Source: Methanomicrobiales archaeon HGW-Methanomicrobiales-1 (GTDB lineage Archaea; Halobacteriota; Methanomicrobia; Methanomicrobiales; Methanospirillaceae). From it: a DNA stretch of 64,000 nt. Location of the stretch: assembly GCA_002839675.1 (NCBI GenBank), contig PGYM01000001.1, forward strand, positions 734,683-798,682. The letters are read 5' to 3'. The position numbers and the translations under genes are program-made. Below, in pieces: positions 1 to 64,000 of the stretch. The notes under the pieces are model-generated. The model made no database searches. It had not been told where the DNA came from and was given only the letters and a program-made list of their open reading frames with translations. Each line of letters starts with the position of its first letter. The first letter of the stretch is position 1.

Positions 1-117
1 GGGTTCACACCAGCCGGCGATGCCGGTCGCCCCGGCAGAGCCAGAAATGGTCCGGATTATGCAGTCCGATGGTACCATGAAAATGGAACCCCGGTACGGG
101 GAAGCAAAACATATTGA
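1..117 (+). CDS. Possible C-terminal end of a gene cut by the window edge
   Basis: Frame 1 is open from the first base to a TGA at 115-117 and ends in residues such as DYAVRWYHENG, which look protein-like. A competing frame (frame 2, ATG at 20, stop at 226) is also open but is rich in charged low-complexity sequence. I cannot decide between them from this little sequence. No function can be assigned. Confidence 0.25.
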   Translation, partial: GFTPAGDAGRPGRARNGPDYAVRWYHENGTPVRGSKTY

Positions 118-226
118 TTCCTCCGGGGGATATGGGCGAAACCGGAAGGACAACTCTGCGAGCAGCAGACAAAATCCCCTGATCTTCGCAGCCGAGGAAG
201 AGAAGCCGGATCGTTCAAAGGTGTAA

Positions 227-432
227 GGGTCCCATCCGGATGGGGAGAATTGCCTTTGCTGGCATATCCGTCAATAATGGATAAAATTTACAACCGGTCT
301 TTGAACCGAAATCCCCGCGTTCTTTTTTTTATAATCTTCTGCGAGAAGAGCCTCCAGCAACGAGACCAGCAACCACAAATAGCGAAACGCAATAATCAGA
401 TTACTGAATAAGAACAGAACCAGAGATGAACA
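227..432. other. Intergenic region upstream of a lipoprotein gene
   Basis: No convincing ORF. A T-run near 324-332 could end transcription from the left or be part of an AT-rich promoter for the lipoprotein at 433. The stretch before the ATG is A-rich without a clear Shine-Dalgarno site. Confidence 0.4.
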
Positions 433-804
433 ATGAAAAAAACTGTTATTGTTATCCTGCTCATCATCGCAGCGGTACTGCTTGCGGGATGCACTTCAAC
501 ACCAGCCGCCGGCCAGGAGACTGCCCGGGACACCATCCGGGCCCATTATGCATACCAGGAGAGCTGGTCGCCCACCCTTGGGTGCTACGGGAAAGTTTCC
601 GGGTATGCTTACAATGCAGGGAACTCACCGGTTGACAATGTGGCACTGAATCTCAACCTTGTCAATACCGGCACCGGGACCATACGCGATTCCCGATCCG
701 TGTTCATAGGCACCATGGGTGCCGGGCAGTCGGTCACGTTTGAATCGGTTCTCGATGGTGAATGCACTCAGGGATACCGGGTCGATGGATTTATCGTAAA
801 ATAA
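433..804 (+). CDS. Small predicted lipoprotein
   Basis: A 123-residue protein with a lipoprotein signal peptide: two lysines, a hydrophobic stretch and a lipobox LLAGC with the acceptor Cys at residue 20. The mature part is one beta-rich domain. Its pattern (a segment like SGYAYNAGNSPVDNVALNLNL, then a later GQSVTFE) resembles FxLYD/CARDB-type domains that sit on archaeal surface proteins. It is probably anchored to the outer face of the membrane; ligand and partners are unknown. Two shorter overlapping frames on the plus strand (426 and 449) are shadows. Confidence 0.8.
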   Translation: MKKTVIVILLIIAAVLLAGCTSTPAAGQETARDTIRAHYAYQESWSPTLGCYGKVSGYAYNAGNSPVDNVALNLNLVNTGTGTIRDSRSVFIGTMGAGQSVTFESVLDGECTQGYRVDGFIVK

Positions 805-971
805 TCCTGTGCCGGCAATTTCCTTTTTTTTAGCTACGGGGTTTTAGTTCCCGAATTAACTTCATATCATCAACTGAATGGCGAGAGAGGTAAAGCAGTG
901 TTGCACACGGTAAAGGTGCAAGAGAACCGGTTTGTGATGCGTTCATCTTCCCGGTGGAGTGGATAAAAAAA

Positions 972-1373
972 TTATTCGAATAAAAGCCGCTGTTTCATGA
1001 GGAGAATCAGGTCATTGAGATCCCTGCACTGGTTGAGCTCATCGGTACTAATAAAAATCTCCAGCTCCGTTCCTTTCTGGGTAAGCACAACCGGAAAAGT
1101 AATCTTTTGCTGCCGGGATCCAAACTCTGCCAGGAACTCATTCCGGTGCAATGGTCGTGACGGAATGTCAAGATCTTTGCAAAAACGTTTCCACTCCTTT
1201 TTCATTCCCACAGGGCTATGCGTGATCCCCATCAGGGTGCAGGCACCCGCTCCGGAAGAATCTGCCTTACCCGAGGAAAAATCCTTGAATCCCTGTAACG
1301 CTCCGCTATCCGTGTTGTAGATGAACAAGAGGTTTCTCTGGCCCTGCATATACGATCCCTTCCGTGTTTTCAC
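972..1373 (-). CDS. Uncharacterised conserved protein with YNTDSG and HRNEF motifs
   Basis: Up to 133 residues; the better start is probably the Met at about 1349, since the first eight residues are basic and look like leader sequence. It begins with a beta strand LLFIYNTDSGALQG, followed by GACTLMGITHSPVGMKKEW and later HRNEFLAEF. From memory this layout matches a widespread small family (YNADSG ... CxLCxLTxGxxGxxxEW ... HRDEF) of unknown function. Here only one of the two usual cysteines is kept, at the position of ACTL. Soluble, no signal peptide. Function unknown. Confidence 0.7.
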   Translation of the reverse strand: MKTRKGSYMQGQRNLLFIYNTDSGALQGFKDFSSGKADSSGAGACTLMGITHSPVGMKKEWKRFCKDLDIPSRPLHRNEFLAEFGSRQQKITFPVVLTQKGTELEIFISTDELNQCRDLNDLILLMKQRLLFE

Positions 1374-1569
1374 TTCTTATATTTTGGGATGATAGCAGTC
1401 AGAATACTTGGCTTTTTTTTGGAACGATATTTTTAAAAAAGCCCTGCGCGGGAAAATCCTGATGAAGTGGTTGGCCGGTATCTCAGGGGAGAGATCGGCA
1501 GAAAAATGCTCAACACCATTTCATCTCTGAAAAGGATGGCGAGTCCCGGGTATTGCAAAAAAATGAGTA

Positions 1570-2085
1570 TTATTTCTTTACTTTCCGGATAATCGTGAGA
1601 TCCCCAAGGGTCGGTGCAAGACTGCCGGGAACCTTCTTGCCGGCCTCTGGTTCTGCCGGGGCATCGATAAGCCGGATACTCAAAACCTTTTCGAGTTTTT
1701 TCCGCACATCGTCTTCCGGGATCAACTCGGCATTCTCGATCTTCTTGATTAAGTGTTCCCTCTCTTTCATCTGCATGGCGAGATCTTTCTGGGAGAGGCC
1801 TTTTTCCATCCGGGCATTCCGGATCCGGATCGCGTAGTCCTCCACAACCTCGCCTTCCATGAAATCAAACATGTCCCGTTTGTGCCAGGTCGGGGCGGCC
1901 GCACCGCCCTTTGGTAAGCCGGGTTTTGCCGGGGCCCGTGCTGGACTGGGAAGACCCGTTCGCCGGACCTGTTGCACCTCGGTGCCGAACTTCTCGCATT
2001 TCATGCATACCGAGAGTTCAGCTCCCTCGACACGGACTAACTTAGGGGTGCCGCGTATTGTTTCTCCGCACATTTCGCATTGCAT
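1570..2085 (-). CDS. Archaeal multiprotein bridging factor aMBF1
   Basis: A 171-residue protein. The N-terminus is a zinc ribbon with paired cysteines (CEMC near residue 3 and CMKC near 27). A Pro/Ala-rich linker follows, then a Cro/C1-type helix-turn-helix from about residue 75 to 130 (YAIRIRNARMEKGLSQKDLA...HLIKKIENAELIPEDD). This is the standard aMBF1 layout. The family links TBP to regulators in eukaryotes (MBF1/EDF1), binds ribosomes, and in yeast senses collided ribosomes; in archaea ribosome association has been reported. It is divergent from the PAN1 gene, with only about 54 bp between starts. Confidence 0.93.
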   Translation of the reverse strand: MQCEMCGETIRGTPKLVRVEGAELSVCMKCEKFGTEVQQVRRTGLPSPARAPAKPGLPKGGAAAPTWHKRDMFDFMEGEVVEDYAIRIRNARMEKGLSQKDLAMQMKEREHLIKKIENAELIPEDDVRKKLEKVLSIRLIDAPAEPEAGKKVPGSLAPTLGDLTIIRKVKK

Positions 2086-2097
2086 AATCTCACAAAC

Positions 2098-2139
2098 ACT
2101 TTATACCCAATTTCCCTATATACCTAATTGAGATACGAG
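2098..2139. promoter_or_regulatory. Divergent promoter between aMBF1 and PAN1
   Basis: TTTATA at 2100-2105 lies about 26 bases before position 2130, giving PAN1 a leader of only around 10 bases (TTGAGATACGAG before the ATG at 2140). CTATATA at 2115-2121 read on the other strand could serve aMBF1, or overlap the first box. The two genes probably share this core. Confidence 0.5.
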
Positions 2140-3450
2140 ATGGGCGACATCCTCCATCAATCCACGGAACCCCAGACGCCGGAAGAGCTGTACAGACTGT
2201 ACAGGACGCTTTCTGAACAGCTCCGCGAGCAGCTGGGCCAGATCGAAAGCGACAAGCATGAGCTGGAAGTCCAGATGATGGAGCGGGTAGGGAACCTGGA
2301 ATCAAGGAATCTTGAGCTCCGCGAACAGCTGCGGCAGACCGAAGCGGACAAGCGGTATATCGAGACCCAGAAGATCCGGTATGAGCGTGAAGTCAGGAAG
2401 CTCAAGAGCGAGAGCGAGCAGCTCAGGAGCCCGCCGCTTATCATCGGGACGGTTACCGATATCGTGGATTCCACGCGGGTGATCGTGCGAAGCAGTGCAG
2501 GCCCCCGCTTCATGGTGAGGAGTTCGCCTTCGATAAGTGCAGATGATCTTAAGCCCGGCGTGAGGTGCACGCTCAACCAGCAGTCGTTAGCCATTGTCGA
2601 ACTGCTGCCCAACAGTTTCGATTCACAGGTCTATGGCATGGAACTGGTGGATTCCCCGACCGAGACCTACGCGGATATCGGGGGATTGCAGGCCCAAATC
2701 AATGAGATCCGGGAAGCCGTTGAACTCCCGCTCAAGCGCCCTGAACTGTTCCGGCAGATCGGTATAGAGCCGCCCAAGGGGGTGCTGCTCCACGGTCCGC
2801 CGGGCACGGGAAAGACCCTGCTGGCAAAGGCAGTTGCGCATGAGACCAATGCCCATTTCATGCGAGTGGTGGGTTCCGAGCTGGTCCAGAAATACATTGG
2901 CGAAGGTGCCCGGCTGGTTCGCGAGCTCTTCGATCTTGCCAAGAAGAAGGCCCCGACCATCATCTTTATCGATGAGATCGATGCAGTGGGTGCGTCCCGC
3001 ACGGAGGCAAATACATCCGGTGACCGCGAAGTACAGCGAACCCTCATGCAGCTGCTGGCCGGCATGGACGGGTTCGAGAACCGGGGCGATGTGAAGATTA
3101 TCGGTGCCACGAATCGGATTGATATTCTGGATAAGGCACTGCTCCGCCCCGGTCGGTTTGACCGAATCATCGAGATCCCGCTTCCCGATGTGGACGGGCG
3201 GCTCTCAATCTTAAAGGTGCACAGCCGCTCGCTTGCGGTTGATTCGGATATCAATCTTATCGAAGTTGCCCAGCTAACGGAAGGCCGGAACGGTGCCGAT
3301 CTGTACGCGATCTGCATGGAAGCAGGTATGTTTGCGATCCGGAAGGAACGCCCCACCATTACGCAGGACGATTTCCGGGCGGCAGTGGCAAAGGTAGGCC
3401 TTGATTTCAACCGCGGCCCGCTGGATGTTGAAGGCGAGATGTTTGCGTAA
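2140..3450 (+). CDS. pan: Proteasome-activating nucleotidase, paralogue 1
   Basis: AAA+ ATPase that unfolds proteins and feeds them into the 20S proteasome as a hexameric ring. A TTG at 2128 extends the frame, but ATG 2140 fits the short-leader promoter; from there the protein is 436 residues. Order: long N-terminal coiled coil (about 15-95, heptads of Leu and charged residues), OB domain (about 105-165), AAA module with Walker A GPPGTGKT, Walker B IIFIDEID and an arginine-rich second region of homology ending in RPGRFDR. The C-terminus is EGEMFA, so the HbYX tail that docks into the 20S alpha ring carries Phe instead of Tyr. A second copy is at 8310-9470. Confidence 0.96.
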
Positions 3451-3820
3451 GGGAAAAATCCTTTTTTTTAATCGTTCTTTTGTGCAGGATTAATACCGTA
3501 ACTATTATTCAGGGTGTTTTTCATTCCGGATAATCCGGCACGATCATTTTTTTAGGAACGTTAAGGGCAGTTTTTATAAAATACCGCCCTTTGAAGGTCT
3601 ATTTCTCCAAATGTTGCCTGCAGGATGCCTGGTTCAGGGCACTGACCTTTCCCGTCCAAATTTCATCTCAATTTGATTTTGTCCAGATATTCAATCCTGT
3701 TTTTTTAAATAAAGTCCAATTTTTTAGAAAAAATTACAAAATCTCTAAATACAATAAGATCTCATGTCAAAATGTTATGTGTATTAACCGGAGTTTTCAC
3801 TACTTTACCAAGGTGAATGA
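3451..3820. other. Intergenic region with archaellin promoter
   Basis: T-rich tracts just after PAN1 (around 3461-3470) fit a terminator. From about 3660 on it becomes very AT-rich. The segment CTAAATACAA at 3745-3754 is a plausible TATA box and resembles the box of the main archaellin operon (CTAAATATAAATACAA on the minus strand at about 45696-45710). This would give a leader of about 45 bases. No gene is supported here; the plus-strand frame 3591-3824 is low-complexity. Confidence 0.45.
3810..3816 (+). promoter_or_regulatory. Strong ribosome binding site of the lone archaellin
   Basis: AAGGTGA precedes the ATG at 3821 with normal spacing. It complements the archaeal 16S rRNA 3-prime end and fixes the start. 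Confidence 0.75.
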
Positions 3821-4399
3821 ATGAAATTGCCCAAATCCATTGAGCAAGCATTTACCGGTCTTGAAGCTGCGATTGTGCTTATTGCATTTATTATCGTGGC
3901 GTCAGTATTTGCCTATGTGGTACTGGGTGCCGGCTTCTTAACCACCGAGAAGGCCCAGGAGTCGGTTCATGCTGGTATACAACAGACAACATCGGCAGTC
4001 CAGCCATCCGGGGAGCTTAGTGTGCAGGCGGATGGAGCGGGTACGGGAATCAATACGATTACGTTCTACCTCCAGCTTGCAGCTGGCGGTACGGGAGTGG
4101 ACATGGGAACCTTTTCGTATACGGTTACTACGCCTGCAAAGGTCGGGACCTTTACCAGTACTGATGTCACGTATACGTGGGTCAAAGAAATTGCCGGGAC
4201 GAACCATGGAGAGCATTCTGGTGTGATGAATCTCGGTGAAATGGTCCTTGTCACGATTAACCCAGGGTTCAGTTCAACGGAAATGGGCGCCAGGACAAAG
4301 TTCCTTGTTGAAGTGAAGCCTTCGGTTGGTGCAGCGGTACCCATCTCGGGAACAGTTCCCATGGGAATGAATCCCAACACGTGGTATGCGGTATACTAA
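3821..4399 (+). CDS. flaB: Archaellin (archaeal flagellin), separate from the main operon
   Basis: A 192-residue archaellum filament protein. It has a short basic class III signal peptide ending before FTGLEAAIVLIAF, the hydrophobic helix that packs in the filament core; cleavage is likely just before Phe11, with Ala at -1. The outer domain is beta-rich. It closely resembles the first archaellin of the operon at 45054-45632, sharing a block of the type LAAGGxxVDMGTxSYTV and the C-terminal segment VEVKPSxGAAxPIS. It stands alone beside PAN1, about 40 kb from the rest of the archaellum genes, so it can be expressed independently. A perfect palindrome follows the stop codon. Confidence 0.95.
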   Translation: MKLPKSIEQAFTGLEAAIVLIAFIIVASVFAYVVLGAGFLTTEKAQESVHAGIQQTTSAVQPSGELSVQADGAGTGINTITFYLQLAAGGTGVDMGTFSYTVTTPAKVGTFTSTDVTYTWVKEIAGTNHGEHSGVMNLGEMVLVTINPGFSSTEMGARTKFLVEVKPSVGAAVPISGTVPMGMNPNTWYAVY

Positions 4400-4714
4400 A
4401 AAGGGTAAAATATTCTGTTCAGGAAAATTTTCCTGAACACTCTCTTAATATTCCTGGGATCTTTGCATACGGGGTGTTTTTATATCCCGCGGCCTCTCCT
4501 TTCCCGGCATAATTCCTGGGAGAAATACAATATTATCGTAAAACACCGTGCGATCCGGAAGGACATGCATCCTCTCCTCTATTAACCGGTTTTTTCCCGG
4601 TCAAATGCACCAGCCTGCTTATTACATTGTTATAATGCAGAACCGGGAAGATTATCTCTTTGTTAAGGAAAATAACTCAATCTCTTTATTCTTACCTGAC
4701 CAACATTCTTATAC
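4400..4714. other. Intergenic region with palindrome
   Basis: 315 bases with no credible gene. It holds the 24-base palindrome at 4416-4439, T-rich tracts near 4479 and 4590, and an AT-rich segment (about 4670-4700) that may be the promoter of the phosphatase gene at 4715. Confidence 0.5.
4416..4439. repeat. Perfect 24-base palindrome after the archaellin gene
   Basis: TGTTCAGGAAAA is followed at once by its exact reverse complement. It begins 16 bases after the archaellin stop codon. As RNA it could fold into a stem with the central A/T bases as loop and act as a 3-prime stabilising or terminating hairpin. As DNA it could be a dimeric regulator site. Confidence 0.75.
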
Positions 4715-6103
4715 ATGGATCTTAGTCTTTTGCAGACATTCCTGATGCTCTTTGAAATGATCTGCGTGGTCATTGTTTTTGCCTATCTCTTCACCCGCAG
4801 CCGTTTTTTTCTTGAGGTTCTCGAGCACCACCCGCTTGTCTCTACCCAGATTATCCTTGTCGTAATCTTCGGCTGTCTTTCGATCTATGGTCTTTCCAGC
4901 GGAGTCACGTTCTCCGGGGCAACGGTCAATATCCGCGATCTTGGCCCCATCCTCGCCGGCCTCACGTGCGGTCCCTATGTTGGCCTCGGCGCCGGGCTGA
5001 TTGGCGGTGCATACCGTCTCTCCATGGGCGGGTCCAATGTCATGGCAGCAGCAATCGGGCCGGTCATTGCCGGTCTCTTTTCGGGCCTCATATACCTCTT
5101 TAACAAGCGCGAGTTGCTCTCGACAAAGAGAGCAATCATCTTTACAATTATCATAGAATCGTTCGTCTCGGCAGTTGCCCTCATCATCCGGGCTATGGGC
5201 GGTTCTTCTTCATCGGTGTGGACCGTAATTGTCAACGTCGCGATTCCCATGATCGTTCTCACCTCCGTTGCCGTGGGAGTCTTTTCGTTCATTGTCCATA
5301 ACCTGCTCAACGAGCGAAAAACGCAGCGGGAGAAGGAGTCGCTTGAACGCGAGATGGCCCGGAAAGATGCAGAGCTCCAGATCGCCGCAGAGATCCAGAA
5401 AAGCTTCCTTCCGGAAACAATTCTCCAGATTGACGGTTTTGAAATTGCCGGCACCAGCATCCCGGCAAAAGAGGTGGGCGGAGATTTTTACGATGTGATG
5501 CCGTTTGAAGTCATCCCCTTTAATAAACAACGCGTAGGGGTGATGATTGCCGACGTTTCCGGAAAGGGAGTGCCTGCCGCTCTCTTCATGGCCCTCTCGA
5601 GGATCGTGATACGGGTCAGTGCAACCTGGTTTTCGAAGTCCTCGGAAGCGATTGCGTTTGCTAATCCCATCATCAGCCGGGACTCCAAGACCGGCATGTT
5701 TGTAACGGTCTTTTACTGTGTACTGGATAATACGGCCCACAGCATTACGTACGTAAACGCCGGTCATAACCCCCCACTTCTCATCCGGGCAGGTTTGGAT
5801 GTGGCTGAAGAACTCGAAGCCACCGGTATAGCCATCGGTGCAATGGATGACGCTCCCTATGAACAGAAGGAAGTCACACTCGCGAGCGGTGACCTGCTGA
5901 TCCTCTATACCGACGGGGTAACCGAAGCGGTCAATGACAAGGAAGAGATGTTTGAGATCCCGCGGCTCATGGACATTGTTTTAGCATCACGCTCGCTGAC
6001 TGCGCAGGAAATTGTAGATGCCATAATCAAGAGCGTAAATGATTTCAGCCAGAACCAGCCGCAATACGATGATATCACCCTGATGGTTGTCAAGGTCAGG
6101 TAA
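4715..6103 (+). CDS. Membrane PP2C-type (SpoIIE/RsbU) phosphatase with LytS-like sensor
   Basis: 462 residues. The first 195 form about six hydrophobic segments that look like a 5TM-5TMR_LYT sensor (GPILAGLTCGPYVGLGAGLIGG and GPVIAGLFSGLIYLF). A charged helix (about 200-225) leads to a PP2C/SpoIIE domain whose metal-binding motifs are visible: GGDFYDV, IADVSGKGVPAALF, YTDGVTEAV and YDDITLMVV. Such proteins are serine phosphatases that dephosphorylate anti-sigma-factor antagonists in bacterial partner switching. Archaea have no sigma factor, so the substrate must be something else, for example an STAS-domain protein. No STAS or HPK-like kinase gene is adjacent. Confidence 0.88.
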   Translation: MDLSLLQTFLMLFEMICVVIVFAYLFTRSRFFLEVLEHHPLVSTQIILVVIFGCLSIYGLSSGVTFSGATVNIRDLGPILAGLTCGPYVGLGAGLIGGAYRLSMGGSNVMAAAIGPVIAGLFSGLIYLFNKRELLSTKRAIIFTIIIESFVSAVALIIRAMGGSSSSVWTVIVNVAIPMIVLTSVAVGVFSFIVHNLLNERKTQREKESLEREMARKDAELQIAAEIQKSFLPETILQIDGFEIAGTSIPAKEVGGDFYDVMPFEVIPFNKQRVGVMIADVSGKGVPAALFMALSRIVIRVSATWFSKSSEAIAFANPIISRDSKTGMFVTVFYCVLDNTAHSITYVNAGHNPPLLIRAGLDVAEELEATGIAIGAMDDAPYEQKEVTLASGDLLILYTDGVTEAVNDKEEMFEIPRLMDIVLASRSLTAQEIVDAIIKSVNDFSQNQPQYDDITLMVVKVR

Positions 6104-6215
6104 TCGGGCATGCAGTGCCTCTTCGCACCAGAGTAATTGAAAATAGGAAAAATAATTGCGAATATTCAAGCCCGATTACATCCCCGGTATACAGAGAACA
6201 CGGCAATTAACGTGA

Positions 6216-7661
6216 ATGAGAAAAACCATTCATGAGGAGAAGATGTTGTTGAACCCGCTGATGACGAATCGCCTTGCACTTCTTTTGGATCCCGGGAGTT
6301 TTGTCCCGCATTGCACTGCCGATGATGGCGAACTTGTCGGTGGAACCGGCATGATTGGGGGCCGCCGTGTCTGCATCATCGCCATCAATCCGGAAGCCAG
6401 TGGACCGGTCGAAGCCTTTGCAGTTCTCCAGCAGGAGCTTGCATTGCTCGACTTGGCAGAAGAGCAGCATCTCCCGCTTATCCACCTGGCAGATCGTCCT
6501 GCTCGCGTGGCGATGGACACAACGGCAATCCCGCTGACTATTATGCAGACGTTCATTGATTCCCGGGGAGCCGGCAGGGTCTTTGCCCGGTTTGCGCACC
6601 TGTCCGGGGTTGTCCCGAGAATCGCGGTCGTTTTTAGTCCCATTGCAACAACCCTGACGTATCCGGTAGTTGAATGCGATGCCGTGGTCATGATGGACCA
6701 TGCCGGGATGTCGCTGGCACGTCCGGATATGGTCCGGCTGATGACGGGTGACCAGAGCCCGTACGAGGAATACGCGGGTGCCGGGATGCATGCCGGGATC
6801 TCGGGAACCTGTGACAAACTCGTCTTTTCAGAAAAGGATGCTTTGGACTGGGTGCGGAAATATCTTGCACTCTTCCCCTCACACTTCACGGAAAAACCCC
6901 CGGTTGCACAGCCGCATCCCCCCGAACCGGATTACCCGAAACTCCGCAGTATCATTCCGGAGGATCCGGATCAACAGTATGACATGCACGAGGTCCTGGG
7001 TTCTTTCATCGACGCGGGTTCCCTCCTCGAACACCGGGCTCGATATGCACGCGAGGTCATCACCGCATTTGCACGGGTAAAGGGAAATGTGGTTGGCATT
7101 ATTGCAAATAACCCAGAACAGAAAGGCGGGATTCTCTTTCCGGAAAGTTGCCGGAAAATGGCAGCCTTTGCATCCCTTTGCGATGCTTTCAATATCCCGC
7201 TCGTATTCCTTGCTGACATTCCGGGTTTCATGGTGGGAAAATCTGCCGAACAGGCAGGGATTATCCACCACGGGGCTCTGGTATTCTCGACGATCGCAAA
7301 CCTGTCCGTTCCACATCTCTGCATTGTCGTGCGCAAAGCGTATACTGCCGGTCTCTATGCAATGGGCGGGGCAGGATTCGATCCCGAACGATTCGTTGCA
7401 TTCCCGAATGCCTGTATCACGATCTATGGCCCGAAAGCGATCCAACTCCTTGCCCGGGAGAGCGGGGCTTCTGTTGCTGAACTCTTCACGATGACCAACA
7501 GTATCAAAGATAATTGCAATGTGCAGACGTATGTGGCATCAGGACTGCTCGATGCGGTTATCGGGGAAGATGATATCCGGGCCGAGGTTGAACAATTCCT
7601 GAAAAACTATTATGAAAAACCGCTGGAACGAAGCATGCCCCAACGGGTACTGTGCCTCTGA
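6216..7661 (+). CDS. Divergent acyl-CoA carboxylase carboxyltransferase-like protein
   Basis: 481 residues; a later Met at 6243 is an equally possible start. It has the double crotonase-fold layout of acetyl-/propionyl-CoA carboxylase beta subunits. The C-terminal half is well conserved (IPLVFLADIPGFMVGKSAEQ, then RKAYTAGLYAMGGAGFDPE and the AELFTMTNSIKDN region). The N-terminal half is degenerate: where the family usually has an SGGAR oxyanion motif, this protein has DRPARVAMD. The N-terminal leader that family members usually carry is also missing. No biotin carboxylase or biotin carrier gene is near. It may work as a carboxyltransferase with altered acyl specificity or have lost activity in one half; I cannot tell which. 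Confidence 0.8.
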   Translation: MRKTIHEEKMLLNPLMTNRLALLLDPGSFVPHCTADDGELVGGTGMIGGRRVCIIAINPEASGPVEAFAVLQQELALLDLAEEQHLPLIHLADRPARVAMDTTAIPLTIMQTFIDSRGAGRVFARFAHLSGVVPRIAVVFSPIATTLTYPVVECDAVVMMDHAGMSLARPDMVRLMTGDQSPYEEYAGAGMHAGISGTCDKLVFSEKDALDWVRKYLALFPSHFTEKPPVAQPHPPEPDYPKLRSIIPEDPDQQYDMHEVLGSFIDAGSLLEHRARYAREVITAFARVKGNVVGIIANNPEQKGGILFPESCRKMAAFASLCDAFNIPLVFLADIPGFMVGKSAEQAGIIHHGALVFSTIANLSVPHLCIVVRKAYTAGLYAMGGAGFDPERFVAFPNACITIYGPKAIQLLARESGASVAELFTMTNSIKDNCNVQTYVASGLLDAVIGEDDIRAEVEQFLKNYYEKPLERSMPQRVLCL

Positions 7662-7763
7662 ATTCGCGTTTTAGTCCGGGGATTCTCTGTTGGATGAGTG
7701 CGTGGGCAGGTAATGTAAAAACGCATTGAACGGATATAACAAAACCCGTTTCCGTTGATGCAG

Positions 7764-8258
7764 TTATATTTCACTGCCCGTCTCGCCCGCATCTTCGAGC
7801 GGAATGGGTTCGCCTATATCTTCCACTTCGTCTTCCGTGCACCAGATTTCGATTGCTTTATCGACCCCTGCATATTCCTGGTGATACTCGTCAATCGTGG
7901 AACCCGGAGACATGATTACCGTGCTGATCAGTTTACCGTCTTTAAATCCATAGAGCCGGCGATACGGCCATGTCGTGCCGAGCACGGTCACCCGCTCGTA
8001 ATAGATGTCCTGTGCCATCTGGTGGGTACAATATACCCCTTTAGCCACCTCAAAGAGTGGTTCTTTGGCATAGCGCCGGATATACCAGCGCAGTTCTGCC
8101 ACTAAGGACATGGCGCTTCCCAGCGAAGTTGTCGTTATCATAACCCCGCAGGGCTTTCTCTTCGGGTGATAAAAACGCAGCACCATCCGGCTGGTTTCGG
8201 AAGTAAAAAGGGTATGGTGAAGATCGATTGCTTCCTTCTGGAGCACAAGGATATTCAT
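7764..8258 (-). CDS. Conserved archaeal protein, possibly DUF5804-like
   Basis: 164 residues, no signal peptide or membrane segment. The N-terminal part (LLFTSETSRMVLRFY-type, then TTSLGSAMSLVAELRWYIRRY) resembles, from memory, the small euryarchaeal family DUF5804, in which a SLGxAxSLxxxLxWY block is typical. The C-terminus is acidic. It is convergent with the carboxyltransferase gene and precedes PAN2 on the other side in the same direction. Function unknown. Confidence 0.7.
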   Translation of the reverse strand: MNILVLQKEAIDLHHTLFTSETSRMVLRFYHPKRKPCGVMITTTSLGSAMSLVAELRWYIRRYAKEPLFEVAKGVYCTHQMAQDIYYERVTVLGTTWPYRRLYGFKDGKLISTVIMSPGSTIDEYHQEYAGVDKAIEIWCTEDEVEDIGEPIPLEDAGETGSEI

Positions 8259-8309
8259 GCGATCTCCTGAGGGTTGTCGTGTGCAGTTTTAATTGCTGGG
8301 CCCCGTGGT

Positions 8310-9470
8310 TCAGATATACATGCGGGTATCAGTATTTTTCTCTAACTTGACTTTCTTGACCGCAGAGATAAAATCCGTCATGCCGACAGTGACTGCCTCG
8401 CGTCGCACGGCCATCATACCGGCTTCGCGGCAGATTGCCTGGAGCTCGGCACCGGTTGCCTTTTCGGTCATGGCCGATACGACTTCCATGCTCACGTTTT
8501 CCATGTGCATGTTCCGGGAATGGATCTTTAAGATCTCGAGCCGTGAGTCAAGATCGGGCAGGGGGATCTCGATCAACCGGTCGAAACGGCCGGGACGGAG
8601 CAGTGCCGGGTCCAGCATGTCCACACGGTTGGTTGCTGCCATGATTCGCACATCGCCCCGGTTGTCAAACCCGTCCATCTCTGCCAGGAGCTGCATAAGG
8701 GTGCGCTGGACTTCAGCACTTCCCGAAGTCCCGTCATTGGTGCGCATGCTGCCTACCGCATCGATCTCATCGATAAAGACAATGGCAGGAGCCCGTTCGC
8801 GGGCAAGCTGGAACAGTTCGCGGACAAGGCCGGCTCCTTCGCCAATGAACTTGTGCACGAGCTCGCTTCCCGACATGCGGATGAAGGTGGCCTTTGCTTC
8901 GTGGGCTACGGCTTTTGCAATCAGGGTTTTACCGGTTCCCGGTGCCCCGTAGAGCAAGATACCCTTTGGTGGCTCGACACCTACGCGCTTGAATATCTCT
9001 GGTCGTGTCAGCGGGTATTCGACCGCTTCACGGACTTCTTTGATCTCTTCAACAAGGCCCCCGATCTGGGCGTAGCTGATATCCGGTGATTCCTCGAGTT
9101 CCATGACCCGGACCCGGGAGTCGTAGATATTGCCGATCACTTTGACAATCGAGAGGGCGTTGTTGACGGCAACTTTTGCGCCTTGTTTGATCTGCGGGCG
9201 GAGTTCTTCAGATACCAAGGTCAGGTATTCCTGGTTATTGCCCTGCTGACGAAGATAGATCTCCCCGTTGTCAAGAATATCGACAACTACGGCGACAAAG
9301 AGCGGCATGCGCTTTAACTGGTTGTTCTCGCGCTTGAGCTGGCCGTTCTCCTTCTGGAGATCGTCCACTTTCACCTTCAGGTCGAGCAGGGTGGCCTCCA
9401 GCTCATTGAGCTGGATCTGGTACTTGAGCTCATTCTGGGGTGCAGAAGAATTGACGGCAGTATCTTCCAT
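8310..9470 (-). CDS. pan: Proteasome-activating nucleotidase, paralogue 2
   Basis: 386 residues from the ATG at 9470; the frame can be extended to a TTG at 9488 but the promoter position favours ATG. Layout as in PAN1 but with a shorter N-terminus: coiled coil (about 10-52), OB domain (about 55-110), AAA module with [19 protein letters not shown] and RPGRFDR. The C-terminus is DTRMYI, a canonical HbYX motif for docking on the 20S alpha ring, unlike PAN1 (MFA). Both PAN genes have the sequence TTGAGATA shortly before the start. It is divergent from the DUF126 gene across only 38 bases. Confidence 0.95.
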   Translation of the reverse strand: MEDTAVNSSAPQNELKYQIQLNELEATLLDLKVKVDDLQKENGQLKRENNQLKRMPLFVAVVVDILDNGEIYLRQQGNNQEYLTLVSEELRPQIKQGAKVAVNNALSIVKVIGNIYDSRVRVMELEESPDISYAQIGGLVEEIKEVREAVEYPLTRPEIFKRVGVEPPKGILLYGAPGTGKTLIAKAVAHEAKATFIRMSGSELVHKFIGEGAGLVRELFQLARERAPAIVFIDEIDAVGSMRTNDGTSGSAEVQRTLMQLLAEMDGFDNRGDVRIMAATNRVDMLDPALLRPGRFDRLIEIPLPDLDSRLEILKIHSRNMHMENVSMEVVSAMTEKATGAELQAICREAGMMAVRREAVTVGMTDFISAVKKVKLEKNTDTRMYI

Positions 9471-9508
9471 ATCTATCTTATATCTCAATCTTCAAACATT
9501 TATTAGGT
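9471..9508. promoter_or_regulatory. Compact divergent promoter between PAN2 and DUF126
   Basis: TTATATCTC at 9479-9487 is about 27 bases before the DUF126 ATG at 9509, which predicts a leaderless transcript. On the other strand TAATAAAT (9499-9506) is about 30 bases from the PAN2 ATG, predicting a leader of a few bases. The two core promoters thus interlock within 38 bases, so only one may be occupied at a time. Confidence 0.5.
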
Positions 9509-9928
9509 ATGATTTTGCTAATCAGGGGAAGAGGAATTTCTACGGGGAAGGCAAGCGGCCCGCTGCTTGTCAGCCCGCAACCGATCTCGTTTCTGGGCGG
9601 TGTGGATCCGGAGTCCGGCATTATTGTAGAGAAAGGCCACCCGCTCAACGGGCAGTGTATTGCCGGCAAAGTGCTGGTCTTTCCCTATGGCAAGGGTTCA
9701 ACGGTCGGCTCCTATGTGCTCTATGCGCTGAGTCAGAACAAACATGCGCCAACAGCCATCGTGAATGCAGAGGCAGAAGCGATCATCGCTACGGGTGCGA
9801 TTATCGGAAAAATTCCTATGATCGACCGGATTGATGTATCCCTCACCCGGTTGAAGGATGGGACCCATGTAACGGTCGATGGCGGGATTGGTGAGATGGA
9901 ATATGAGGGTGAACTTGCTCCGGCCTGA
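9509..9928 (+). CDS. Phosphomevalonate dehydratase small subunit (DUF126, aconitase X swivel domain)
   Basis: 139 residues with the swivel-domain pattern of aconitase X small subunits: RGRGISTGKASGPLLVS at the start, then IAGKVLVFPYGKGSTVGSYVLYAL and NAEAEAIIATGAIIGKIPMID. In archaea this subunit pairs with a DUF521 large subunit to dehydrate mevalonate 5-phosphate to trans-anhydromevalonate phosphate in the archaeal mevalonate pathway to isoprenoid lipids. The large subunit is not in the window. The gene appears to have a leaderless promoter shared with PAN2. Confidence 0.92.
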   Translation: MILLIRGRGISTGKASGPLLVSPQPISFLGGVDPESGIIVEKGHPLNGQCIAGKVLVFPYGKGSTVGSYVLYALSQNKHAPTAIVNAEAEAIIATGAIIGKIPMIDRIDVSLTRLKDGTHVTVDGGIGEMEYEGELAPA

Positions 9929-9972
9929 TGCATGAGCACAAACATCATATACTCCGGATTGCACTTTCTGGT

Positions 9973-10431
9973 ATGAAGAATCGAATCATCCTATCTCTGG
10001 TTTTTCTTATCTGTATCGCACTTGCGATTGCCGGTTGTACGGGAACGCAGACTACATCCGCAGCCTCTCCAACCGGGACAACTACCGGTTCTTCAGGTTC
10101 ATCTGCTGCCGGGAATCTGGCTGTCTCGCCAACCGATGCAGTGCCTGACTATAATATGGTCACGGTTGATGTCGGCGAGAAAGATTACCTGGGTAACATT
10201 CCGGTCATCTTCCAGGGTGGCATGGGCCAGATCCATGTAAAAAAGATCGATGTGACCTTGTACCGTTCTGACGGGCAGATTAAGACCGCGACCATTGGCA
10301 TAAATAAAGGCGATCAGGCTGAACTTGAAGGCACCAAACAGACCGATCGTGTGGTTGTCCGGGTATCCATGGACAACGGGCAGAGTTTCACGATTAATGA
10401 CGTTCAGAGCCCGTACCGCACCCGCCAGTAA
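9973..10431 (+). CDS. Predicted lipoprotein
   Basis: The frame is open from 9928, but the ATG at 9973 places a proper signal peptide at the N-terminus (MKNR, hydrophobic core, lipobox IAGC with Cys22). The protein is then 152 residues. A Thr/Ser/Gly-rich spacer of about 30 residues follows, typical of archaeal wall-spanning linkers, then a compact beta-rich domain of about 95 residues (YNMVTVDVGEKDYLGNIPVIFQGGMGQ...). The domain is common in methanogen surface proteins but has no known ligand. Confidence 0.8.
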   Translation: MKNRIILSLVFLICIALAIAGCTGTQTTSAASPTGTTTGSSGSSAAGNLAVSPTDAVPDYNMVTVDVGEKDYLGNIPVIFQGGMGQIHVKKIDVTLYRSDGQIKTATIGINKGDQAELEGTKQTDRVVVRVSMDNGQSFTINDVQSPYRTRQ

Positions 10432-10480
10432 AATCTCTCTCCTCTCTTTTTGACAGGATTTTTAAGGACAATTAATTATC

Positions 10481-11599
10481 ATGCAGGTAAACTGGCGACA
10501 GATTCACGCGGCACGTAACTCGTATGCAGCACTACAGGCAGCATGCGAACCGTCAGGATTTTCCTTACGTCTTGTGGAACCTCCTGAAGCAGAGGTTACC
10601 TGCTACAGTCTCAACTCGCTAAATGAGCCGTATTATCGTGAAGAGATCGCGGGAGCGGACTGTATTACCATTGTCGGGGGTCCCCACGCAACCGCCTGTC
10701 CCGGTGAGGTGGCCGCATATGCCGACTATGTAATCGTCGGGGAAGGGGAGTACACGCTGCCCCGGCTGTTAGAAGAGATCGAGCGTGGGGGCACCGGAAT
10801 AATCCCGGGTGTGGTGACCCGCGATTACTGCACGCCCGTCACATCGTGTGTTCGTCTCGACGCATATCCTGCATTTTCTGCAAAGCAGGGATTTGTGGAG
10901 TGCTCGCGGGGGTGCCCGTTTGCCTGCGGGTACTGCCAGACCCCGCATATATTCGGTCACTGCATGCGGCACCGCTCGATAGATACGATTGCCGAATTCT
11001 CGAACCGGTACGAGCATGCCAGGTTTGTCACGCCCAATGCCTTTGCCTATGGCTCGGATGGTATCCATCCCCGCTGGGAGAAGATTGAGGCACTCTTCAA
11101 AAGACTCAACAACCAGATCTTTTTTGGTACCTTTCCTTCCGAAGTGCGCCCGGAATTTGTCTGCAGGGAATCTCTTGCTCTTGTAAACCAGTACTGCACG
11201 AACACGAAACTCCACTTCGGGGCACAGTCAGGGAGCGATGCGGTGCTCAAACGATTGCATCGCGGGCATACCGTGGATGATGTGATCCATGCAGTTGAGC
11301 TGTGCACGGAGTCCGGCATCACCCCGGTCGTGGATTTTATCGTTGGATTTCCTTTCGAGAGCGACGAAGAACAGCTGGCAACGGTGAACCAGATTCGCGA
11401 TGTGGCACGGTCGGGAAAAGTCCACGTCCACCGGTTCATCCCGTTGCCCGGAACCCCTCTCGCCGGAACAACCGCGCGTCCTCTCCTGAAGGAGACCGAA
11501 AAGGCCTGCGGAAAACTCGCTTTGGCGGGAAAAATCACGGGTTCATGGAGTGAACCGGAGATAAGGTTTTTTAGACCCTCTTCAAATGATATACCATGA
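10481..11599 (+). CDS. B12-binding-type radical SAM protein (TIGR04013-like)
   Basis: 372 residues. The N-terminal 120 residues resemble a cobalamin-binding fold (CITIVGGPHATACPGEVA, then VIVGEGEYTLPRLLEEI), although the B12 His motif is not evident. The radical SAM core carries the [4Fe-4S] motif C145-xxx-C149-xx-C152 (SRGCPFACGYCQTP). The C-terminal part has VDFIVGFPFESDEEQ and HVHRFIPLPGTPLA, as in the MiaB/HemN-like group. The reaction is unknown. The stop overlaps the start of the phosphoesterase gene in an ATGA, so the two are co-translated. Confidence 0.85.
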   Translation: MQVNWRQIHAARNSYAALQAACEPSGFSLRLVEPPEAEVTCYSLNSLNEPYYREEIAGADCITIVGGPHATACPGEVAAYADYVIVGEGEYTLPRLLEEIERGGTGIIPGVVTRDYCTPVTSCVRLDAYPAFSAKQGFVECSRGCPFACGYCQTPHIFGHCMRHRSIDTIAEFSNRYEHARFVTPNAFAYGSDGIHPRWEKIEALFKRLNNQIFFGTFPSEVRPEFVCRESLALVNQYCTNTKLHFGAQSGSDAVLKRLHRGHTVDDVIHAVELCTESGITPVVDFIVGFPFESDEEQLATVNQIRDVARSGKVHVHRFIPLPGTPLAGTTARPLLKETEKACGKLALAGKITGSWSEPEIRFFRPSSNDIP

Positions 11600-12237
11600 A
11601 AGATGTGCTATTGATAGCAGATCTCCATGGTCAATTCGGTAAAATTGATTCATTTCTGGAATTGAATCCAGAAGCGGTATTTATTGCAGGAGACATCACC
11701 AATATGGGTCCAGTTGACACGGTCGACGACGTGCTTTCACGCATCGACGTCCCGTGTTTTGCAGTTCCCGGAAACTGTGACCCGCGTGAGATTCTCGAGA
11801 CACTTGAACACTCCGACGCCGTCAGCCTCCATGGTTCCAGTATCAACCTTGGCAAGATGACGATCGCAGGTTGTGGCGGATCCAACCCCACACCGTTCGG
11901 AACCCCGTTCGAGCTGACCGACAAGCAGATAGATGACGTGTTGAACAGCGCGATGAAAAAGATGGAGAAATCAGTCCACAATGTACTGCTCTGCCATGCA
12001 CCTCCCTACGAGATTCTCGACAAGCCCGGCAACGAGCATATCGGGAGCCACAGTATCCGGAAACACATGAAATCATTCGATATCGTGTGCTGTGCCCATA
12101 TTCATGAGGCACGGGGTATTATGGATGTCGAAGGAGTAAAAATTGTAAATCCAGGCCCGGCAAGTGACGGGAACTGTGCGATGATCCACTTCGGCAACGA
12201 AGCAAAGGACATCAAGATTGAACTGCTGACCGTTTAG
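11596..12237 (+). CDS. Calcineurin-like metallophosphoesterase
   Basis: 213 residues of the YfcE/MJ0936-like phosphodiesterase type. Metal-binding motifs in order: IADLHGQ, AGDITNMG, PGNCDPREI, LLCHAPPYE and CAHIHEARG. It hydrolyses phosphodiester or phosphomonoester bonds with a two-metal centre; the natural substrate is unknown. The start ATG lies inside the end of the radical SAM gene (ATGA overlap). Its 3-prime end overlaps the convergent CyaB gene by 26 bases (12212-12237). Confidence 0.9.
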   Translation: MKDVLLIADLHGQFGKIDSFLELNPEAVFIAGDITNMGPVDTVDDVLSRIDVPCFAVPGNCDPREILETLEHSDAVSLHGSSINLGKMTIAGCGGSNPTPFGTPFELTDKQIDDVLNSAMKKMEKSVHNVLLCHAPPYEILDKPGNEHIGSHSIRKHMKSFDIVCCAHIHEARGIMDVEGVKIVNPGPASDGNCAMIHFGNEAKDIKIELLTV

Positions 12238-12754
12238 ACAGGAGCAGTTCAAGGTACGAGGCGAGCAATGGCTCGCCGGATACACCAATCTCTTTTGCAA
12301 TTTTCTCAATCAGGACAGCGGCATTGGTATTCTCATCTTCGGCCATGATCTCGATCTCGACAAAGGTGCCGAGCTCATCGACTTCGTCGAGTGAGATTGC
12401 AGATCCGGAGAATTTGTAATTCTCGCGCCACTTGTTGACTTCGGTTGTTTTGGTAAATCCGAGGCGGTCGAGCATGGTTTCAAACACTTCGCCGGATTCA
12501 ACTGCGGTGTTTAACTCCTCCCTTGCTTTGAGGCCGAACTTTTTGATCTTTGCACCTTTGTACGTTACAACAGCGTGGTTATTGGTGTACCGGACCCGGA
12601 CTGCCTCATCGGTCTGGCCGAAATCCCGGTGGGGGGCGTTATAGTAGATATCGTGTTCGTGTATCCTGCCCGAACATACTGCACCTTTTTCCAGCAGCAG
12701 TTTGCGGACGGGTTCAAGCGAAGAAACTCTGACTTTTAATTCAACTTCGAGCAT
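12212..12754 (-). CDS. CYTH-domain protein, class IV adenylate cyclase (CyaB) family
   Basis: 180 residues. The N-terminus carries the ExExK signature (LEVELKV), followed by alternating charged strands (YYNAPHRDFGQTDEAVRVRY, AVVTYKGAKIKKFGLKARE) that line the CYTH tunnel. Members bind triphosphates with divalent metal; known activities are adenylate cyclase and inorganic or thiamine triphosphatase. In archaea the activity is mostly untested, so a triphosphatase is at least as likely. It overlaps the 3-prime end of the phosphoesterase gene tail to tail. Confidence 0.9.
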   Translation of the reverse strand: MLEVELKVRVSSLEPVRKLLLEKGAVCSGRIHEHDIYYNAPHRDFGQTDEAVRVRYTNNHAVVTYKGAKIKKFGLKAREELNTAVESGEVFETMLDRLGFTKTTEVNKWRENYKFSGSAISLDEVDELGTFVEIEIMAEDENTNAAVLIEKIAKEIGVSGEPLLASYLELLLSKRSAVQS

Positions 12755-12798
12755 AGGCGTGCTACACTTTTATCTGTCATCGTAGCGACTTAATATAG

Positions 12799-12804
12799 TC
12801 AGGT
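12799..12804 (+). promoter_or_regulatory. Ribosome binding site of the FKBP gene
   Basis: AGGTGA lies five bases before the ATG at 12810 and supports that start. Confidence 0.7.
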
Positions 12805-12809
12805 GAAGC

Positions 12810-13487
12810 ATGGCGATAAAAGAAGGAGATTTTATTAAACTGAGTTATACCGGCAAAGTGAATGGCAATGTTTTTGATACCACTTTTGAAGAAGAGGCAA
12901 AAACTGCCGGTATCCACAGCCCGAATGCGATTTACGGCCCGGTAACGATATGTGTCGGCCAGAAACATGTGATTCTCGGTCTTGACGAAACACTTGTGGG
13001 CAAGAAAGCCGGTGACGAGGGCGATGTAACCGTTGCTCCGGAAAAGGCATTCGGCGAACGCGATATGAAGCGTGTCCAGTCATTCCCCAAGAACAAGTTC
13101 TCCCAGAAACCCGTCCGCGGTATGCCCGTGAAGATGGATGAGCTGGGAGAAGGCACGGTTGTCGATGTGATTGGCAGCCGCGTTCTTGTTGACTTCAACG
13201 CCCCCCTTGCCGGCCAGACGCTCGAGTACCATTACAAGATTGAAGAAGTGGTAACAGAACCGCTCGAAGAGCTCAAGGGCCTTATTCGCCTGTATGCAGG
13301 AAGGGAGATGGAAGCAACCCTCGAAGATGGCAAGGCAACGGTCATCCTCCCGGCAGGGATCAACTATGACCGCCGCTGGATGCTCTGGCGTGGCCGAATC
13401 ATTCATGAAGGTTTTGAGCAGATCCAGGGAATCTCCGAGATTATTCTCGTAGAATCCTACAAGAAACCTGAGAAGAAAGAAGAATAA
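12810..13487 (+). CDS. FKBP-type peptidyl-prolyl isomerase (SlyD-like)
   Basis: 225 residues. The FKBP core is split by an insert-in-flap domain: FIKLSYTGKVNGNVFDTTFEE, then VILGLDETLVGKKAGDEGDVTVAPEKAFGERD, the flap insert with PVRGMPV and GTVVDVIGSRVLVDFNAPLAGQTL, then the rest. A C-terminal extension of about 75 residues (ELKGLIRLYAGREMEATL...) occurs in the long archaeal FKBPs. It catalyses proline isomerisation and acts as a holding chaperone in the cytoplasm. Confidence 0.93.
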   Translation: MAIKEGDFIKLSYTGKVNGNVFDTTFEEEAKTAGIHSPNAIYGPVTICVGQKHVILGLDETLVGKKAGDEGDVTVAPEKAFGERDMKRVQSFPKNKFSQKPVRGMPVKMDELGEGTVVDVIGSRVLVDFNAPLAGQTLEYHYKIEEVVTEPLEELKGLIRLYAGREMEATLEDGKATVILPAGINYDRRWMLWRGRIIHEGFEQIQGISEIILVESYKKPEKKEE

Positions 13488-13530
13488 TTTCTTTTTTTAA
13501 AACCGTTTTTTTTTAAAATTTTTTTGATTC
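13488..13530 (+). terminator. T-run terminator after the FKBP gene
   Basis: Three T-runs of seven to eight bases (about 13492-13498, 13506-13513 and 13519-13525) directly after the stop, the usual archaeal terminator form. Confidence 0.55.
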
Positions 13531-13683
13531 GCCATTGTTTTTAGTGGATAACAAAGAGGGGAACTGATGCCCCCGTACCTTAAGGATCTCCAGTCGCCTT
13601 AGTGGGGTGTAATTGTGGCGGCCTGAGGACAATCATCCGTTTGATCCTGATGAGGTGCTTGAGTGGTTCCCGGATGCCATATG

Positions 13684-13812
13684 TGGGGGGTCAGTGGGGG
13701 CATTTTGGTTTTATACGGAATGGGGATATCTGAATTGTTATCGTCGTATTTTTTCTGGATTACCTGCCCGGTCCGGGCCGTTGTATTGCAAATGTCCCTC
13801 ACTGACCCCCCA
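13684..13812. repeat. Long inverted repeat with 17-base arms
   Basis: The arm TGGGGGGTCAGTGGGGG (13684-13700) pairs with 13796-13812, with 16 of 17 positions complementary and the last a G-T. The loop is 95 bases. A related but diverged G-rich unit is at about 13892-13914. Confidence 0.7.
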
Positions 13813-13905
13813 TCACCCCCTTTGGTTTTCGGTCAGGATTTGTTGCATTTCACGGAGAAAATTTAACTCAATTGTGTTGGGGGGGAGCGTAAGGGGGTCG
13901 GATGG

Positions 13906-13937
13906 GGACAAATGTAATTTGCGGCGATCATTTGTCC
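13906..13937. repeat. Hairpin with 9-base perfect stem
   Basis: GGACAAATG at 13906-13914 and CATTTGTCC at 13929-13937, with a 14-base loop. It lies about 30 bases before a TATA-like sequence. Confidence 0.55.
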
Positions 13938-13964
13938 AGTGCAACGCCCTTTACCATGGACAGG

Positions 13965-13975
13965 ATATATAAAAA
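13965..13975 (+). promoter_or_regulatory. TATA-like box before a 43-residue ORF
   Basis: GATATATAAAA is a good match to an archaeal TATA box. A start about 26 bases on would fall just inside or after the ATG at 13984, so it may drive a leaderless small gene or a non-coding RNA. Confidence 0.4.
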
Positions 13976-13983
13976 CCGTGTCC

Positions 13984-14115
13984 ATGAAATTTCGACCCAG
14001 CATTAAAAATAATCTGATTACCGAATCGCCCCGCAAGGCTCTGCTGAGGTGGCCAGACAGCATCCTGGAGATTGGAGAAATCACAGATCCAATTAAGATT
14101 ATTTTCCCCTTCTGA
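13984..14115 (+). CDS. Possible 43-residue small protein
   Basis: ATG at 13984 to TGA at 14113. The product begins MKFRPSIKNNLITESPRK and ends in a hydrophobic tail DPIKIIFPF. It is short and has no recognised family. In its favour are the TATA-like box just upstream and normal composition; against it are its size and lack of a ribosome site. It is convergent with the SPASM radical SAM gene, so it could in principle be that enzyme's peptide substrate, but nothing shows this directly. Confidence 0.3.
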   Translation: MKFRPSIKNNLITESPRKALLRWPDSILEIGEITDPIKIIFPF

Positions 14116-14129
14116 AAAAACGGACAATT

Positions 14130-15296
14130 TTATTTGGATAACACCGCATGCATCAGGGTCATCATTCCCGCCTTTGTCGGGCGTTTTGGCTGCAACCCGA
14201 ATGGTGAAATAATGGCCATATCCATCTCATCGGAACCGAACATCTCGGTGTTGACCCGCTCATTCATCTCATCAAAGATCCGCTTGTAGGCAATGCAGTG
14301 GGGATCAACACCCTGAATTTTTCCTTCCGTAGGGACTATTGCATTGTAAGGACACCCGCCACGGCAGTACCTGATGTGCGGACATTCTTTGCACGCAGTG
14401 TCTACGAATTCTTTAAACTGCTGCATCCGTTTTCCAGCAGGTGAATTTGCGAGTGTTTCGGGAGTGGGGCTATCTCTCACATGGCCCATCACCCATTCAT
14501 CCATGCCGACGAATCGGTAACAGGGATAGATACTGCCATCGGGACTAATGGCAAAGGTATTGCCCATACAATCGGCAAACGTACATACCGAACCTCTCCG
14601 GGTGGAGACACACCGGCACAGGTCATTGATATTCATAATCTCGATCTTTCCGAAATTTTCAAGATACTTGTCGAGCAGGAAGACCAGCAGTTCACCATAT
14701 ACTGCCGGCTCGAGCGCCCACTGGTTCGGGTTATCGCTGCGGAGTGATGGAAGGGCGGGATGGAGTTTCATCACGAACCCGTTGTCAAGGAAAAACCGGA
14801 AGATCTCTTCTCTTTGCTTTACTGATTCACCGGTAAATGTGCAGATGAACCTGACCTGCAGGCCATGTGCCTTTGCCAGTTCATAGCCCTGCATGGTCTT
14901 TTTAAAATACCCTTCACCGCGCTGGGAGTCGTTGAGCGCTTCCGGGCCATCGATACTGGTGCCGATCGGGATGTTGTATTTCGCAAGAATGTCAGCCAGT
15001 TCCGGGGTGAGCAGCCAGAGGTTGCTCTGCATGGCAAATGTGGGCATGAGGTGGCTTAATCCTTCAGAGAGCAGGGGTAGTGCCTGACGGTAAAAATCCA
15101 CGCCGCCAAGAAGCGGTTCGCCGCCATGGAAGGTGATGGTGACCTGGTCTTTCCGGAAATCCTTGAGCCATTCTACCGTTTGCCTGACCGTTTCAATACT
15201 CATCTTCGGGGATCCTGCTTCAGAGCTCCAGCAGTAACTGCAATGGGCAGGGCACCCGAGTGTCGGGATGAGCATGATATGAAACGGGCTTTTCAT
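14130..15296 (-). CDS. Radical SAM/SPASM protein, anaerobic sulfatase-maturase-like
   Basis: 388 residues. The radical SAM motif is C15-xxx-C19-xx-C22 in PTLGCPAHCSYCW. The C-terminal SPASM domain has its auxiliary-cluster cysteines in CVSTRRGSVCTFADCMG, IYPCYRF, ACKECPHIRYCRGGCPYNAI and DPHCIAYKR. This fits enzymes that modify a peptide or protein, such as anaerobic sulfatase maturases. From memory it fits best a methanogen family (TIGR04083, Mhun_1560) thought to act on short Cys-rich peptides. No sulfatase and no clear Cys-rich peptide gene is adjacent. It appears monocistronic. Confidence 0.88.
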   Translation of the reverse strand: MKSPFHIMLIPTLGCPAHCSYCWSSEAGSPKMSIETVRQTVEWLKDFRKDQVTITFHGGEPLLGGVDFYRQALPLLSEGLSHLMPTFAMQSNLWLLTPELADILAKYNIPIGTSIDGPEALNDSQRGEGYFKKTMQGYELAKAHGLQVRFICTFTGESVKQREEIFRFFLDNGFVMKLHPALPSLRSDNPNQWALEPAVYGELLVFLLDKYLENFGKIEIMNINDLCRCVSTRRGSVCTFADCMGNTFAISPDGSIYPCYRFVGMDEWVMGHVRDSPTPETLANSPAGKRMQQFKEFVDTACKECPHIRYCRGGCPYNAIVPTEGKIQGVDPHCIAYKRIFDEMNERVNTEMFGSDEMDMAIISPFGLQPKRPTKAGMMTLMHAVLSK

Positions 15297-15506
15297 GGAA
15301 TGGATTCCTGATTCTTTCTCTCTTTTTAAAATGTATAATCGTTATTCTTTTGCCGTGCATTGAATGAGTACGAGGGGGAAACTCCCGGTAAATATCATAA
15401 GATTTCCAGGGCCTGCTGACATAAATTTTATATTCTGACTTATATCCCACAAGGTTGATATTGCTCATCGCGGTATAATCATTCAATACGTTCTGGAATG
15501 TCTGTC

Positions 15507-16472
15507 ATGATTCACTTGTGGCAATCGGATTTATCGGTTACCGATATTGACCGGTTACAACAAAATGGTGATATACCGGCAATCATCCGGTTGCTCGGGC
15601 ATAAGGATTTCACTATCCAGTGGCATGCAGCTGATGCGCTGGGCACATTCGGGACAAAATCTACGCCACTTCTGATTGATGCCTTAAAATCATCTCTTGG
15701 AACAATCCGGCTTGGTGCGATCGAAGCGCTCAGTGTAATCCGGGATATACGAGCGGTTGAACCCCTCATTGAGGTACTGCATCACGATCCTATGAGCGAA
15801 GTGCAGTGGGCAGCGGTTCTTGCCCTTGGCAAAATTGGTTCTATGGAGGCGATACCTGAACTTGTCCGGTCTATGCAGGATGACAATCGCTATATCCGGT
15901 ACGGTGCTGCAGATGCACTGTTAAAAATGGACTGGCAGCCGGATAATGAGACAGATCGAATCTACCAGTTAATTGCCCTGCAGGACTGGGATGCAGTACG
16001 GGCATTGGGATCTGCTGCAACCGTTCCTCTCATGGATATTTTCCGGGATAAGGACCCGGCAACCCGCTCGGCGATTGTCTCAGTTCTTGGAGAGATCGGG
16101 GATACTTATTCCAAAACCGCCTGCCCTACAGCGCTGAGGGATCGGGATCCCACCGTGCGATGGAAAGCGGTACTGGCATCCATGAATTGCGGGGTTTCTT
16201 CCAGTAAGCTTCCTCTCATGCTTGCTGGACGTGATCGGATCGGTCCGAACCCGGCAGCAGCAGCACTCTTGAATTTCCTGTTCCTTGGTATCGGTTACAA
16301 TTACCTGGGCAAATGGTGGGGTTTTCCCGTTTTCATGGGGTACATGTCCCTGGTTGTTATGGCCCAACTGGCAGTCGGACCATTCCTTCCCTATCTTATC
16401 GCGTACCCGGTTACAGCAGTTTTTGCAGTACATACCTATTACCTGGCAGAGCGGATGTCCGATTCAGTGTGA
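15507..16472 (+). CDS. HEAT-repeat protein with C-terminal membrane hairpin, copy 1
   Basis: 321 residues from the ATG at 15507 (an ATG at 15498 is also possible). About residues 8-230 are tandem HEAT/PBS-lyase repeats of roughly 31 residues, with lines such as WHAADALGTFG, RLGAIEALSVIRD, VQWAAVLALGKIG and IRYGAADALLKM. A TM2-like membrane hairpin follows: NPAAAALLNFLFLGIGYNYLGKWWG and a further hydrophobic segment. The HEAT solenoid should face the cytoplasm as a protein-binding scaffold. The next gene is a paralogue, separated by eight bases. Confidence 0.85.
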   Translation: MIHLWQSDLSVTDIDRLQQNGDIPAIIRLLGHKDFTIQWHAADALGTFGTKSTPLLIDALKSSLGTIRLGAIEALSVIRDIRAVEPLIEVLHHDPMSEVQWAAVLALGKIGSMEAIPELVRSMQDDNRYIRYGAADALLKMDWQPDNETDRIYQLIALQDWDAVRALGSAATVPLMDIFRDKDPATRSAIVSVLGEIGDTYSKTACPTALRDRDPTVRWKAVLASMNCGVSSSKLPLMLAGRDRIGPNPAAAALLNFLFLGIGYNYLGKWWGFPVFMGYMSLVVMAQLAVGPFLPYLIAYPVTAVFAVHTYYLAERMSDSV

Positions 16473-16480
16473 GGATTCGT

Positions 16481-17446
16481 ATGATATTTTTAGATTGGTT
16501 CTTCAACAAAAAACCTGATACCGATCTCATCCTCCGGAAGCGGGATATCCCCGGTCTTATCCGGGTACTGTATTCCCGGAATCCAGAAATCCAGGCATCT
16601 GCGGTGCATGCACTGGGAAGTCTTGGATCTGGTGCTACAGAACCGCTTATCCTCGCGCTTCAGAAAAAGAACCGGAACCTCCGGTTAGGGGCAATAGGTG
16701 CTCTTGCTGAGATAAAGGATTCCCGGGCTGTCGCTTCGCTTATCAAAATGACCCGGGATCCCAGCAGCGAAATCCGCTGGCAGGCTGTAATTGCACTGGG
16801 GGAGATTGGTGATCCCGTTGCTTCTCCTGCAATTCTTGAAGCGCTCAGGGATACCGACAAGTATGTCCGGTACGGATCCGCAATCTCGCTCGTAAAAATT
16901 GGCCATAAACCCGCAGAAGAAATTGAATGGGCATGGTACTTTGCGGGAATGCAGGAATGGGAAAAATTAACGGAGCTCGACAGTCCGGCTTTACCCCCGC
17001 TGGAAAACCTTCTCCGGGATAAGGACAGTGAGGTTCGGATTAAGGCAGTAAAAACACTCGGTGAGATTGGCGACCGAAATGCCGGACCAGCACTTATCCG
17101 TTGCCTTGGCGATGAAAGCCGGCAGGTGCGCTGGGAAGCGGTACTTGCTTCTCAAAAATGCGGGGTTCCCCCGATGTACATGCCCCGGGGATTGTGCCAA
17201 CGGCCGCGCATGAAAAAGAATCCTTTGATTGCAGGATTTCTCAATTTCCTGCTGCCGGGTCTTGGGTATGGTTACATCGGCAAATGGTGGGGGATCATGA
17301 TCTTTCAGATCGATATCACCTTCACGGTATGGTTGTTCAAGGTCACTGGTGAAGCGAATACTTACGGAGTGCTGTTTCCTCTTTACCTGTTGTTGGGGAT
17401 CCATGCATGGTATATTACGAAGATAATGCCGGAGGAGCCGCCGTGA
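16481..17446 (+). CDS. HEAT-repeat protein with C-terminal membrane hairpin, copy 2
   Basis: The frame is open from 16313, but that part overlaps copy 1; ATG 16481 follows a GAGG site (16471) and gives a 321-residue protein, the same length as copy 1. HEAT lines include IQASAVHALGSLG, RLGAIGALAEIKDSRA, IRWQAVIALGEIGDP and VRYGSAISLVKIG. The C-terminus repeats the LNFLLPGLGYGYIGKWWG hairpin. The two genes clearly arose by tandem duplication and are probably one operon. Role unknown; a membrane-tethered scaffold is inferred. Confidence 0.87.
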   Translation: MIFLDWFFNKKPDTDLILRKRDIPGLIRVLYSRNPEIQASAVHALGSLGSGATEPLILALQKKNRNLRLGAIGALAEIKDSRAVASLIKMTRDPSSEIRWQAVIALGEIGDPVASPAILEALRDTDKYVRYGSAISLVKIGHKPAEEIEWAWYFAGMQEWEKLTELDSPALPPLENLLRDKDSEVRIKAVKTLGEIGDRNAGPALIRCLGDESRQVRWEAVLASQKCGVPPMYMPRGLCQRPRMKKNPLIAGFLNFLLPGLGYGYIGKWWGIMIFQIDITFTVWLFKVTGEANTYGVLFPLYLLLGIHAWYITKIMPEEPP

Positions 17447-17677
17447 GGATTATATGGCATAAAAATGAAAGCAGACTGTTTTTACGTTGTATTTAGTATA
17501 TTCTGACCGATTTTTTCTTTAAAAAAATTGTTTTTGAATTTGGGATTTTTTAGCAGATTTGATTAGCAAACATTTATTTCATAAGAATATAATCGATTAA
17601 ATATTTACCATAGAATCTTTAGGTGGCACTTAAGGAATCTTGTACATTTTATGAATTGCTGGTGAAATCAGAAAAGA

Positions 17678-19333
17678 ATGTCGGATTCGTTGTCGGTTAT
17701 AAAAACGGATAATGGATCAACCGGTGGACAACAAAAGGTGTATGAAATGGTGAAGAATGACAAAAGGATACAGAAAGGTAACGAGTGGGAAAAGAAACCT
17801 GTGATCCCGGGGAATAAAAGTGAGATGTCAAAAATTGGGGAAAAAAAGAAACATCCTCAACTTGTTGGGGAAAGGAATCCCTTCGCAGTATATCGGATAA
17901 TTCATAATATACATCCGATCCATCATACCAAAAGTGGTCCTCTCTCTCATCTTGATCCCGTTGTTAAACTGTTTTCCGAAATGACTTTCGAAGAAGTACG
18001 AAATTGTTTAACAGGATTAGCGAACAGCGATTTGACCTACGATCAGTTGTTTGATCCGCGGTGGGGATCATGCCTGTTTTGCCAGAAAACGATTGACGCC
18101 GTGAGAATGAAGCATATTCACGTTGAAGCAAACCCGGATACTATTGTTCCTGACCAGAAATCCAAGTCCTCATCGGAAACATATTCTACTAATGCATTGG
18201 TCGGTGGACCTCCCGATTATCTGAAGTGTACTCAAAATCTTGCCAATGCAACCTGGGAATTAAAAGATCGAACGAAACCTAATGACCCCGCCTCTTTACC
18301 CTGGAACTGGATGACCCCGATACCCAATCCCATATATTATGATTGTTTAGCCATGATACCACCCTGGTATGGAGATCCGTACCAGGGAGATGTTCTTGAT
18401 TGTTACCTGCTCGCGGCGCTCTCATCCATTGCATGGTACTATGCAGCAAATAAGCCAGTTACCAAAAATAAAATTGACGCTGATCCAACCATGGCGATCA
18501 AATTTTTAAAAACGGATAACACTCCTATCCAAGTCGTCAGTAACCAGGTTTTGGGAACGGTCGTGACTGATTACAGTCTTCCTTTAGATCCCCAGTCCTT
18601 ACCGGTGGGGGCGAAAACGAAAACCGGGGTAAGCTGGGTACCGTTTTATGAAAAGGCTTTTACACGATATCTGGAAACAATTGGGACGATCGTTCCACCA
18701 TCAGATCCGTACCATCCTGATATCTGCAGAATCCCCTGCGGTGATGCCGGGGAAACTCTGCGGGCTCTTATGAATAGAAACACCAATTATCTCAAAATAC
18801 ACGATATGAAAGGAAAACCAATAGGATCAGATGAACGTGATCCGATAAAGGTCTGGACAAAACTCAAGGGCATTTGTGAGACTCTGACGATTTCGAAAAC
18901 CGCTCAATGGAATGCATGGAAAGCCAAATATCCGGCCGTTGCCTGGACTAACTGTACTCGTGATCCGGATCTGTATCAGGATCCACCTCCCCATCCGGAT
19001 TGTGCAGCACCTCATGGTTCTGGGGTAGAATATGTGAGTGATCCTATCACTGCAAGTCATGCATATTCCCTGATGGGGCTTCATATGCTCAACTCAGTTC
19101 AATATGTCATATTCAGGGACCCGTGGGGCGAAAGCTATGGCTACGACCCGGAGCAGACAGCGTATTCTCTTTCACCGGGTCCGCTTATTTTTTACTCTAT
19201 TTTGGATACCGCGGGAGTACGATACTCCCCGACTATCTTTGATGGCCAGCAGCGCCCATTAAACGGTGTTTTTGCATTGAAAATTGAGGATTTTGTTAAA
19301 TTTTTCGCTGCTTTCAGCTGGGTGATAACTTAA
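17678..19333 (+). CDS. Calpain-like cysteine peptidase (papain-fold)
   Basis: 551 residues, no signal peptide. The first 200 residues are Lys-rich and of no known family. The catalytic part begins at about residue 225: GDPYQGDVLDCYLLAALSSI matches the calpain (family C2) block around the active-site Cys, here Cys242. A His in SHAYSLMGL is at residue 461 and the RDPWGES block follows. In calpains that block is N-P-W-G with a catalytic Asn; here it is Asp481. The long gap between Cys and His (219 residues) contains extra segments. A multi-exon eukaryote-like origin is not implied; prokaryotic calpain-like peptidases are known. Substrate unknown. Lower GC than its neighbours suggests recent gain. 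Confidence 0.75.
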   Translation: MSDSLSVIKTDNGSTGGQQKVYEMVKNDKRIQKGNEWEKKPVIPGNKSEMSKIGEKKKHPQLVGERNPFAVYRIIHNIHPIHHTKSGPLSHLDPVVKLFSEMTFEEVRNCLTGLANSDLTYDQLFDPRWGSCLFCQKTIDAVRMKHIHVEANPDTIVPDQKSKSSSETYSTNALVGGPPDYLKCTQNLANATWELKDRTKPNDPASLPWNWMTPIPNPIYYDCLAMIPPWYGDPYQGDVLDCYLLAALSSIAWYYAANKPVTKNKIDADPTMAIKFLKTDNTPIQVVSNQVLGTVVTDYSLPLDPQSLPVGAKTKTGVSWVPFYEKAFTRYLETIGTIVPPSDPYHPDICRIPCGDAGETLRALMNRNTNYLKIHDMKGKPIGSDERDPIKVWTKLKGICETLTISKTAQWNAWKAKYPAVAWTNCTRDPDLYQDPPPHPDCAAPHGSGVEYVSDPITASHAYSLMGLHMLNSVQYVIFRDPWGESYGYDPEQTAYSLSPGPLIFYSILDTAGVRYSPTIFDGQQRPLNGVFALKIEDFVKFFAAFSWVIT

Positions 19334-19359
19334 ATCGGCTTTGAAAAGGTCTGGTAATA

Positions 19360-22300
19360 ATGTATAAAAAAACGAACAGAAAAAAATCTGCTTTCAGTTT
19401 TTTTATTATTATCGTCTTAATCCTGATTTTTTCTCTGTTGACCGGTACGGCACAGGCTGGAACAGAAACTCTCATAACAACTAATACCAGCGCATCTTCC
19501 GAGACCTTTCCGGCAATTTCGGGTAACTGGATTGTATGGACAGATTCCCGAAATGAAGATACATTCGGATCACGTGATATTTACGCATATAATGTCGTCA
19601 CCGGGGATGAACGTCGAGTCACTCCTCCCGGATCTATTGCGGATCACCCCTCGATTTCTGGAAACACGATTGTGTGGGATGATTTCAGAAGCGAGGATTT
19701 TGATATTTATGCTTATAATATCGACACTGGTATTGAAACGCAGGTAACGAATAACCCAGATAATCAGGATTACCCTGCCATTGACGGGAACCTCGTAGTA
19801 TGGCAGGATAACCGGATTGGCGATTCTGATATTTACTTGTTTGATCTCTCCGTGGGCATTGAACAACTGCTGACTCTTGATACAGCAGGGTCTGACCAGA
19901 CGATTCCGGCTATCTCGGGTAATTACGTTGTGTGGCAGGATGAACGTAATGGGGATCCTGATATTTATCTTTTAGATCTCACTGGGAGGATCGAACATCT
20001 CTTGACTCCGGATACAATCGGATCTTCCCAGACCTCTCCGGCAATATCGGGAAATCATGTTGTGTGGCAGGATGACCGGAATAACCCCAACGTGGACATT
20101 TACGTCAATGACACCACTTCATGGAATAAAGATAAAGTCAATGATGTGCCAGGTGTCTCGGAAAAGGTATTGCCGTCCATATCAGGAAGTAATGTTGTCT
20201 GGATAGACACTGGGAATCCAGATATTTATCTCAAGAATCTGACCAGTGGTTCCGATACCCGGATTACCAATGACCTTGCTCTTCTTTCCACTGGAGATGG
20301 TGGCCCGAAGATTTCCGGTAATCGGATCGTCTGGACTGACATGAGGAATGGCAATAATGACATCTATATGTATACAATAGGTCCGGACCAGACCTGCCCG
20401 GTGGCCGATTTCAGTATGTCCGCACAGAGCGGGACCATACCATTCAGTGTCAGTTTCTCAGACAAATCATTGCCAGCCACCGTTTCTTATCGTAAATGGG
20501 AGTTCGGTGATGGGAACATCTCAACTGACCAAAACCCCAGTTTTACGTATAATATCCCTGGAAACTACGATGTCAGGCTCACCATAAACAACGAGTATTG
20601 CCGGGATGAAACGCCTGTTTCCAATATGCACAAGATCAGTGTCGGCTCAGCTCCGGTTGCATCATTTACTACGAATGTAACTTCAGGCATGGTTCCTTTA
20701 CCGGTGAAATTTACCGATACGTCCGTTGCAGCAACAGCATGGAACTGGTCTTTTGGGGATGGAACCTATTCCACGCTGCCAATTGTGGAGCATATTTTTA
20801 CCGATGGGGGGACGTACACCGTTGTTCTCAACTCCAGCAATACCTATGGCTATTCCCATGCACAGACAACCATACAAGCGCTGACCGGTGCAAACGTGAA
20901 TGCCGATACCATGATTGATGGAATAACAATCTCCACTCCGTTTGGTTCACCATTCCTGACCTATGACATAACGAAGCTTATCGGGCCCGTCAACAGTGGT
21001 ACTACCCTCATCAGCACATCCCCGCCTCTGCTGGATCATGGATGGCAGAACATCACTTTCATCTCCAATGATGGTATCGGATTCAAACTTGATGGCACAT
21101 TAATAATGGGCAATATCTCAAGCGTGATACTCTTGATCAAGGAAATAAATCCTGTCGGCTTTTCAACTTCCACTGGTATCATGAGTTCGATTAATTATAG
21201 TGTCACGCTACCATCATATCCGACCGGTGCAACACTGAATACTCAAGTATGGGAGGGAGATACTTCCGACGACAGGAATGCATTCAATACTATCGCCAGC
21301 CGCGCCGGATATTCCTATATATGGGGTATTGCCTATACCACAAAAATCACAAAAACCAATTTCCCTGCCGGAGGAACAGCAAAACTCCATATGAGTGTAA
21401 ACTCAACGTGGGTTGACAGACTTAACGGCCGGGCCCATACATACGTAGAGAGAATATCTGATGACAGGTCAACCGGAGAAGTCCTTCAGAGCAGATTCCT
21501 CTACAATGATTCTGCAACAAATCTAGACTATTTCGAGATTGATTCCCCGCATGGATTTTCAACGTTCGGTTTATCCCAGCTCTCCGGCTCCGGCAACCCG
21601 CTCCAGCTCATCACCCTATCCGTTGTAAGCCACGTAAGCCAACAAGATAACTCAGGAGGTAGTGATTCTCCCGGTACCGTTGCAGGCCCCGGCAAAGCAC
21701 CAGCTATGGTTCAAAATGCAAACCCCCCCCAGGCCCAGCTCGCACCTCCCGATATTGGAAAAACGGAGAAAATTTACGCCAACGCAAATGGAGTGGTCAC
21801 CCAGGCAACGCTTCTCCAGTCAACAGATCAGCGTGCTCAACTTGCCATTGGCACCGGGGTTGTGGCAAAAGACAGTACCGGCTCGCCTCTTGCTTCAGTT
21901 ACCTTAACAGCACTTCCGCCAGAAAGTTTACCCCCGGTCCCGTCATCTTCAATCTATACTTTTGCCGGCATGGCATACGATCTCGGGCCTGATGATGCAA
22001 CATTTTCACCCGCAATTTCACTTTCATTTGCTTACCCCCCAAATGCACAGTGGGGGCAGGAATTCACCGTAAAAACATTTGATCCCCAATCAGGTACCTG
22101 GCAGGATCTCATCACTACGTATGACGCAAGTACCGGAAAGATAACAGCACTAATTGATCACTTCTGTTGCGTTGCCCTGTTTGCAAAACCCATTACCTCT
22201 GTCACACCGGTTCCCAAGGCAATTACAGCCGTTCAGATGAAGGCCCCCCTTGAAACTCCGGCACCGCCCCCCCCAGGTACGGCTCTGAATTTTTTTATCG

Positions 22301-22419
22301 GTATGATGGCATGGGTGACAGATCTGGTGATTAAAAACGTGTATATTCTTGCAATAGTCATAATCCTGGGAATTGCATATTTTGTAAAAAAGCGGAGATA
22401 TCCCGGTTCCGGATTATAA
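19360..22419 (+). CDS. Large surface protein: seven-bladed propeller, two PKD domains, C-terminal anchor
   Basis: 1019 residues. Signal peptide 1-34. Residues about 45-345 hold seven repeats of the form PxISGNxVVWxDxRNGDxDIYxYD, the TolB/WD40-like type, so a closed seven-bladed propeller is likely. PKD domain 1 (about 350-430, WEFGDGNISTDQNPSFTY) and PKD domain 2 (about 431-510, WNWSFGDGTYSTLP) follow. A long beta-rich region rich in Thr/Ser comes next, then a Pro-rich spacer, and a transmembrane helix near 987-1008 followed by KKRRYPG. It is displayed on the cell surface, anchored at the C-terminus. A role in adhesion or cell-cell contact is inferred. It starts 26 bases after the peptidase gene, so the two may be one operon. 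Confidence 0.88.
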   Translation: MYKKTNRKKSAFSFFIIIVLILIFSLLTGTAQAGTETLITTNTSASSETFPAISGNWIVWTDSRNEDTFGSRDIYAYNVVTGDERRVTPPGSIADHPSISGNTIVWDDFRSEDFDIYAYNIDTGIETQVTNNPDNQDYPAIDGNLVVWQDNRIGDSDIYLFDLSVGIEQLLTLDTAGSDQTIPAISGNYVVWQDERNGDPDIYLLDLTGRIEHLLTPDTIGSSQTSPAISGNHVVWQDDRNNPNVDIYVNDTTSWNKDKVNDVPGVSEKVLPSISGSNVVWIDTGNPDIYLKNLTSGSDTRITNDLALLSTGDGGPKISGNRIVWTDMRNGNNDIYMYTIGPDQTCPVADFSMSAQSGTIPFSVSFSDKSLPATVSYRKWEFGDGNISTDQNPSFTYNIPGNYDVRLTINNEYCRDETPVSNMHKISVGSAPVASFTTNVTSGMVPLPVKFTDTSVAATAWNWSFGDGTYSTLPIVEHIFTDGGTYTVVLNSSNTYGYSHAQTTIQALTGANVNADTMIDGITISTPFGSPFLTYDITKLIGPVNSGTTLISTSPPLLDHGWQNITFISNDGIGFKLDGTLIMGNISSVILLIKEINPVGFSTSTGIMSSINYSVTLPSYPTGATLNTQVWEGDTSDDRNAFNTIASRAGYSYIWGIAYTTKITKTNFPAGGTAKLHMSVNSTWVDRLNGRAHTYVERISDDRSTGEVLQSRFLYNDSATNLDYFEIDSPHGFSTFGLSQLSGSGNPLQLITLSVVSHVSQQDNSGGSDSPGTVAGPGKAPAMVQNANPPQAQLAPPDIGKTEKIYANANGVVTQATLLQSTDQRAQLAIGTGVVAKDSTGSPLASVTLTALPPESLPPVPSSSIYTFAGMAYDLGPDDATFSPAISLSFAYPPNAQWGQEFTVKTFDPQSGTWQDLITTYDASTGKITALIDHFCCVALFAKPITSVTPVPKAITAVQMKAPLETPAPPPPGTALNFFIGMMAWVTDLVIKNVYILAIVIILGIAYFVKKRRYPGSGL

Positions 22420-22695
22420 TTTTTTATAACCATCTCTCCGGGCCACACTATGGCAGAAAACGAGGTATAGAAATTCCTGTTAGATTGCAATCCGTGTCTG
22501 TTGTCTTAACTTTTCAGTAGTGAATGAGACTGGTTGTTTTTCGCGGGAAAAATAATTTTTTAAGATACGTCTGCATCGCATTTTCACGAGTAGATTAATT
22601 CATCGAACATTCCGGGAAATAAATAGACAATGCTGTGTCATAAATATAAGGCGGAACCGTTTTTTTTAATTAATATTCGGGCGAAATAATCTACC
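22420..22695. other. AT-rich intergenic region
   Basis: 276 bases between two surface-protein genes with T-runs near 22663-22668 and an AT-rich segment before 22696 that probably contains the lipoprotein promoter. No gene seen. Confidence 0.4.
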
Positions 22696-23766
22696 ATGAA
22701 ACGGATATCAGGTCTAGTCATTGTCATTCTGGTTCTTCTTTTCGCAGCTGTACTGATTGCCGGCTGCACGGATTCCACTCCCGCAACAACTCCTTCTGTA
22801 CAACCCTCCCCGACAACAACCCCAGAGACCACAGCTCTCTACATTGCAGGTGATATTGTCAGTCCAAAATCTGGAGCAGAAACAGGGTGGCTCATTCTAA
22901 AATATGATTCAGGGACTGATTCCTACGAAAGGGCCTTTATCTACAGAAATACTGATGGAAGCTGGGGCTACCGCGTTAATGCATTGACAGAGACCCTTAC
23001 CCGACCGATCCTCGAAAAAGTCAACGCGGTTAAAGTAACTCATGTTGATCCGTCCCAGGTACCTCTGAAGCAACCTGCCGTTACCACATCGATAATGACG
23101 GCTGCCATAACCCCCAGTACGGGTACGGCAACTACACCGGCAGTAACAGCAACCACCAGTACAATCGCACCCAAGATAAAGGGGATCGCTCCTGAGAACG
23201 GTTATGTGGGGACATCGGTCTCAATCACCGATATTCTGGGTGATGGATTCCAGAGCGGTGCCACTGTCAAGCTAGTACGGTCCGATGGCTCGAATATCTC
23301 TGCGACAAATGTAAATGTCTTTTCTCCTGCACATATCTCGTGTACGTTTTCCCTTCCATCGGATGCCGTAATTGGTGTCTGGGATATTATTGTTAGTAAC
23401 CCGGATGGGCAGTCATCCCGGTACAGCAATGGCTTCACGGTTCGTGTTAATCCTTCAGTGACCGCAACAACAACCACCTCATCAACAGGAGGTATCGATA
23501 TTACTTCCATAAATCCTGCATCCACTTATTCGAATTATCCAGCGGTAACGATATTCGGGTCCAATTTCAAGAATAACATTGCCTGCAAGCTGACCCGGAG
23601 TGGGAATGCTGATATTACTGCATCGTATGTATCACGAACCAGTGAGACACAAATGCAATGCTACTTCCCGATACCCACAGGGTCTTTCGGTACATGGAAC
23701 CTTGTTCTGACAAACACTGATGGCACGACAGGTACATTGACCAATAGTTTCTCAATAAATATCTAA
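22696..23766 (+). CDS. Lipoprotein with two IPT/TIG domains
   Basis: 356 residues. Signal peptide with lipobox IAGC, acceptor Cys24. A Thr/Pro-rich spacer, then a small domain (about 45-115) with GWLILKYDSGTDSYERAFIYRN. Another Thr-rich linker leads to two immunoglobulin-like IPT/TIG domains (about 155-250 and 268-356), each opening with an I..I.P..GY/TYSN pattern and ending in a WDIIVSNPDGQSS / WNLVLTNTDGTTG block. It is lipid-anchored outside the cell, and its linkers are typical of wall-spanning archaeal proteins. It belongs with the surface proteins just upstream. Confidence 0.82.
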   Translation: MKRISGLVIVILVLLFAAVLIAGCTDSTPATTPSVQPSPTTTPETTALYIAGDIVSPKSGAETGWLILKYDSGTDSYERAFIYRNTDGSWGYRVNALTETLTRPILEKVNAVKVTHVDPSQVPLKQPAVTTSIMTAAITPSTGTATTPAVTATTSTIAPKIKGIAPENGYVGTSVSITDILGDGFQSGATVKLVRSDGSNISATNVNVFSPAHISCTFSLPSDAVIGVWDIIVSNPDGQSSRYSNGFTVRVNPSVTATTTTSSTGGIDITSINPASTYSNYPAVTIFGSNFKNNIACKLTRSGNADITASYVSRTSETQMQCYFPIPTGSFGTWNLVLTNTDGTTGTLTNSFSINI

Positions 23767-23805
23767 ATCACGTTTTTCCTTTTTTAAAAAATTGGAATTC
23801 GAATA

Positions 23806-24831
23806 TTATGCAAGCTTGTAGCGGAGCAGAGCCGCAATCCCGCCCAATGCAACAAGGCGTTCGCCGGGTTCGAACGAGGATGAGAGAACAACAACGGTCG
23901 CCCGCATTGCCTCTGCGCTCTCAATGAGGGCCATGGTTGCCGGATCCCGGAGCAATGTATCAGCGACCAGCACCTGCTCAACAGCGCCGTACCCGATGGC
24001 ATCCTGCACTTCCTGCCGCCCATAGGCAACTGCCCCGTCCTGCGCGATACGGCAGAGCACCTCATCCATAAATTTTACCTCGCGGGAGAGCTGGAGATCA
24101 TCGATCAGTTTTTCCAGCGCACCCTTGCCAATTATTTCCTGGACCGCACCCCGCCCGATGCGGCGTGTTTCGACATTGATCGCTTTCTCGGCAACCGGGT
24201 TGCCCCTGTTCCGGGTAAATTTTATGAAATCGTCCTTTATAAATCCCGGGCCGGCGATAATTAACGGCCCGTCGATTGCGGTAAGGGGGGCAAGTACCTG
24301 TTCAAAAAATGCGGGACGATTATCCGATTCTCCACCTTTACCACTACCGGCTAAAAAGGTTACAACACTCTCCGGGCCGTATTGCCGGAGCCGGAAGAGT
24401 TCAGCTTCGCCTTCTTCGATTGTGAGGATATGGATCAGGCTGAATGCCGATGATTTCACGGCCCGTTCAATACGTTCGAGCTCATGGGGGCGCCACTGTT
24501 TGATGACCGAGATCTCAAAACCCGTCTCAACATTGATGGTGTGATACGCGCCTATGTCAATCCCGTGTTCAATTATCCCGCTGAGCCGGAGCCGGATACC
24601 GTGTTCCGAGAACTCCACCCGCTCGATCCGGACTCCCAGCCGAACCGGCCGTTTTTCCACCTTTTCCGGCCGAAGTTTATCACTTGCTGTATCAACGCTC
24701 CGGAACGTGGTAGCAAAGACGAGATCTCCGGGTGATACAAGGTGCTGGAGGTGCCAGAGATCGTCCACACTTTCCGGAAACAGTCGGATTTCGCCATTAT
24801 TTCCTTTCAGGTCCCCACAATCAGCCTTCAT
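23806..24831 (-). CDS. pelA: Pelota (Dom34) ribosome rescue factor
   Basis: 341 residues of the eRF1-like rescue factor. The N-terminal Sm-fold domain 1 has DDLWHLQHLVSPGDLVFATTFR. The central domain has LLIIAGPGFIKDDF-like sequence. The C-terminal domain has LLRDPATMALIESAEAMRATVVVLSSSFEPGERL. Pelota enters the A site of stalled ribosomes with an aEF1alpha partner and, with ABCE1, splits the subunits. It lacks the GGQ peptide-release motif of aRF1. It overlaps the upstream RqcH gene by 11 bases, so both should be translated from one mRNA. ABCE1 is 2.3 kb away on the other strand. Confidence 0.95.
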   Translation of the reverse strand: MKADCGDLKGNNGEIRLFPESVDDLWHLQHLVSPGDLVFATTFRSVDTASDKLRPEKVEKRPVRLGVRIERVEFSEHGIRLRLSGIIEHGIDIGAYHTINVETGFEISVIKQWRPHELERIERAVKSSAFSLIHILTIEEGEAELFRLRQYGPESVVTFLAGSGKGGESDNRPAFFEQVLAPLTAIDGPLIIAGPGFIKDDFIKFTRNRGNPVAEKAINVETRRIGRGAVQEIIGKGALEKLIDDLQLSREVKFMDEVLCRIAQDGAVAYGRQEVQDAIGYGAVEQVLVADTLLRDPATMALIESAEAMRATVVVLSSSFEPGERLVALGGIAALLRYKLA

Positions 24832-26716
24832 GCTGACCTACAATATCTGAACCCCCGGGTGGAACGAAGGCTGCTACCGTATCGGTATTCAGGATGCCTT
24901 TGAGTGCCTTTTCCTCGTCTTCAGAGATCTTACTTTTTAAAAGACGTAGCATCTTCTTTGCGATATCATTGGGCTCGAACTGCCCGGGCCTGAGTTCGTT
25001 ATATGCTTTGCATTTTCCTTTTACTGCTGACGGTGGACCCCCGATCACGGCTGCATTCGGTTCAAGCATAAGCCCGATGCCCACCGAGAGCGGCACATTA
25101 CGGTACCAGGTGCGTTCGCCCCGGACAATGAAAGAGCCCCGCGAGACAAATTCCCCGCTTTCTGGTGTCTTACTTACCTGTGGGGGTAGGACACTGTACA
25201 CATCTGCAGAGAAATGACCGCTTCGCCATGCACCGGAGTAGGAAGCAGCAAACTGTGCAACTTCATCCATGTGCTCTGTCTTGCCCTTGACAATCACGAC
25301 ACTGGCCCCGTGCACATCCGCATGTACAAAGAGATCTCCGCCTGCCATATATTTCTTGACCAGTTCCTCGTTCTGGGAAGCGTCACGCCCGCCAAGGACA
25401 ACGATGCCATCGCTGGTGATAAACCAGCGGAAACGGTGGTACCAGAGTTTCTTCAACGGAATGATATCCCGCCGTGTTGTCTTCTTTTTGACAACTACGT
25501 TCTTCATTGCCGCGAGTGCGCCGGTCTTCTTCTTCTTGAATTTTTTAATGATATCGTAATACCGGCCTGCATTCTGCTCGATGCCTTCGTGCACATAGAT
25601 TTTTACCCGTTTACCGATATCAACCTCAACTGCAGCTTCATCGGGATAAAACGCTGTGATCTTTTTTGCATCCGCCGATGTTGCCCCCTTCAGGTGTCGC
25701 TCCATTTCCTGCCAGGAGAGTTGCTTGCTTGCGGCATCTAAAGAGGTGATCAGGTTTGAGACAAACTGGTAATTTTCATAGATTGCCGCAACAATCTCTT
25801 CGGTTTTTGCAACTTTCTCATCGAATTTTTTTATCGCAGATTCCTGGTATTTCCTGATCCGCTCTTCTTTGGAAAATTTGGGTTTGGCCGCTTTCGTTGC
25901 CGTTTCTTTCTTCGTTAGGGGATAGAAGGCTTCAAGTGCACCAGAAAAACTTGAAAATGTCTGCTGATCGGTTCCACCCCTGATGTCAACTGACTCACAG
26001 TGCTTTCCTGAGATGACCGGGGTGCGTGACTTCAGGACCTGATCAAAAAACTCCTGTATTGCGGCAAAAAGAAGAGCCGGATCGGCCGATGACGCCGGCA
26101 TTGTTTTCTCCTGCCCTGCTTTCTGGCAGATATACTCTGCATAGGCGCCTCCCAGCATACACCCCATTGCAAGCGCACGCACAAGATCCCGGTCTTCTCC
26201 TTTAAGTACCGCAGTCAGGTTCTCTAACGATGCGGTGGGATCTGTTGCGGTCAGCTCATAGGTTGCATTGGGGACAATCTCGCGCTCCTTGAACCGGTGA
26301 TGCCGGAGAGGTTTGACAATCTTGTATTCTTCATTGGTCAGTATCACGTTTCCTTCATCAAAGAGTTCAATGATCAGGTGATAGACCGTGGTACCTTTAC
26401 CAACATCGAAGATCAGGATCCGTTCGAGCCCGTGCTGGTGAATTGCTAGCACTTTTCCGCCGGAAAGGTACTTGCGCAGGAGCATTGCGTACTGGGGAGG
26501 GTTTTTCGGGGGTGCGGGGAATTCCTTTACTAAATGAGTCCTTCTGCCGGACTCGATAAGCAACAGGTGCCGTGCCTTGTTCTCGCCGTTGAGCCGGATG
26601 CCCAGCGTCCGGGAATCGAACTGGTAGACCTTGTCGATCCAGAGCGGCAGCTTCTCACATAACTCTGACGTCATTGCCTTGACGTCGATCCCGCTCATTC
26701 CCTGTTCGGATGCCAT
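24821..26716 (-). CDS. rqcH: RqcH / NFACT-family ribosome quality control factor
   Basis: 631 residues from the ATG at 26716; an upstream frame to 26749 is open but crosses the likely promoter. Order: NFACT-N domain (SGIDVKAMTSELCEKL..., about 1-220), helix-hairpin-helix/coiled-coil middle (about 270-440, with KKFDEKVAKTEEIVAAIYENY), NFACT-R/DUF814 domain (WYHRFRWFITSDGIVVLGGRDASQNE, then GGDLFVHADVHGASVVIVKG) and a C-terminal DUF3441-like end. Homologues NEMF/Rqc2 and bacterial RqcH bind large subunits carrying stalled peptidyl-tRNA and add C-terminal tails. The conserved Asp-Arg pair needed for tailing appears here as Glu-Arg (HGLERILIF). Older annotations call it a fibronectin-binding protein. 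Confidence 0.94.
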   Translation of the reverse strand: MASEQGMSGIDVKAMTSELCEKLPLWIDKVYQFDSRTLGIRLNGENKARHLLLIESGRRTHLVKEFPAPPKNPPQYAMLLRKYLSGGKVLAIHQHGLERILIFDVGKGTTVYHLIIELFDEGNVILTNEEYKIVKPLRHHRFKEREIVPNATYELTATDPTASLENLTAVLKGEDRDLVRALAMGCMLGGAYAEYICQKAGQEKTMPASSADPALLFAAIQEFFDQVLKSRTPVISGKHCESVDIRGGTDQQTFSSFSGALEAFYPLTKKETATKAAKPKFSKEERIRKYQESAIKKFDEKVAKTEEIVAAIYENYQFVSNLITSLDAASKQLSWQEMERHLKGATSADAKKITAFYPDEAAVEVDIGKRVKIYVHEGIEQNAGRYYDIIKKFKKKKTGALAAMKNVVVKKKTTRRDIIPLKKLWYHRFRWFITSDGIVVLGGRDASQNEELVKKYMAGGDLFVHADVHGASVVIVKGKTEHMDEVAQFAASYSGAWRSGHFSADVYSVLPPQVSKTPESGEFVSRGSFIVRGERTWYRNVPLSVGIGLMLEPNAAVIGGPPSAVKGKCKAYNELRPGQFEPNDIAKKMLRLLKSKISEDEEKALKGILNTDTVAAFVPPGGSDIVGQHEG

Positions 26717-26777
26717 TTGTATGTACCAAATTACATATGGCTTGCGCACTAAAAAATAAGACTACTGGTGTAACGGG
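26717..26777. promoter_or_regulatory. Divergent promoter of the ribosome-rescue genes
   Basis: A shared AT core (ACTAAAAAATAAGA, about 26748-26761) lies about 27 bases from the EMC6-like ATG at 26778 and about 35 bases from the RqcH ATG at 26716. It could serve both strands and would make the EMC6-like transcript leaderless. Confidence 0.4.
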
Positions 26778-27128
26778 ATGAGCGACGAGATTATAGAAGA
26801 AAAGCCGGTCCAGACCAAGAAGCAGAAGACCAAGGCGGACAAACAGGCAGAGCACATCGAACGCATCAAGCGGACGCTGGCTGCCAGTCTTATTGGTATC
26901 CTTGTGGGTGGACTGTCATACTACATCAGCATATCCTACAGCATGGATTCCGGGCTCCTCGCATTCATGATAATGATTGCTGGAGTTGTCGTCCAGAAAC
27001 ACATCTTCATGCTCCTGCGAATGGATACCGAAAAACTCGGGGCAAAGGACTGGTTTTACCAGGGATTCATGACCTTTGCTTTCTGGTTCATGACATGGAC
27101 AATCCTGCTTACGGCAATGCCGAAATAA
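26778..27128 (+). CDS. EMC6-like small membrane protein
   Basis: 116 residues. A charged Lys-rich N-terminus (about 1-35) precedes three hydrophobic segments (about 37-55, 60-78 and 95-113). The helix-loop with AASLIGILVGGLSYY fits archaeal proteins annotated as EMC6-like. EMC6 is a core subunit of the eukaryotic ER membrane protein complex, which inserts membrane proteins; an insertase-related role in archaea is inferred only. It is followed after 21 bases by the ABCE1 gene on the same strand. Confidence 0.7.
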   Translation: MSDEIIEEKPVQTKKQKTKADKQAEHIERIKRTLAASLIGILVGGLSYYISISYSMDSGLLAFMIMIAGVVVQKHIFMLLRMDTEKLGAKDWFYQGFMTFAFWFMTWTILLTAMPK

Positions 27129-27149
27129 TCCTCACCGTTTTTGATCCCC

Positions 27150-28922
27150 ATGAGAATAGCTATTGTTCATAAAGATCGATGCCACGCAAAAAAATGCGGT
27201 ACTGAGTGCATCATTTATTGTCCCCGTGTACGGACCGGTGACGAAACTATTATTATCGGAGAAGAGGGCAAAGCCGTCATATCCGAGGAACTGTGCGTTG
27301 GCTGTGGTATCTGTATAAAAAAATGCCCGTTCGGGGCAATCGATATCGTAAGCCTTCCTGAAGAACTTGAGCACCCCACTCACCGGTATGGCAGGAACGG
27401 GTTTGCGCTCTATGGCCTGCCCATCCCTGTTGAAGGAAAAGTTACCGGTATTCTTGGTGCCAACGGTATTGGTAAGAGCACGGCAGTCAAGATCCTGTCC
27501 GGCCAACTTCGTCCTAACCTCGGGAACTTCGATTCAGAAGTTGCGTGGGAGGAGATCTTCAAGCGGTATGCCGGCACCGAACTCTTCGATTATCTCCAGA
27601 CCGTCTCGAAAAAGAGTCTGAAAATCGCGTCAAAACCCCAATATATCGATTATATACCAAAAGTCTTCACGGGAAGCGTCCGGGAACTCCTCAAAAAAAC
27701 GGATGAACGCAATAAACTGCACGAGATGCTGCCGGCACTGAAGCTTGATGCGATACTGGATCACGATATCAGTACGCTGAGCGGGGGGGAACTCCAGAGA
27801 GTGGCAATCGCTGCCTGCCTGGCGCGCGATGCTGACCTCTATTTCCTCGATGAGATCACCCCGTTTCTGGATATCTACCAGCGGATTGCGGCTGCAAAAC
27901 TGATTCGGGAACTGGCAGCAGAGCGTCCGGTTGTGGTAGTCGAACACGATCTGGCAATTCTCGACATGCTTGCCGATACCGTCCATGTTGGCTATGGCAA
28001 ACCGGCAGTCTTTGGGATTATCACCCGCCCCAAGGGTGTCCGCGTCGGCATCAACCAATACCTTGAGGGATTCTTAAACGAAGAGAATGTCCGGTTCCGC
28101 ACCTCGCAGGTGGTCTTTGAAAAGCGGGCGCATGATAAGGGATCCAACCGGGATGATCTCTTTGTCATCCCGGCAATGACAAAGGAATACGAGTCATTCC
28201 ATCTCACGGTCTCTGGCGGTACGGTCAGGAGCGGGGAGGTGCTCGGGATTGTCGGTGCAAATGGTATGGGGAAGAGCACTTTTGCAAAACTTCTTGCGGG
28301 TGTGGAAACCCCGACAACCGGTAAGATGGAGACATCCCTGCGCATATCGTATAAACCCCAGTATATCAAGGCTGATACATCCGACAGCGTGGAAATGTAC
28401 CTCCGTGGATGCACGACAAAATTCGATACTTCGTATTACCAGCACGAGATTATCGAGTCGCTCTCGCTTGAGCCCATACTCCAGTCATCGGTGGATTCCC
28501 TCAGTGGCGGTGAACTGCAGCGTGTAACGATTGCCGGATGCCTTTCCCGGGATGCCGATGTATATATTCTCGATGAACCCAGCGCACATCTTGATGTTGA
28601 GCAGCGGGTGAAAGTAACCCGGATGATCAAGCACCATGCTGAGGGAAAACAGGTAGGCATCATGGTAATTGATCACGACATCTACCTCATCGATATGATC
28701 AGCGAGCGGATTTTAGTCTTTGAAGGTGAGCCGGGGATCTCCGGTACCGCGGCAGGGCCTTTTAAGATGCGTGACGGGATGAACCGGTTCCTTGACGAGC
28801 TTGATGTCACGTTCAGGAGAGACCAGAGCGGACGACCGCGAATCAATAAACCCGGTTCATTCCTTGACCGCGAGCAGAAAAGTTCGGGAGAATTTTATTA
28901 TTATACCGCAGATGAAGTGTAA
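27150..28922 (+). CDS. Ribosome recycling ATPase ABCE1 (Rli1)
   Basis: 590 residues from ATG 27150 (a TTG at 27141 extends the frame, but MRIAIVHKDRC is the family start). The N-terminal ferredoxin-like part has two 4Fe-4S sites (C11, C16, C20, C24, then CVGCGICIKKCP). Two ABC ATPase domains follow: GANGIGKS with LSGGELQRVAIAACL, and GANGMGKS with LSGGELQRVTIAGCL, joined by the family hinge. ABCE1 splits ribosomes after termination or after Pelota-mediated rescue. Its position next to pelA and rqcH matches that role. Confidence 0.97.
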   Translation: MRIAIVHKDRCHAKKCGTECIIYCPRVRTGDETIIIGEEGKAVISEELCVGCGICIKKCPFGAIDIVSLPEELEHPTHRYGRNGFALYGLPIPVEGKVTGILGANGIGKSTAVKILSGQLRPNLGNFDSEVAWEEIFKRYAGTELFDYLQTVSKKSLKIASKPQYIDYIPKVFTGSVRELLKKTDERNKLHEMLPALKLDAILDHDISTLSGGELQRVAIAACLARDADLYFLDEITPFLDIYQRIAAAKLIRELAAERPVVVVEHDLAILDMLADTVHVGYGKPAVFGIITRPKGVRVGINQYLEGFLNEENVRFRTSQVVFEKRAHDKGSNRDDLFVIPAMTKEYESFHLTVSGGTVRSGEVLGIVGANGMGKSTFAKLLAGVETPTTGKMETSLRISYKPQYIKADTSDSVEMYLRGCTTKFDTSYYQHEIIESLSLEPILQSSVDSLSGGELQRVTIAGCLSRDADVYILDEPSAHLDVEQRVKVTRMIKHHAEGKQVGIMVIDHDIYLIDMISERILVFEGEPGISGTAAGPFKMRDGMNRFLDELDVTFRRDQSGRPRINKPGSFLDREQKSSGEFYYYTADEV

Positions 28923-28969
28923 CTTCGTCTGTTATACCTTTTAATATTAGGACATGCAATTTTCACCAT

Positions 28970-30166
28970 ATGCGGGGAGAACAGCTTACTGATGCAATTA
29001 TTTATGATAAGCTGAACCTCTTAAAAAAGGATTTTTCAGGTTATATCGGGCGCAATACAGCAAAGGTTGATTCAAATCTTCCCGTTTTTTTCGGGCATGT
29101 GATATCAGCTCTCGACAATTCTTTTCCTCACCTGTCAGATGAATCCTATGACGATTTTATCGATAGCATCACGTTTAAGGTGCTTGATTCGAGCGTAAAT
29201 ATTAATGATTTTGAATATATCCGGAAAGTTATTCTCAATGCCCTTCGCTTAAAAAAGAGAAAGGATGCAGATATCGGAGTAAACCTGGTTGTCGGCCTGA
29301 AATTATTAAAGAACGGGGACTATGGTCATGCCCTTGATTTCTTAAAAAAATACAGCGAGCTCGATGCGAAGATTGGAACCGCTGTAGCCTACTGCCAGTA
29401 TGTCCTGTCATTGAGGGAATTTAAAAAGAACGAAGAGACCCCGAGAAACCAGCGCCCCGGTGAGATGGAACTTCTGGCCCGGGAAACCATGCTCGATCTT
29501 GTCCGCATCAGGCCTCCGGTAAACCAGCTGAAACAGCTGGATGTTGAGGATCCGGCATTTCTTGAAAAGATATTCTGGCAGATGATCTTTTTAGGGCTTG
29601 AATGGTTCCCGAGCGAACAATGGTTCCTTGAAATTGGGTTGAAAAACGCTAAGATTACTGAAAATGATGAAATGAAGATGCGTCTGCTGGAGATAGGATC
29701 AGAACGGTTCTACACGGACTTAGTCTTTTTAAGGGAACTGTATTACTCAAAACTGGAGAATCGCGACGCAGCCGGTGCAGCTGGCGTTGTTAACCAGATG
29801 ATCAAGCAATACCCTAACGATCTTGAACCAATATACCTCGGCTTGAAGTTGTCCCTGATGCTGACAAAGAAAATCACGTACCAGAGTTTCAGGAAACTGG
29901 CCACAACAAAAGGCATGCCCGCTTCTATCGTAGAACTGTTTGATTTATCCTTTGATCTGCTGAACCAGGATAAAACGGCAGCAATGAATAAGATCACTGA
30001 TTTTGAACGCGAATTTCCGCACTACCAGTATTATGTCATTATGCTCCGGTATATTGCCGCCGATTTCTTTTCTGATAATGAAAACCGGGTTAAAAGGGCC
30101 AAAAAAGCACTTCTCGATTCTATTGAGCAATATTGTACTGAAGAACTCAGGAATATTAAGAAATAA
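28970..30166 (+). CDS. Uncharacterised helical protein, TPR-like
   Basis: 398 residues, almost wholly alpha-helical, no signal peptide or membrane segment. The middle part (about 105-340) suggests degenerate TPR-type helical pairs (LKLLKNGDYGHALDFLKKYSELDAKIGTAVAYCQYVLSL; AAGAAGVVNQMIKQYPNDLEPIYLGLKLSLML). I do not recognise the family. It lies between ABCE1 and the convergent motility region; a gap of 47 bases with AT-rich sequence suggests its own promoter. A protein-binding scaffold is the most that can be inferred. Confidence 0.7.
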   Translation: MRGEQLTDAIIYDKLNLLKKDFSGYIGRNTAKVDSNLPVFFGHVISALDNSFPHLSDESYDDFIDSITFKVLDSSVNINDFEYIRKVILNALRLKKRKDADIGVNLVVGLKLLKNGDYGHALDFLKKYSELDAKIGTAVAYCQYVLSLREFKKNEETPRNQRPGEMELLARETMLDLVRIRPPVNQLKQLDVEDPAFLEKIFWQMIFLGLEWFPSEQWFLEIGLKNAKITENDEMKMRLLEIGSERFYTDLVFLRELYYSKLENRDAAGAAGVVNQMIKQYPNDLEPIYLGLKLSLMLTKKITYQSFRKLATTKGMPASIVELFDLSFDLLNQDKTAAMNKITDFEREFPHYQYYVIMLRYIAADFFSDNENRVKRAKKALLDSIEQYCTEELRNIKK

Positions 30167-30208
30167 AAATATTTGTCTATCCCTGATGGCGATATAATCA
30201 TTAACCGT

Positions 30209-31483
30209 TCAGGAAAAGATATTCACACCAAATTTCTGCGCCACGGCACTAATGGCACGTGCTATTGGATCTGTAATCTGGGCAAAGATCCCCGTAATGG
30301 AGAATGAATCAGGAGGTGAACTGACGGTTGTAACTACGGTTGGACTGGGTTTATCGGGTGTGACCATAACAATGGGAATCAGTGACCCCATCGGTGTGAC
30401 CATGGCTATCTGCACTATTTTTTCAGGATTTGTGTTATCGATATAATATCCAACATATCCCTGTGTGGCAAACCAGACCCGGTTTTTGATATCTACATTG
30501 ATCGTTTTTACAATGTCCGATGTACCAATTCCTTCAAAACTGCTAATGTGACGGTATATTCCCCCTTCCCGCCAGATATATATTCCATCATCGGTCGCTA
30601 TGTTGAGGTTCCCATCGGATCCAGCAGCAACATCATTGATGGTAATTTGTTCCTGTGTCAGATCACCCGTGGTCAGGATATGCTTGAAACCTGACACTGT
30701 GTCATAATGAATGATCTTTTCCGGGTTGAAGAAATAGACTCCACCCAACGGATCCCGCGTAACATGCTGCATCTGCCCGGCAGCAGAATCTTTGCCAGCC
30801 AGCATCTCAAAATGCACCGGATCGAGCTGAGATCTGATAATCCACAGGCCTTCTTTTTCGGTGGCAATCACCAGCGAATTGCTTCCGGTATCAATGACCA
30901 TACTGTCGATCTCATAAAATCCCGGCCCCCCGTTGGTCATCGGCTGGAACCATGTCCATTCGCCATCGTGGTAACGGTGAATCCCTGCGTTGCCGGTTGC
31001 AATCCAGATGTTATCATCCCACCGCTGGAGATCACGGATCTGGGGATCTTTGAGGAGTTGCTGATCCCGGATTACCTGGTAGTAGACACCGTTATAAATC
31101 TGGATGCCGCCGGAATACCCGATCCAGAGGCGTCCCTGGTGATCATATTCAACAGCCGTGATAAAATCATCCATCAGTCCCTGAGATATATTATCACGGT
31201 TGATATGGCGTGTGCTCCATGTGCCATTGAAGGTGGATAAGCCATACGAGGTGGCTAATACAACATCACCATTCGGGTCATTAATCTGGTCCTTGATCTG
31301 GTCAGAATGGACCTGGTTCGATGAGGGGATGAACAATACAATCGTGTATGGCATTGTCTGGATACTGGTTGCCATCGAATCGCCAGGCAGGGCAGCATTA
31401 TCCTGCGGCAGTGCATTCACCGGGAAAAAAAAGAGAAAAATGATAATAATTATTGCGAAGTCATAACTCGCTCGTAACGCCAT
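30209..31483 (-). CDS. Exported two-component-regulator-type propeller protein, last gene of the che region
   Basis: 424 residues. An N-terminal signal peptide (about 1-25, with a run of Ile/Phe) is followed by Reg_prop-like beta-propeller repeats with lines such as GRLWIGYSGGIQIYNG, DNIWIATGNAGIHRYHDGEWTWF and NLNIATDDGIYIWREGG. The last 60 residues are Thr/Ser/Pro-rich and then helical (ITGIFAQITDPIARAISAVAQ). Such propellers form the sensor part of hybrid histidine kinases; here no kinase is attached. The gene overlaps cheD by 23 bases, so it is co-translated with the chemotaxis proteins. It might bind an extracellular ligand for taxis; that is inference from position. Confidence 0.75.
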   Translation of the reverse strand: MALRASYDFAIIIIIFLFFFPVNALPQDNAALPGDSMATSIQTMPYTIVLFIPSSNQVHSDQIKDQINDPNGDVVLATSYGLSTFNGTWSTRHINRDNISQGLMDDFITAVEYDHQGRLWIGYSGGIQIYNGVYYQVIRDQQLLKDPQIRDLQRWDDNIWIATGNAGIHRYHDGEWTWFQPMTNGGPGFYEIDSMVIDTGSNSLVIATEKEGLWIIRSQLDPVHFEMLAGKDSAAGQMQHVTRDPLGGVYFFNPEKIIHYDTVSGFKHILTTGDLTQEQITINDVAAGSDGNLNIATDDGIYIWREGGIYRHISSFEGIGTSDIVKTINVDIKNRVWFATQGYVGYYIDNTNPEKIVQIAMVTPMGSLIPIVMVTPDKPSPTVVTTVSSPPDSFSITGIFAQITDPIARAISAVAQKFGVNIFS

Positions 31484-31952
31484 CTGCTCTCCTTATCGAG
31501 ACTTTACCGCCATTAGCGGGAAAAAAGGTGACTGAGCGTCCGACTTTTCCCCCAACATCCTCAGCAGACAACTTGATTCCCAGCTCTTTTAACACAGATC
31601 GGACTTTCTCTGTATTCCGTTGACCGATATTGAGATTAGTGCCGAAATATTCGAACATACATGCTCCCCCGGAAATTTTTGCAATAAGGGTACGTTTGTT
31701 GCAACCGATAGCATCCAGTTCTTTTAAGAGGAGGGGAATGGCAGTATCTGCATATTTTCCAGGACGATCCGTTCTCCCGCCACTTTCCGGTAGCATGATA
31801 TGCACCATAGCACCTGTTTTACGCTGAGGGTCATACAGGGTCAGCCCGATACAGGAACCCAGCCCGATGGTCATCATGGGATAGGAACCTACCCGGTATT
31901 CACCAATACCAATCATCGCCGTTTGCGGTGTCTGTGTTGGTTGATCGGCCAT
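31461..31952 (-). CDS. cheD: CheD chemoreceptor glutamine deamidase
   Basis: 163 residues from ATG 31952; a GTG at 31961 gives three more. The catalytic Cys is in LGSCIGLTLYD, the His in GAMVHIMLPES, and a later GGKVSIRRADG closes the fold. CheD deamidates specific glutamines of receptors and binds CheC, raising its phosphatase activity. It lies 14 bases after cheC, and both are on one transcript with cheA. Confidence 0.95.
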   Translation of the reverse strand: MADQPTQTPQTAMIGIGEYRVGSYPMMTIGLGSCIGLTLYDPQRKTGAMVHIMLPESGGRTDRPGKYADTAIPLLLKELDAIGCNKRTLIAKISGGACMFEYFGTNLNIGQRNTEKVRSVLKELGIKLSAEDVGGKVGRSVTFFPANGGKVSIRRADGVTSEL

Positions 31953-31966
31953 TATGGTCACGTTAT

Positions 31967-32578
31967 CTATGCACCTTTCATCATCTCTTCAAGGAGTTCA
32001 GTAATTCTTCTCAATGTACTAATCTCCGGCAACATGATGATATCGCTGTCAATCTTGTGTTCTTCACAGATAAGCTCTGTTGAGAAGAGTAAAACCTCAT
32101 CCACTTCCTCGCCTAACTGAGCGATGAGCGACTCCATTGCAGCATGGGCCATATCAATACTGAGTGCGGGAGGGGAGGGGAGCATAATAAAACCAAGAAG
32201 TTCTGCTGTGGCATCAAGGAATGCAGAGACCATGATGTTACCTACTTCGAGAAGAGCACTCTGGTCCATCTCAGTAAATTCACGATCCATATCAGTCATT
32301 CCCAGCATGGTGTTTGTCAGTCGTATGGCAGATTCCTTGGTGATATAAAAAATAATATATCCGCCATGCTGGATCTCTCCCTGGAGTTCGAATACAACCA
32401 TTGCGGCAGATTCCTCTCCAAGATAGTTTCCGAGTTCGGAAAGGTCAATAGTCTTTATTGCCGGGACGCTCATCGAGACGGTACTCGAGAGCATCTGTGA
32501 TAGCGTTGTTGCCGCATGGGCTGCACCAATATTTCCCAGTTCCTGTATCGCATCTGCCTGTACTGCTGATAATTTCAT
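31967..32578 (-). CDS. cheC: CheC, CheY-P phosphatase
   Basis: 203 residues from the ATG at 32578, chosen because AGGTGA sits five bases upstream and overlaps the cheA stop; a GTG at 32587 is less likely. Two phosphatase motifs with E-xx-N are present: QELGNIGAAHAATTLS near the start and LLEVGNIMVSAFLDATAELL in the middle. CheC hydrolyses CheY-P and exchanges with receptors for CheD. Confidence 0.95.
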   Translation of the reverse strand: MKLSAVQADAIQELGNIGAAHAATTLSQMLSSTVSMSVPAIKTIDLSELGNYLGEESAAMVVFELQGEIQHGGYIIFYITKESAIRLTNTMLGMTDMDREFTEMDQSALLEVGNIMVSAFLDATAELLGFIMLPSPPALSIDMAHAAMESLIAQLGEEVDEVLLFSTELICEEHKIDSDIIMLPEISTLRRITELLEEMMKGA

Positions 32579-32587
32579 CACATTCAC

Positions 32588-34540
32588 CTACACCATAGTA
32601 TTTACATCAAGCACCGGTACGACTTCACCGTCACCAAGAATGGTAATCCCGCTTATTCCCCGGGTATTACCGATTATGCTGCTTAATGGTTTTACTACTA
32701 CTTCCTGCTTTCCTTCTACAAGGTCAACTGCAATACAGCACTTTCGTTTCAGGTACTGCACAACAATAAGGATCTCCCGTTCCTCCGATTCTCCCATCAT
32801 ATCTTCCAGTAAGAAGATCTCGAGCACTTCATCTCTTAAGAGAATCGCATCACTTTTTCCTATCCTGTGGGTTGAACCATTCTTGAAATTTGCAACTTCC
32901 ACAATACTGCTGATAGGTATGGCAAGTCTCCGCTTGTTGATCCGTACGATCATGACATCGACAATGGCCATTGTGGGCGGGAGCAGTAATTCAAAACGAC
33001 TGCCTTTACCCGGGGTTGTTTCTACGCGGATTGAACCTTTCAGGGCCTCAATGGATCGCTTTACCACATCAAGTCCCACGCCCCGTCCACTGATATCGGT
33101 TATTTTTTCGGCCGTGGAGAATCCCGGCTGGAACAGGAGATCAACAGCCTGGTCTGTGGTCAGCGTCGCCGCAATTTCCGGGGTAATCATCCCTTTCTCG
33201 ACCGCTTTTGACTTGACCCTCTCAACATTGATTCCGCCCCCGTCATCAATCAGTTCGATAATGACATTATCCCGGTCGCGGTGAGCAGAGAGCTTGACAA
33301 ATCCTTTGCGAGGCTTGCCGGCTTTTTCCCGGGTATCGGGGGATTCAATACCGTGATTCACCGCATTCCTGATTAAGTGGAGGAGGGGATCATTGAGCCC
33401 GTCCATAACGCTCCGGTCAAGCTCTGTCTCTCCACCATCCATAACAAATTCCACTTCTTTACCATCATACTGTGCAACATCGCGGACTACCCTTGGAAGG
33501 CGATTGAAAATATGATTCAGGGGAATCATGCGGATGATCATCATCAGGTTCTGGAGATCTGATACAGACCGCTCAACCATGCCTATTGCTTCATCCATCT
33601 CCTTGATCTTGTTCTGTTCGGCGATCTGTTTGAGGCGGCCGCGGTTAATGACAAGATCTTCAACAAGATTCATGATATGGTCGAGCTGGTTGATATCGAC
33701 CCGGAGGTGTTTTATTTCCCGTGTTTTGTCCTGGCTTGCGGTCTGTTGCTTTTTATCAGATTCTGCTGATTTTGACTCATTGGATGCATCGGTTGAAGCA
33801 ACCGGCTCTTCTTTTTCTGCCGGCAGAATTTCAACGGATGCAATATCTGTGCCGGTTGCAGCAGTTTTGAGAGCATCCTCGCCAACATCACTGGCAATTT
33901 TCAATACGAGAGAGCCATCGAATTTACCTTCATCAATATCATCGCGTGATGGATTTATTGACAGGATGGTTCCCAAAGATTCAAGGTTGCCGATTGCAAG
34001 CAGTGCCCGGATATCTTTCATGGCACAGTCTTCAGCAACTTTGATTGTAATGGAATAACGCGGGCGATCTGTATCATCGTCAATTTCCATTATTTTTACC
34101 GGAACTGCTTCATGGATGACTGCGGGTTTGGCCTTGTCACCTTTTGCTTTGGTATCATCCTGTGAAAGCCATAGTTTCAGGGCTTTTACCTGTTCATCAG
34201 GGTTGACAGAAGAAGAATCTCCTCCTCCTTCAACATCATCAAGCATCAGTTCGATGATATCAGAACTCGCAAGAAGGATATTGCTCAGTTCTGCGGTAAT
34301 TACTGCGCTTCCGCTGCGGATGAGCTGGAATACATCCTCCATGGTGTGGCAGAGCCGCTCCATTTCGGAAAAACCCATGGATGCCGAGGCTCCTTTGAGT
34401 GTATGGATGGAACGGAATATTTCATCAATTGCAGTCTGGCTTCCGCCTTTTTCCAGGATTAACATGTTCTTTACAAGATTCTCGTGATTCTCACGGGATT
34501 CTGCAACGAACAAGCCACGGTATGCTTCAAATTCAGACAT
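32588..34540 (-). CDS. cheA: CheA chemotaxis histidine kinase
   Basis: 650 residues from ATG 34540, which has GGAGG just upstream; the GTG at 34558 is not preferred. Order: HPt domain with phospho-His at about residue 46 (SIHTLKGASASMGF), a P2-like region (about 160-255), dimerisation helices (HLRVDINQLDHIMNLVEDLVINRGRL), the ATPase domain with N, G1 and G2 boxes (HLIRNAVNHGIE, IIELIDDGGGI, ISGRGVGLDVVKRSI) and a CheW-like domain at the end. It phosphorylates CheY and CheB. It overlaps the end of cheB by eight bases. Confidence 0.97.
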   Translation of the reverse strand: MSEFEAYRGLFVAESRENHENLVKNMLILEKGGSQTAIDEIFRSIHTLKGASASMGFSEMERLCHTMEDVFQLIRSGSAVITAELSNILLASSDIIELMLDDVEGGGDSSSVNPDEQVKALKLWLSQDDTKAKGDKAKPAVIHEAVPVKIMEIDDDTDRPRYSITIKVAEDCAMKDIRALLAIGNLESLGTILSINPSRDDIDEGKFDGSLVLKIASDVGEDALKTAATGTDIASVEILPAEKEEPVASTDASNESKSAESDKKQQTASQDKTREIKHLRVDINQLDHIMNLVEDLVINRGRLKQIAEQNKIKEMDEAIGMVERSVSDLQNLMMIIRMIPLNHIFNRLPRVVRDVAQYDGKEVEFVMDGGETELDRSVMDGLNDPLLHLIRNAVNHGIESPDTREKAGKPRKGFVKLSAHRDRDNVIIELIDDGGGINVERVKSKAVEKGMITPEIAATLTTDQAVDLLFQPGFSTAEKITDISGRGVGLDVVKRSIEALKGSIRVETTPGKGSRFELLLPPTMAIVDVMIVRINKRRLAIPISSIVEVANFKNGSTHRIGKSDAILLRDEVLEIFLLEDMMGESEEREILIVVQYLKRKCCIAVDLVEGKQEVVVKPLSSIIGNTRGISGITILGDGEVVPVLDVNTMV

Positions 34541-35573
34541 AGATGCCCTCCATTTCACGCACTACCTTTTCGATCTCTTTTGCAAGTTTTTTCAATGGCA
34601 GGATCTTGTCGGCAGCATCATGTTTGATAACAGATCGTGCCATGCCATAGACCAGGCAGTCTTTCTCATCACAGACAAGATTTTTCCCTCCTGCCTCTTT
34701 TATTGCAAGAGCCCCCGCCCCGGCATCATTTCCCATGCCGCTAAGAGTTACGGACACGATATTTTTTCCATATACCGTAACTGCAGACTCAAATGTTTTA
34801 TCAACGGCCGGTCTGACTCCATGGAGCGGAGGTGAATTGGTGTGAATAATACGCCCGGTTTTTTTGTTGTTCTCAGATAATACTCCACTGACAACAGTGT
34901 GCACGCCCGCTTTTGAAAGAAGGATCCTCCCGGTCAGAATGGAATCCCCGGTTTCTGTCTCTTTGACCGGGATGGGGGAAATACGGTTAAATCGTTCTGC
35001 TAGGGGTGCAGTGAAGCCCGGGGGCATATGCTGGGTAACGATAATACCTGCCGGAAGATCTGCCGGGAGATCGGCAAGAAGTATATCGAGCATGGGAGGA
35101 CCACCGGCGGATGACCCGATGAGAACCACCCGGTCTGCGGGTCCGGTGGCTGAAGAGATTTTCCTTGTTACTGCTTTGGAAGGCAGGGTGATGAGATGTT
35201 TGACTGCATTGATAAGTTCCTGCCCGATCTCCCGCACATGGGGGATATCTTTTGGCTTGAGCATAAAATCATCAGCCCCCAGCCGTATTGCCTGGTGAGT
35301 CAGATCAGCATCTTTTGACGTGAGCGTGCTCAGCATGAGTATTTTTGGACGCTTTGCTCGTTTTTGAAGTTCTTTTAAAACTTCAATTCCATTCATCACG
35401 GGCATCTCGATATCCAGAGTGATAACGTCCGGTGACAGGCTCTGGATCTTTTCTAATGCTTCAGCACCATTTGATGCAGTTCCCACTATTTCAATGGCCG
35501 GATCTTTTGTCAGCATATCCCTGATGATTGTCCGCATGAACACGGAATCATCTATGATAAGTACCTTAACCAT
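34533..35573 (-). CDS. cheB: CheB protein-glutamate methylesterase
   Basis: 346 residues from ATG 35573, two bases after the cheY stop; the longer frame to 35702 runs back through cheY and is not used. Receiver domain with Asp8/Asp9 and phospho-acceptor Asp54 (ITLDIEMPVMNG), a linker, then the esterase domain with Ser in LIGSSAGGPP, His in TQHMPPGFT and Asp in SGMGNDAGAGA. It removes methyl groups from receptors for adaptation. CheR, its partner, is not in the window. Confidence 0.96.
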   Translation of the reverse strand: MVKVLIIDDSVFMRTIIRDMLTKDPAIEIVGTASNGAEALEKIQSLSPDVITLDIEMPVMNGIEVLKELQKRAKRPKILMLSTLTSKDADLTHQAIRLGADDFMLKPKDIPHVREIGQELINAVKHLITLPSKAVTRKISSATGPADRVVLIGSSAGGPPMLDILLADLPADLPAGIIVTQHMPPGFTAPLAERFNRISPIPVKETETGDSILTGRILLSKAGVHTVVSGVLSENNKKTGRIIHTNSPPLHGVRPAVDKTFESAVTVYGKNIVSVTLSGMGNDAGAGALAIKEAGGKNLVCDEKDCLVYGMARSVIKHDAADKILPLKKLAKEIEKVVREMEGIYV

Positions 35574-35575
35574 AA

Positions 35576-35938
35576 TCAGGACGCCAGTACGTTTTTGACT
35601 TCCTCCAGGACCTTGGGTGCCTGGAATGGTTTGACAATGTACCCTTTTGCACCACTTTTTATTGCAAGTTTGACCATCTGTTCCTGTCCTACAGCCGTGC
35701 ACATGATGATCTTTGCTGCGGGATCAATTGCCTTGATGGCCTTTAATGCCTCGATTCCATTCATTTTAGGCATCACGACATCCATTGTGACGAGGTCTGG
35801 TTTCAATTCCTGATATTTTGCTACCGCTTCTTCGCCATCCCCTGCTTCACCGGCTATCGTATGTCCGCCAGAAAACAGAATATTCTTGATAAGGGTTCGC
35901 ATGAAGAGCGTATCATCCACGATCAAAATCTTTCCCAT
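35576..35938 (-). CDS. cheY: CheY response regulator
   Basis: 120 residues, a single receiver domain. Acidic pocket Asp8/Asp9, phospho-acceptor Asp53 (TMDVVMPKMNG), switch Thr in IMCTAVG and a conserved Lys in YIVKPFQAP. In archaea CheY-P talks to the archaellum motor through CheF, whose gene is just upstream, and FlaCE. Confidence 0.96.
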   Translation of the reverse strand: MGKILIVDDTLFMRTLIKNILFSGGHTIAGEAGDGEEAVAKYQELKPDLVTMDVVMPKMNGIEALKAIKAIDPAAKIIMCTAVGQEQMVKLAIKSGAKGYIVKPFQAPKVLEEVKNVLAS

Positions 35939-36005
35939 TGACGATCAATTTACAGTTAGTGAGATCATTACTTAAAGAAGTATTGGTGATAAAAAAGGGG
36001 AAATT

Positions 36006-36815
36006 CTAATTTGTTTGAGATTTTGTGGCATCTGATATATATCTTACCCCTTTTGTCGTGAGCTGGACTTCTCTTCTTATGATAACTACTTCAGCCAGTC
36101 CCAGTTTTAAAATCTTATCATAAATCGAGTCGAGCTGCTTGTGGGGTATATTGAGCATATTCTCGATGGCATGGGAATCCATTCCCGAGTATATGAGCAT
36201 GGCAACCTGCTGGTCAATTCCGTCCAGCTCGGTTCCTTTCATATCCATGCTTTTTGTTGTGTCTTTTAAGAAATTGTAGAGGACCTGCAGGGTAGACAGT
36301 GGGCAGAGTACAAGACTTGAGACCACTTCTGCTGATTCCAGATGGTCAATTCTTACCACATCGGTAGCTTTTCCCTGGACATCCCGTTTGGTGAGTTCGA
36401 TCGCTGCCACATCCGATATGGGTACACAGATCTGTTTTGCTGCGCCAACAAACCAGATACCGCTCTTGACAACAACGACGCTCCCTTTTTCCCACTGCGC
36501 TTCTTTTATCATCACACCGCCACGGATAGCAGGAGACATAAAGTACGCCATGAGCCGGTATGCATTGCATGCCGGGAGAATATGGATTTTTAAAAACTGG
36601 AGGACTTTTTCAACGGAAAGTATCTTATATACTACTTCCGTGTCCGTTTTTACGGTAATAATGAGAATGTTTTTCTTTTCAGAAACGTCCGATACGGATT
36701 TAAAGAGGATCTCCTTGTTAATCGGAGCCGGAAGTATCATACGATCTTCGCCAACACTCATTTTGGCAACGATCCATTCCTTGTTGAACTCAATTTTTAC
36801 TGGAACTTCTTTCAT
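36006..36815 (-). CDS. cheF: CheF, adaptor between CheY and the archaellum
   Basis: 269 residues matching the archaea-specific CheF family (DUF439). The N-terminal half is beta-rich (VEKVLQFLKIHILPACNAYRLMAYFMSP). The C-terminal half includes a winged-helix-like region (DGIDQQVAMLIYSGMDSHAIENMLNIPHKQLDSIYDKILKLGLAEVV). CheF binds CheY-P and FlaCE to control motor reversal. GAGG precedes the ATG. It opens the chemotaxis unit and has its own promoter. Confidence 0.92.
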   Translation of the reverse strand: MKEVPVKIEFNKEWIVAKMSVGEDRMILPAPINKEILFKSVSDVSEKKNILIITVKTDTEVVYKILSVEKVLQFLKIHILPACNAYRLMAYFMSPAIRGGVMIKEAQWEKGSVVVVKSGIWFVGAAKQICVPISDVAAIELTKRDVQGKATDVVRIDHLESAEVVSSLVLCPLSTLQVLYNFLKDTTKSMDMKGTELDGIDQQVAMLIYSGMDSHAIENMLNIPHKQLDSIYDKILKLGLAEVVIIRREVQLTTKGVRYISDATKSQTN

Positions 36816-36885
36816 GAATCCTCGATAAAATTTTCCTTTATTGTATTATATGATATCCTGAATTATACGTGTGTAGTGATATGGT
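36816..36885 (-). promoter_or_regulatory. Promoter of the che unit
   Basis: The complement of TATTATATG (36844-36852) gives a TATA box about 31-35 bases before the cheF ATG, so the leader would be only a few bases. This shows that the che genes can be transcribed separately from the archaellum genes upstream. Confidence 0.5.
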
Positions 36886-38103
36886 TTATTTTGTTCCCTC
36901 TTTCGGGGGGACTTCCTTTTTTTCAGTTTTCTGAATAGCACTCATTCTTGTGAACATGTCGGATAGTTCGCTCTCAACATCAGAAGCCGGGGCTTTGAAA
37001 TCTTTTAATTCTCTGAGAAGGCTGAGATTTTTCTCGACTTTGACATGCTTGACGTCTGAAGCAAGCGAGCTTAAAAGATCTGCATCGCTCCCGCCACCCC
37101 CGGCAAATGCAGCCATATCGGATTGGGTCGATATCTGGTCTTCGAATTGAGATGCATCTTTTGGAGCATCCGATTTAATCCACTCTGTCTTGACCTCATC
37201 TTTGCCGGGTTCAGTAATGGTAACTGCTTTTACCGGAGCGTCAGCATCCGGAGTTTCCGGTGACTGTCCGGGTTCTTCCTGTCCGTCTTCATCAAGATCG
37301 ACATCATCAAGGCTCAGGTTTTCAAGATCCCCAAAGTCGCTGTCAAGTGATTCAATGCTCCCAAGATCCCCAAATTCGTCAAGTCCCTCCGCATTGTCCT
37401 TAAGAATATCTCCCGCTACATCATCAACGTCAAGCGAGGGGAGCGGGATATCGGGTTCATTGGTCTCAAGAGACATTGTGTCCGGAATTGAAGCATCTGG
37501 ACTGTCAGTAATTCCTGCAGTTGTTACCGGGGAGTCCTGATCATCGAGAGAGTCGAGCAGCCCCATATCGAATTCATCCTCAGAAAGCGAAAGGAAGGGA
37601 TCCTGATCTTTTGTCATACCCCCTGCACCTCCGGATGGTAAAGGAACGGATGAGCCTCCACCATTTCCACCACTCGCGGATGCTGAACTTTTCACAACTT
37701 TTTCGCTGACTGTTTTGTCAAGCATCATGTTGATATCTTCTACCTTTTTCCCGCGTTTACTGCGTTCTTTGAGTAATGTTCCCAGCGATTTGATAGACGA
37801 TACAAATGAAGTAATGTGGAAGCCTATGCCGGTTTTTTTATCCGGCTTTTTACCCGGTTGTTTTGCGGCAGTTTTTACTGGTTGCGCTTTATCTTTCTGC
37901 CCGGGTGTGGATTTCTTTTTCAGATTTCCCAGACCGGTTTTAATTTCTGCAATCGTAATTGCACCGAGAATGAGGAGGATTGCAAAGCCCACGATAAGCA
38001 CAATGGGGATCATAACGATGATAGGGATATCGAAAAGGATCAGGATGGATCCGGTGATAACAATAACAGCAAACAGTATTGGACGGCGAAGACTATCTTT
38101 CAT
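36886..38103 (-). CDS. Unrecognised acidic membrane protein between flaJ and cheF
   Basis: 405 residues from ATG 38103, ten bases after the flaJ stop; the longer frame to 38265 overlaps flaJ and is rejected. Two transmembrane helices at the N-terminus (about 8-26 and 28-48) are followed by a Lys/Pro-rich cytoplasmic stretch, a Gly/Ser-rich linker, then about 160 residues that are strongly acidic and disordered (SLDSDFGDLENLSLDDVDLDED). The C-terminal 60 residues form a predicted helix (KNLSLLRELKDFKAPASDVESELSDMFTRM). I know no named family. Position suggests a link between motor membrane parts and the chemotaxis system. Confidence 0.75.
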   Translation of the reverse strand: MKDSLRRPILFAVIVITGSILILFDIPIIVMIPIVLIVGFAILLILGAITIAEIKTGLGNLKKKSTPGQKDKAQPVKTAAKQPGKKPDKKTGIGFHITSFVSSIKSLGTLLKERSKRGKKVEDINMMLDKTVSEKVVKSSASASGGNGGGSSVPLPSGGAGGMTKDQDPFLSLSEDEFDMGLLDSLDDQDSPVTTAGITDSPDASIPDTMSLETNEPDIPLPSLDVDDVAGDILKDNAEGLDEFGDLGSIESLDSDFGDLENLSLDDVDLDEDGQEEPGQSPETPDADAPVKAVTITEPGKDEVKTEWIKSDAPKDASQFEDQISTQSDMAAFAGGGGSDADLLSSLASDVKHVKVEKNLSLLRELKDFKAPASDVESELSDMFTRMSAIQKTEKKEVPPKEGTK

Positions 38104-38113
38104 GGTGAATCTC

Positions 38114-39739
38114 TTATCCTCCCAAACCTTGCTTTGCCATATTCGCAAGTCCTTCCGGGCTGAAGAACAAACCGACACCGATGGGTGCCAGGAGCAACAC
38201 GAGTCCGGTACATGAACAGAATATTGCTGTGTAGAAATAATACATATACCGATCCCCTCCTCCAACTATTCTTGCTGCAAGGATATTAGAAATGGTGATG
38301 ATGGTGAGAATAATTACTACAAAGGTCATCATCTCCTTTTCCGGGAAGTTAGAAAGCAGGCTCATCCCGCCAAGTGCAGAACCTGACGACATACCGCCCA
38401 CTCCTGATGATCCTGCGGCTGCTGCATTCGCTTCGAATTGTGCCATCATTTTTGCAACAGAGCCGGTCAGGACTACCATGATCTGGTAGAGTGCAACAAA
38501 AATTCCTATCATTGCGATATGCATGGGAATGAGCAGCACAAAAAAACTTTTTGCATGCATATCTTTCTTCTGCCTCAGGAGTGTCTGTTCAAGCACCGAA
38601 GATCCCACGACCGTACCAATGGGTTCCGGGGGACCCCCGAGCATGATTGTATCCAGGTAGATATTTAAGTATTTATAGATGAGATCGCTTCCTGATTCAC
38701 CGATAAATTTATCCCAGATCTGTTTATCATCAAGTCCGAGATTCATCTTGGAATATACAGAATTTACCAGCGGTTCAAGCGCCGTGAGTGATTTTCGATC
38801 GATTGTTCCCAGTGCATATACTGCGGTGGTACCCTGCCCTCCCATGACCGCCCCGAGACTCCTGATAAATGTTGAAAAATCTGCATCACGAATCGTAATA
38901 TTGGAATCATCAATATAGCCGATGATGCCAAGCGGTGCCATGAGAATTCCTACGAGAACAAAAATCAGTCCTGCGTGAATACCGAGCAGCACAAGGACGA
39001 TAACTGCAACAATGGTGAGAGGGACAATAATCCTTTCCATGGCACGGATGGTCTCCTGTTCTTTCGATGCACGGGTTATCAGGCCATGGGATTTTGGATC
39101 ATCGGGAACTGACGTATACATCAGCACATTGCCACTGACCGAGATGGCTAAGATGATACCATAGGCGATATTCAGTGTGCCTTGAATCCCTGCCGGAGCG
39201 TAAATGGCGATGGAGATCATCATAACCACCGCTATAACGGTACCTGAAAGGAGCATGGCGATATAGGCATCCCCCCATTTCTTGAGCATCTCGAGTCCCT
39301 GCTCGATCTGGCTCCGGTACACGGTTCGAACCGTAGATAGCTCATTTTTTAAGAAATCTTCATCCGGGACACCGGATTCAATGGCATTTGCATACCGGTT
39401 GAGCATGCTCTTGAGAATGATGTTATTTGTGCGTTCGGCAACAATGCTGAGCGATTCGGAATAACTAAAACCCCATTTCTTTGCAAGCGTATCCACTTTG
39501 GCGATGTATTTTGCAGAGATATACTCCGTGCGGTTGGCTGAGTAGGCAAAAATTTCCGGGCGGGTGGCACTGGCAAGTCCGAGAGATGCCATATAGGTCA
39601 TCATAAAGAGCAGATCTGCTCCCATTTTTTTTGCTTCGGTAACAACAGCGATTTTTCCCTTTAGCTCTTCAAGTGTAGAAGCAAACGGGATCTCTCGCTT
39701 TGCCGGTGTATCCGATTTCTCTTGCTGGATATCAGCCAT
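38114..39739 (-). CDS. flaJ: FlaJ archaellum membrane platform protein
   Basis: 541 residues from ATG 39739 (the frame extends to a TTG at 39751). A cytoplasmic N-terminal region precedes several hydrophobic segments (around 155-205, 235-275 and three near the C-terminus), with a T2SS-F-like core in between and the conserved cytoplasmic loop. FlaJ is the membrane base on which FlaI and FlaH act. Its start follows the flaI stop in the arrangement TGA-T-ATG, so the two are tightly coupled. Confidence 0.95.
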   Translation of the reverse strand: MADIQQEKSDTPAKREIPFASTLEELKGKIAVVTEAKKMGADLLFMMTYMASLGLASATRPEIFAYSANRTEYISAKYIAKVDTLAKKWGFSYSESLSIVAERTNNIILKSMLNRYANAIESGVPDEDFLKNELSTVRTVYRSQIEQGLEMLKKWGDAYIAMLLSGTVIAVVMMISIAIYAPAGIQGTLNIAYGIILAISVSGNVLMYTSVPDDPKSHGLITRASKEQETIRAMERIIVPLTIVAVIVLVLLGIHAGLIFVLVGILMAPLGIIGYIDDSNITIRDADFSTFIRSLGAVMGGQGTTAVYALGTIDRKSLTALEPLVNSVYSKMNLGLDDKQIWDKFIGESGSDLIYKYLNIYLDTIMLGGPPEPIGTVVGSSVLEQTLLRQKKDMHAKSFFVLLIPMHIAMIGIFVALYQIMVVLTGSVAKMMAQFEANAAAAGSSGVGGMSSGSALGGMSLLSNFPEKEMMTFVVIILTIITISNILAARIVGGGDRYMYYFYTAIFCSCTGLVLLLAPIGVGLFFSPEGLANMAKQGLGG

Positions 39740-39740
39740 A

Positions 39741-41612
39741 TCAGGAACCAATCTGCAGGAGTCCCTGTTTCTTGATCTTGGTCATCATGTGGAACAGGTC
39801 CCAGAACTTAGTATAACCGGCTTTATGCAGGCGTTCAAGAATTTTTGCCCGTTTTTCTACTTCAAGATATATTTCAGATTTTTTGCTGTCCGGCATACCC
39901 AGCATGGTGGCAATCTTGTTTTCAAGCAGGAACGAACTGCCTTTACCGCTCCAGGTAAAAGTATCGGTAACCGGTTCCCAGCTGAACATCTCGACAAATG
40001 TAAATCCCTGTGTTTCCGGGTTGAATCCCACCAGTTCATTACAGCTGATCATCCTGCGCACCAGTTGCCCGTCCGGGCGCTTGACGGCACTCTGGATGAC
40101 TACAAGATTTAGGTTATCGACATAGGTCCGGGGAATGTTGATCGGGTCACCGCAGAGACGCTGGATAAGTTTTTCGACAGAGGCTGCGTGGAACGTGCTC
40201 ATCACGGGGTGACCTGTCTGCATGGCACCAAACGCCACCGCTCCTTCCACTCCACGAATTTCACCAACAAGGATCTGGTTGGGCCGCTGACGGAGGGCGG
40301 CCTTGAGCAGGTCAAACATTGAAACTTCTCCACTGGCACCACCGCCTTCACCCTTTCCTTTGGCGAGTGCTACTTCCCGGATCCAGTTCCTGTGGGGCAC
40401 ATTCAGCTCTGGTGTATCTTCAATAGTAACAATCTTGTTTTCCGGGGGAATGAATGTCGTAATCGCATTCAGGAGTGTTGTTTTTCCACTTGCCGTTTCT
40501 CCGGAAACGAAAAGAGACATACCGTACTCCACGCATATCCAGAGGTAAGCTGCTGACAGGTAGTCGAGGCCATTGCTATCAATGATGTTGAGAATGGAAA
40601 GCGGAACTTCGTTCACTTTACGGATAGTGAAGTTGCTCCCATGTCTGCTGATCGCGGTGCCGTATACGATGTTGATACGCGATCCGTCAAGCAGGGTGGC
40701 ATCGATGACCGGGTTGCGGTACGTGATCGGACGCTTGATCCGCTCTGCCATCTTGACAACAAACTCATCAAGCTCGCTCGAGACTTTGAATTCAATAACT
40801 GATTTGAGTCCTTTGAAAATCTTGTGTTCAATAAATATGGGTCCGATACCATCACAGGAAATATCTTCGATATAGGAGTCGGAGAGGAACGGTTTGAGTA
40901 TCCCCATATCAACCTTGTCCCGGATGAGCAGGTACTCGATAGCCCGGTACTCCTCATTCGTAAGGATTACCTTGCCATCGGGTGTGAGGGGGACCTGATG
41001 CTTCTTTTTGACATTCTTCATCTTGTCTTTTGCCGAGAAGTCTGTCTTTAAAAAAGTCGTGATCTTGGATTTCATATCCTGCTGTTGTCCCCCGCTACTA
41101 CCGGTAAACTGTGCAAGATCAACGTTTTTGGGTCGGATCACTGCTACAATTGCAAGCATTCGTTTAATGACTTCTGCACGTTCCTTGTCACTGATGGGAT
41201 CTTCATCCAGGCCATCAATCAGGTCAATAAGTTTGGTCTCAATAACCGGCAGCATCGCACCGACATTGTGGAGGAATGACGGCTCAATAGGAATATAATA
41301 ATTCCTGACATCATCAGGATCGGGAAGAATGTGGATAAATGTGGTCTCATTGACCGGATAAATGATATTGGGGCTCTCCATCTTGCGGAGATCTTTTTTC
41401 AATTCTGACAAAAAGAGCGGAATGCCATATGTGTTTACCGGAAATGTATGGAGGTATTCGAGCAGGTGTGGGCTTGCTTTCACATATTCCTTGGCATTCG
41501 CCGGGAGCATTTTGTACAGCGGGCTCGATTCGATATCATTGTAAAAATCAACATTGGAATCAACTACTTCGGGTTTATAGGGAAGATTGACTGCGATTGA
41601 TGGCGTGCCCAT
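39741..41612 (-). CDS. flaI: FlaI archaellum motor and assembly ATPase
   Basis: 623 residues from ATG 41612. The extended N-terminal domain (about 1-220) is followed by the type II/IV secretion ATPase core: Walker A SGETASGKTTLLNAI (about 370-384), Asp box IVTIEDTPEL, Walker B ILVGEIRGVEGAVAF and His box FGAMQTGHPVMSTFHA. It powers both filament assembly and rotation. The junction with flaH (TGA-T-ATG) is the same as at flaI/flaJ. Confidence 0.97.
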   Translation of the reverse strand: MGTPSIAVNLPYKPEVVDSNVDFYNDIESSPLYKMLPANAKEYVKASPHLLEYLHTFPVNTYGIPLFLSELKKDLRKMESPNIIYPVNETTFIHILPDPDDVRNYYIPIEPSFLHNVGAMLPVIETKLIDLIDGLDEDPISDKERAEVIKRMLAIVAVIRPKNVDLAQFTGSSGGQQQDMKSKITTFLKTDFSAKDKMKNVKKKHQVPLTPDGKVILTNEEYRAIEYLLIRDKVDMGILKPFLSDSYIEDISCDGIGPIFIEHKIFKGLKSVIEFKVSSELDEFVVKMAERIKRPITYRNPVIDATLLDGSRINIVYGTAISRHGSNFTIRKVNEVPLSILNIIDSNGLDYLSAAYLWICVEYGMSLFVSGETASGKTTLLNAITTFIPPENKIVTIEDTPELNVPHRNWIREVALAKGKGEGGGASGEVSMFDLLKAALRQRPNQILVGEIRGVEGAVAFGAMQTGHPVMSTFHAASVEKLIQRLCGDPINIPRTYVDNLNLVVIQSAVKRPDGQLVRRMISCNELVGFNPETQGFTFVEMFSWEPVTDTFTWSGKGSSFLLENKIATMLGMPDSKKSEIYLEVEKRAKILERLHKAGYTKFWDLFHMMTKIKKQGLLQIGS

Positions 41613-41613
41613 A

Positions 41614-42345
41614 TCAGACTCTCGCAAAGCTCATGGGGATAACTTTCATCCCGTAACCCGGATGGACTTCAAAACTGACAAGGTTACCAGTGGTTTTTCT
41701 TGCACCGCGTACCTTGTTTACTTCCATTACCATCACATACTTGTCCCCGACAAGGGCTTTTTTCATGTTCAGGTGAGCATCAGCGATTGATCGTATTCGT
41801 ACAAGGGTATCTTCTTCAAAGGCGTAGGTATGGAGTGTCACAAGAATTGTCTTGCCGTGATCAACGAGTGATTTGCAGCTGGTAAAGAAGGTAAGGATGG
41901 CATCAGTCTCTGCATATTCGGTAAATAAGGTTAATGAATCAACGATTACAACCTGTGATTTACTTGTCTGGATATGCTTGATGAGATGTGCAAGAATACC
42001 GGTCATCTCTTCTTTTTTCCATTCAAATCCGACAACGTGAAGGGGGAAGACCTTGATGTAGCCCCAGGCGAAATACTCGGATATATCGAGGCTCATCGAC
42101 TCCATCTGTTTGATAAAACTCTTGGTGGTACTCTCTGTAGTGAAGAGATCAACCGACAATCCCTGCTTCATTGCGCCCCAGATGATCTGCTGGGTCAACA
42201 CACTTTTCCCGGTATCATTTTCTCCTTCAATCAGGGTGAGCGATTCAAGCGGTAGACCATCGGCTATCTTTTTATCGAGTTCACTGTTGCCGGTAGAGAG
42301 GATATGCTTATCTTCTCCCCCCATCAGGTCAGAAATGTGTGCCAT
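41614..42345 (-). CDS. flaH: FlaH archaellum ATP-binding protein
   Basis: 243 residues of the KaiC-like RecA fold. Walker A GENDTGKS is at about 41-48; the Walker B strand is VVIVDSLTLF, lacking a catalytic Glu next to it, as usual for FlaH, which binds ATP but hydrolyses little. It forms a ring below FlaI. GAGGAGATC lies before the ATG as ribosome binding site. Confidence 0.95.
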   Translation of the reverse strand: MAHISDLMGGEDKHILSTGNSELDKKIADGLPLESLTLIEGENDTGKSVLTQQIIWGAMKQGLSVDLFTTESTTKSFIKQMESMSLDISEYFAWGYIKVFPLHVVGFEWKKEEMTGILAHLIKHIQTSKSQVVIVDSLTLFTEYAETDAILTFFTSCKSLVDHGKTILVTLHTYAFEEDTLVRIRSIADAHLNMKKALVGDKYVMVMEVNKVRGARKTTGNLVSFEVHPGYGMKVIPMSFARV

Positions 42346-42370
42346 TTAACGATCTCCTCAAGTATTTTAA

Positions 42371-42865
42371 TCATATATATGCTGAATCAGACACGCCATT
42401 GCTGGTGACAACCTGACACCAGCCGGGAGTCGTGCCAGTTGGAGATGTTGCCATTATCCACATCTTTTCATCCGGGTCCAGTTGGTTGGGATGTATTGCA
42501 TCAGGAACAATCCCCTTATCGCTGGGTATACACCATGTCCCTTCAATACCGCATGCAGTATTGTAAGTCAGGTGCCAGTATCCAGTTGAACCCCCAACCA
42601 AACTGGTAAAAATATCCATATGGGTTTTATCACTAATTATCTCGGATCCCGTGTTGGTGATACTGATATTGAGGATGTTGCTATCTTTATTCTTATCGGT
42701 GATTACTAAGCTGGTCCTCATTCGCTCCTCATTTTGCAGGGTGAGATCTTTTTGTGCGGTTGAGACAACTTCAGCTGCAGTAAGTACACTACCTACAAGC
42801 ATGTAAGCCACCACCACCAGCAGCATCACTCCGATTGCTGCTCCAATAATCTCTGCAACAGCCAT
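42371..42865 (-). CDS. flaF: FlaF archaellum stator-type protein
   Basis: 164 residues. One N-terminal helix (about 5-28, IIGAAIGVMLLVVVAYMLVGSVL) anchors a beta-sandwich outer domain (LNISITNTGSEIISDKTHMDIFTSL). This fits FlaF, which binds the S-layer in the pseudoperiplasm. Order G-F-H-I-J is that of most Euryarchaeota and Crenarchaeota. The domain is longer than usual and has three cysteines, two as CGIEGTWC. F versus G is decided by similarity of the anchor and the ITNTG strand; a swap is possible. Confidence 0.82.
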   Translation of the reverse strand: MAVAEIIGAAIGVMLLVVVAYMLVGSVLTAAEVVSTAQKDLTLQNEERMRTSLVITDKNKDSNILNISITNTGSEIISDKTHMDIFTSLVGGSTGYWHLTYNTACGIEGTWCIPSDKGIVPDAIHPNQLDPDEKMWIMATSPTGTTPGWCQVVTSNGVSDSAYI

Positions 42866-42870
42866 AGTAA

Positions 42871-43368
42871 TCAGCTCACGGTAAATTCATTCGAACGCCA
42901 TATTCCGTTTGGCAGGACAAACTGGAAGTACACAATGTCACCCGTTGATGGCATTGTAGGGGGTTGTGCAATTACCTCAAGTGTTTCACCAGGATCCCAA
43001 TAGTTATTTGGAGGAACATTGAGATCACTCAGTAATTCAGTCCAGTAACCAACGGGTGGCCAGTCATTAACATAGGTAAGCCGGCCAAAATTACCTACCG
43101 GTCCACAAAAAACATCGGATCGCTGAATATCTGTATAGGTAATTCTCTGGCTTCCGATATTTTTCATCCACACTGTAGCATGTGTACTGTTTGCAAAGGT
43201 AGCAACAATCTTAAAATCAGTACGGAGGCGCTGATCCGATTCATGCGTTGAGGATTGGAATGTTCCTGCCATGTTATAGACTACCGGAAAAATGGCATTG
43301 ATCAATACACCGGCCGCAATGACTGCGGTAATCAAAAACATGGCAGTGGTGAATGTCTCGGCAGACAT
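42871..43368 (-). CDS. flaG: FlaG archaellum stator-type protein
   Basis: 165 residues. An N-terminal hydrophobic helix (about 7-32) resembles an archaellin-like helix, followed by RLRTDFKIVATFANSTHATVWMKNIGS, which matches the FlaG beta domain (TDFKI ... VKNTG). FlaG filaments are thought to couple with FlaF to the S-layer as stator. It starts three bases after flaCE. The outer part from about 80 on (DVFCGPVGNFGRLTYVNDWPP) is specific to this group. Confidence 0.83.
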   Translation of the reverse strand: MSAETFTTAMFLITAVIAAGVLINAIFPVVYNMAGTFQSSTHESDQRLRTDFKIVATFANSTHATVWMKNIGSQRITYTDIQRSDVFCGPVGNFGRLTYVNDWPPVGYWTELLSDLNVPPNNYWDPGETLEVIAQPPTMPSTGDIVYFQFVLPNGIWRSNEFTVS

Positions 43369-43371
43369 TGA

Positions 43372-44319
43372 TTATATCCTGTCGGGAAGGTTCATCCAGT
43401 CGTCATCTTTTTCTTTGCTGTTTGAAGGGGAAGAGCGCTCCCTCATCGAAACACTTGCTATATCTATTCTTCCTTCGCCGGATTTTTCTTTAGCTGGAGG
43501 ATCCTGCTGGCGCTGCTCCATCATAACTTCTATCATATCCCGGTCAAGGGATGTATCCGTCGGCGCAAGGATGCGGTTGAGTGCATAGAGCTCAGCAACG
43601 AACTCATCTGGCCCTACTTCGTGCTCCTCACCAAGATTTGCCGGCATAAGGCGGGAGATCTCGCGAATTTCATCACAGGAATCTTTGGTGATATATCCCA
43701 TTGCCTGGTAGGATCCCAACATGATCTCGAGACGGTCATGCCCGTACTTTTTTACCGACTGGTGCGTCCATTTAAAGAGTTTATACACTTTCTGGAGCCG
43801 GAGTTTTTCTGTTGCGGGAACTGCAGGAGGTTGTGCTGTTTTTGGAAGATGACCTGATGGTGGTGGAACATTGATCTGGTTCCGTAAGGCAGCGAGCATT
43901 TGTTCATCCAGCATCTTCCGTTCTGCCTCCTGTTGAGTCATTACCGGAGGTGATTTTTCCGGCTCTTTTTCTTTAAGTTGCTCTGTTTTTAACTTTTCTG
44001 CTTCATCTTTTGATTTGGTTGCATCAATCTGCGATTCACGGGCATCCAGAGCAGCTTCCCGTGCCTCAAGGGCAGATTGTTTTGCTTCTTCTGCATCAGA
44101 ATCTGTAGAAGACGGTAAAGTAATTCCCCCACCCGTTGCCGGGGCAAGCGTGAACGGGTTTTCAAGTTCATTCATCCGTTCGCGGATATCCATAAGGAGA
44201 CGTTTGATGGAGGTCTTTATCAGGTCGACTTCACGCTCGAGGTTCTGGAGCTTGACCTCGGGGTCATCTTCAGATGCGGCAGTGATGATATGGTCTACCT
44301 GTGACTGGTTTACCGCCAT
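43372..44319 (-). CDS. FlaCE (FlaD/E-type) archaellum cytosolic protein
   Basis: 315 residues from ATG 44319. An N-terminal coiled coil (about 15-55, LQNLEREVDLIKTSIKRLLMDIRERMNEL), a long Ala/Glu/Lys-rich helical stalk (about 75-150) and the conserved FlaD/E domain (about 185-275, LQKVYKLFKWTHQSVKKYGHDRLEIMLGSYQAMGYIT). FlaC/D/E form the cytosolic part of the motor that receives CheF/CheY signals. It replaces separate C, D and E genes. Confidence 0.9.
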   Translation of the reverse strand: MAVNQSQVDHIITAASEDDPEVKLQNLEREVDLIKTSIKRLLMDIRERMNELENPFTLAPATGGGITLPSSTDSDAEEAKQSALEAREAALDARESQIDATKSKDEAEKLKTEQLKEKEPEKSPPVMTQQEAERKMLDEQMLAALRNQINVPPPSGHLPKTAQPPAVPATEKLRLQKVYKLFKWTHQSVKKYGHDRLEIMLGSYQAMGYITKDSCDEIREISRLMPANLGEEHEVGPDEFVAELYALNRILAPTDTSLDRDMIEVMMEQRQQDPPAKEKSGEGRIDIASVSMRERSSPSNSKEKDDDWMNLPDRI

Positions 44320-44346
44320 GATATATGAATATAGTACAATCACAGT

Positions 44347-44358
44347 AAATATAATTTG
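44347..44358 (-). promoter_or_regulatory. Promoter for flaCE and the motor genes
   Basis: Read on the minus strand AATTATATTTAC is a TATA-like box about 28-39 bases before the flaCE ATG at 44319. With the T-run at 44426-44433 it suggests that motor genes are a unit separate from the two archaellins. Confidence 0.4.
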
Positions 44359-44425
44359 TGATAAGAATGGGACGAGGATGATTCTTTTACAATCATTTGA
44401 GAAATGATTTCAGGTTAATTGAGAG

Positions 44426-44433
44426 AAAAAAAA
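44426..44433 (-). terminator. T-run after the second archaellin
   Basis: Eight T on the minus strand just four bases after the archaellin stop codon. This form ends transcription in archaea and would let archaellin mRNA outnumber motor mRNA. Confidence 0.5.
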
Positions 44434-44437
44434 GAGA

Positions 44438-45040
44438 TTAGTATACTGCCTGAACCTTAGTAATTGAACCAGGTACCGTTCTTGTGACCGGCAGAACTGC
44501 TCCAATTGCAGGCTGGAAATTAACAGAAATCTTTGTGTTTGGCGTTGCCGTTATTGGCATTCCAACAATGAGGATCATCTGCTCATTGGGGTCAAGTACA
44601 TTATTTTCAACACCATTTTGGCTGTAGAGTTTTTCGCCAATACACCATGACAACTGTGCTCCTCCGCCATTGACTGCATCACCGCAGGATTCTGAGAATT
44701 GCACACTTGAATTATAGCCCCCGTTATTATCCCGGTAGGATACCACCATCTGGGACAAGTCCATGCCGGTACCTCCAGCAGTGAGAGCAACCGTTACGTT
44801 CATGGAAGTTAGATTGGCTGCACCAGATGCTGGAGCAAGTCCATACACATTTCCCACCAGCTCCATACTTGAGCTTGCCTGCTGCACACCCGTGTGGACG
44901 GTTGCCTGGGCCGTCTGGGATGTGAAGAATCCTGCGCCAAGTACCACGTACGAGAAGACTGCCGCAACGACCACGAATGCGATCAGCACAATGGCGGCTT
45001 CAAGTCCGGTGAATGCATCATCTGAATAAAGATTTTTCAT
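44438..45040 (-). CDS. flaB: Archaellin 2 of the operon, divergent type
   Basis: 200 residues from ATG 45040; the ribosome site AGGAGGGTGA precedes it. The class III signal peptide ends before FTGLEAAIVLIAFVVVAAVF. The outer domain differs from the other two archaellins: it has two Cys (SESCGDAV and LSWCIGE) that could form a disulfide, and motifs NVTV and NSSV for N-glycosylation. It may be a minor or hook-region filament protein. Confidence 0.93.
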   Translation of the reverse strand: MKNLYSDDAFTGLEAAIVLIAFVVVAAVFSYVVLGAGFFTSQTAQATVHTGVQQASSSMELVGNVYGLAPASGAANLTSMNVTVALTAGGTGMDLSQMVVSYRDNNGGYNSSVQFSESCGDAVNGGGAQLSWCIGEKLYSQNGVENNVLDPNEQMILIVGMPITATPNTKISVNFQPAIGAVLPVTRTVPGSITKVQAVY

Positions 45041-45053
45041 TTTTTCACCCTCC

Positions 45054-45632
45054 TTAAAATACCTCATAATAGGTACCGGCAGTCATCCCTAATGGCATTG
45101 TTCTTGATATCGGCAGTGCTGCGCCAATAGAGGGTTTTACCTCAACAATAAACTTGTCATTGACCGTCAGCTGATCACTTGTCCAAACCCCGTCAGATGC
45201 AGCGGCAAGAGGGATCGTAACAAATGCCATCTCGCGTGGTTCAAGGGAATTCCCGGTAGTTACCTCGTTGAGAATCTCGAGAGTTACTTGACCGGCAGAA
45301 TATGTTGAAACCCGGTTAGCCGTGGAAACAGTGTAAGAAATTGTACCCATATCAACCGGAGCACCCCCGGCAGCGAGCTGAAGGTAGAATGACACATTGT
45401 CTGCTGTGAGGCCGCCAGTTGCTGCCCGAACTGTTACCGGCCCCGAAGGTTCAAGTGCCGAGGTTGCCTGCTGTACACCCGTGTGCACTGACTCCTGTGC
45501 CTTCTGGGTTGTAAAGAACCCGGCACCGAGTACCACGTACGAGAACACCGCTGCTACGACAACGAATGCGATAAGCACAATCGCTGCCTCAAGACCGGTG
45601 AACCCTTCATCATTATGTTTCAAGGAATTCAT
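45054..45632 (-). CDS. flaB: Archaellin 1 of the operon
   Basis: 192 residues, first gene of the archaellum region. Signal peptide MNSLKHNDEG, cleaved before FTGLEAAIVLIAF. AGGTGA stands four bases before the ATG. The outer domain is close to that of the lone archaellin at 3821-4399, so one is likely a copy of the other; probably the main filament protein. Confidence 0.95.
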   Translation of the reverse strand: MNSLKHNDEGFTGLEAAIVLIAFVVVAAVFSYVVLGAGFFTTQKAQESVHTGVQQATSALEPSGPVTVRAATGGLTADNVSFYLQLAAGGAPVDMGTISYTVSTANRVSTYSAGQVTLEILNEVTTGNSLEPREMAFVTIPLAAASDGVWTSDQLTVNDKFIVEVKPSIGAALPISRTMPLGMTAGTYYEVF

Positions 45633-45893
45633 CTTTTCACCTTTTTCTTTGTGGATACTGAATATCGCAGCATCCTTATTTCATAGGATGATGTCATTGT
45701 ATTTATATTTAGGCCAAAATCCGGAATCAAAAAACAGTCATAATCAGTTTTTTTGAAAAATTGCATATGATATTGCCAAAATTCAGTAGGTTAATAGTCG
45801 TTAAATCGTCGGATAGTATTCACTTTCGTTTCCTGCAATTTGTATATTGAATGAATATTTATCTGCTCGCAATCAACAGTATAAATCAGAAAA
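45633..45893. promoter_or_regulatory. Archaellum operon promoter region
   Basis: The minus-strand TATA box CTAAATATAAATAC spans about 45696-45709, giving a leader of about 46 bases. The inverted repeat CATCCT-N8-AGGATG (45671-45690) covers the expected transcription start, a good place for a repressor. The right half of this gap is the AT-rich upstream region of the divergent gene at 45894. No other gene seen. Confidence 0.5.
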
Positions 45894-46727
45894 ATGGATA
45901 AAAAAGATATTATGTACATGGCAGGCGCGCTCTGCATAATACTGATCATAGCTTTAGTTATAAAACCCATCATGACCGGGCAACCTGTTAATACCGGCAT
46001 TGTAACAGCCACGCCACAACCTACCGAAATATCTGTTACCCTCCAAACTGCAAATATTTCCCATAAGATTGTCACGGTCATTACAACAATTCCAGTACCT
46101 ACTTCTACTCCAACACCGGTTCCAACCTGGGACAAAAACGTCTCATCGGTTGTATTTGTCAATCCTTCAACCTATGGTGTCTCTTTTAACCAGTCCCTTC
46201 CCGGGGGTACCCGGATTGACAGCATCACCCAGAATAAAAGTATGACCACTATTGCAAAAATATCCGGGCAATACAGCGGTACAACCGAGATCATGAATAT
46301 CCCCTTCCCTTACTGGGAAATGTGGTACACGGTTGATCCCTTTACGGATATGGGAGGAAAAGAACAATCCCTTAGTTCATCATCGGTAACAGGCTCAAAA
46401 CAAAGCGGGGAAAAGAGCATTGGAAGCGCCCAGGTAATCCAAGGATCGTTTTCTGTAATGATTCCTTCCTTTACTGTTCAGGTGATGGATGGGGATGATC
46501 CAAACCGGATTATCCGGACCATCACACCTCCCGGGGGACTTGATAAAGCCCTTTGGAAGGGAAAATCGGTTGAGAGTGATTATTCCGGTTCAGTAAATAT
46601 CCCAGATCCCAGACCCTGGAAAGAAAAATTTTTTGAGGGTAACAGAAATTATTTCTTCATTATTAATACGCATGCAATTAATTCCTATGGAATTGAGATA
46701 CGGGTTCCATCTGAATATATCAAATAA
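45894..46727 (+). CDS. Membrane-anchored extracellular protein of unknown function
   Basis: 277 residues. One N-terminal transmembrane helix (about 8-27), a Thr/Pro-rich spacer (TIPVPTSTPTPVPT) up to about 80, then a beta-rich extracellular domain with several N-x-S/T sites. No lipobox, so it stays as a type II membrane protein. No family recognised. Divergent from the archaellum operon, so it may be co-regulated, but it has no known motility motif. Confidence 0.75.
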   Translation: MDKKDIMYMAGALCIILIIALVIKPIMTGQPVNTGIVTATPQPTEISVTLQTANISHKIVTVITTIPVPTSTPTPVPTWDKNVSSVVFVNPSTYGVSFNQSLPGGTRIDSITQNKSMTTIAKISGQYSGTTEIMNIPFPYWEMWYTVDPFTDMGGKEQSLSSSSVTGSKQSGEKSIGSAQVIQGSFSVMIPSFTVQVMDGDDPNRIIRTITPPGGLDKALWKGKSVESDYSGSVNIPDPRPWKEKFFEGNRNYFFIINTHAINSYGIEIRVPSEYIK

Positions 46728-47008
46728 TTACCTTATTTTTTGGTTATTCTGAAATTCTAGTTTCTCCAAAAATGCTCTAAATTTCACTATCTGTTATGAG
46801 TGTTATCCTTTTTTTCAATAAAGAGAATGCAACCCGTGCGGACACTCGCTTGACTTTATTTTTCATTAGAATCTATCCCCAAGGAAATACCCCTGGAGTG
46901 GTATGTGCAAAGATCAAGGCTTTCTAATAGCATCAAGAACTTAGAGAAATATTACAGGGCCATTTTTTGATTATTTGTTTTTCGGCCAAAGTAAAACACT
47001 AAAAAAAA
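46728..47008. other. Intergenic region
   Basis: 281 bases between convergent genes, AT-rich, with T-runs near 46737-46742 and 46809-46816 that could end the upstream gene, and a T-run on the other strand for aIF5A. No gene or RNA recognised. Confidence 0.4.
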
Positions 47009-47386
47009 TTAATCAAATTTTTTCTTGCCCATCGATTCGATATACATATACTCTTTTCCAACTTCGATGGTTCCTTTCTTTTCATCCGGAATCGGAATTT
47101 CAAAGTTGGTGAAGTCTTTCATATCCATCAGTTGCGCGGTGGTTCCGGCTATAGAGAGAATCTGTCCGCTCTTTCGCTCAACAACCGGCACATACGTCTT
47201 TGCCGATACCGGCTGTACAATTGAACGCTTGACGCCATCAAAAAGGCCCATTGCATCGATACGAGCTTTTGCTGCACCATGTTTTCCTGGCTTGGATGTT
47301 GCAATACTCAGCACCCTGCAGGGTTCATCCTCAATGACAATATACCGTCCTTCCTTGATCTTTCCGATTTCTGTCTGTTCTTTCAT
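47009..47386 (-). CDS. Translation factor aIF5A
   Basis: 125 residues from ATG 47386 (GTG 47395 gives three more). The N-terminal SH3-like domain carries the loop SKPGKHGAAKA, whose Lys (35 by this start) is modified to hypusine or deoxyhypusine. The C-terminal OB domain ends in MYIESMGKKKFD. It helps ribosomes past poorly reacting peptides and aids termination. Deoxyhypusine synthase is not in the window. Confidence 0.96.
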   Translation of the reverse strand: MKEQTEIGKIKEGRYIVIEDEPCRVLSIATSKPGKHGAAKARIDAMGLFDGVKRSIVQPVSAKTYVPVVERKSGQILSIAGTTAQLMDMKDFTNFEIPIPDEKKGTIEVGKEYMYIESMGKKKFD

Positions 47387-47477
47387 CTCGTTCACATCTC
47401 TTTTTTGAAATTTAATAATCGCGGTAGTAATTTATCACCATAGCATTACATAAATACAGCGTAGAAAAACGGGAAAT

Positions 47478-48260
47478 ATGGTCATGGAGTTCCTGTCAGC
47501 ATGCAACCAGATGGCAGATGAGGTCGAAGAGAGTATCCGTGATCTCGTAGGGACACCCGAAGGCGGCAAAACTCTCCGGATGGGTGCAGATCTTACTCCT
47601 ACCAAGGTAATTGACCAGGTTGCAGAGGATTGTGTTCTGCACTATTTGACAGAAAATCCCCTGTGCAGTCTCCTTATCAGTGAAGAAGCGGGAAAAGTCG
47701 AATTTAAAGGAGAGCGGGGAACAATTTTTCTCGATCCTGTTGATGGGACTTTCAACGCCATAGCGGGAATACCCTTTTTCGCGCTTTCCATTGCGTATGC
47801 AGAAAAAGGAGAAATCCAAAAGGCATTTGTTCGAAATCTGTCCAGTGGTGAAACTTTTACGGCGATACGGGGAAAATTTGCACGGTGCAATAACAAACCG
47901 ATACAGGTATCGGATGTTACGAATCTTGATGAATGTGCAATGAGCATTTACGGGCGGAAATTTGACCCGACGCGCGTAATGCAGCTGGGACAAAAAATCC
48001 GCCGCTGGCGCCTGTTGGGAGCCTCTGCATTAGAGCTCTGCTATGTCGGCTGTGGCAGGATAGATGGTTTTATTGATCTGCGTAATACCCTCCGGGTCAC
48101 CGATGCTGCAGCGGGTATGCTTGTCTGTTCTGAAGCCGGAGGCAAGGTATCGGATCTCAACGGGGATCCGATACAGTTCCCGGATGAAGTGACTATCGGG
48201 CGGTGTATTGTTGCTACCAACAGGGCATTACACCATAAAGTGATCGAATATCTTCGGTGA
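47478..48260 (+). CDS. Inositol monophosphatase-family phosphatase (IMPase/FBPase)
   Basis: 260 residues. Motifs of the Li-sensitive phosphatase family: [10 protein letters not shown] (metal Glu), [12 protein letters not shown] (metal Asp pair) and the C-terminal [17 protein letters not shown]. Archaeal members act on fructose 1,6-bisphosphate, inositol phosphate or NADP. NAD kinase follows seven bases later; the two are fused in Methanocaldococcus (MJ0917), so an NADP(H) phosphatase role deserves thought. A TATA-like sequence about 27 bases before the ATG suggests a leaderless mRNA. Confidence 0.92.
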
Positions 48261-48267
48261 TTTTACG

Positions 48268-49080
48268 ATGCGTCTGTTACTTGTTTCACGAATCGATAAT
48301 CCGGATGCAATTGCCTATTCCCGGAAGGTTAAGGAGATCCTGGAACAGGATGGAGTTGAGGTGCATTTCGATGATGATACTGCGGCAATCCTTGGTGAAA
48401 CCGGGTTACCGCTGGCTGACACCACTGCCGATGCGGTTGTGATTGTCGGCGGGGATGGCACGATCCTCCGCGCAATCCAGCTGATGCAGCACCCGGTTCC
48501 GGTAATCGGCATTAACCGTGGGGAGGTAGGATTTCTGGCCGACCTCGATCCGGCTGAAGCGATCGATTTTGTCAGGACCCTTCCCCGGGGTTTTTCCGTT
48601 GAAGAACGGATGCGGATCACTCTGGCAAAAGACGGTATTATTCTGGGCACCGCTCTCAACGAAGCATTGATCGTAACAACACGTCCGGCAAAGATGCTGC
48701 GATTTTCGATAATAGTGGATGGCATTATTACCGAGCAGTTCCGTGCAGACGGCCTCCTCATCAGCACCCCGACGGGTTCCACGGCATATGCCATGAGTGC
48801 CGGCGGGCCTATTGTAGATCCGAGAATTCATGGTTTTATCCTGGTCCCGCTTGCACCCTATCTCCTCTCATCCCGCCCTCATATCATCAGCAGCAACCGG
48901 CGCCTTGAAGTGAGGCTTGAGAGCACCAAACCGGCGAATCTAGTTATTGACGGCCAGCAGACCATCGAGCTGGGTACTTCTATGACTCTCGAGGTAAAAC
49001 CAGCCAAGCATCCTGCCCTGTTTGTGGATACCGGGCGGAATTTCTTTGAAAAAGTGGACAGCAAATTACGAAAACTCTGA
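48268..49080 (+). CDS. nadK: NAD kinase
   Basis: 270 residues. The GGDGT motif is in [13 protein letters not shown], followed by [13 protein letters not shown] and the NAD-binding block [20 protein letters not shown]. It phosphorylates NAD to NADP using ATP or polyphosphate. The GGTGA at the stop of the upstream gene serves as ribosome site, coupling both genes. Confidence 0.95.
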
Positions 49081-49081
49081 T

Positions 49082-49095
49082 CCTTTTTTTTTACC
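49082..49095 (+). terminator. T-run terminator after nadK
   Basis: A run of nine to ten T directly after the stop codon. Confidence 0.5.
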
Positions 49096-49221
49096 GTTGC
49101 CGGTTTCCTTTAGAAAATAACAATCGGGGATGTTTTTTTCAGATAGCATGGCTGTGTAAAGCCTGTACGCAAAATAAAAGACTTATCTAAATAGCCGTGC
49201 TACTACTGGTCTGGTGGTTTT

Positions 49222-49725
49222 GTGCAGGTCTCCATGAAACTTGAGATGAAGGATTCGCCGGGCCAGCTGGTCGCGGCCTTAAAGCCCATATCCGATGTTG
49301 GGGGAAATATTATCGCGGTTATCCACCAGCGGGAACCCGATTCGGATCATGGCACTCTTGATGTCCAGATCGTGCTCGAACTACCGGAAGGGCACCTGGA
49401 AAAACTGGTTGAACTTCTCAAGGAACAGGGAGTCCATATTCAGCGCATTGGTGAACAACGCCTGCTCTACAAGCGGACGGTCATCCTGATCGGGCATCTC
49501 ATGCACACAGATCTTTCCGATACCATTGACCAGATTGACTCCACCGGCTTTGCTGAGGTGAGTGAGCTTTCCATGAGTATGCCGGCAGTAAAAGACCGCT
49601 CATCATCACGCCTTACCATCAAATCGGTAAGCAAAGAAGATATGGAAGCCGCTCTCGCAATCCTGCGCCGGGTATCCCGGCATAAATCCCTGCTTCTCAT
49701 TGAACCGCTGGAGGAGATCGCATGA
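49222..49725 (+). CDS. ACT-domain regulatory protein beside homoserine dehydrogenase
   Basis: 167 residues from a GTG at 49222 (ATG 49234 is an alternative). The first ACT domain (about 1-80) opens MKLEMKDSPGQLVAALKPISDVGGNI; the second half (about 85-165) is a further ACT-like region. ACT domains bind amino acids to regulate enzymes. Because it overlaps hom by four bases (ATGA), it likely senses threonine or methionine for that enzyme, which itself lacks an ACT domain. Confidence 0.88.
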   Translation: MQVSMKLEMKDSPGQLVAALKPISDVGGNIIAVIHQREPDSDHGTLDVQIVLELPEGHLEKLVELLKEQGVHIQRIGEQRLLYKRTVILIGHLMHTDLSDTIDQIDSTGFAEVSELSMSMPAVKDRSSSRLTIKSVSKEDMEAALAILRRVSRHKSLLLIEPLEEIA

Positions 49726-50708
49726 AGATTGCTTTAATTGGCCTTGGCTCTGTGGGACGCGGCGTGGCAGAAATGATCACGAAAAAAGATCTGGGCCTAA
49801 CCATTACCGGGCTTGCCGATTCAAAAAGCGGGGCAATGGATTCTGGCGGGCTTGACATACCTGCACTTCTTTCAAACAAGAAGAAAAACGGGTACTGCGG
49901 GGACAGAAATCTTACCGCATTAGATATCATAGAGAAAGCCGAGTATGATATACTCGTTGAGGTCACACCGACAAATGCACTATCGGGAGAGCCTGCAACC
50001 GGATATATAAAAGCAGCCCTTGCCCGGAAAAAACACGTTGTAACTTCCAATAAAGGCCCGATCGCGCTAAAAAACAAAGAACTCCGTGATATGGCGCACA
50101 TGAGTAACGTGGCACTCCGGTATGAAGCCACGGTTGCCGGCGCGATTCCCGTAATGCATACCCTGGAGCAGGGACTTGCCGGTAACGAGATCCTTGCGCT
50201 CTACGGTGTCCTCAACGGCACCTGTAACTATATCCTCACCCGCATGGCCGTTGAAGGTCTTACCTATGACCAGGCCCTGATGGAAGCCCGGGAGATGGGG
50301 TACGCTGAAGCGGACCCGACCTATGATGTCAAGGGCATCGATGCAGCGATCAAACTGGTGATTCTCGCAAACACGATCTGGGGAAACGGCGTAACATTGA
50401 ATGACGTTGACTGTACCGGCATCGATCTCCTGACCCCGGATGCCCTCCGTCTGGCCGAAGATGATGGGTGCACGATCCGTCTTATTGCTGAAGCGATTCC
50501 CCGCAAGCGCATTCTCCGTGTTTCACCCCGTATTATTAAAAAGAATCACCCCCTGGTCGTTGAAGGCACGTTAAATGCCCTGACCATCGAGACCGATATG
50601 GCTAAAGAGATCACGCTCATTGGCCGGGGTGCAGGATCGGTCGAGACGGCAAGTGCGATCATCGGAGACATCCTGTTTATCAGGGATCATTATGACCGGC
50701 GTACTTGA
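49722..50708 (+). CDS. hom: Homoserine dehydrogenase
   Basis: 328 residues. NAD(P)-binding GLGSVGRGVAE at the N-terminus and the catalytic region with KGPIALKNKEL, GTCNYILTRM and the YAEADPTYDVKGIDAAIKL block. It reduces aspartate semialdehyde to homoserine for threonine and methionine synthesis. The regulatory ACT domain found at the C-terminus of many homologues is absent and appears to be encoded by the preceding gene. It overlaps the next gene by 17 bases. Confidence 0.95.
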   Translation: MKIALIGLGSVGRGVAEMITKKDLGLTITGLADSKSGAMDSGGLDIPALLSNKKKNGYCGDRNLTALDIIEKAEYDILVEVTPTNALSGEPATGYIKAALARKKHVVTSNKGPIALKNKELRDMAHMSNVALRYEATVAGAIPVMHTLEQGLAGNEILALYGVLNGTCNYILTRMAVEGLTYDQALMEAREMGYAEADPTYDVKGIDAAIKLVILANTIWGNGVTLNDVDCTGIDLLTPDALRLAEDDGCTIRLIAEAIPRKRILRVSPRIIKKNHPLVVEGTLNALTIETDMAKEITLIGRGAGSVETASAIIGDILFIRDHYDRRT

Positions 50709-51798
50709 ACACCGGCGCGAGTACCTGCGCCTGATGCGACAGATTACGCTTGACAAGGGATTTTTTACCGTCACCGATATCCACGCCGCAGCAGATATTC
50801 CCCGCAGCACCGCACAGGACTGGGTGAGCCGCCTCCTCCGTGAAGGATGTGTCTTCCTCCGCGAAGAGAAGCGGGGAAGAAATGCAGCACGCTATGCCGC
50901 ATTCAGTGCGATCCCGTCCAGTACCTGCCGTCGGATATTCACCACCGTGGATGGCGATAATGTCGAGATATATCACGATTGTATGAGTGGTGCCTGTGCC
51001 GCGTTCTGCGGGCACCATCATTCGCTTGCCGGGGGAGTATTATCCCACGTCGAGAGAGACGGCACGCTGCTCAGGGAATGTGCCCGTACAGGATACCGGG
51101 ATGTGCTGGTTGGCCTTATGCCCCTTCCGGCAGTCGGAGTGATTGGTGTTGAGCATGTCGGCGATTCTATTGTCCAGAAGATCCGTTGCATTGGCGGCCC
51201 GGCCTATTCCCTGTCCGATATGATGGCCCGGGCCGAAGGGGTGACCCGGGTCGATACTCATCATAACGGTCACATTGTGGAAGGCGATGTCTGGACCCGG
51301 GCAATGGTCCACGTGACTATCGGTATCGATGACACCGATACAAAAGAGGGTGGTGCAACCTTTGCGCTTGCCCTTGCCCTGCTCTCGCACGTGACCCGGA
51401 TCAAAGGCGTACTTCCTATCAGTCATCATGTTGCGATGCTCAACCAGGATGTGTTTGTAAAAACTGCGGGCAATTCCGCAAGTTTCATCGAAGTTGCAGT
51501 TATTCCCGAAATGCTTGACGAACTATCCGATAAGGTGCGGCGGTTTGTTGCAGATGAATCGCTCTCCCCGGAATGGGGTATTGCGGTTCGTACCGGGCTC
51601 GGAGTTCCGGAACAACTGCGGGAATATGGCAGGCTAGTGCGTGAGCAGGTGATTTCCCGTACAATTGCCGAAGCTACGGCAGAGCAGTTCGGGATTTATC
51701 TCTGGGGGGGCAATGGGGTGATCGGCGCACTCGGTGCAGTGGCCCTTGCCGGACTTCCCCATGAGATCCTTCTGGATCCAGCGAAGAATGATTTTTGA
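50692..51798 (+). CDS. HTH protein with TiaS-like (TCKD) domain
   Basis: 368 residues from ATG 50692. Residues 1-75 form a winged helix (TVTDIHAAADIPRSTAQDWVSRLLREGCVFLREE). A Cys/His-rich stretch follows (HDCMSGACAAFCGHHH) that might bind metal. From about 205 on it matches the catalytic core of tRNA(Ile2)-agmatidine synthase: IGIDDTDTKEGGATFA, VAMLNQDVFVKTAGNSA and WGGNGVIGALGAVAL. The OB and zinc-ribbon tRNA-binding parts of TiaS are missing, so it is not TiaS itself. The position after hom is not explained. A regulator using a kinase-like domain is one idea. Confidence 0.75.
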   Translation: MTGVLEHRREYLRLMRQITLDKGFFTVTDIHAAADIPRSTAQDWVSRLLREGCVFLREEKRGRNAARYAAFSAIPSSTCRRIFTTVDGDNVEIYHDCMSGACAAFCGHHHSLAGGVLSHVERDGTLLRECARTGYRDVLVGLMPLPAVGVIGVEHVGDSIVQKIRCIGGPAYSLSDMMARAEGVTRVDTHHNGHIVEGDVWTRAMVHVTIGIDDTDTKEGGATFALALALLSHVTRIKGVLPISHHVAMLNQDVFVKTAGNSASFIEVAVIPEMLDELSDKVRRFVADESLSPEWGIAVRTGLGVPEQLREYGRLVREQVISRTIAEATAEQFGIYLWGGNGVIGALGAVALAGLPHEILLDPAKNDF

Positions 51799-52172
51799 TT
51801 ATTTCCAATTTCGGACAAAAACAAGGGAATATCAAAATTGATTCATAATTTTGAAACGATTTAAAATATTATTGGTTGACTGGCAAGAGATTCAATTTTG
51901 ACCGTTTCCAATATTTTAACCATCTTGTTCAATTCTGCACCATAAAACGGTTCAATGAAAAAAGTGTCTCATGGATTTCTCATATCGCCATCCGGGGAAA
52001 ATATAATATTCGCACTAAAATAAAAATAAAACCCATTGATTTACTGCTGCTTTCATAGTCTGGCTTGAGTAAAATGCGAAAATCGCATGCAAAATACTAT
52101 ATACAAAAATGATGCATAATCAGAATATACATTGTCATGTCCATCTTTGGGCATTCTCTAGGTGTTTGAATT
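51799..52172. other. Intergenic region with pilin promoter
   Basis: 374 AT-rich bases, no gene. CTATATAC at 52098-52104 is a good TATA box; AGGTG near 52160-52164 is the ribosome site for the pilin ATG at 52173. Just upstream of the TATA box sits the inverted repeat ATGCGA-AAA-TCGCAT (52074-52088), a likely regulator site. Confidence 0.5.
52074..52088. promoter_or_regulatory. Inverted repeat next to the pilin TATA box
   Basis: Perfect six-base arms with a three-base centre, about ten bases upstream of the TATA box, where activators or BRE-blocking repressors bind. Confidence 0.4.
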
Positions 52173-52580
52173 ATGGCGTTTACAAAAAAGAATGAAGAAG
52201 CAGTATCACCGGTCATTGGTGTGATCCTCATGGTCGCAATCACGGTGATCCTCGCAGCGGTTATCGCTGCATTCGTGTTCGGCATGGCTGGAAATATCAA
52301 CAAGACAAAGGTTGTTTCGGCAACTCTGAGCAGGGTTAATACAACTACTGTATCAGCGGTTTACCAGGGAGGACAGGACTCTGGTTCGCTTACCAGTATT
52401 CAATGGTCTGTGAATGGTGTTGATGTCGCCGCCAATGCTGGTGGACTTCTATCACAAGACCCCAAAACCCTTAATATCGGTAATACAACCAGATTTGCTG
52501 CCGCGGCCAATTCCAAGATTATTGGTGTCGGGAAGTTCACTGACGGTTCAGAGCAGGTATTGATCGATACCACCCTCTAA
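52173..52580 (+). CDS. Archaeal type IV pilin
   Basis: 135 residues. The N-terminus KKNEEAVSPVIGVILMVAIT is the archaeal pilin signature (DUF1628): a short charged leader cut by prepilin peptidase before VSPVIG, then the hydrophobic assembly helix. The rest is one small beta domain. It forms a surface pilus. No pilus ATPase or platform gene is near, so assembly must use genes elsewhere. A T-run follows the stop. Confidence 0.93.
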   Translation: MAFTKKNEEAVSPVIGVILMVAITVILAAVIAAFVFGMAGNINKTKVVSATLSRVNTTTVSAVYQGGQDSGSLTSIQWSVNGVDVAANAGGLLSQDPKTLNIGNTTRFAAAANSKIIGVGKFTDGSEQVLIDTTL

Positions 52581-52953
52581 TCCGATAATTTTTTTTCGTT
52601 TTATCAAAACATTGTTATTCTGATTTCTTTTCACGTTATAGGTGAATAGAAATAACCTATCATTTTTTGTTATATCCCAACATTAATTCGATTTTTGGTT
52701 ATCCATATTCATGCGGGATACGCTGAGGAGAAATTACCTGTTCGGAATCCTGAAACACTCAGGTAATTTTCAGATTCTCATAAAATGGCAAGAGTGTAAA
52801 AATAGTTACTAATCAGTATATCTTCTTCTTGTGCTTCGCGCAATTGATGACAATCCATTTACTACTTCGGGTGCTCATAGGATCGACCGGAAAGTAAAAA
52901 ATAAAGTCAGAATTACGATTCTGTACCCATGAATTAATCTAAAAAAAATCCAA
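52581..52953. other. Intergenic region between pilin and tRNA genes
   Basis: 373 bases with no gene. T-run at 52589-52596 ends the pilin gene. A ten-base perfect inverted repeat, AAATTACCTG (52731-52740) and CAGGTAATTT (52760-52769), has a 19-base loop. Confidence 0.5.
52731..52769. repeat. Inverted repeat with 10-base arms
   Basis: Arms AAATTACCTG and CAGGTAATTT, 19-base spacer, in a gene-free stretch. It could be an RNA hairpin or a remnant of a regulatory site. Confidence 0.55.
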
Positions 52954-53038
52954 TGCGAGGGAAGGGATTCGAACCCTTGAACTCCTGCAAGACTGGACCC
53001 TAAATCCAGCGCCTTTGACCTGGCTCGGCAACCCTCGC
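52954..53038 (-). tRNA. tRNA-Leu (anticodon UAG)
   Basis: The minus strand folds as a class II tRNA: acceptor GCGAGGG with CCCTCGC, anticodon stem CTGGA/TCCAG enclosing the loop TTTAGGG (anticodon TAG), a long variable arm and the TTCGAATC T-loop. The discriminator base is A at 52954 and CCA is not encoded. It reads CUA-type leucine codons. A TATA-like box is at about 53067-53074. Confidence 0.97.
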
Positions 53039-53090
53039 TCGCCGGGTTATATTTGTGCTGGTGTGATATAGAAATTATTGCTAAAAAAAA

Positions 53091-54905
53091 TTACATCTCC
53101 ACCCGTGTCACCACACCATGGATCTTATCGGATGGCAGCTTGTAGAACTGCACAACGGAAGGAGACAGGCGTTTTATCGCTGCAAAGATACGCCAGACCA
53201 CGTGGGTAGTTATGATATCTTCCATGCCATAGAAGATCGTCTTCTCTTCGATCTCAGCCTCTTTTAAGATACTGCCGATATCCACAATCTCCATGTAACC
53301 CAGATAGATCTCAAAGATCGAGAGGCCCTTGGTGATTTCCCGGGTGACTCCCCAGGTCACGCCAAACGGCTGCTCGGTTCGGATGATTGAGATGATGATA
53401 TTGTCATCGTAGACGATATTATTGGTAAACATAATCCGGGGAACATATTGCGGCAGCTTGCGGAAGTCCCGGGCAAAGAATAACGCCGTACCAGAGATCC
53501 TGTTCACCGAAGTATAGATCTTATCGAATTTTACTAAGAAATCATCGAGCGGAATCGGGCTTAATGCTGCAGCGAGTTTCTTCTGGCCATGGACATAGAT
53601 CATGATGATGCAGAACGGGATGAACGCGATCAGCAGGGACCAGTAACCTCCAGAGGGTATCTTGTGGAAATTGGAGAGCAGGAATATGATATTAATACAA
53701 AAGAGACTTGCCGCAAGCATGGTCTTGACAATTTCGCCCCGGGCAATCAGGATCCAGGTGATCAGTAACCCGGTGATCGCCATATCCCCGCTCACTGCCA
53801 GTCCATAGGCCATGGTGAGATTATTGGATGATTTAAAGATAATAATGACAACCAGTACTGCAAACAGGAGGAGCCAGTTCATAATATCAATATAAATCTG
53901 CGAGCGAAGCTGGGGGGAGGTATATTCAATCCGCAGGAGCGGCATGATGCGGGTGGTGATGCCCTGGTACACAATCGAAAACAGGCCGGAAATCATTGCC
54001 TGCGAAGCGATAACTGTTGCAGCAATACTCATAAGCAGGAACGGGATATAGAGCAGTTGACCATAGGTAAACACCATCTCAAAAAGGATATTTTTTGCAC
54101 CGGGATGGGTCATAAGGAAAGCACCCTGTCCCAGGTAGTTACACACAAGGGCAATAAAAACAATATACCACGCCTTGATAATGGGCTCTCTGCCGAGGTG
54201 GCCCATATCTGCATAGAGTGCCTCTGTACCGGTAGCACATAAGATCACGGAAGAAAGGATCAGGAATCCTTCAAGCCCGTGATGGAGCAGGTAGTTAATG
54301 CCGTACATCGGGTTTATCGCGAGAAGAACTGACGGCGCAGAAAACAATGAGAACAAGCCGAAACCCGCAAGAGCGATAAACCAGACAACCATTATCGGGC
54401 CAAAGGCAAAGGCTACCCGTTCTGTACCCCGCGCCTGGAACATGAAAAGGCCGATTGCAATAACAGCAGCAATGATCATTATAGTCATCTGGGTTGTGCC
54501 TTCAAATCCCGGTATCAGGAGCACACCTTCGACTGCAGAGAGAATACTGATTGCCGGGGTGATAACGCCGTCTCCGATAAACAGCGAAATCCCTATAATT
54601 GCAATGAGCGAAACAAAAGCAACCTGGTTTCCGGATTTTAACATCGGGAGCAGGATCTCCTTGAGCACAATTGTTCCCCCTTCACCTTTTTTACCAAGGT
54701 GCATGGCAAGGAATGTATATTCAAGGGTGACCAGCAGCGTGAGGGTCCAGATGATCAATGACAAGATACCCATGATATTCTGCGGGGTAGGGGGAATGAG
54801 GTAAAAGATTGCCGCGAGTGCATAGATGGGACTGGTCCCGATATCGCCAAACACAAGTCCCATGGACTTGATTATTCCGGAAAAAGATACAGGGCCGCTT
54901 GTCAT
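53091..54905 (-). CDS. kup: Kup-family potassium uptake transporter
   Basis: 604 residues. The start GIIKSMGLVFGDIGTSPIYAL and the GKKGEGGTIVLKEILLPML segment are family signatures; about 12 hydrophobic segments cover residues 15-440, followed by a cytoplasmic C-terminal domain. It takes up K+ with protons. TrkH, another uptake type, is 1.2 kb away on the other strand, divided by an AI-2E-type permease gene. Confidence 0.95.
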   Translation of the reverse strand: MTSGPVSFSGIIKSMGLVFGDIGTSPIYALAAIFYLIPPTPQNIMGILSLIIWTLTLLVTLEYTFLAMHLGKKGEGGTIVLKEILLPMLKSGNQVAFVSLIAIIGISLFIGDGVITPAISILSAVEGVLLIPGFEGTTQMTIMIIAAVIAIGLFMFQARGTERVAFAFGPIMVVWFIALAGFGLFSLFSAPSVLLAINPMYGINYLLHHGLEGFLILSSVILCATGTEALYADMGHLGREPIIKAWYIVFIALVCNYLGQGAFLMTHPGAKNILFEMVFTYGQLLYIPFLLMSIAATVIASQAMISGLFSIVYQGITTRIMPLLRIEYTSPQLRSQIYIDIMNWLLLFAVLVVIIIFKSSNNLTMAYGLAVSGDMAITGLLITWILIARGEIVKTMLAASLFCINIIFLLSNFHKIPSGGYWSLLIAFIPFCIIMIYVHGQKKLAAALSPIPLDDFLVKFDKIYTSVNRISGTALFFARDFRKLPQYVPRIMFTNNIVYDDNIIISIIRTEQPFGVTWGVTREITKGLSIFEIYLGYMEIVDIGSILKEAEIEEKTIFYGMEDIITTHVVWRIFAAIKRLSPSVVQFYKLPSDKIHGVVTRVEM

Positions 54906-54973
54906 TCTTTATTATCTGTCGTCGGAAATAGGGTATAATGCTTTCCCTTTAATATCCTCAGATGATTACCGGT

Positions 54974-56008
54974 TTATTGCCGGCCATCCCCAAAACAGGA
55001 TAAGCCGCGTTCTTTTCTTTCTTCGGTATACATCCGGTAGCTGGTAATGAGAAGCACAATGATAAGCGGGCCCAGCACAAAACCCGCAAGCCCCATGGTC
55101 AGGAGTCCCCCGATAATGCCGATGAACATGATCACCGGGTGGATCTTGACCCTCCTGCCGACAAGGACCGGACGGACATAGATCTCAGGAACGAGAGATA
55201 CAATAAGATAACCGAGGAAAAACAGGATTAATACCCCCCGGAAATCCCCAATCGCCTGGGCATAGGCGCCAATAAGGATAAACGCGACGGATGATCCGAT
55301 GATGGGGATAAGTTCACAGAATGCAGCAAAATATGAGTAAAAAATAATATCGCCATAGCCAAGAAGATAAAAAACCGGGATTGAAATGAAGAACGTGAGG
55401 ACCGCAATGGCAACCTGGACATAATAAATTGCATATAATGTGTCCCCGGTGGCATCGGAAAGCCGGTTTACATATTTTTTTAACACCGCGGGCACGTGAT
55501 AAATAATTTTTTCCCTGAGTTCTTCACCCTTTAAAAACAGCATAAACAAAGTGAAGAAAAAGACGAACATCTTGAACAGGATAATTGGAAGGTAGGTGAT
55601 CAGCGTTTTCTGGTAATCGACGAATAATCCTGTTCCTTCCTGTAACAGGCCGGAAAGAGTTGTCTTGCTTAACGGGATACCGTATGCCATGGGATTGGTC
55701 AGGGGATTATTGATCCAGTTGCCGATGGTGATAAACATCTGGGAGAGGGTAGCAGCATGTTCAGAAAACATTGCCAGCGTGATCAGTCCCATCACGCAAA
55801 AAACACCCAGCACTGAAAGAGTCATCACCGATGCCGAAATCCAGGGTCGCATATGGCGCGACAGCTGGTGATGGAGCGGAATGAGTACGATTGCCAGTGA
55901 TGCACCTAAAAGGACCATATCCATAATTGACCAGAATACGATAAATGCCACAATCGTGAGAATGATCAAAATAATGGACGGGAACTGGTCGGTTCGGATA
56001 CGGATCAT
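54974..56008 (-). CDS. AI-2E/PerM-family membrane transporter
   Basis: 344 residues with seven to eight hydrophobic segments and the family blocks VLIPLHHQLSRHMRP near the N-terminus, a periplasm-like loop, and ELIPIIGSSVAFILIGAYA, then GLLTMGLAGFVLGPLIIVLLITSYRMY at the end. Some members export autoinducer-2, others exchange Na+ or Li+ for H+. Between two K+ transporters a role in ion balance is possible; the sequence alone cannot tell. It is 68 bases before kup on the same strand. Confidence 0.88.
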   Translation of the reverse strand: MIRIRTDQFPSIILIILTIVAFIVFWSIMDMVLLGASLAIVLIPLHHQLSRHMRPWISASVMTLSVLGVFCVMGLITLAMFSEHAATLSQMFITIGNWINNPLTNPMAYGIPLSKTTLSGLLQEGTGLFVDYQKTLITYLPIILFKMFVFFFTLFMLFLKGEELREKIIYHVPAVLKKYVNRLSDATGDTLYAIYYVQVAIAVLTFFISIPVFYLLGYGDIIFYSYFAAFCELIPIIGSSVAFILIGAYAQAIGDFRGVLILFFLGYLIVSLVPEIYVRPVLVGRRVKIHPVIMFIGIIGGLLTMGLAGFVLGPLIIVLLITSYRMYTEERKERGLSCFGDGRQ

Positions 56009-56126
56009 GAATGATCTCCTATTGTGCAGGATGGGAAATTAATAGGTTCGTCCCGTTGTTTTGTTGTTCAACATCAGAAATCGATACCCATAACACTAAT
56101 AACCGCCCAATCACCTTGGTTATCAG

Positions 56127-57632
56127 ATGAAGCGCATCGAGCATATCGCCATGATCGCGCACGACATGGGACTGATCTTTGAGTTCCTGGGTGTCGTATC
56201 ACTCCTGCCATTCCTTGTGCTCGTAATCTTTCAGGAGTGGGATCTCATCCTGCCCATGGCAAGCGCACCGATCGCTTTTATCCTGCTCGGGTATCTTATC
56301 TCGCACATCCCCTACCAGGATCTCCAGCCCTCCTCTTCTGCAACTCTTGCTGCCGTTGCCTTTTCCTGGCTTGCAATTGCATTGATTGGAGCACTCCCGT
56401 TTGTTTTCGGGCTGCACATGAGTTATGTGGACAGTGTATTTGAGGCAATGTCCGGTTGGACCTGTACCGGCTTTACGATGATTACCTCGCTGGACACCAC
56501 CCCGAAAACTTTGCTCTTCTGGCGATCCTTTACCCAATGGATCGGGGGTATCGGTATCATTGTGTTTGGGATTTCCCTGCGAAGCAAGACCCGGTTGTCA
56601 TTGTTCCGTCTCTACCGTGCGGAAGGCCGGGAAGAGGAACTGGTTCCTGCTTCCGTATCATCCAGCCGGCGCATGTGGATGATCTATCTTGTCCTGACCT
56701 TTGCCTTTACCGGGCTCATTATGCTCGCGGGAATACCTCTCTGGGATTCACTCAACCTTGTCATGGTAGCAATTGCCACCGGGGGATTTACCCTGCATGC
56801 CGGCAGCTTGACCTATTACAATAATCCTCTCCTGGAAATCCTGCTTATTCCGGTTATGCTTGCCGGAGCAATTCCTTTCAAAGTCTTTTTTTTCCTGTAC
56901 CATGGGAAAATTATCAATATGCTGCGGGACCCGACGGTCAGGATCCTGCTGCTCATCGCGGTGGTGGGATCGGTAATCACTTCTTTGGATCTGTTTTATT
57001 TCGGAAACCTGCCCCTCACTACGGCATTCCGGCAGGGCGTTTTTACCGCCGTATCCGGTCTCTGCACGTGCGGTCTCCAGAATTCAAATCCTCACCTCTG
57101 GGCTGCAATCCCGATTGCTGTCATTGCCATGCTGATGTTTATTGGCGGAGCCATGGGCAGTTCGGCCGGGGGAGTAAAAGTTAATCGTATCATGCTTATC
57201 GCTGACGGGGTGAAATGGTGGTTCCGCAGGTTCTTTGTCAGCAGTCGCGTGCTCGTCCCGTTAAAATCCGGGGGACGCACATTATCCAAGGAAATCTCCG
57301 AACTCGCAATAACAAAGAACCTGCTCGTTGTGGTATTGTACGTCATTACCATCTTTATTGCAACTATCGTGACCCTTCACCTGTATATTACCTCATTCCG
57401 GCTGGAGGAGGTAGTTTTTGAACTCGTATCTGCGTTAAGCAACGTTGGTCTCACCGTGGGTTTTATCAGCGCAGCAAGCCCGGTCACGATAAAATGGATT
57501 TTTATCCTGCTGATGTGGCTGGGGCGACTGGAGATTGTTCCCGTGATCATCATTATTCTGGGTATTGCCCGGGAGATCGAGATCGATATCAACCACTCAT
57601 CCCAGGATCAGGACAATATACCCCGGCATTAA
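56127..57632 (+). CDS. trkH: TrkH-type potassium uptake protein
   Basis: 501 residues. Four pore loops are visible, each with a conserved Gly: MSGWTCTGFTMI, ATGGFTLHAGS, VSGLCTCGLQN and LSNVGLTVGFI. The fourfold M1-P-M2 layout covers the whole length. TrkH needs a TrkA-type gating protein; no TrkA gene is in the window. Divergent from the AI-2E-type gene across 118 bases. Confidence 0.94.
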   Translation: MKRIEHIAMIAHDMGLIFEFLGVVSLLPFLVLVIFQEWDLILPMASAPIAFILLGYLISHIPYQDLQPSSSATLAAVAFSWLAIALIGALPFVFGLHMSYVDSVFEAMSGWTCTGFTMITSLDTTPKTLLFWRSFTQWIGGIGIIVFGISLRSKTRLSLFRLYRAEGREEELVPASVSSSRRMWMIYLVLTFAFTGLIMLAGIPLWDSLNLVMVAIATGGFTLHAGSLTYYNNPLLEILLIPVMLAGAIPFKVFFFLYHGKIINMLRDPTVRILLLIAVVGSVITSLDLFYFGNLPLTTAFRQGVFTAVSGLCTCGLQNSNPHLWAAIPIAVIAMLMFIGGAMGSSAGGVKVNRIMLIADGVKWWFRRFFVSSRVLVPLKSGGRTLSKEISELAITKNLLVVVLYVITIFIATIVTLHLYITSFRLEEVVFELVSALSNVGLTVGFISAASPVTIKWIFILLMWLGRLEIVPVIIIILGIAREIEIDINHSSQDQDNIPRH

Positions 57633-57879
57633 TCCCGGTAGAAAAACCATTTTGTTCATTTTATCTCTTTAATCCTGCATTTTATTCATAGGGATGACAC
57701 AATGCAACCGCCATACCTTGCCGATTAACGGTCTCTTAAAATCTGCGCGTGACGGGACAATTCGGTCCAGATTCCGTTCGGAATTGCGACAGACCGGATA
57801 GTATTTTCTGGATCCTATGATTCCCATGCCTATTCTTAATCACCCCCCAGCACCAATACTGGTGACAATACGGTGGTAA
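57633..57879. other. Intergenic region
   Basis: 247 bases; T-rich sequence soon after trkH may end it. Nothing else recognised apart from a possible promoter for the TraB gene. Confidence 0.4.
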
Positions 57880-59085
57880 ATGGCCGAAATAAAAATAATC
57901 GGAACTGCGCATGTCTCGCAGCAAAGTGTCGATGAAGTGCGGGTTGCTATTGATGAATATTTACCGGATACGGTTGCGATTGAACTTGACCCGTCACGCT
58001 ATGCTGCCCTGAAAAAACAGGGTCGGGATCCTTCGGTCAATGATGTACTTGAAGTCAAAAATTTCAATACCCTTCTTGTCCAGTGGCTGATGGCATATCT
58101 CCAGCGCAAGATCGGTTTTGATGTCGGTGTTGAACCCGGCGCTGAAATGAAAGCGGCAATCGAAGTAGCAGAGCAACGCGGCATCGCCATTGCCCTCGTG
58201 GACCGCGATATCCGTCTCACGCTCCTGCGGTTCTGGAATGCAATGGGTTTTCTGGAAAAAATGAAGATGGTCTGGGCCCTGATCACTTCGATTGCGGAGA
58301 TTGACAACGGTGAGGCGATCGATATCGAGTCGCTCAAACAGCAGGATGTGATCGATATGGTCATGGTGGAGTTCCGTAAGTTCTCTCCCAACGGGGCCCG
58401 TGCCTTAATCGATGAGCGGGATGCCTATATCGCCCACCAGCTGGTCCTGTTAAAAGTCCAGCGCCCCGAAGGACGCATCCTTGCAGTGGTTGGGGCCGGA
58501 CACCGGCAGGGCATTGAGAATTATATCCAGAACCCGGCAAGTCTTCCCCCGTTTGATTCGCTCACGCGGGAACCGAAATCATTTCCCTGGGCAAAGCTCT
58601 TTGGTTTTACCGTTACTGCGCTGTTTGCATTGCTGCTCGCCGCAATTGCGTTTTCCGGCGTCGGTCTGGGAGTGTTGCTCTACGCATTCCTTTTCTGGGT
58701 AATCATTCACGGTGTACTTGCGGCAATAGGAACTCTTGCGGCCGGTGGACATCCCTACACGGCACTTGCGAGTTTTTCCGTGGCATGGATGACTTCGCTC
58801 AATCCCATGCTTCACTCCGGCTGGATTGCAGCATTTGTGGAAGCCAAAGTCAGGAAACCACCGGTATCGGATTTCCGGAAAATTTATGACGCCCAATCCC
58901 TCACCGACATGGCAAAGATCCCCCTGTTTAAGGTGGTACTGGTAGCTGCCCTTACCAATCTTGGCAGCCTGCTGGGCACGGTGCTGTACTTTATCTTCGT
59001 CTTTCCCGTGCTCGGTATCGATCCGGGTGTGGTCATCTCAACCGGTCTCCATAACATGTGGACCTGGATCATTCACCTCATCTGA
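57880..59085 (+). CDS. TraB-family membrane protein
   Basis: 401 residues. The N-terminal TraB/TIKI-type domain (about 1-235) starts IKIIGTAHVSQQSVDEVRVAI and holds DTVAIELDPSRYAAL and ILAVVGAGHRQGIENYI, keeping the GTAH and GAGH histidines of this metal-dependent fold. Four hydrophobic helices (about 245-400) anchor it. Related TraB proteins shut down sex pheromones in enterococci and TIKI cleaves Wnt; the archaeal role is unknown, though proteolysis is inferred. Confidence 0.9.
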   Translation: MAEIKIIGTAHVSQQSVDEVRVAIDEYLPDTVAIELDPSRYAALKKQGRDPSVNDVLEVKNFNTLLVQWLMAYLQRKIGFDVGVEPGAEMKAAIEVAEQRGIAIALVDRDIRLTLLRFWNAMGFLEKMKMVWALITSIAEIDNGEAIDIESLKQQDVIDMVMVEFRKFSPNGARALIDERDAYIAHQLVLLKVQRPEGRILAVVGAGHRQGIENYIQNPASLPPFDSLTREPKSFPWAKLFGFTVTALFALLLAAIAFSGVGLGVLLYAFLFWVIIHGVLAAIGTLAAGGHPYTALASFSVAWMTSLNPMLHSGWIAAFVEAKVRKPPVSDFRKIYDAQSLTDMAKIPLFKVVLVAALTNLGSLLGTVLYFIFVFPVLGIDPGVVISTGLHNMWTWIIHLI

Positions 59086-59204
59086 TTTTTTATTTTGTGA
59101 AAAAAGTTGAGATAAATCTTTTTTATCAGAGAAATTTTAAAAAAAGATTTCCTTCCCGGAATTTGAAAGTTTGTCATACCGACCATCATCCGGAAGGTAA
59201 AATC

Positions 59205-59549
59205 TTATTTTTCTTTCTGCAACTGGGCGATTTCAAGATCGATCCAATCCTGCACCACGAGTTTCATATCATTTTTTGTCATACCGGGCTGGTATCTTAC
59301 CCGGATTTCTACTTCGAGCAGATCAAGGACTGGTTGTACCTGGGAAAAGTATGCCTCCGGAGTAGTAAATCCTCCGCACTTTTCCACGTAAAGAAGAATG
59401 AACTGGTTGAGATGGTTCATCTCATCCGTTTCATCGAGGATTCGTTCAAGGGTAATCCCTCCGGAAAATTCTGAAGCAGAGGTATCTCCTGCGGGTGCCG
59501 GGGTACTGCAGGAAGATGCTGAGTCGGGAGGAATCTCTTTTTCTGTCAC
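59205..59549 (-). CDS. Small uncharacterised protein
   Basis: 114 residues. The first 30 are Ser/Pro/Thr-rich and disordered; the remainder is helical (ITLERILDETDEMNHLNQFILLYVEKCGG..., then KNDMKLVVQDWIDLEIAQLQKEK). No signal peptide, no known family. Its good composition and own strand between two plus-strand genes support a real gene. Confidence 0.6.
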   Translation of the reverse strand: MTEKEIPPDSASSCSTPAPAGDTSASEFSGGITLERILDETDEMNHLNQFILLYVEKCGGFTTPEAYFSQVQPVLDLLEVEIRVRYQPGMTKNDMKLVVQDWIDLEIAQLQKEK

Positions 59550-59716
59550 GTGATTTTCTCCTGGAATGATGAAAGTACAATTGCCTTAACGGGGTGCATG
59601 CGTCTAAAAAATGTCTTGTTTTTCAGAATAAATACATTAGTGTATTGATAATTCTGCCAAATCTTTATTGTACCAGCGCGCTTTGATAGGTTAACGCACA
59701 TGGCACTGGTGAAATA

Positions 59717-60418
59717 ATGTCAAGTTCGGCACTGCTGGTCATTGAAGGGCTCTGGTGGACTCCGGAGCAGAAACCCAAGCGACCTTCGGTCCTGTTGTTT
59801 TTACAGGGACTGGAAAGTTTTCAGGGAGATTTCAATATCTATTATGCGAATTTTTATGAAAAGATCGGGTTCCGCCGGGCGCTTGAGGATGACCTGACCA
59901 ACACCAGCGAGGACCGGCTTTTCTTATACGTGGCAGCCCACGGGACCGGTAAACGGATTGGCGGGCTGAAATCCAAGACCGGCATGAAACTTCCGGCAAT
60001 GTTCAAGGCCGTGAAAAACGCAGCGAATTATTCCAATATTGAAGGAGTGCTGATAGGTTCGTGCAGTGTTGGCAATAATATCGATGATTTCATCTCGACC
60101 ACAAAAAATTCTCATATTGCATGGATCTTCGGGTATACCTGTGAGATCGGGTGGATGGCGAGCACGCTCATCGATGTCTCGATCTTCGAGCATCTTATGG
60201 CTCTCAAAAAGAGCGATCTCAAGAGCAGGAAAAAAATTCTCGATGCCTTTGAAAAAGCGCTCAGCCGTTTCAATGGCGATTATATCCTCTGCAAGGGAAA
60301 AACAAAGAGCATTCCCTTAAAAGACGCGATAACCCTCGTGGTGCAACCCCGTGTTATCGGATGCAAGGCACTGGATGAGACAGACGCCCTGATTGAGCGA
60401 CTCGGCTGGAAAAAATAA
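59717..60418 (+). CDS. Unknown protein with caspase/CHAT-like His-Gly and Cys motifs
   Basis: 233 residues, no signal peptide. A strand ending in a His-Gly pair (LFLYVAAHGTGKRIGG, His75) and a later strand ending in GSCSVGNN (Cys116) lie in the order and spacing of clan CD peptidases such as CHAT domains (xxHG ... xxxCxxG). The rest does not show further known domains. This is a pattern-based guess; it could be a degenerate or unrelated alpha/beta protein. It stands alone; no HEAT, TPR or effector gene is fused or adjacent. Confidence 0.6.
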   Translation: MSSSALLVIEGLWWTPEQKPKRPSVLLFLQGLESFQGDFNIYYANFYEKIGFRRALEDDLTNTSEDRLFLYVAAHGTGKRIGGLKSKTGMKLPAMFKAVKNAANYSNIEGVLIGSCSVGNNIDDFISTTKNSHIAWIFGYTCEIGWMASTLIDVSIFEHLMALKKSDLKSRKKILDAFEKALSRFNGDYILCKGKTKSIPLKDAITLVVQPRVIGCKALDETDALIERLGWKK

Positions 60419-60463
60419 TCCGGGGTTAATAATCCGGTTCCTTACTAAAAAAACCGGAAAAAA

Positions 60464-61162
60464 TTATACTGGTTTTACTTTTATTTCCGGTTTGGGCAGG
60501 AACGGGATGATCGAAGCGGCGATCTTGACAATATCCATGGACTGAAGAACAATTTTTCCCGGGCCGGTAAGCGTCGTGACAAAGAGACCTTCGCCGCCGA
60601 ACAGTGCCGTGGTGATACCGCCGGCAAGTGCGATATCATATTTGACCGTGTCTTCAAAACCGACAACGAGACCTGTCTGCACTTTAATGACCTCGCCGGG
60701 TTTCAATGTCATTTCTATAATATCCCCGCAGCAGTGCAAAAAGGCGGTGCCTTCGCCATTCATGCGCTGGAGAATAAACCCTTCACCGCCAAAAAGGCCG
60801 GCCCGGATTTTTTCGGTGAATGCGATGTCCAGTTCAACCGATTCCTCGCAGCAGAGAAACGAGTCCTTTTGTGCGATGAACTCTTTTCCCGGCGCAACGT
60901 GAACCGTGAAGATCTTACCGGGCATGGAGCCGGCAAACGAGACAAATCCCGCCGCGTTCTGGGATATGAACTTGGTCAGAAAGAGACTCTCGCCAATCAC
61001 CGCCCGCTTTAAGCCGGAGATGATCCCGCCTTTGAGCTGGCTCTCCATGATCATCGAGCCGCTCATGTTCACCATTGCCCCGGCCTCGGCAAAGACGCCT
61101 TCGCCCGGCAGCAGGTCGATCTTTGCCATCTGCAGGTTGTTGCCTATGATCTCGAATTTCAT
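60464..61162 (-). CDS. AIM24 / TIGR00266 family protein
   Basis: 232 residues, the full length of the family. Repeats of beta strands form a jelly-roll-like trimer: GEGVFAEAGAMVNMSG, the GESLFLTKFISQ block, GLFGGEGFILQRMNGEG and ALFGGEGLFVTTLTGPGK. Function unknown, though widespread in bacteria, archaea and mitochondria (yeast Aim24). No operon partner. Confidence 0.92.
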   Translation of the reverse strand: MKFEIIGNNLQMAKIDLLPGEGVFAEAGAMVNMSGSMIMESQLKGGIISGLKRAVIGESLFLTKFISQNAAGFVSFAGSMPGKIFTVHVAPGKEFIAQKDSFLCCEESVELDIAFTEKIRAGLFGGEGFILQRMNGEGTAFLHCCGDIIEMTLKPGEVIKVQTGLVVGFEDTVKYDIALAGGITTALFGGEGLFVTTLTGPGKIVLQSMDIVKIAASIIPFLPKPEIKVKPV

Positions 61163-62389
61163 AATGACTGGTACTGGTTTTGTTCCGGAGAGGTGAAATG
61201 TGTTTGGGATTTTTCCGGGTCAGGGGATTTTTTTTAAAATTTTGTTGTGGAGGAAATCTTTCAAAATTTTCCATGATTTTTTTTGAAATTCCGGGAAAAA
61301 AAATTGTTGCTCTACCGGATTTTTAAAATTTTTGTTATTCCTGAAAATTTTACAAAACAAAAATACAACAACAATCCGTAAACCAATTCCGGAAATATAC
61401 CCCGGGGGGATACAATAAGCCCGGGCCTGGATCAGGTTCGGTAAGCGCGAATCCTGATAATGGAAAGGGTGCCGGGACCTCAAGTCAACCGGGTTCATTT
61501 TGGGCGTATTTTGCCGTTCCGGGGTTCTCATTTTCCGGTTCCAGTGGAAACAGTGCCAACAGTTACGGAAAATACTGTTATAAATGAATATTTTCAAAAA
61601 ATACGCGATTTAATAAGAATAAAACCGTGCAATTTAGCGGGCTTTAAATCGCCCCGGTTTTTCCGGTGGGGTAATGGCAGGTGAAATTTAAAAGAAGCCC
61701 TGTTTTGGGGGTGCCGGGATCCAGGCCATTGCCACTTACCCCATCACCAGGGCTGCTCCCATAAACCCCTCATCCGGGCTCAAATTGCCCCCGGATTGCA
61801 TCATTTCCGGTACCCGACCGGCCAGTTCCGATGTTTTTCCGGCCAGTTCTTTTGAGAAAATCTTATTTTGAATCCGGATAAGGAAACGGAATGTTTTGCG
61901 ATGAGGGCGACCGGCCAGTCCTGTGCAGTTTGGATTGAGGATCTCCGAACGCACTTTGGGGCAGGTGATTCGGCAGGAAGACGAGCAAAAAAACCCCTGT
62001 TTTGAGGATCGGATATTCCGGCCCGGTGGCCCCGGGTGATCTGCATTCCGTCCGATTTACTTCTCCGTCGGAGACCTGTTCCCCGAACAAGAGCCCCGGC
62101 CCCCAAATTGACACGAATTCATGGAAAAACGACACTATTGTTTTCGGAAAATCGCACAATGAGCCCCGTTTTGCTGGATTCAGGGTTATCGGGCTCTAAA
62201 AAAAACGCTAATAGCATCAATTGGATGGCCGATCGTTTTTCGGATTAAGGACCGTTAGTGGAAAATGAAAAAAAGGCCTGTTCTGGTCATCGTACCCATT
62301 AATTACACCTCCGTTCTCGCGGTAATATTGCAGATATCGATATTGACCCTCGTTAAAACAAGCCTTAATACCATAACGCAACCAAACTT
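61163..62389. other. 1.2 kb region without a convincing gene
   Basis: 61200-61400 is very AT-rich with many T/A runs. From 61400 on composition is normal but frames are broken. A short unit CCGGCCAGT(T/C)C occurs three times (about 61818, 61842, 61911). A segment of the type CCCTGTTTTG appears near 61695, 61996 and, weaker, 62166. Minus-strand frames at 61736-61954, 61801-62106 and 61863-62159 overlap one another and look non-coding or decayed. The end (62360-62389) holds the cbiT promoter, with TTAATACC as a TATA-like box. Confidence 0.5.
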
Positions 62390-62395
62390 GTGCAG

Positions 62396-62938
62396 ATGAA
62401 CGGGACAAAACTTGCCGGAGGCCCGACCCAGGATGAGATCATGGCAGTTTCACTTTTCAAACTGGGACTCCTCAGCACCGACACCGTCCTTGAGATTGGT
62501 TGCGGTACCGGCAAGGTCTCGGTTGCGATGGCAAAAACCGCAAAAAAAGTGTTCTCGCTTGACAAGCGGACAGAAGCGGTATCGCTTGCAACAGAATCTG
62601 CACAAAACGCAGGTGTACATAATATCGAATTTTTCTGCACGGACGCTTCGGATTTTCTTAAAGAAGAGCGGGTGTTTGACTGCGCTTTTCTTGGCGGCAC
62701 GCAACACCTTACAGAGATTCTTCCCGTAATGGCAAAAAAAGTAAAGCGGACGATCGTGATCAACGCGGTGATGGTGAGTACGCTCGAACGGGCGGTGACA
62801 GCCTTAAAAGAACTCGGGATATTTACTGAAGTTGTGCAGGTGCAGGTCTCGCGATCGTACGATATTGCCGGCAGCATCATGTTCAGACCGATTGATCCTG
62901 TCTATATCATTGTTGCCCGGGGTGCTGCATGCTCGTAG
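62396..62938 (+). CDS. cbiT: CbiT, cobalt-precorrin decarboxylating methyltransferase
   Basis: 180 residues from ATG 62396; a GTG at 62390 gives two more. The SAM-binding motif is VLEIGCGTGKVSVAMA, with the family start KLAGGPTQDEIMAVSLFKLGL. It methylates C15 and decarboxylates cobalt-precorrin-6B in anaerobic cobalamin synthesis. First of a cbi operon; it overlaps cbiL by ten bases. Confidence 0.93.
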   Translation: MNGTKLAGGPTQDEIMAVSLFKLGLLSTDTVLEIGCGTGKVSVAMAKTAKKVFSLDKRTEAVSLATESAQNAGVHNIEFFCTDASDFLKEERVFDCAFLGGTQHLTEILPVMAKKVKRTIVINAVMVSTLERAVTALKELGIFTEVVQVQVSRSYDIAGSIMFRPIDPVYIIVARGAACS

Positions 62939-63534
62939 GTCTTGGCCTTGGGCCCGGCAACCCGGAACTTCTCACGCTCCGGGCAGTCCGGCTCCTCAAG
63001 GAAGCGGATGCAGTTTTTGTCCCGGGCCGGATAGCACACGACCTCGTTGCCCCCTACCGGGAACCGGTCATGCTCGATTTTCCGATGACCGATGATGAAG
63101 CAAAGATCCGCAATTGCCTTAAGGAAAACGCAAAGAAGATCGCTCCCGTGGCAAAAGACGGTCTTGCGGTCTTTGGCATCCTGGGCGATCCGAACTTCTT
63201 CTCCACGTTCTCCCGGCTCTGCGATGTCATTGACGAGACCCATCCGGGCATTGAGTACCGGACAGAACCCGGCATAAGTTCCATCACCGCGTTTGCCGCG
63301 GCTTCCGGTGTTTCAATAAACGAAGGGTTCTCGGTCTCGGACGGCACGGTCTCGGATACGAAGATCCTGCTCAAGGTTCGCAAGCCAATGGAGAAAGCCG
63401 GCCAGCTCCGGGCCGAAGGTTACCGGGAGTTTGTCCTGGTCGAGCGGATGTTTTTTGAGGATATGAAAGTCTACCGGAACGATAATCTTCCGGAGAAGAG
63501 CGATTACATGAGCGTGATGTATGCCCGGAAATAA
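62929..63534 (+). CDS. cbiL: CbiL, cobalt-factor II C20-methyltransferase
   Basis: 201 residues of the tetrapyrrole methylase fold: GLGLGPGNPELLTLRAVRLL at the start, then VAKDGLAVFGILGDPNFFSTFSRL and GISSITAFAAASG. It adds the C20 methyl to cobalt-factor II in the anaerobic B12 pathway. Its last codons overlap the ATG of cbiF. Confidence 0.92.
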   Translation: MLVGLGLGPGNPELLTLRAVRLLKEADAVFVPGRIAHDLVAPYREPVMLDFPMTDDEAKIRNCLKENAKKIAPVAKDGLAVFGILGDPNFFSTFSRLCDVIDETHPGIEYRTEPGISSITAFAAASGVSINEGFSVSDGTVSDTKILLKVRKPMEKAGQLRAEGYREFVLVERMFFEDMKVYRNDNLPEKSDYMSVMYARK

Positions 63535-64000
63535 TCTTCAGAACGTGATCTGGTTTGTCGGCGCCGGTCCCGGCGATCCCGAACTCATAACCGTGAAAGG
63601 AAAATCTTTGCTTGACCGGGCCGAAGTGCTGCTCTATGCCGGTTCGTTAGTCAATCCCGCACTGGTCGCTTCAAGCCCCGCTGCTGAGAAGGTGGACAGC
63701 TGGGGCATGCATCTTGACGATATGGTTGCCCTCATGGCTGACCGGGTGAAGCAGGGAAAGCAGGTTGTCCGGCTCCACTCGGGCGACCCGGCCCTGTACG
63801 GTTCAATCGTTGAACAGATTGCCGAACTTAAGAAACACGATATCGCTGTCCGGATTGTGCCGGGCGTATCTTCGGTTTTTGCTGCTGCCGCCGCTCTCAC
63901 AACTGAGTTCACCCCCCGGGGGGTATCAGAGACCCTGATCATCACCCGCCCGGCCGGAAAGACGCTCGAGAAGGATTACATTGCCGAACTCTCGCAGTAC
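63521..64000 (+). CDS. cbiF: CbiF, cobalt-precorrin-4 C11-methyltransferase (partial)
   Basis: 160 residues seen; the gene continues past the window. Start ATG 63521 overlaps the end of cbiL by 14 bases. Family blocks: VIWFVGAGPGDPELITVKGKSLL, VLLYAGSLVNPAL, DSWGMHLDDMV, VVRLHSGDPALYGSI and VPGVSSVFAAAAAL. It methylates C11 of cobalt-precorrin-4. Confidence 0.94.
   Translation, partial: MPGNNLQNVIWFVGAGPGDPELITVKGKSLLDRAEVLLYAGSLVNPALVASSPAAEKVDSWGMHLDDMVALMADRVKQGKQVVRLHSGDPALYGSIVEQIAELKKHDIAVRIVPGVSSVFAAAAALTTEFTPRGVSETLIITRPAGKTLEKDYIAELSQY

Follow-up and report, generated by a model that had tools for sequence, protein, structure and literature searches.

A calpain-like peptidase gene of Methanomicrobiales is paired with a gene for a predicted surface protein

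The calpain-like gene and its predicted structure

The window analyzed here, a 64,000-nucleotide stretch of the genome of the methane-producing Methanomicrobiales archaeon HGW-Methanomicrobiales-1, contains a gene for a calpain-like protein, which is preceded by two HEAT-repeat genes and followed by a gene for a large surface protein (Table 1). A preliminary description made from the sequence alone had called the product an archaeal calpain-like peptidase with Cys242 and His461 in place, and our searches bear this out. With the Pfam Peptidase_C2 model, a search which that description had proposed, the protein scored 28.8 bits against a cutoff of 23.8, which places it in peptidase family C2, and the catalytic Cys and His and the oxyanion Gln of the family can all be read in its sequence. 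Single-sequence scans of the window protein gave no PDB sequence match, no NCBIfam match, and no relative in genome contigs, but alignment-based searches succeeded where these did not: a 61-sequence profile matched the calpain cores of the PDB, with calpain-8 at 1e-28 and with the catalytic residues in register. Within the 61-sequence alignment, where identities are only 20 to 35%, Gln236, Cys242, Glu325, and His461 are invariant, which argues for selection on catalysis. The window copy is the sole C2 gene found in its genome, and hydropathy analysis showed no signal peptide or transmembrane segment in the protein.

Table 1. Features of the locus, with positions counted from the first nucleotide of the window
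Feature	Position	Strand	Evidence
HEAT-repeat protein 1, hydrophobic C-terminal region, in tandem with protein 2	15498..16472	+	PADLOC generic HEAT match; hydropathy; linkage
HEAT-repeat protein 2, hydrophobic C-terminal region	16481..17446	+	Pfam HEAT_2; linkage
Calpain-like (peptidase C2) gene, 551 aa	17678..19333	+	ORF; Pfam C2; AlphaFold2 model and PDB matches; hydropathy
Residues 1-60, Lys-rich low-confidence tail	17678..17857	+	pLDDT under 50 over residues 1-57; composition
Residues 61-145, conserved N-terminal domain with the motifs GxRNP[FY]A and LFDPxxGSxLF	17858..18112	+	Alignments; pLDDT
Residues 174-551, predicted calpain protease core	18197..19330	+	VIA Z of 18.8 to 3bow and 18.7 to 6bjd
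Gln236 (oxyanion hole) to Cys242 (nucleophile; codon tgt, 18401-18403)	18383..18403	+	Sequence; both invariant in family
Val318, aligned with Glu175 of calpain calcium site 1	18629..18631	+	Alignment; Glu in 53 of 61 sequences
His461, general base (codon cat)	19058..19060	+	Sequence; invariant in family
Asp481, replacing the calpain Asn (codon gac)	19118..19120	+	Sequence; Asn in 57 and Asp in 3 of 60
Partner surface protein, 1,019 aa	19360..22419	+	Pfam PKD/PD40; AlphaFold2 model; Foldseek

Structure prediction points to the same family. The AlphaFold2 model of the window protein (mean pLDDT of 71, pTM of 0.78) has a calpain core, in agreement with the papain fold that the preliminary description had made its test. 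The best match was Ca-bound m-calpain (3bow), with a VIA Z of 18.8 and an rmsd of 4.0 over 247 residues, while the next fold class reached a Z of 8.5 and no non-calpain exceeded that value; the first 35 Foldseek matches of the model were all calpains. The human and rat calpain cores (3bow, 6bjd, and 1zcm) share the predicted fold over about 240 to 249 residues (Z of 18.2 to 18.8), but the identity is 16 to 20%, and the classical calpains have EF-hand or other C-terminal domains for which the window protein has no room.

The preliminary description had also reported a 200-residue Lys-rich N terminus of no known type, and this holds in part. Residues 1 to 60 are indeed Lys-rich (12 Lys), but residues 61 to 145, with a pLDDT of about 80 to 90 across most of their length, are a conserved domain of the family, whose two motifs are present in the archaeal and in many bacterial homologues. 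We rejected the idea that the Lys-rich tail defines these proteins: among relatives, its length varies from 9 to 63 residues, and it is basic in some and only weakly charged in others, with a hydrophobic stretch in genomes G034 and G031. The N-terminal part of the model weakly resembles the pro-forms of papain-like enzymes (Z of 7.5 to 8.5), which at most hints at an inhibitory prodomain. In a rumen bacterium of the Paludibacteraceae (L058 6569-10778), three calpain genes lie in tandem, each with the conserved N-terminal motif region.

Catalytic variants, distribution, and origin

The third catalytic residue had been read as Asp481 and taken as the main oddity of the protein. The residue is Asp as described, but the emphasis on it does not hold. 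Asn is the third catalytic residue of family C2, and the window protein has Asp in its place; the family tolerates this, since Asp may replace this Asn in a protein that is possibly still functional, an example being yeast PalB, an accepted C2 member (PMC4631099). In the 61-row alignment, the position holds Asn in 57 sequences, Asp in three (the window, G179, and G017), and a gap in one; the archaeal rows come from a whole-genome search that is free of bias toward Asn, but bacterial Asp forms are undersampled, the bacterial rows having been found by peptide patterns that in one case include the Asn. Three separate changes are needed for Asp on the tree. Given these separate origins and the Asp of PalB, we judge Asp481 from the sequences to be a minor, lineage-private, and recurrent conservative swap. 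The residue probably orients His461 in place of the Asn, and the enzyme would stay active.

The calcium-binding positions were compared as well. At site 1, Asp96 is kept as Asp233, but Glu175 is replaced by Val318, and at site 2 the Glu292 of human and rat calpains corresponds to Tyr487; at the positions compared, the window protein thus does not have the core sites 1 and 2 of a classical calcium-dependent calpain. The loss of both the calcium-site Glu and the Asn could mean a weakened activity of the window copy.

Of 232 Methanomicrobiales genomes, 45 have a calpain homologue by profile search. An even sample of 393 genomes from across the phylum gave 18 positives, all of them Methanomicrobiales and none from another order. 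When one genome of each GTDB species was scanned with two peptide patterns, one including the Asn, only bacterial relatives appeared outside Methanomicrobiales, and no calpain relative was found in the viral contigs searched. Contamination was rejected as an explanation, as copies in G034 and G175 lie on single-contig chromosomes beside archaeal genes. According to two reviews, of 2015 and 2022, archaea have no calpains (PMC4631099, PMC9380684). Some of these archaeal genes may already have been labeled by automated database annotation. The closest non-archaeal relatives are bacterial: the bacterial-type C2 calpains have the same C2 core, the same Gln, Cys, and His, and an NPWG-like third motif, and the N-terminal domain of the window protein is common to homologues from Bacteroidota, Chloroflexota, Methylophilus, and other bacteria. 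The window protein differs from them in its archaeal host, in Asp as the third residue, and in a fixed surface-protein neighbor unseen in bacteria.

The suggestion that the gene had come by transfer finds no support for any recent event. An unrooted 96-sequence tree has all 31 archaeal calpain rows on one side of a branch with an SH-aLRT of 91, which is not decisive, and the window calpain falls together with copies from its own genus (G034, G031, and G008). The locus is kept between conserved neighbors in two relatives, G008 and G006. A comparison of GC content with the neighboring genes, also proposed earlier, did show a low value for the calpain gene (44.6%, against a background of 50.9%), but other local genes are similarly low. 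An old acquisition from bacteria by the ancestor of the Methanomicrobiales may have taken place. Between the window and the G008 locus, identity is 82% for HEAT-repeat protein 2, 63% for the surface protein, and 36% for the calpain. Close calpain pairs have a dN/dS of about 0.2 to 0.4, indicating purifying selection. The low calpain identity at a conserved locus, taken with these ratios, indicates fast divergence under purifying selection with the active site fixed.

The neighboring surface protein and the HEAT-repeat pair

The large surface protein downstream, already pointed out in the preliminary description, is no chance neighbor. From hydropathy, profile matches, and predicted structure, it has an N-terminal hydrophobic helix (residues 7 to 27), a beta-propeller (about 34 to 345), two PKD domains (about 346 to 515), a beta-rich C-region, a membrane helix region (975 to 1013), and a short basic tail. 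It thus shows the secretion helix, propeller, PKD domains, and anchor of archaeal propeller/PKD surface proteins. Its best Foldseek match is 1l0q, an archaeal surface-layer protein with propeller and PKD domains, with TolB next. Like the Methanosarcina protein 1l0q and the RIVW-repeat surface proteins (the RIVW motif is named in PMC2447325), the partner places a propeller before PKD domains in a secreted archaeal protein; unlike them, it has RIVW/TolB-like rather than YVTN blades, together with a long extra C-region, a C-terminal membrane helix, and a fixed calpain neighbor.

In the window, 26 bp separate the calpain gene from the partner gene. Of the 47 archaeal calpain copies, five stop at contig ends and 42 have enough sequence after them for a test; all 42 are followed directly, in the same orientation, by a gene for a partner homologue. 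The pairing is kept even for divergent calpains of 250 to 300 residues that lack the N-terminal domain. No partner was present beside any of the bacterial homologues examined, and in genomes without a calpain the strongest partner matches lay at contig ends or covered only part of the protein. The calpain and partner trees have several clades in common (G019b with G171, G002 with G175, G032 with G017, G052 with G065, and the window with G008, G034, and G031). As some groupings found in both trees cross genera and G019 carries two complete pairs, the pair is inherited as a unit.

Some observations concern single loci. In G006 (L021 7610-10702), frame changes or stops interrupt the calpain as well as the partner, and in G180 (L194 2920-5784) there is one stop within the partner; either could reflect decay or assembly error. 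In the window, a lipoprotein-like gene with a LIAGC motif (22696-23766) comes after the partner, as do similar genes in G008 and G006. G176 and G173 (L187 1908-4808 and L188 2232-5012) encode a second protein with only the C-terminal half of the partner, joined to a different N terminus and without a calpain gene in the vicinity, which suggests that the C-region is a reusable module.

The HEAT-repeat genes are less constant. A homologous tandem pair occurs in 60 of the 232 Methanomicrobiales genomes, comprising 43 of the 45 with a calpain and 17 of the 187 without one (Fisher P of 2e-30, uncorrected for relatedness, the genomes not being phylogenetically independent). In 20 of 30 loci, the HEAT genes adjoin the calpain-partner pair, before or after it; in some calpain genomes they lie apart from it, and they are also present without calpain. 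Where they do not adjoin the pair, they stand alone or beside giant PKD proteins. In G015, which has no calpain match, the HEAT pair (L227 4778-15998) is next to giant PKD surface proteins. The HEAT pair is therefore a frequent associate and not a fixed part of the calpain-partner unit. By the topology inferred from hydropathy, both HEAT proteins resemble cytoplasmic repeats attached to a membrane anchor.

Possible role of the gene pair

The calpain and the surface partner probably work together. Our preferred reading, which we hold tentatively, is that the calpain is a catalytically competent and soluble cytoplasmic C2 endopeptidase that makes limited, regulated cuts at the inner face of the membrane. 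It would be one half of a two-gene unit, the other half being the secreted, membrane-anchored beta-propeller/PKD protein, with the HEAT-repeat membrane proteins as a frequent further component. This reading starts from the C2 sequence and predicted fold, the invariant Gln, Cys, and His, the fixed and coinherited pair, and the co-occurrence of the HEAT genes, and adds by inference the activity, the cytoplasmic location, the substrate, and the direction of signal or control. The location is suggested by hydropathy and the partner model: the archaeal calpains have no evident signal peptide, and the partner has an N-terminal one as well as a C-terminal membrane helix and a short basic tail. Such a membrane-proximal protease might cut the tail of the partner, the precursor of the partner, or a membrane target that the two share, for example the HEAT proteins, and in doing so it would serve the surface protein or respond to it, so that binding at the surface could be coupled to proteolysis in the cytoplasm. 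The calpain divergence at the conserved locus is fast for a housekeeping regulator and counts against this model, as do the HEAT pairs that occur without a calpain or away from it and the loss of both the Asn and the calcium-site Glu in the window copy. A more elaborate arrangement, somewhat unlikely in our view, would unite the propeller protein as surface receptor, the HEAT proteins as membrane scaffold, and the cytoplasmic calpain in one complex, in which surface contact triggers regulated proteolysis inside the cell.

Alternatively, the calpain could be exported without a leader and act outside, where it would mature or shed the surface partner or digest an external protein. The tight pairing with a surface protein fits such a role, and some bacterial calpains are reported to be secreted or membrane associated (PMC4631099); we consider it unlikely, however, as by hydropathy none of the archaeal copies has a signal peptide or a C-terminal sorting helix, and no dedicated export gene is common to the loci.

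We give a low probability to a conflict module made up of the pair and the HEAT proteins, in which the surface receptor, on contact with a virus or rival, would release a cytoplasmic protease and so damage the cell or bring it to arrest. Its patchy presence, its fast divergence at a conserved locus, and its inheritance as a unit with tandem copies are what such a module might show. However, the selection on the calpain is purifying, housekeeping genes surround the loci, no viral contig encodes a relative, and PADLOC matched neither calpain nor partner and gave generic HEAT matches only, although a new type would not be listed there.

It also seems quite improbable that the window copy is a pseudoenzyme which only binds, with Asp481 and Val318 as marks of decay. 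The loss of the Asn and of the calcium-site Glu would fit, and the family includes many non-peptidase homologues (PMC4631099), but Cys, His, and Gln are retained, an Asp at this position is reported to be compatible with function in yeast PalB (PMC4631099), and the reading frames of both calpain and partner are intact. A recently transferred bacterial gene that landed by chance before a surface-protein gene, for which the low GC content and the bacterial nearest relatives might speak, is highly improbable and was rejected, given the tree, in which the archaeal copies take one side and the window copy falls within its genus, the same neighbor in every testable copy, and the similar GC content of other local genes.

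The result worth following is the archaeal calpain branch with its fixed surface-protein partner, rather than the Asp. The scenarios for the origin of eukaryotic calpains in the two reviews rest on the absence of calpains from archaea (PMC4631099, PMC9380684), and a diverse branch of archaeal calpains, spread over an order, alters this premise for the Archaea overall; the branch belongs to a lineage far from the one thought nearest to eukaryotes, and the tree presented here is unrooted. The functions of prokaryotic calpains are mostly unknown, and the fixed pair offers a concrete lead to them in the form of a candidate partner or substrate. If the receptor-scaffold-calpain complex is real, it would be an archaeal counterpart, separately evolved, of the membrane-coupled calpain signaling of eukaryotes.
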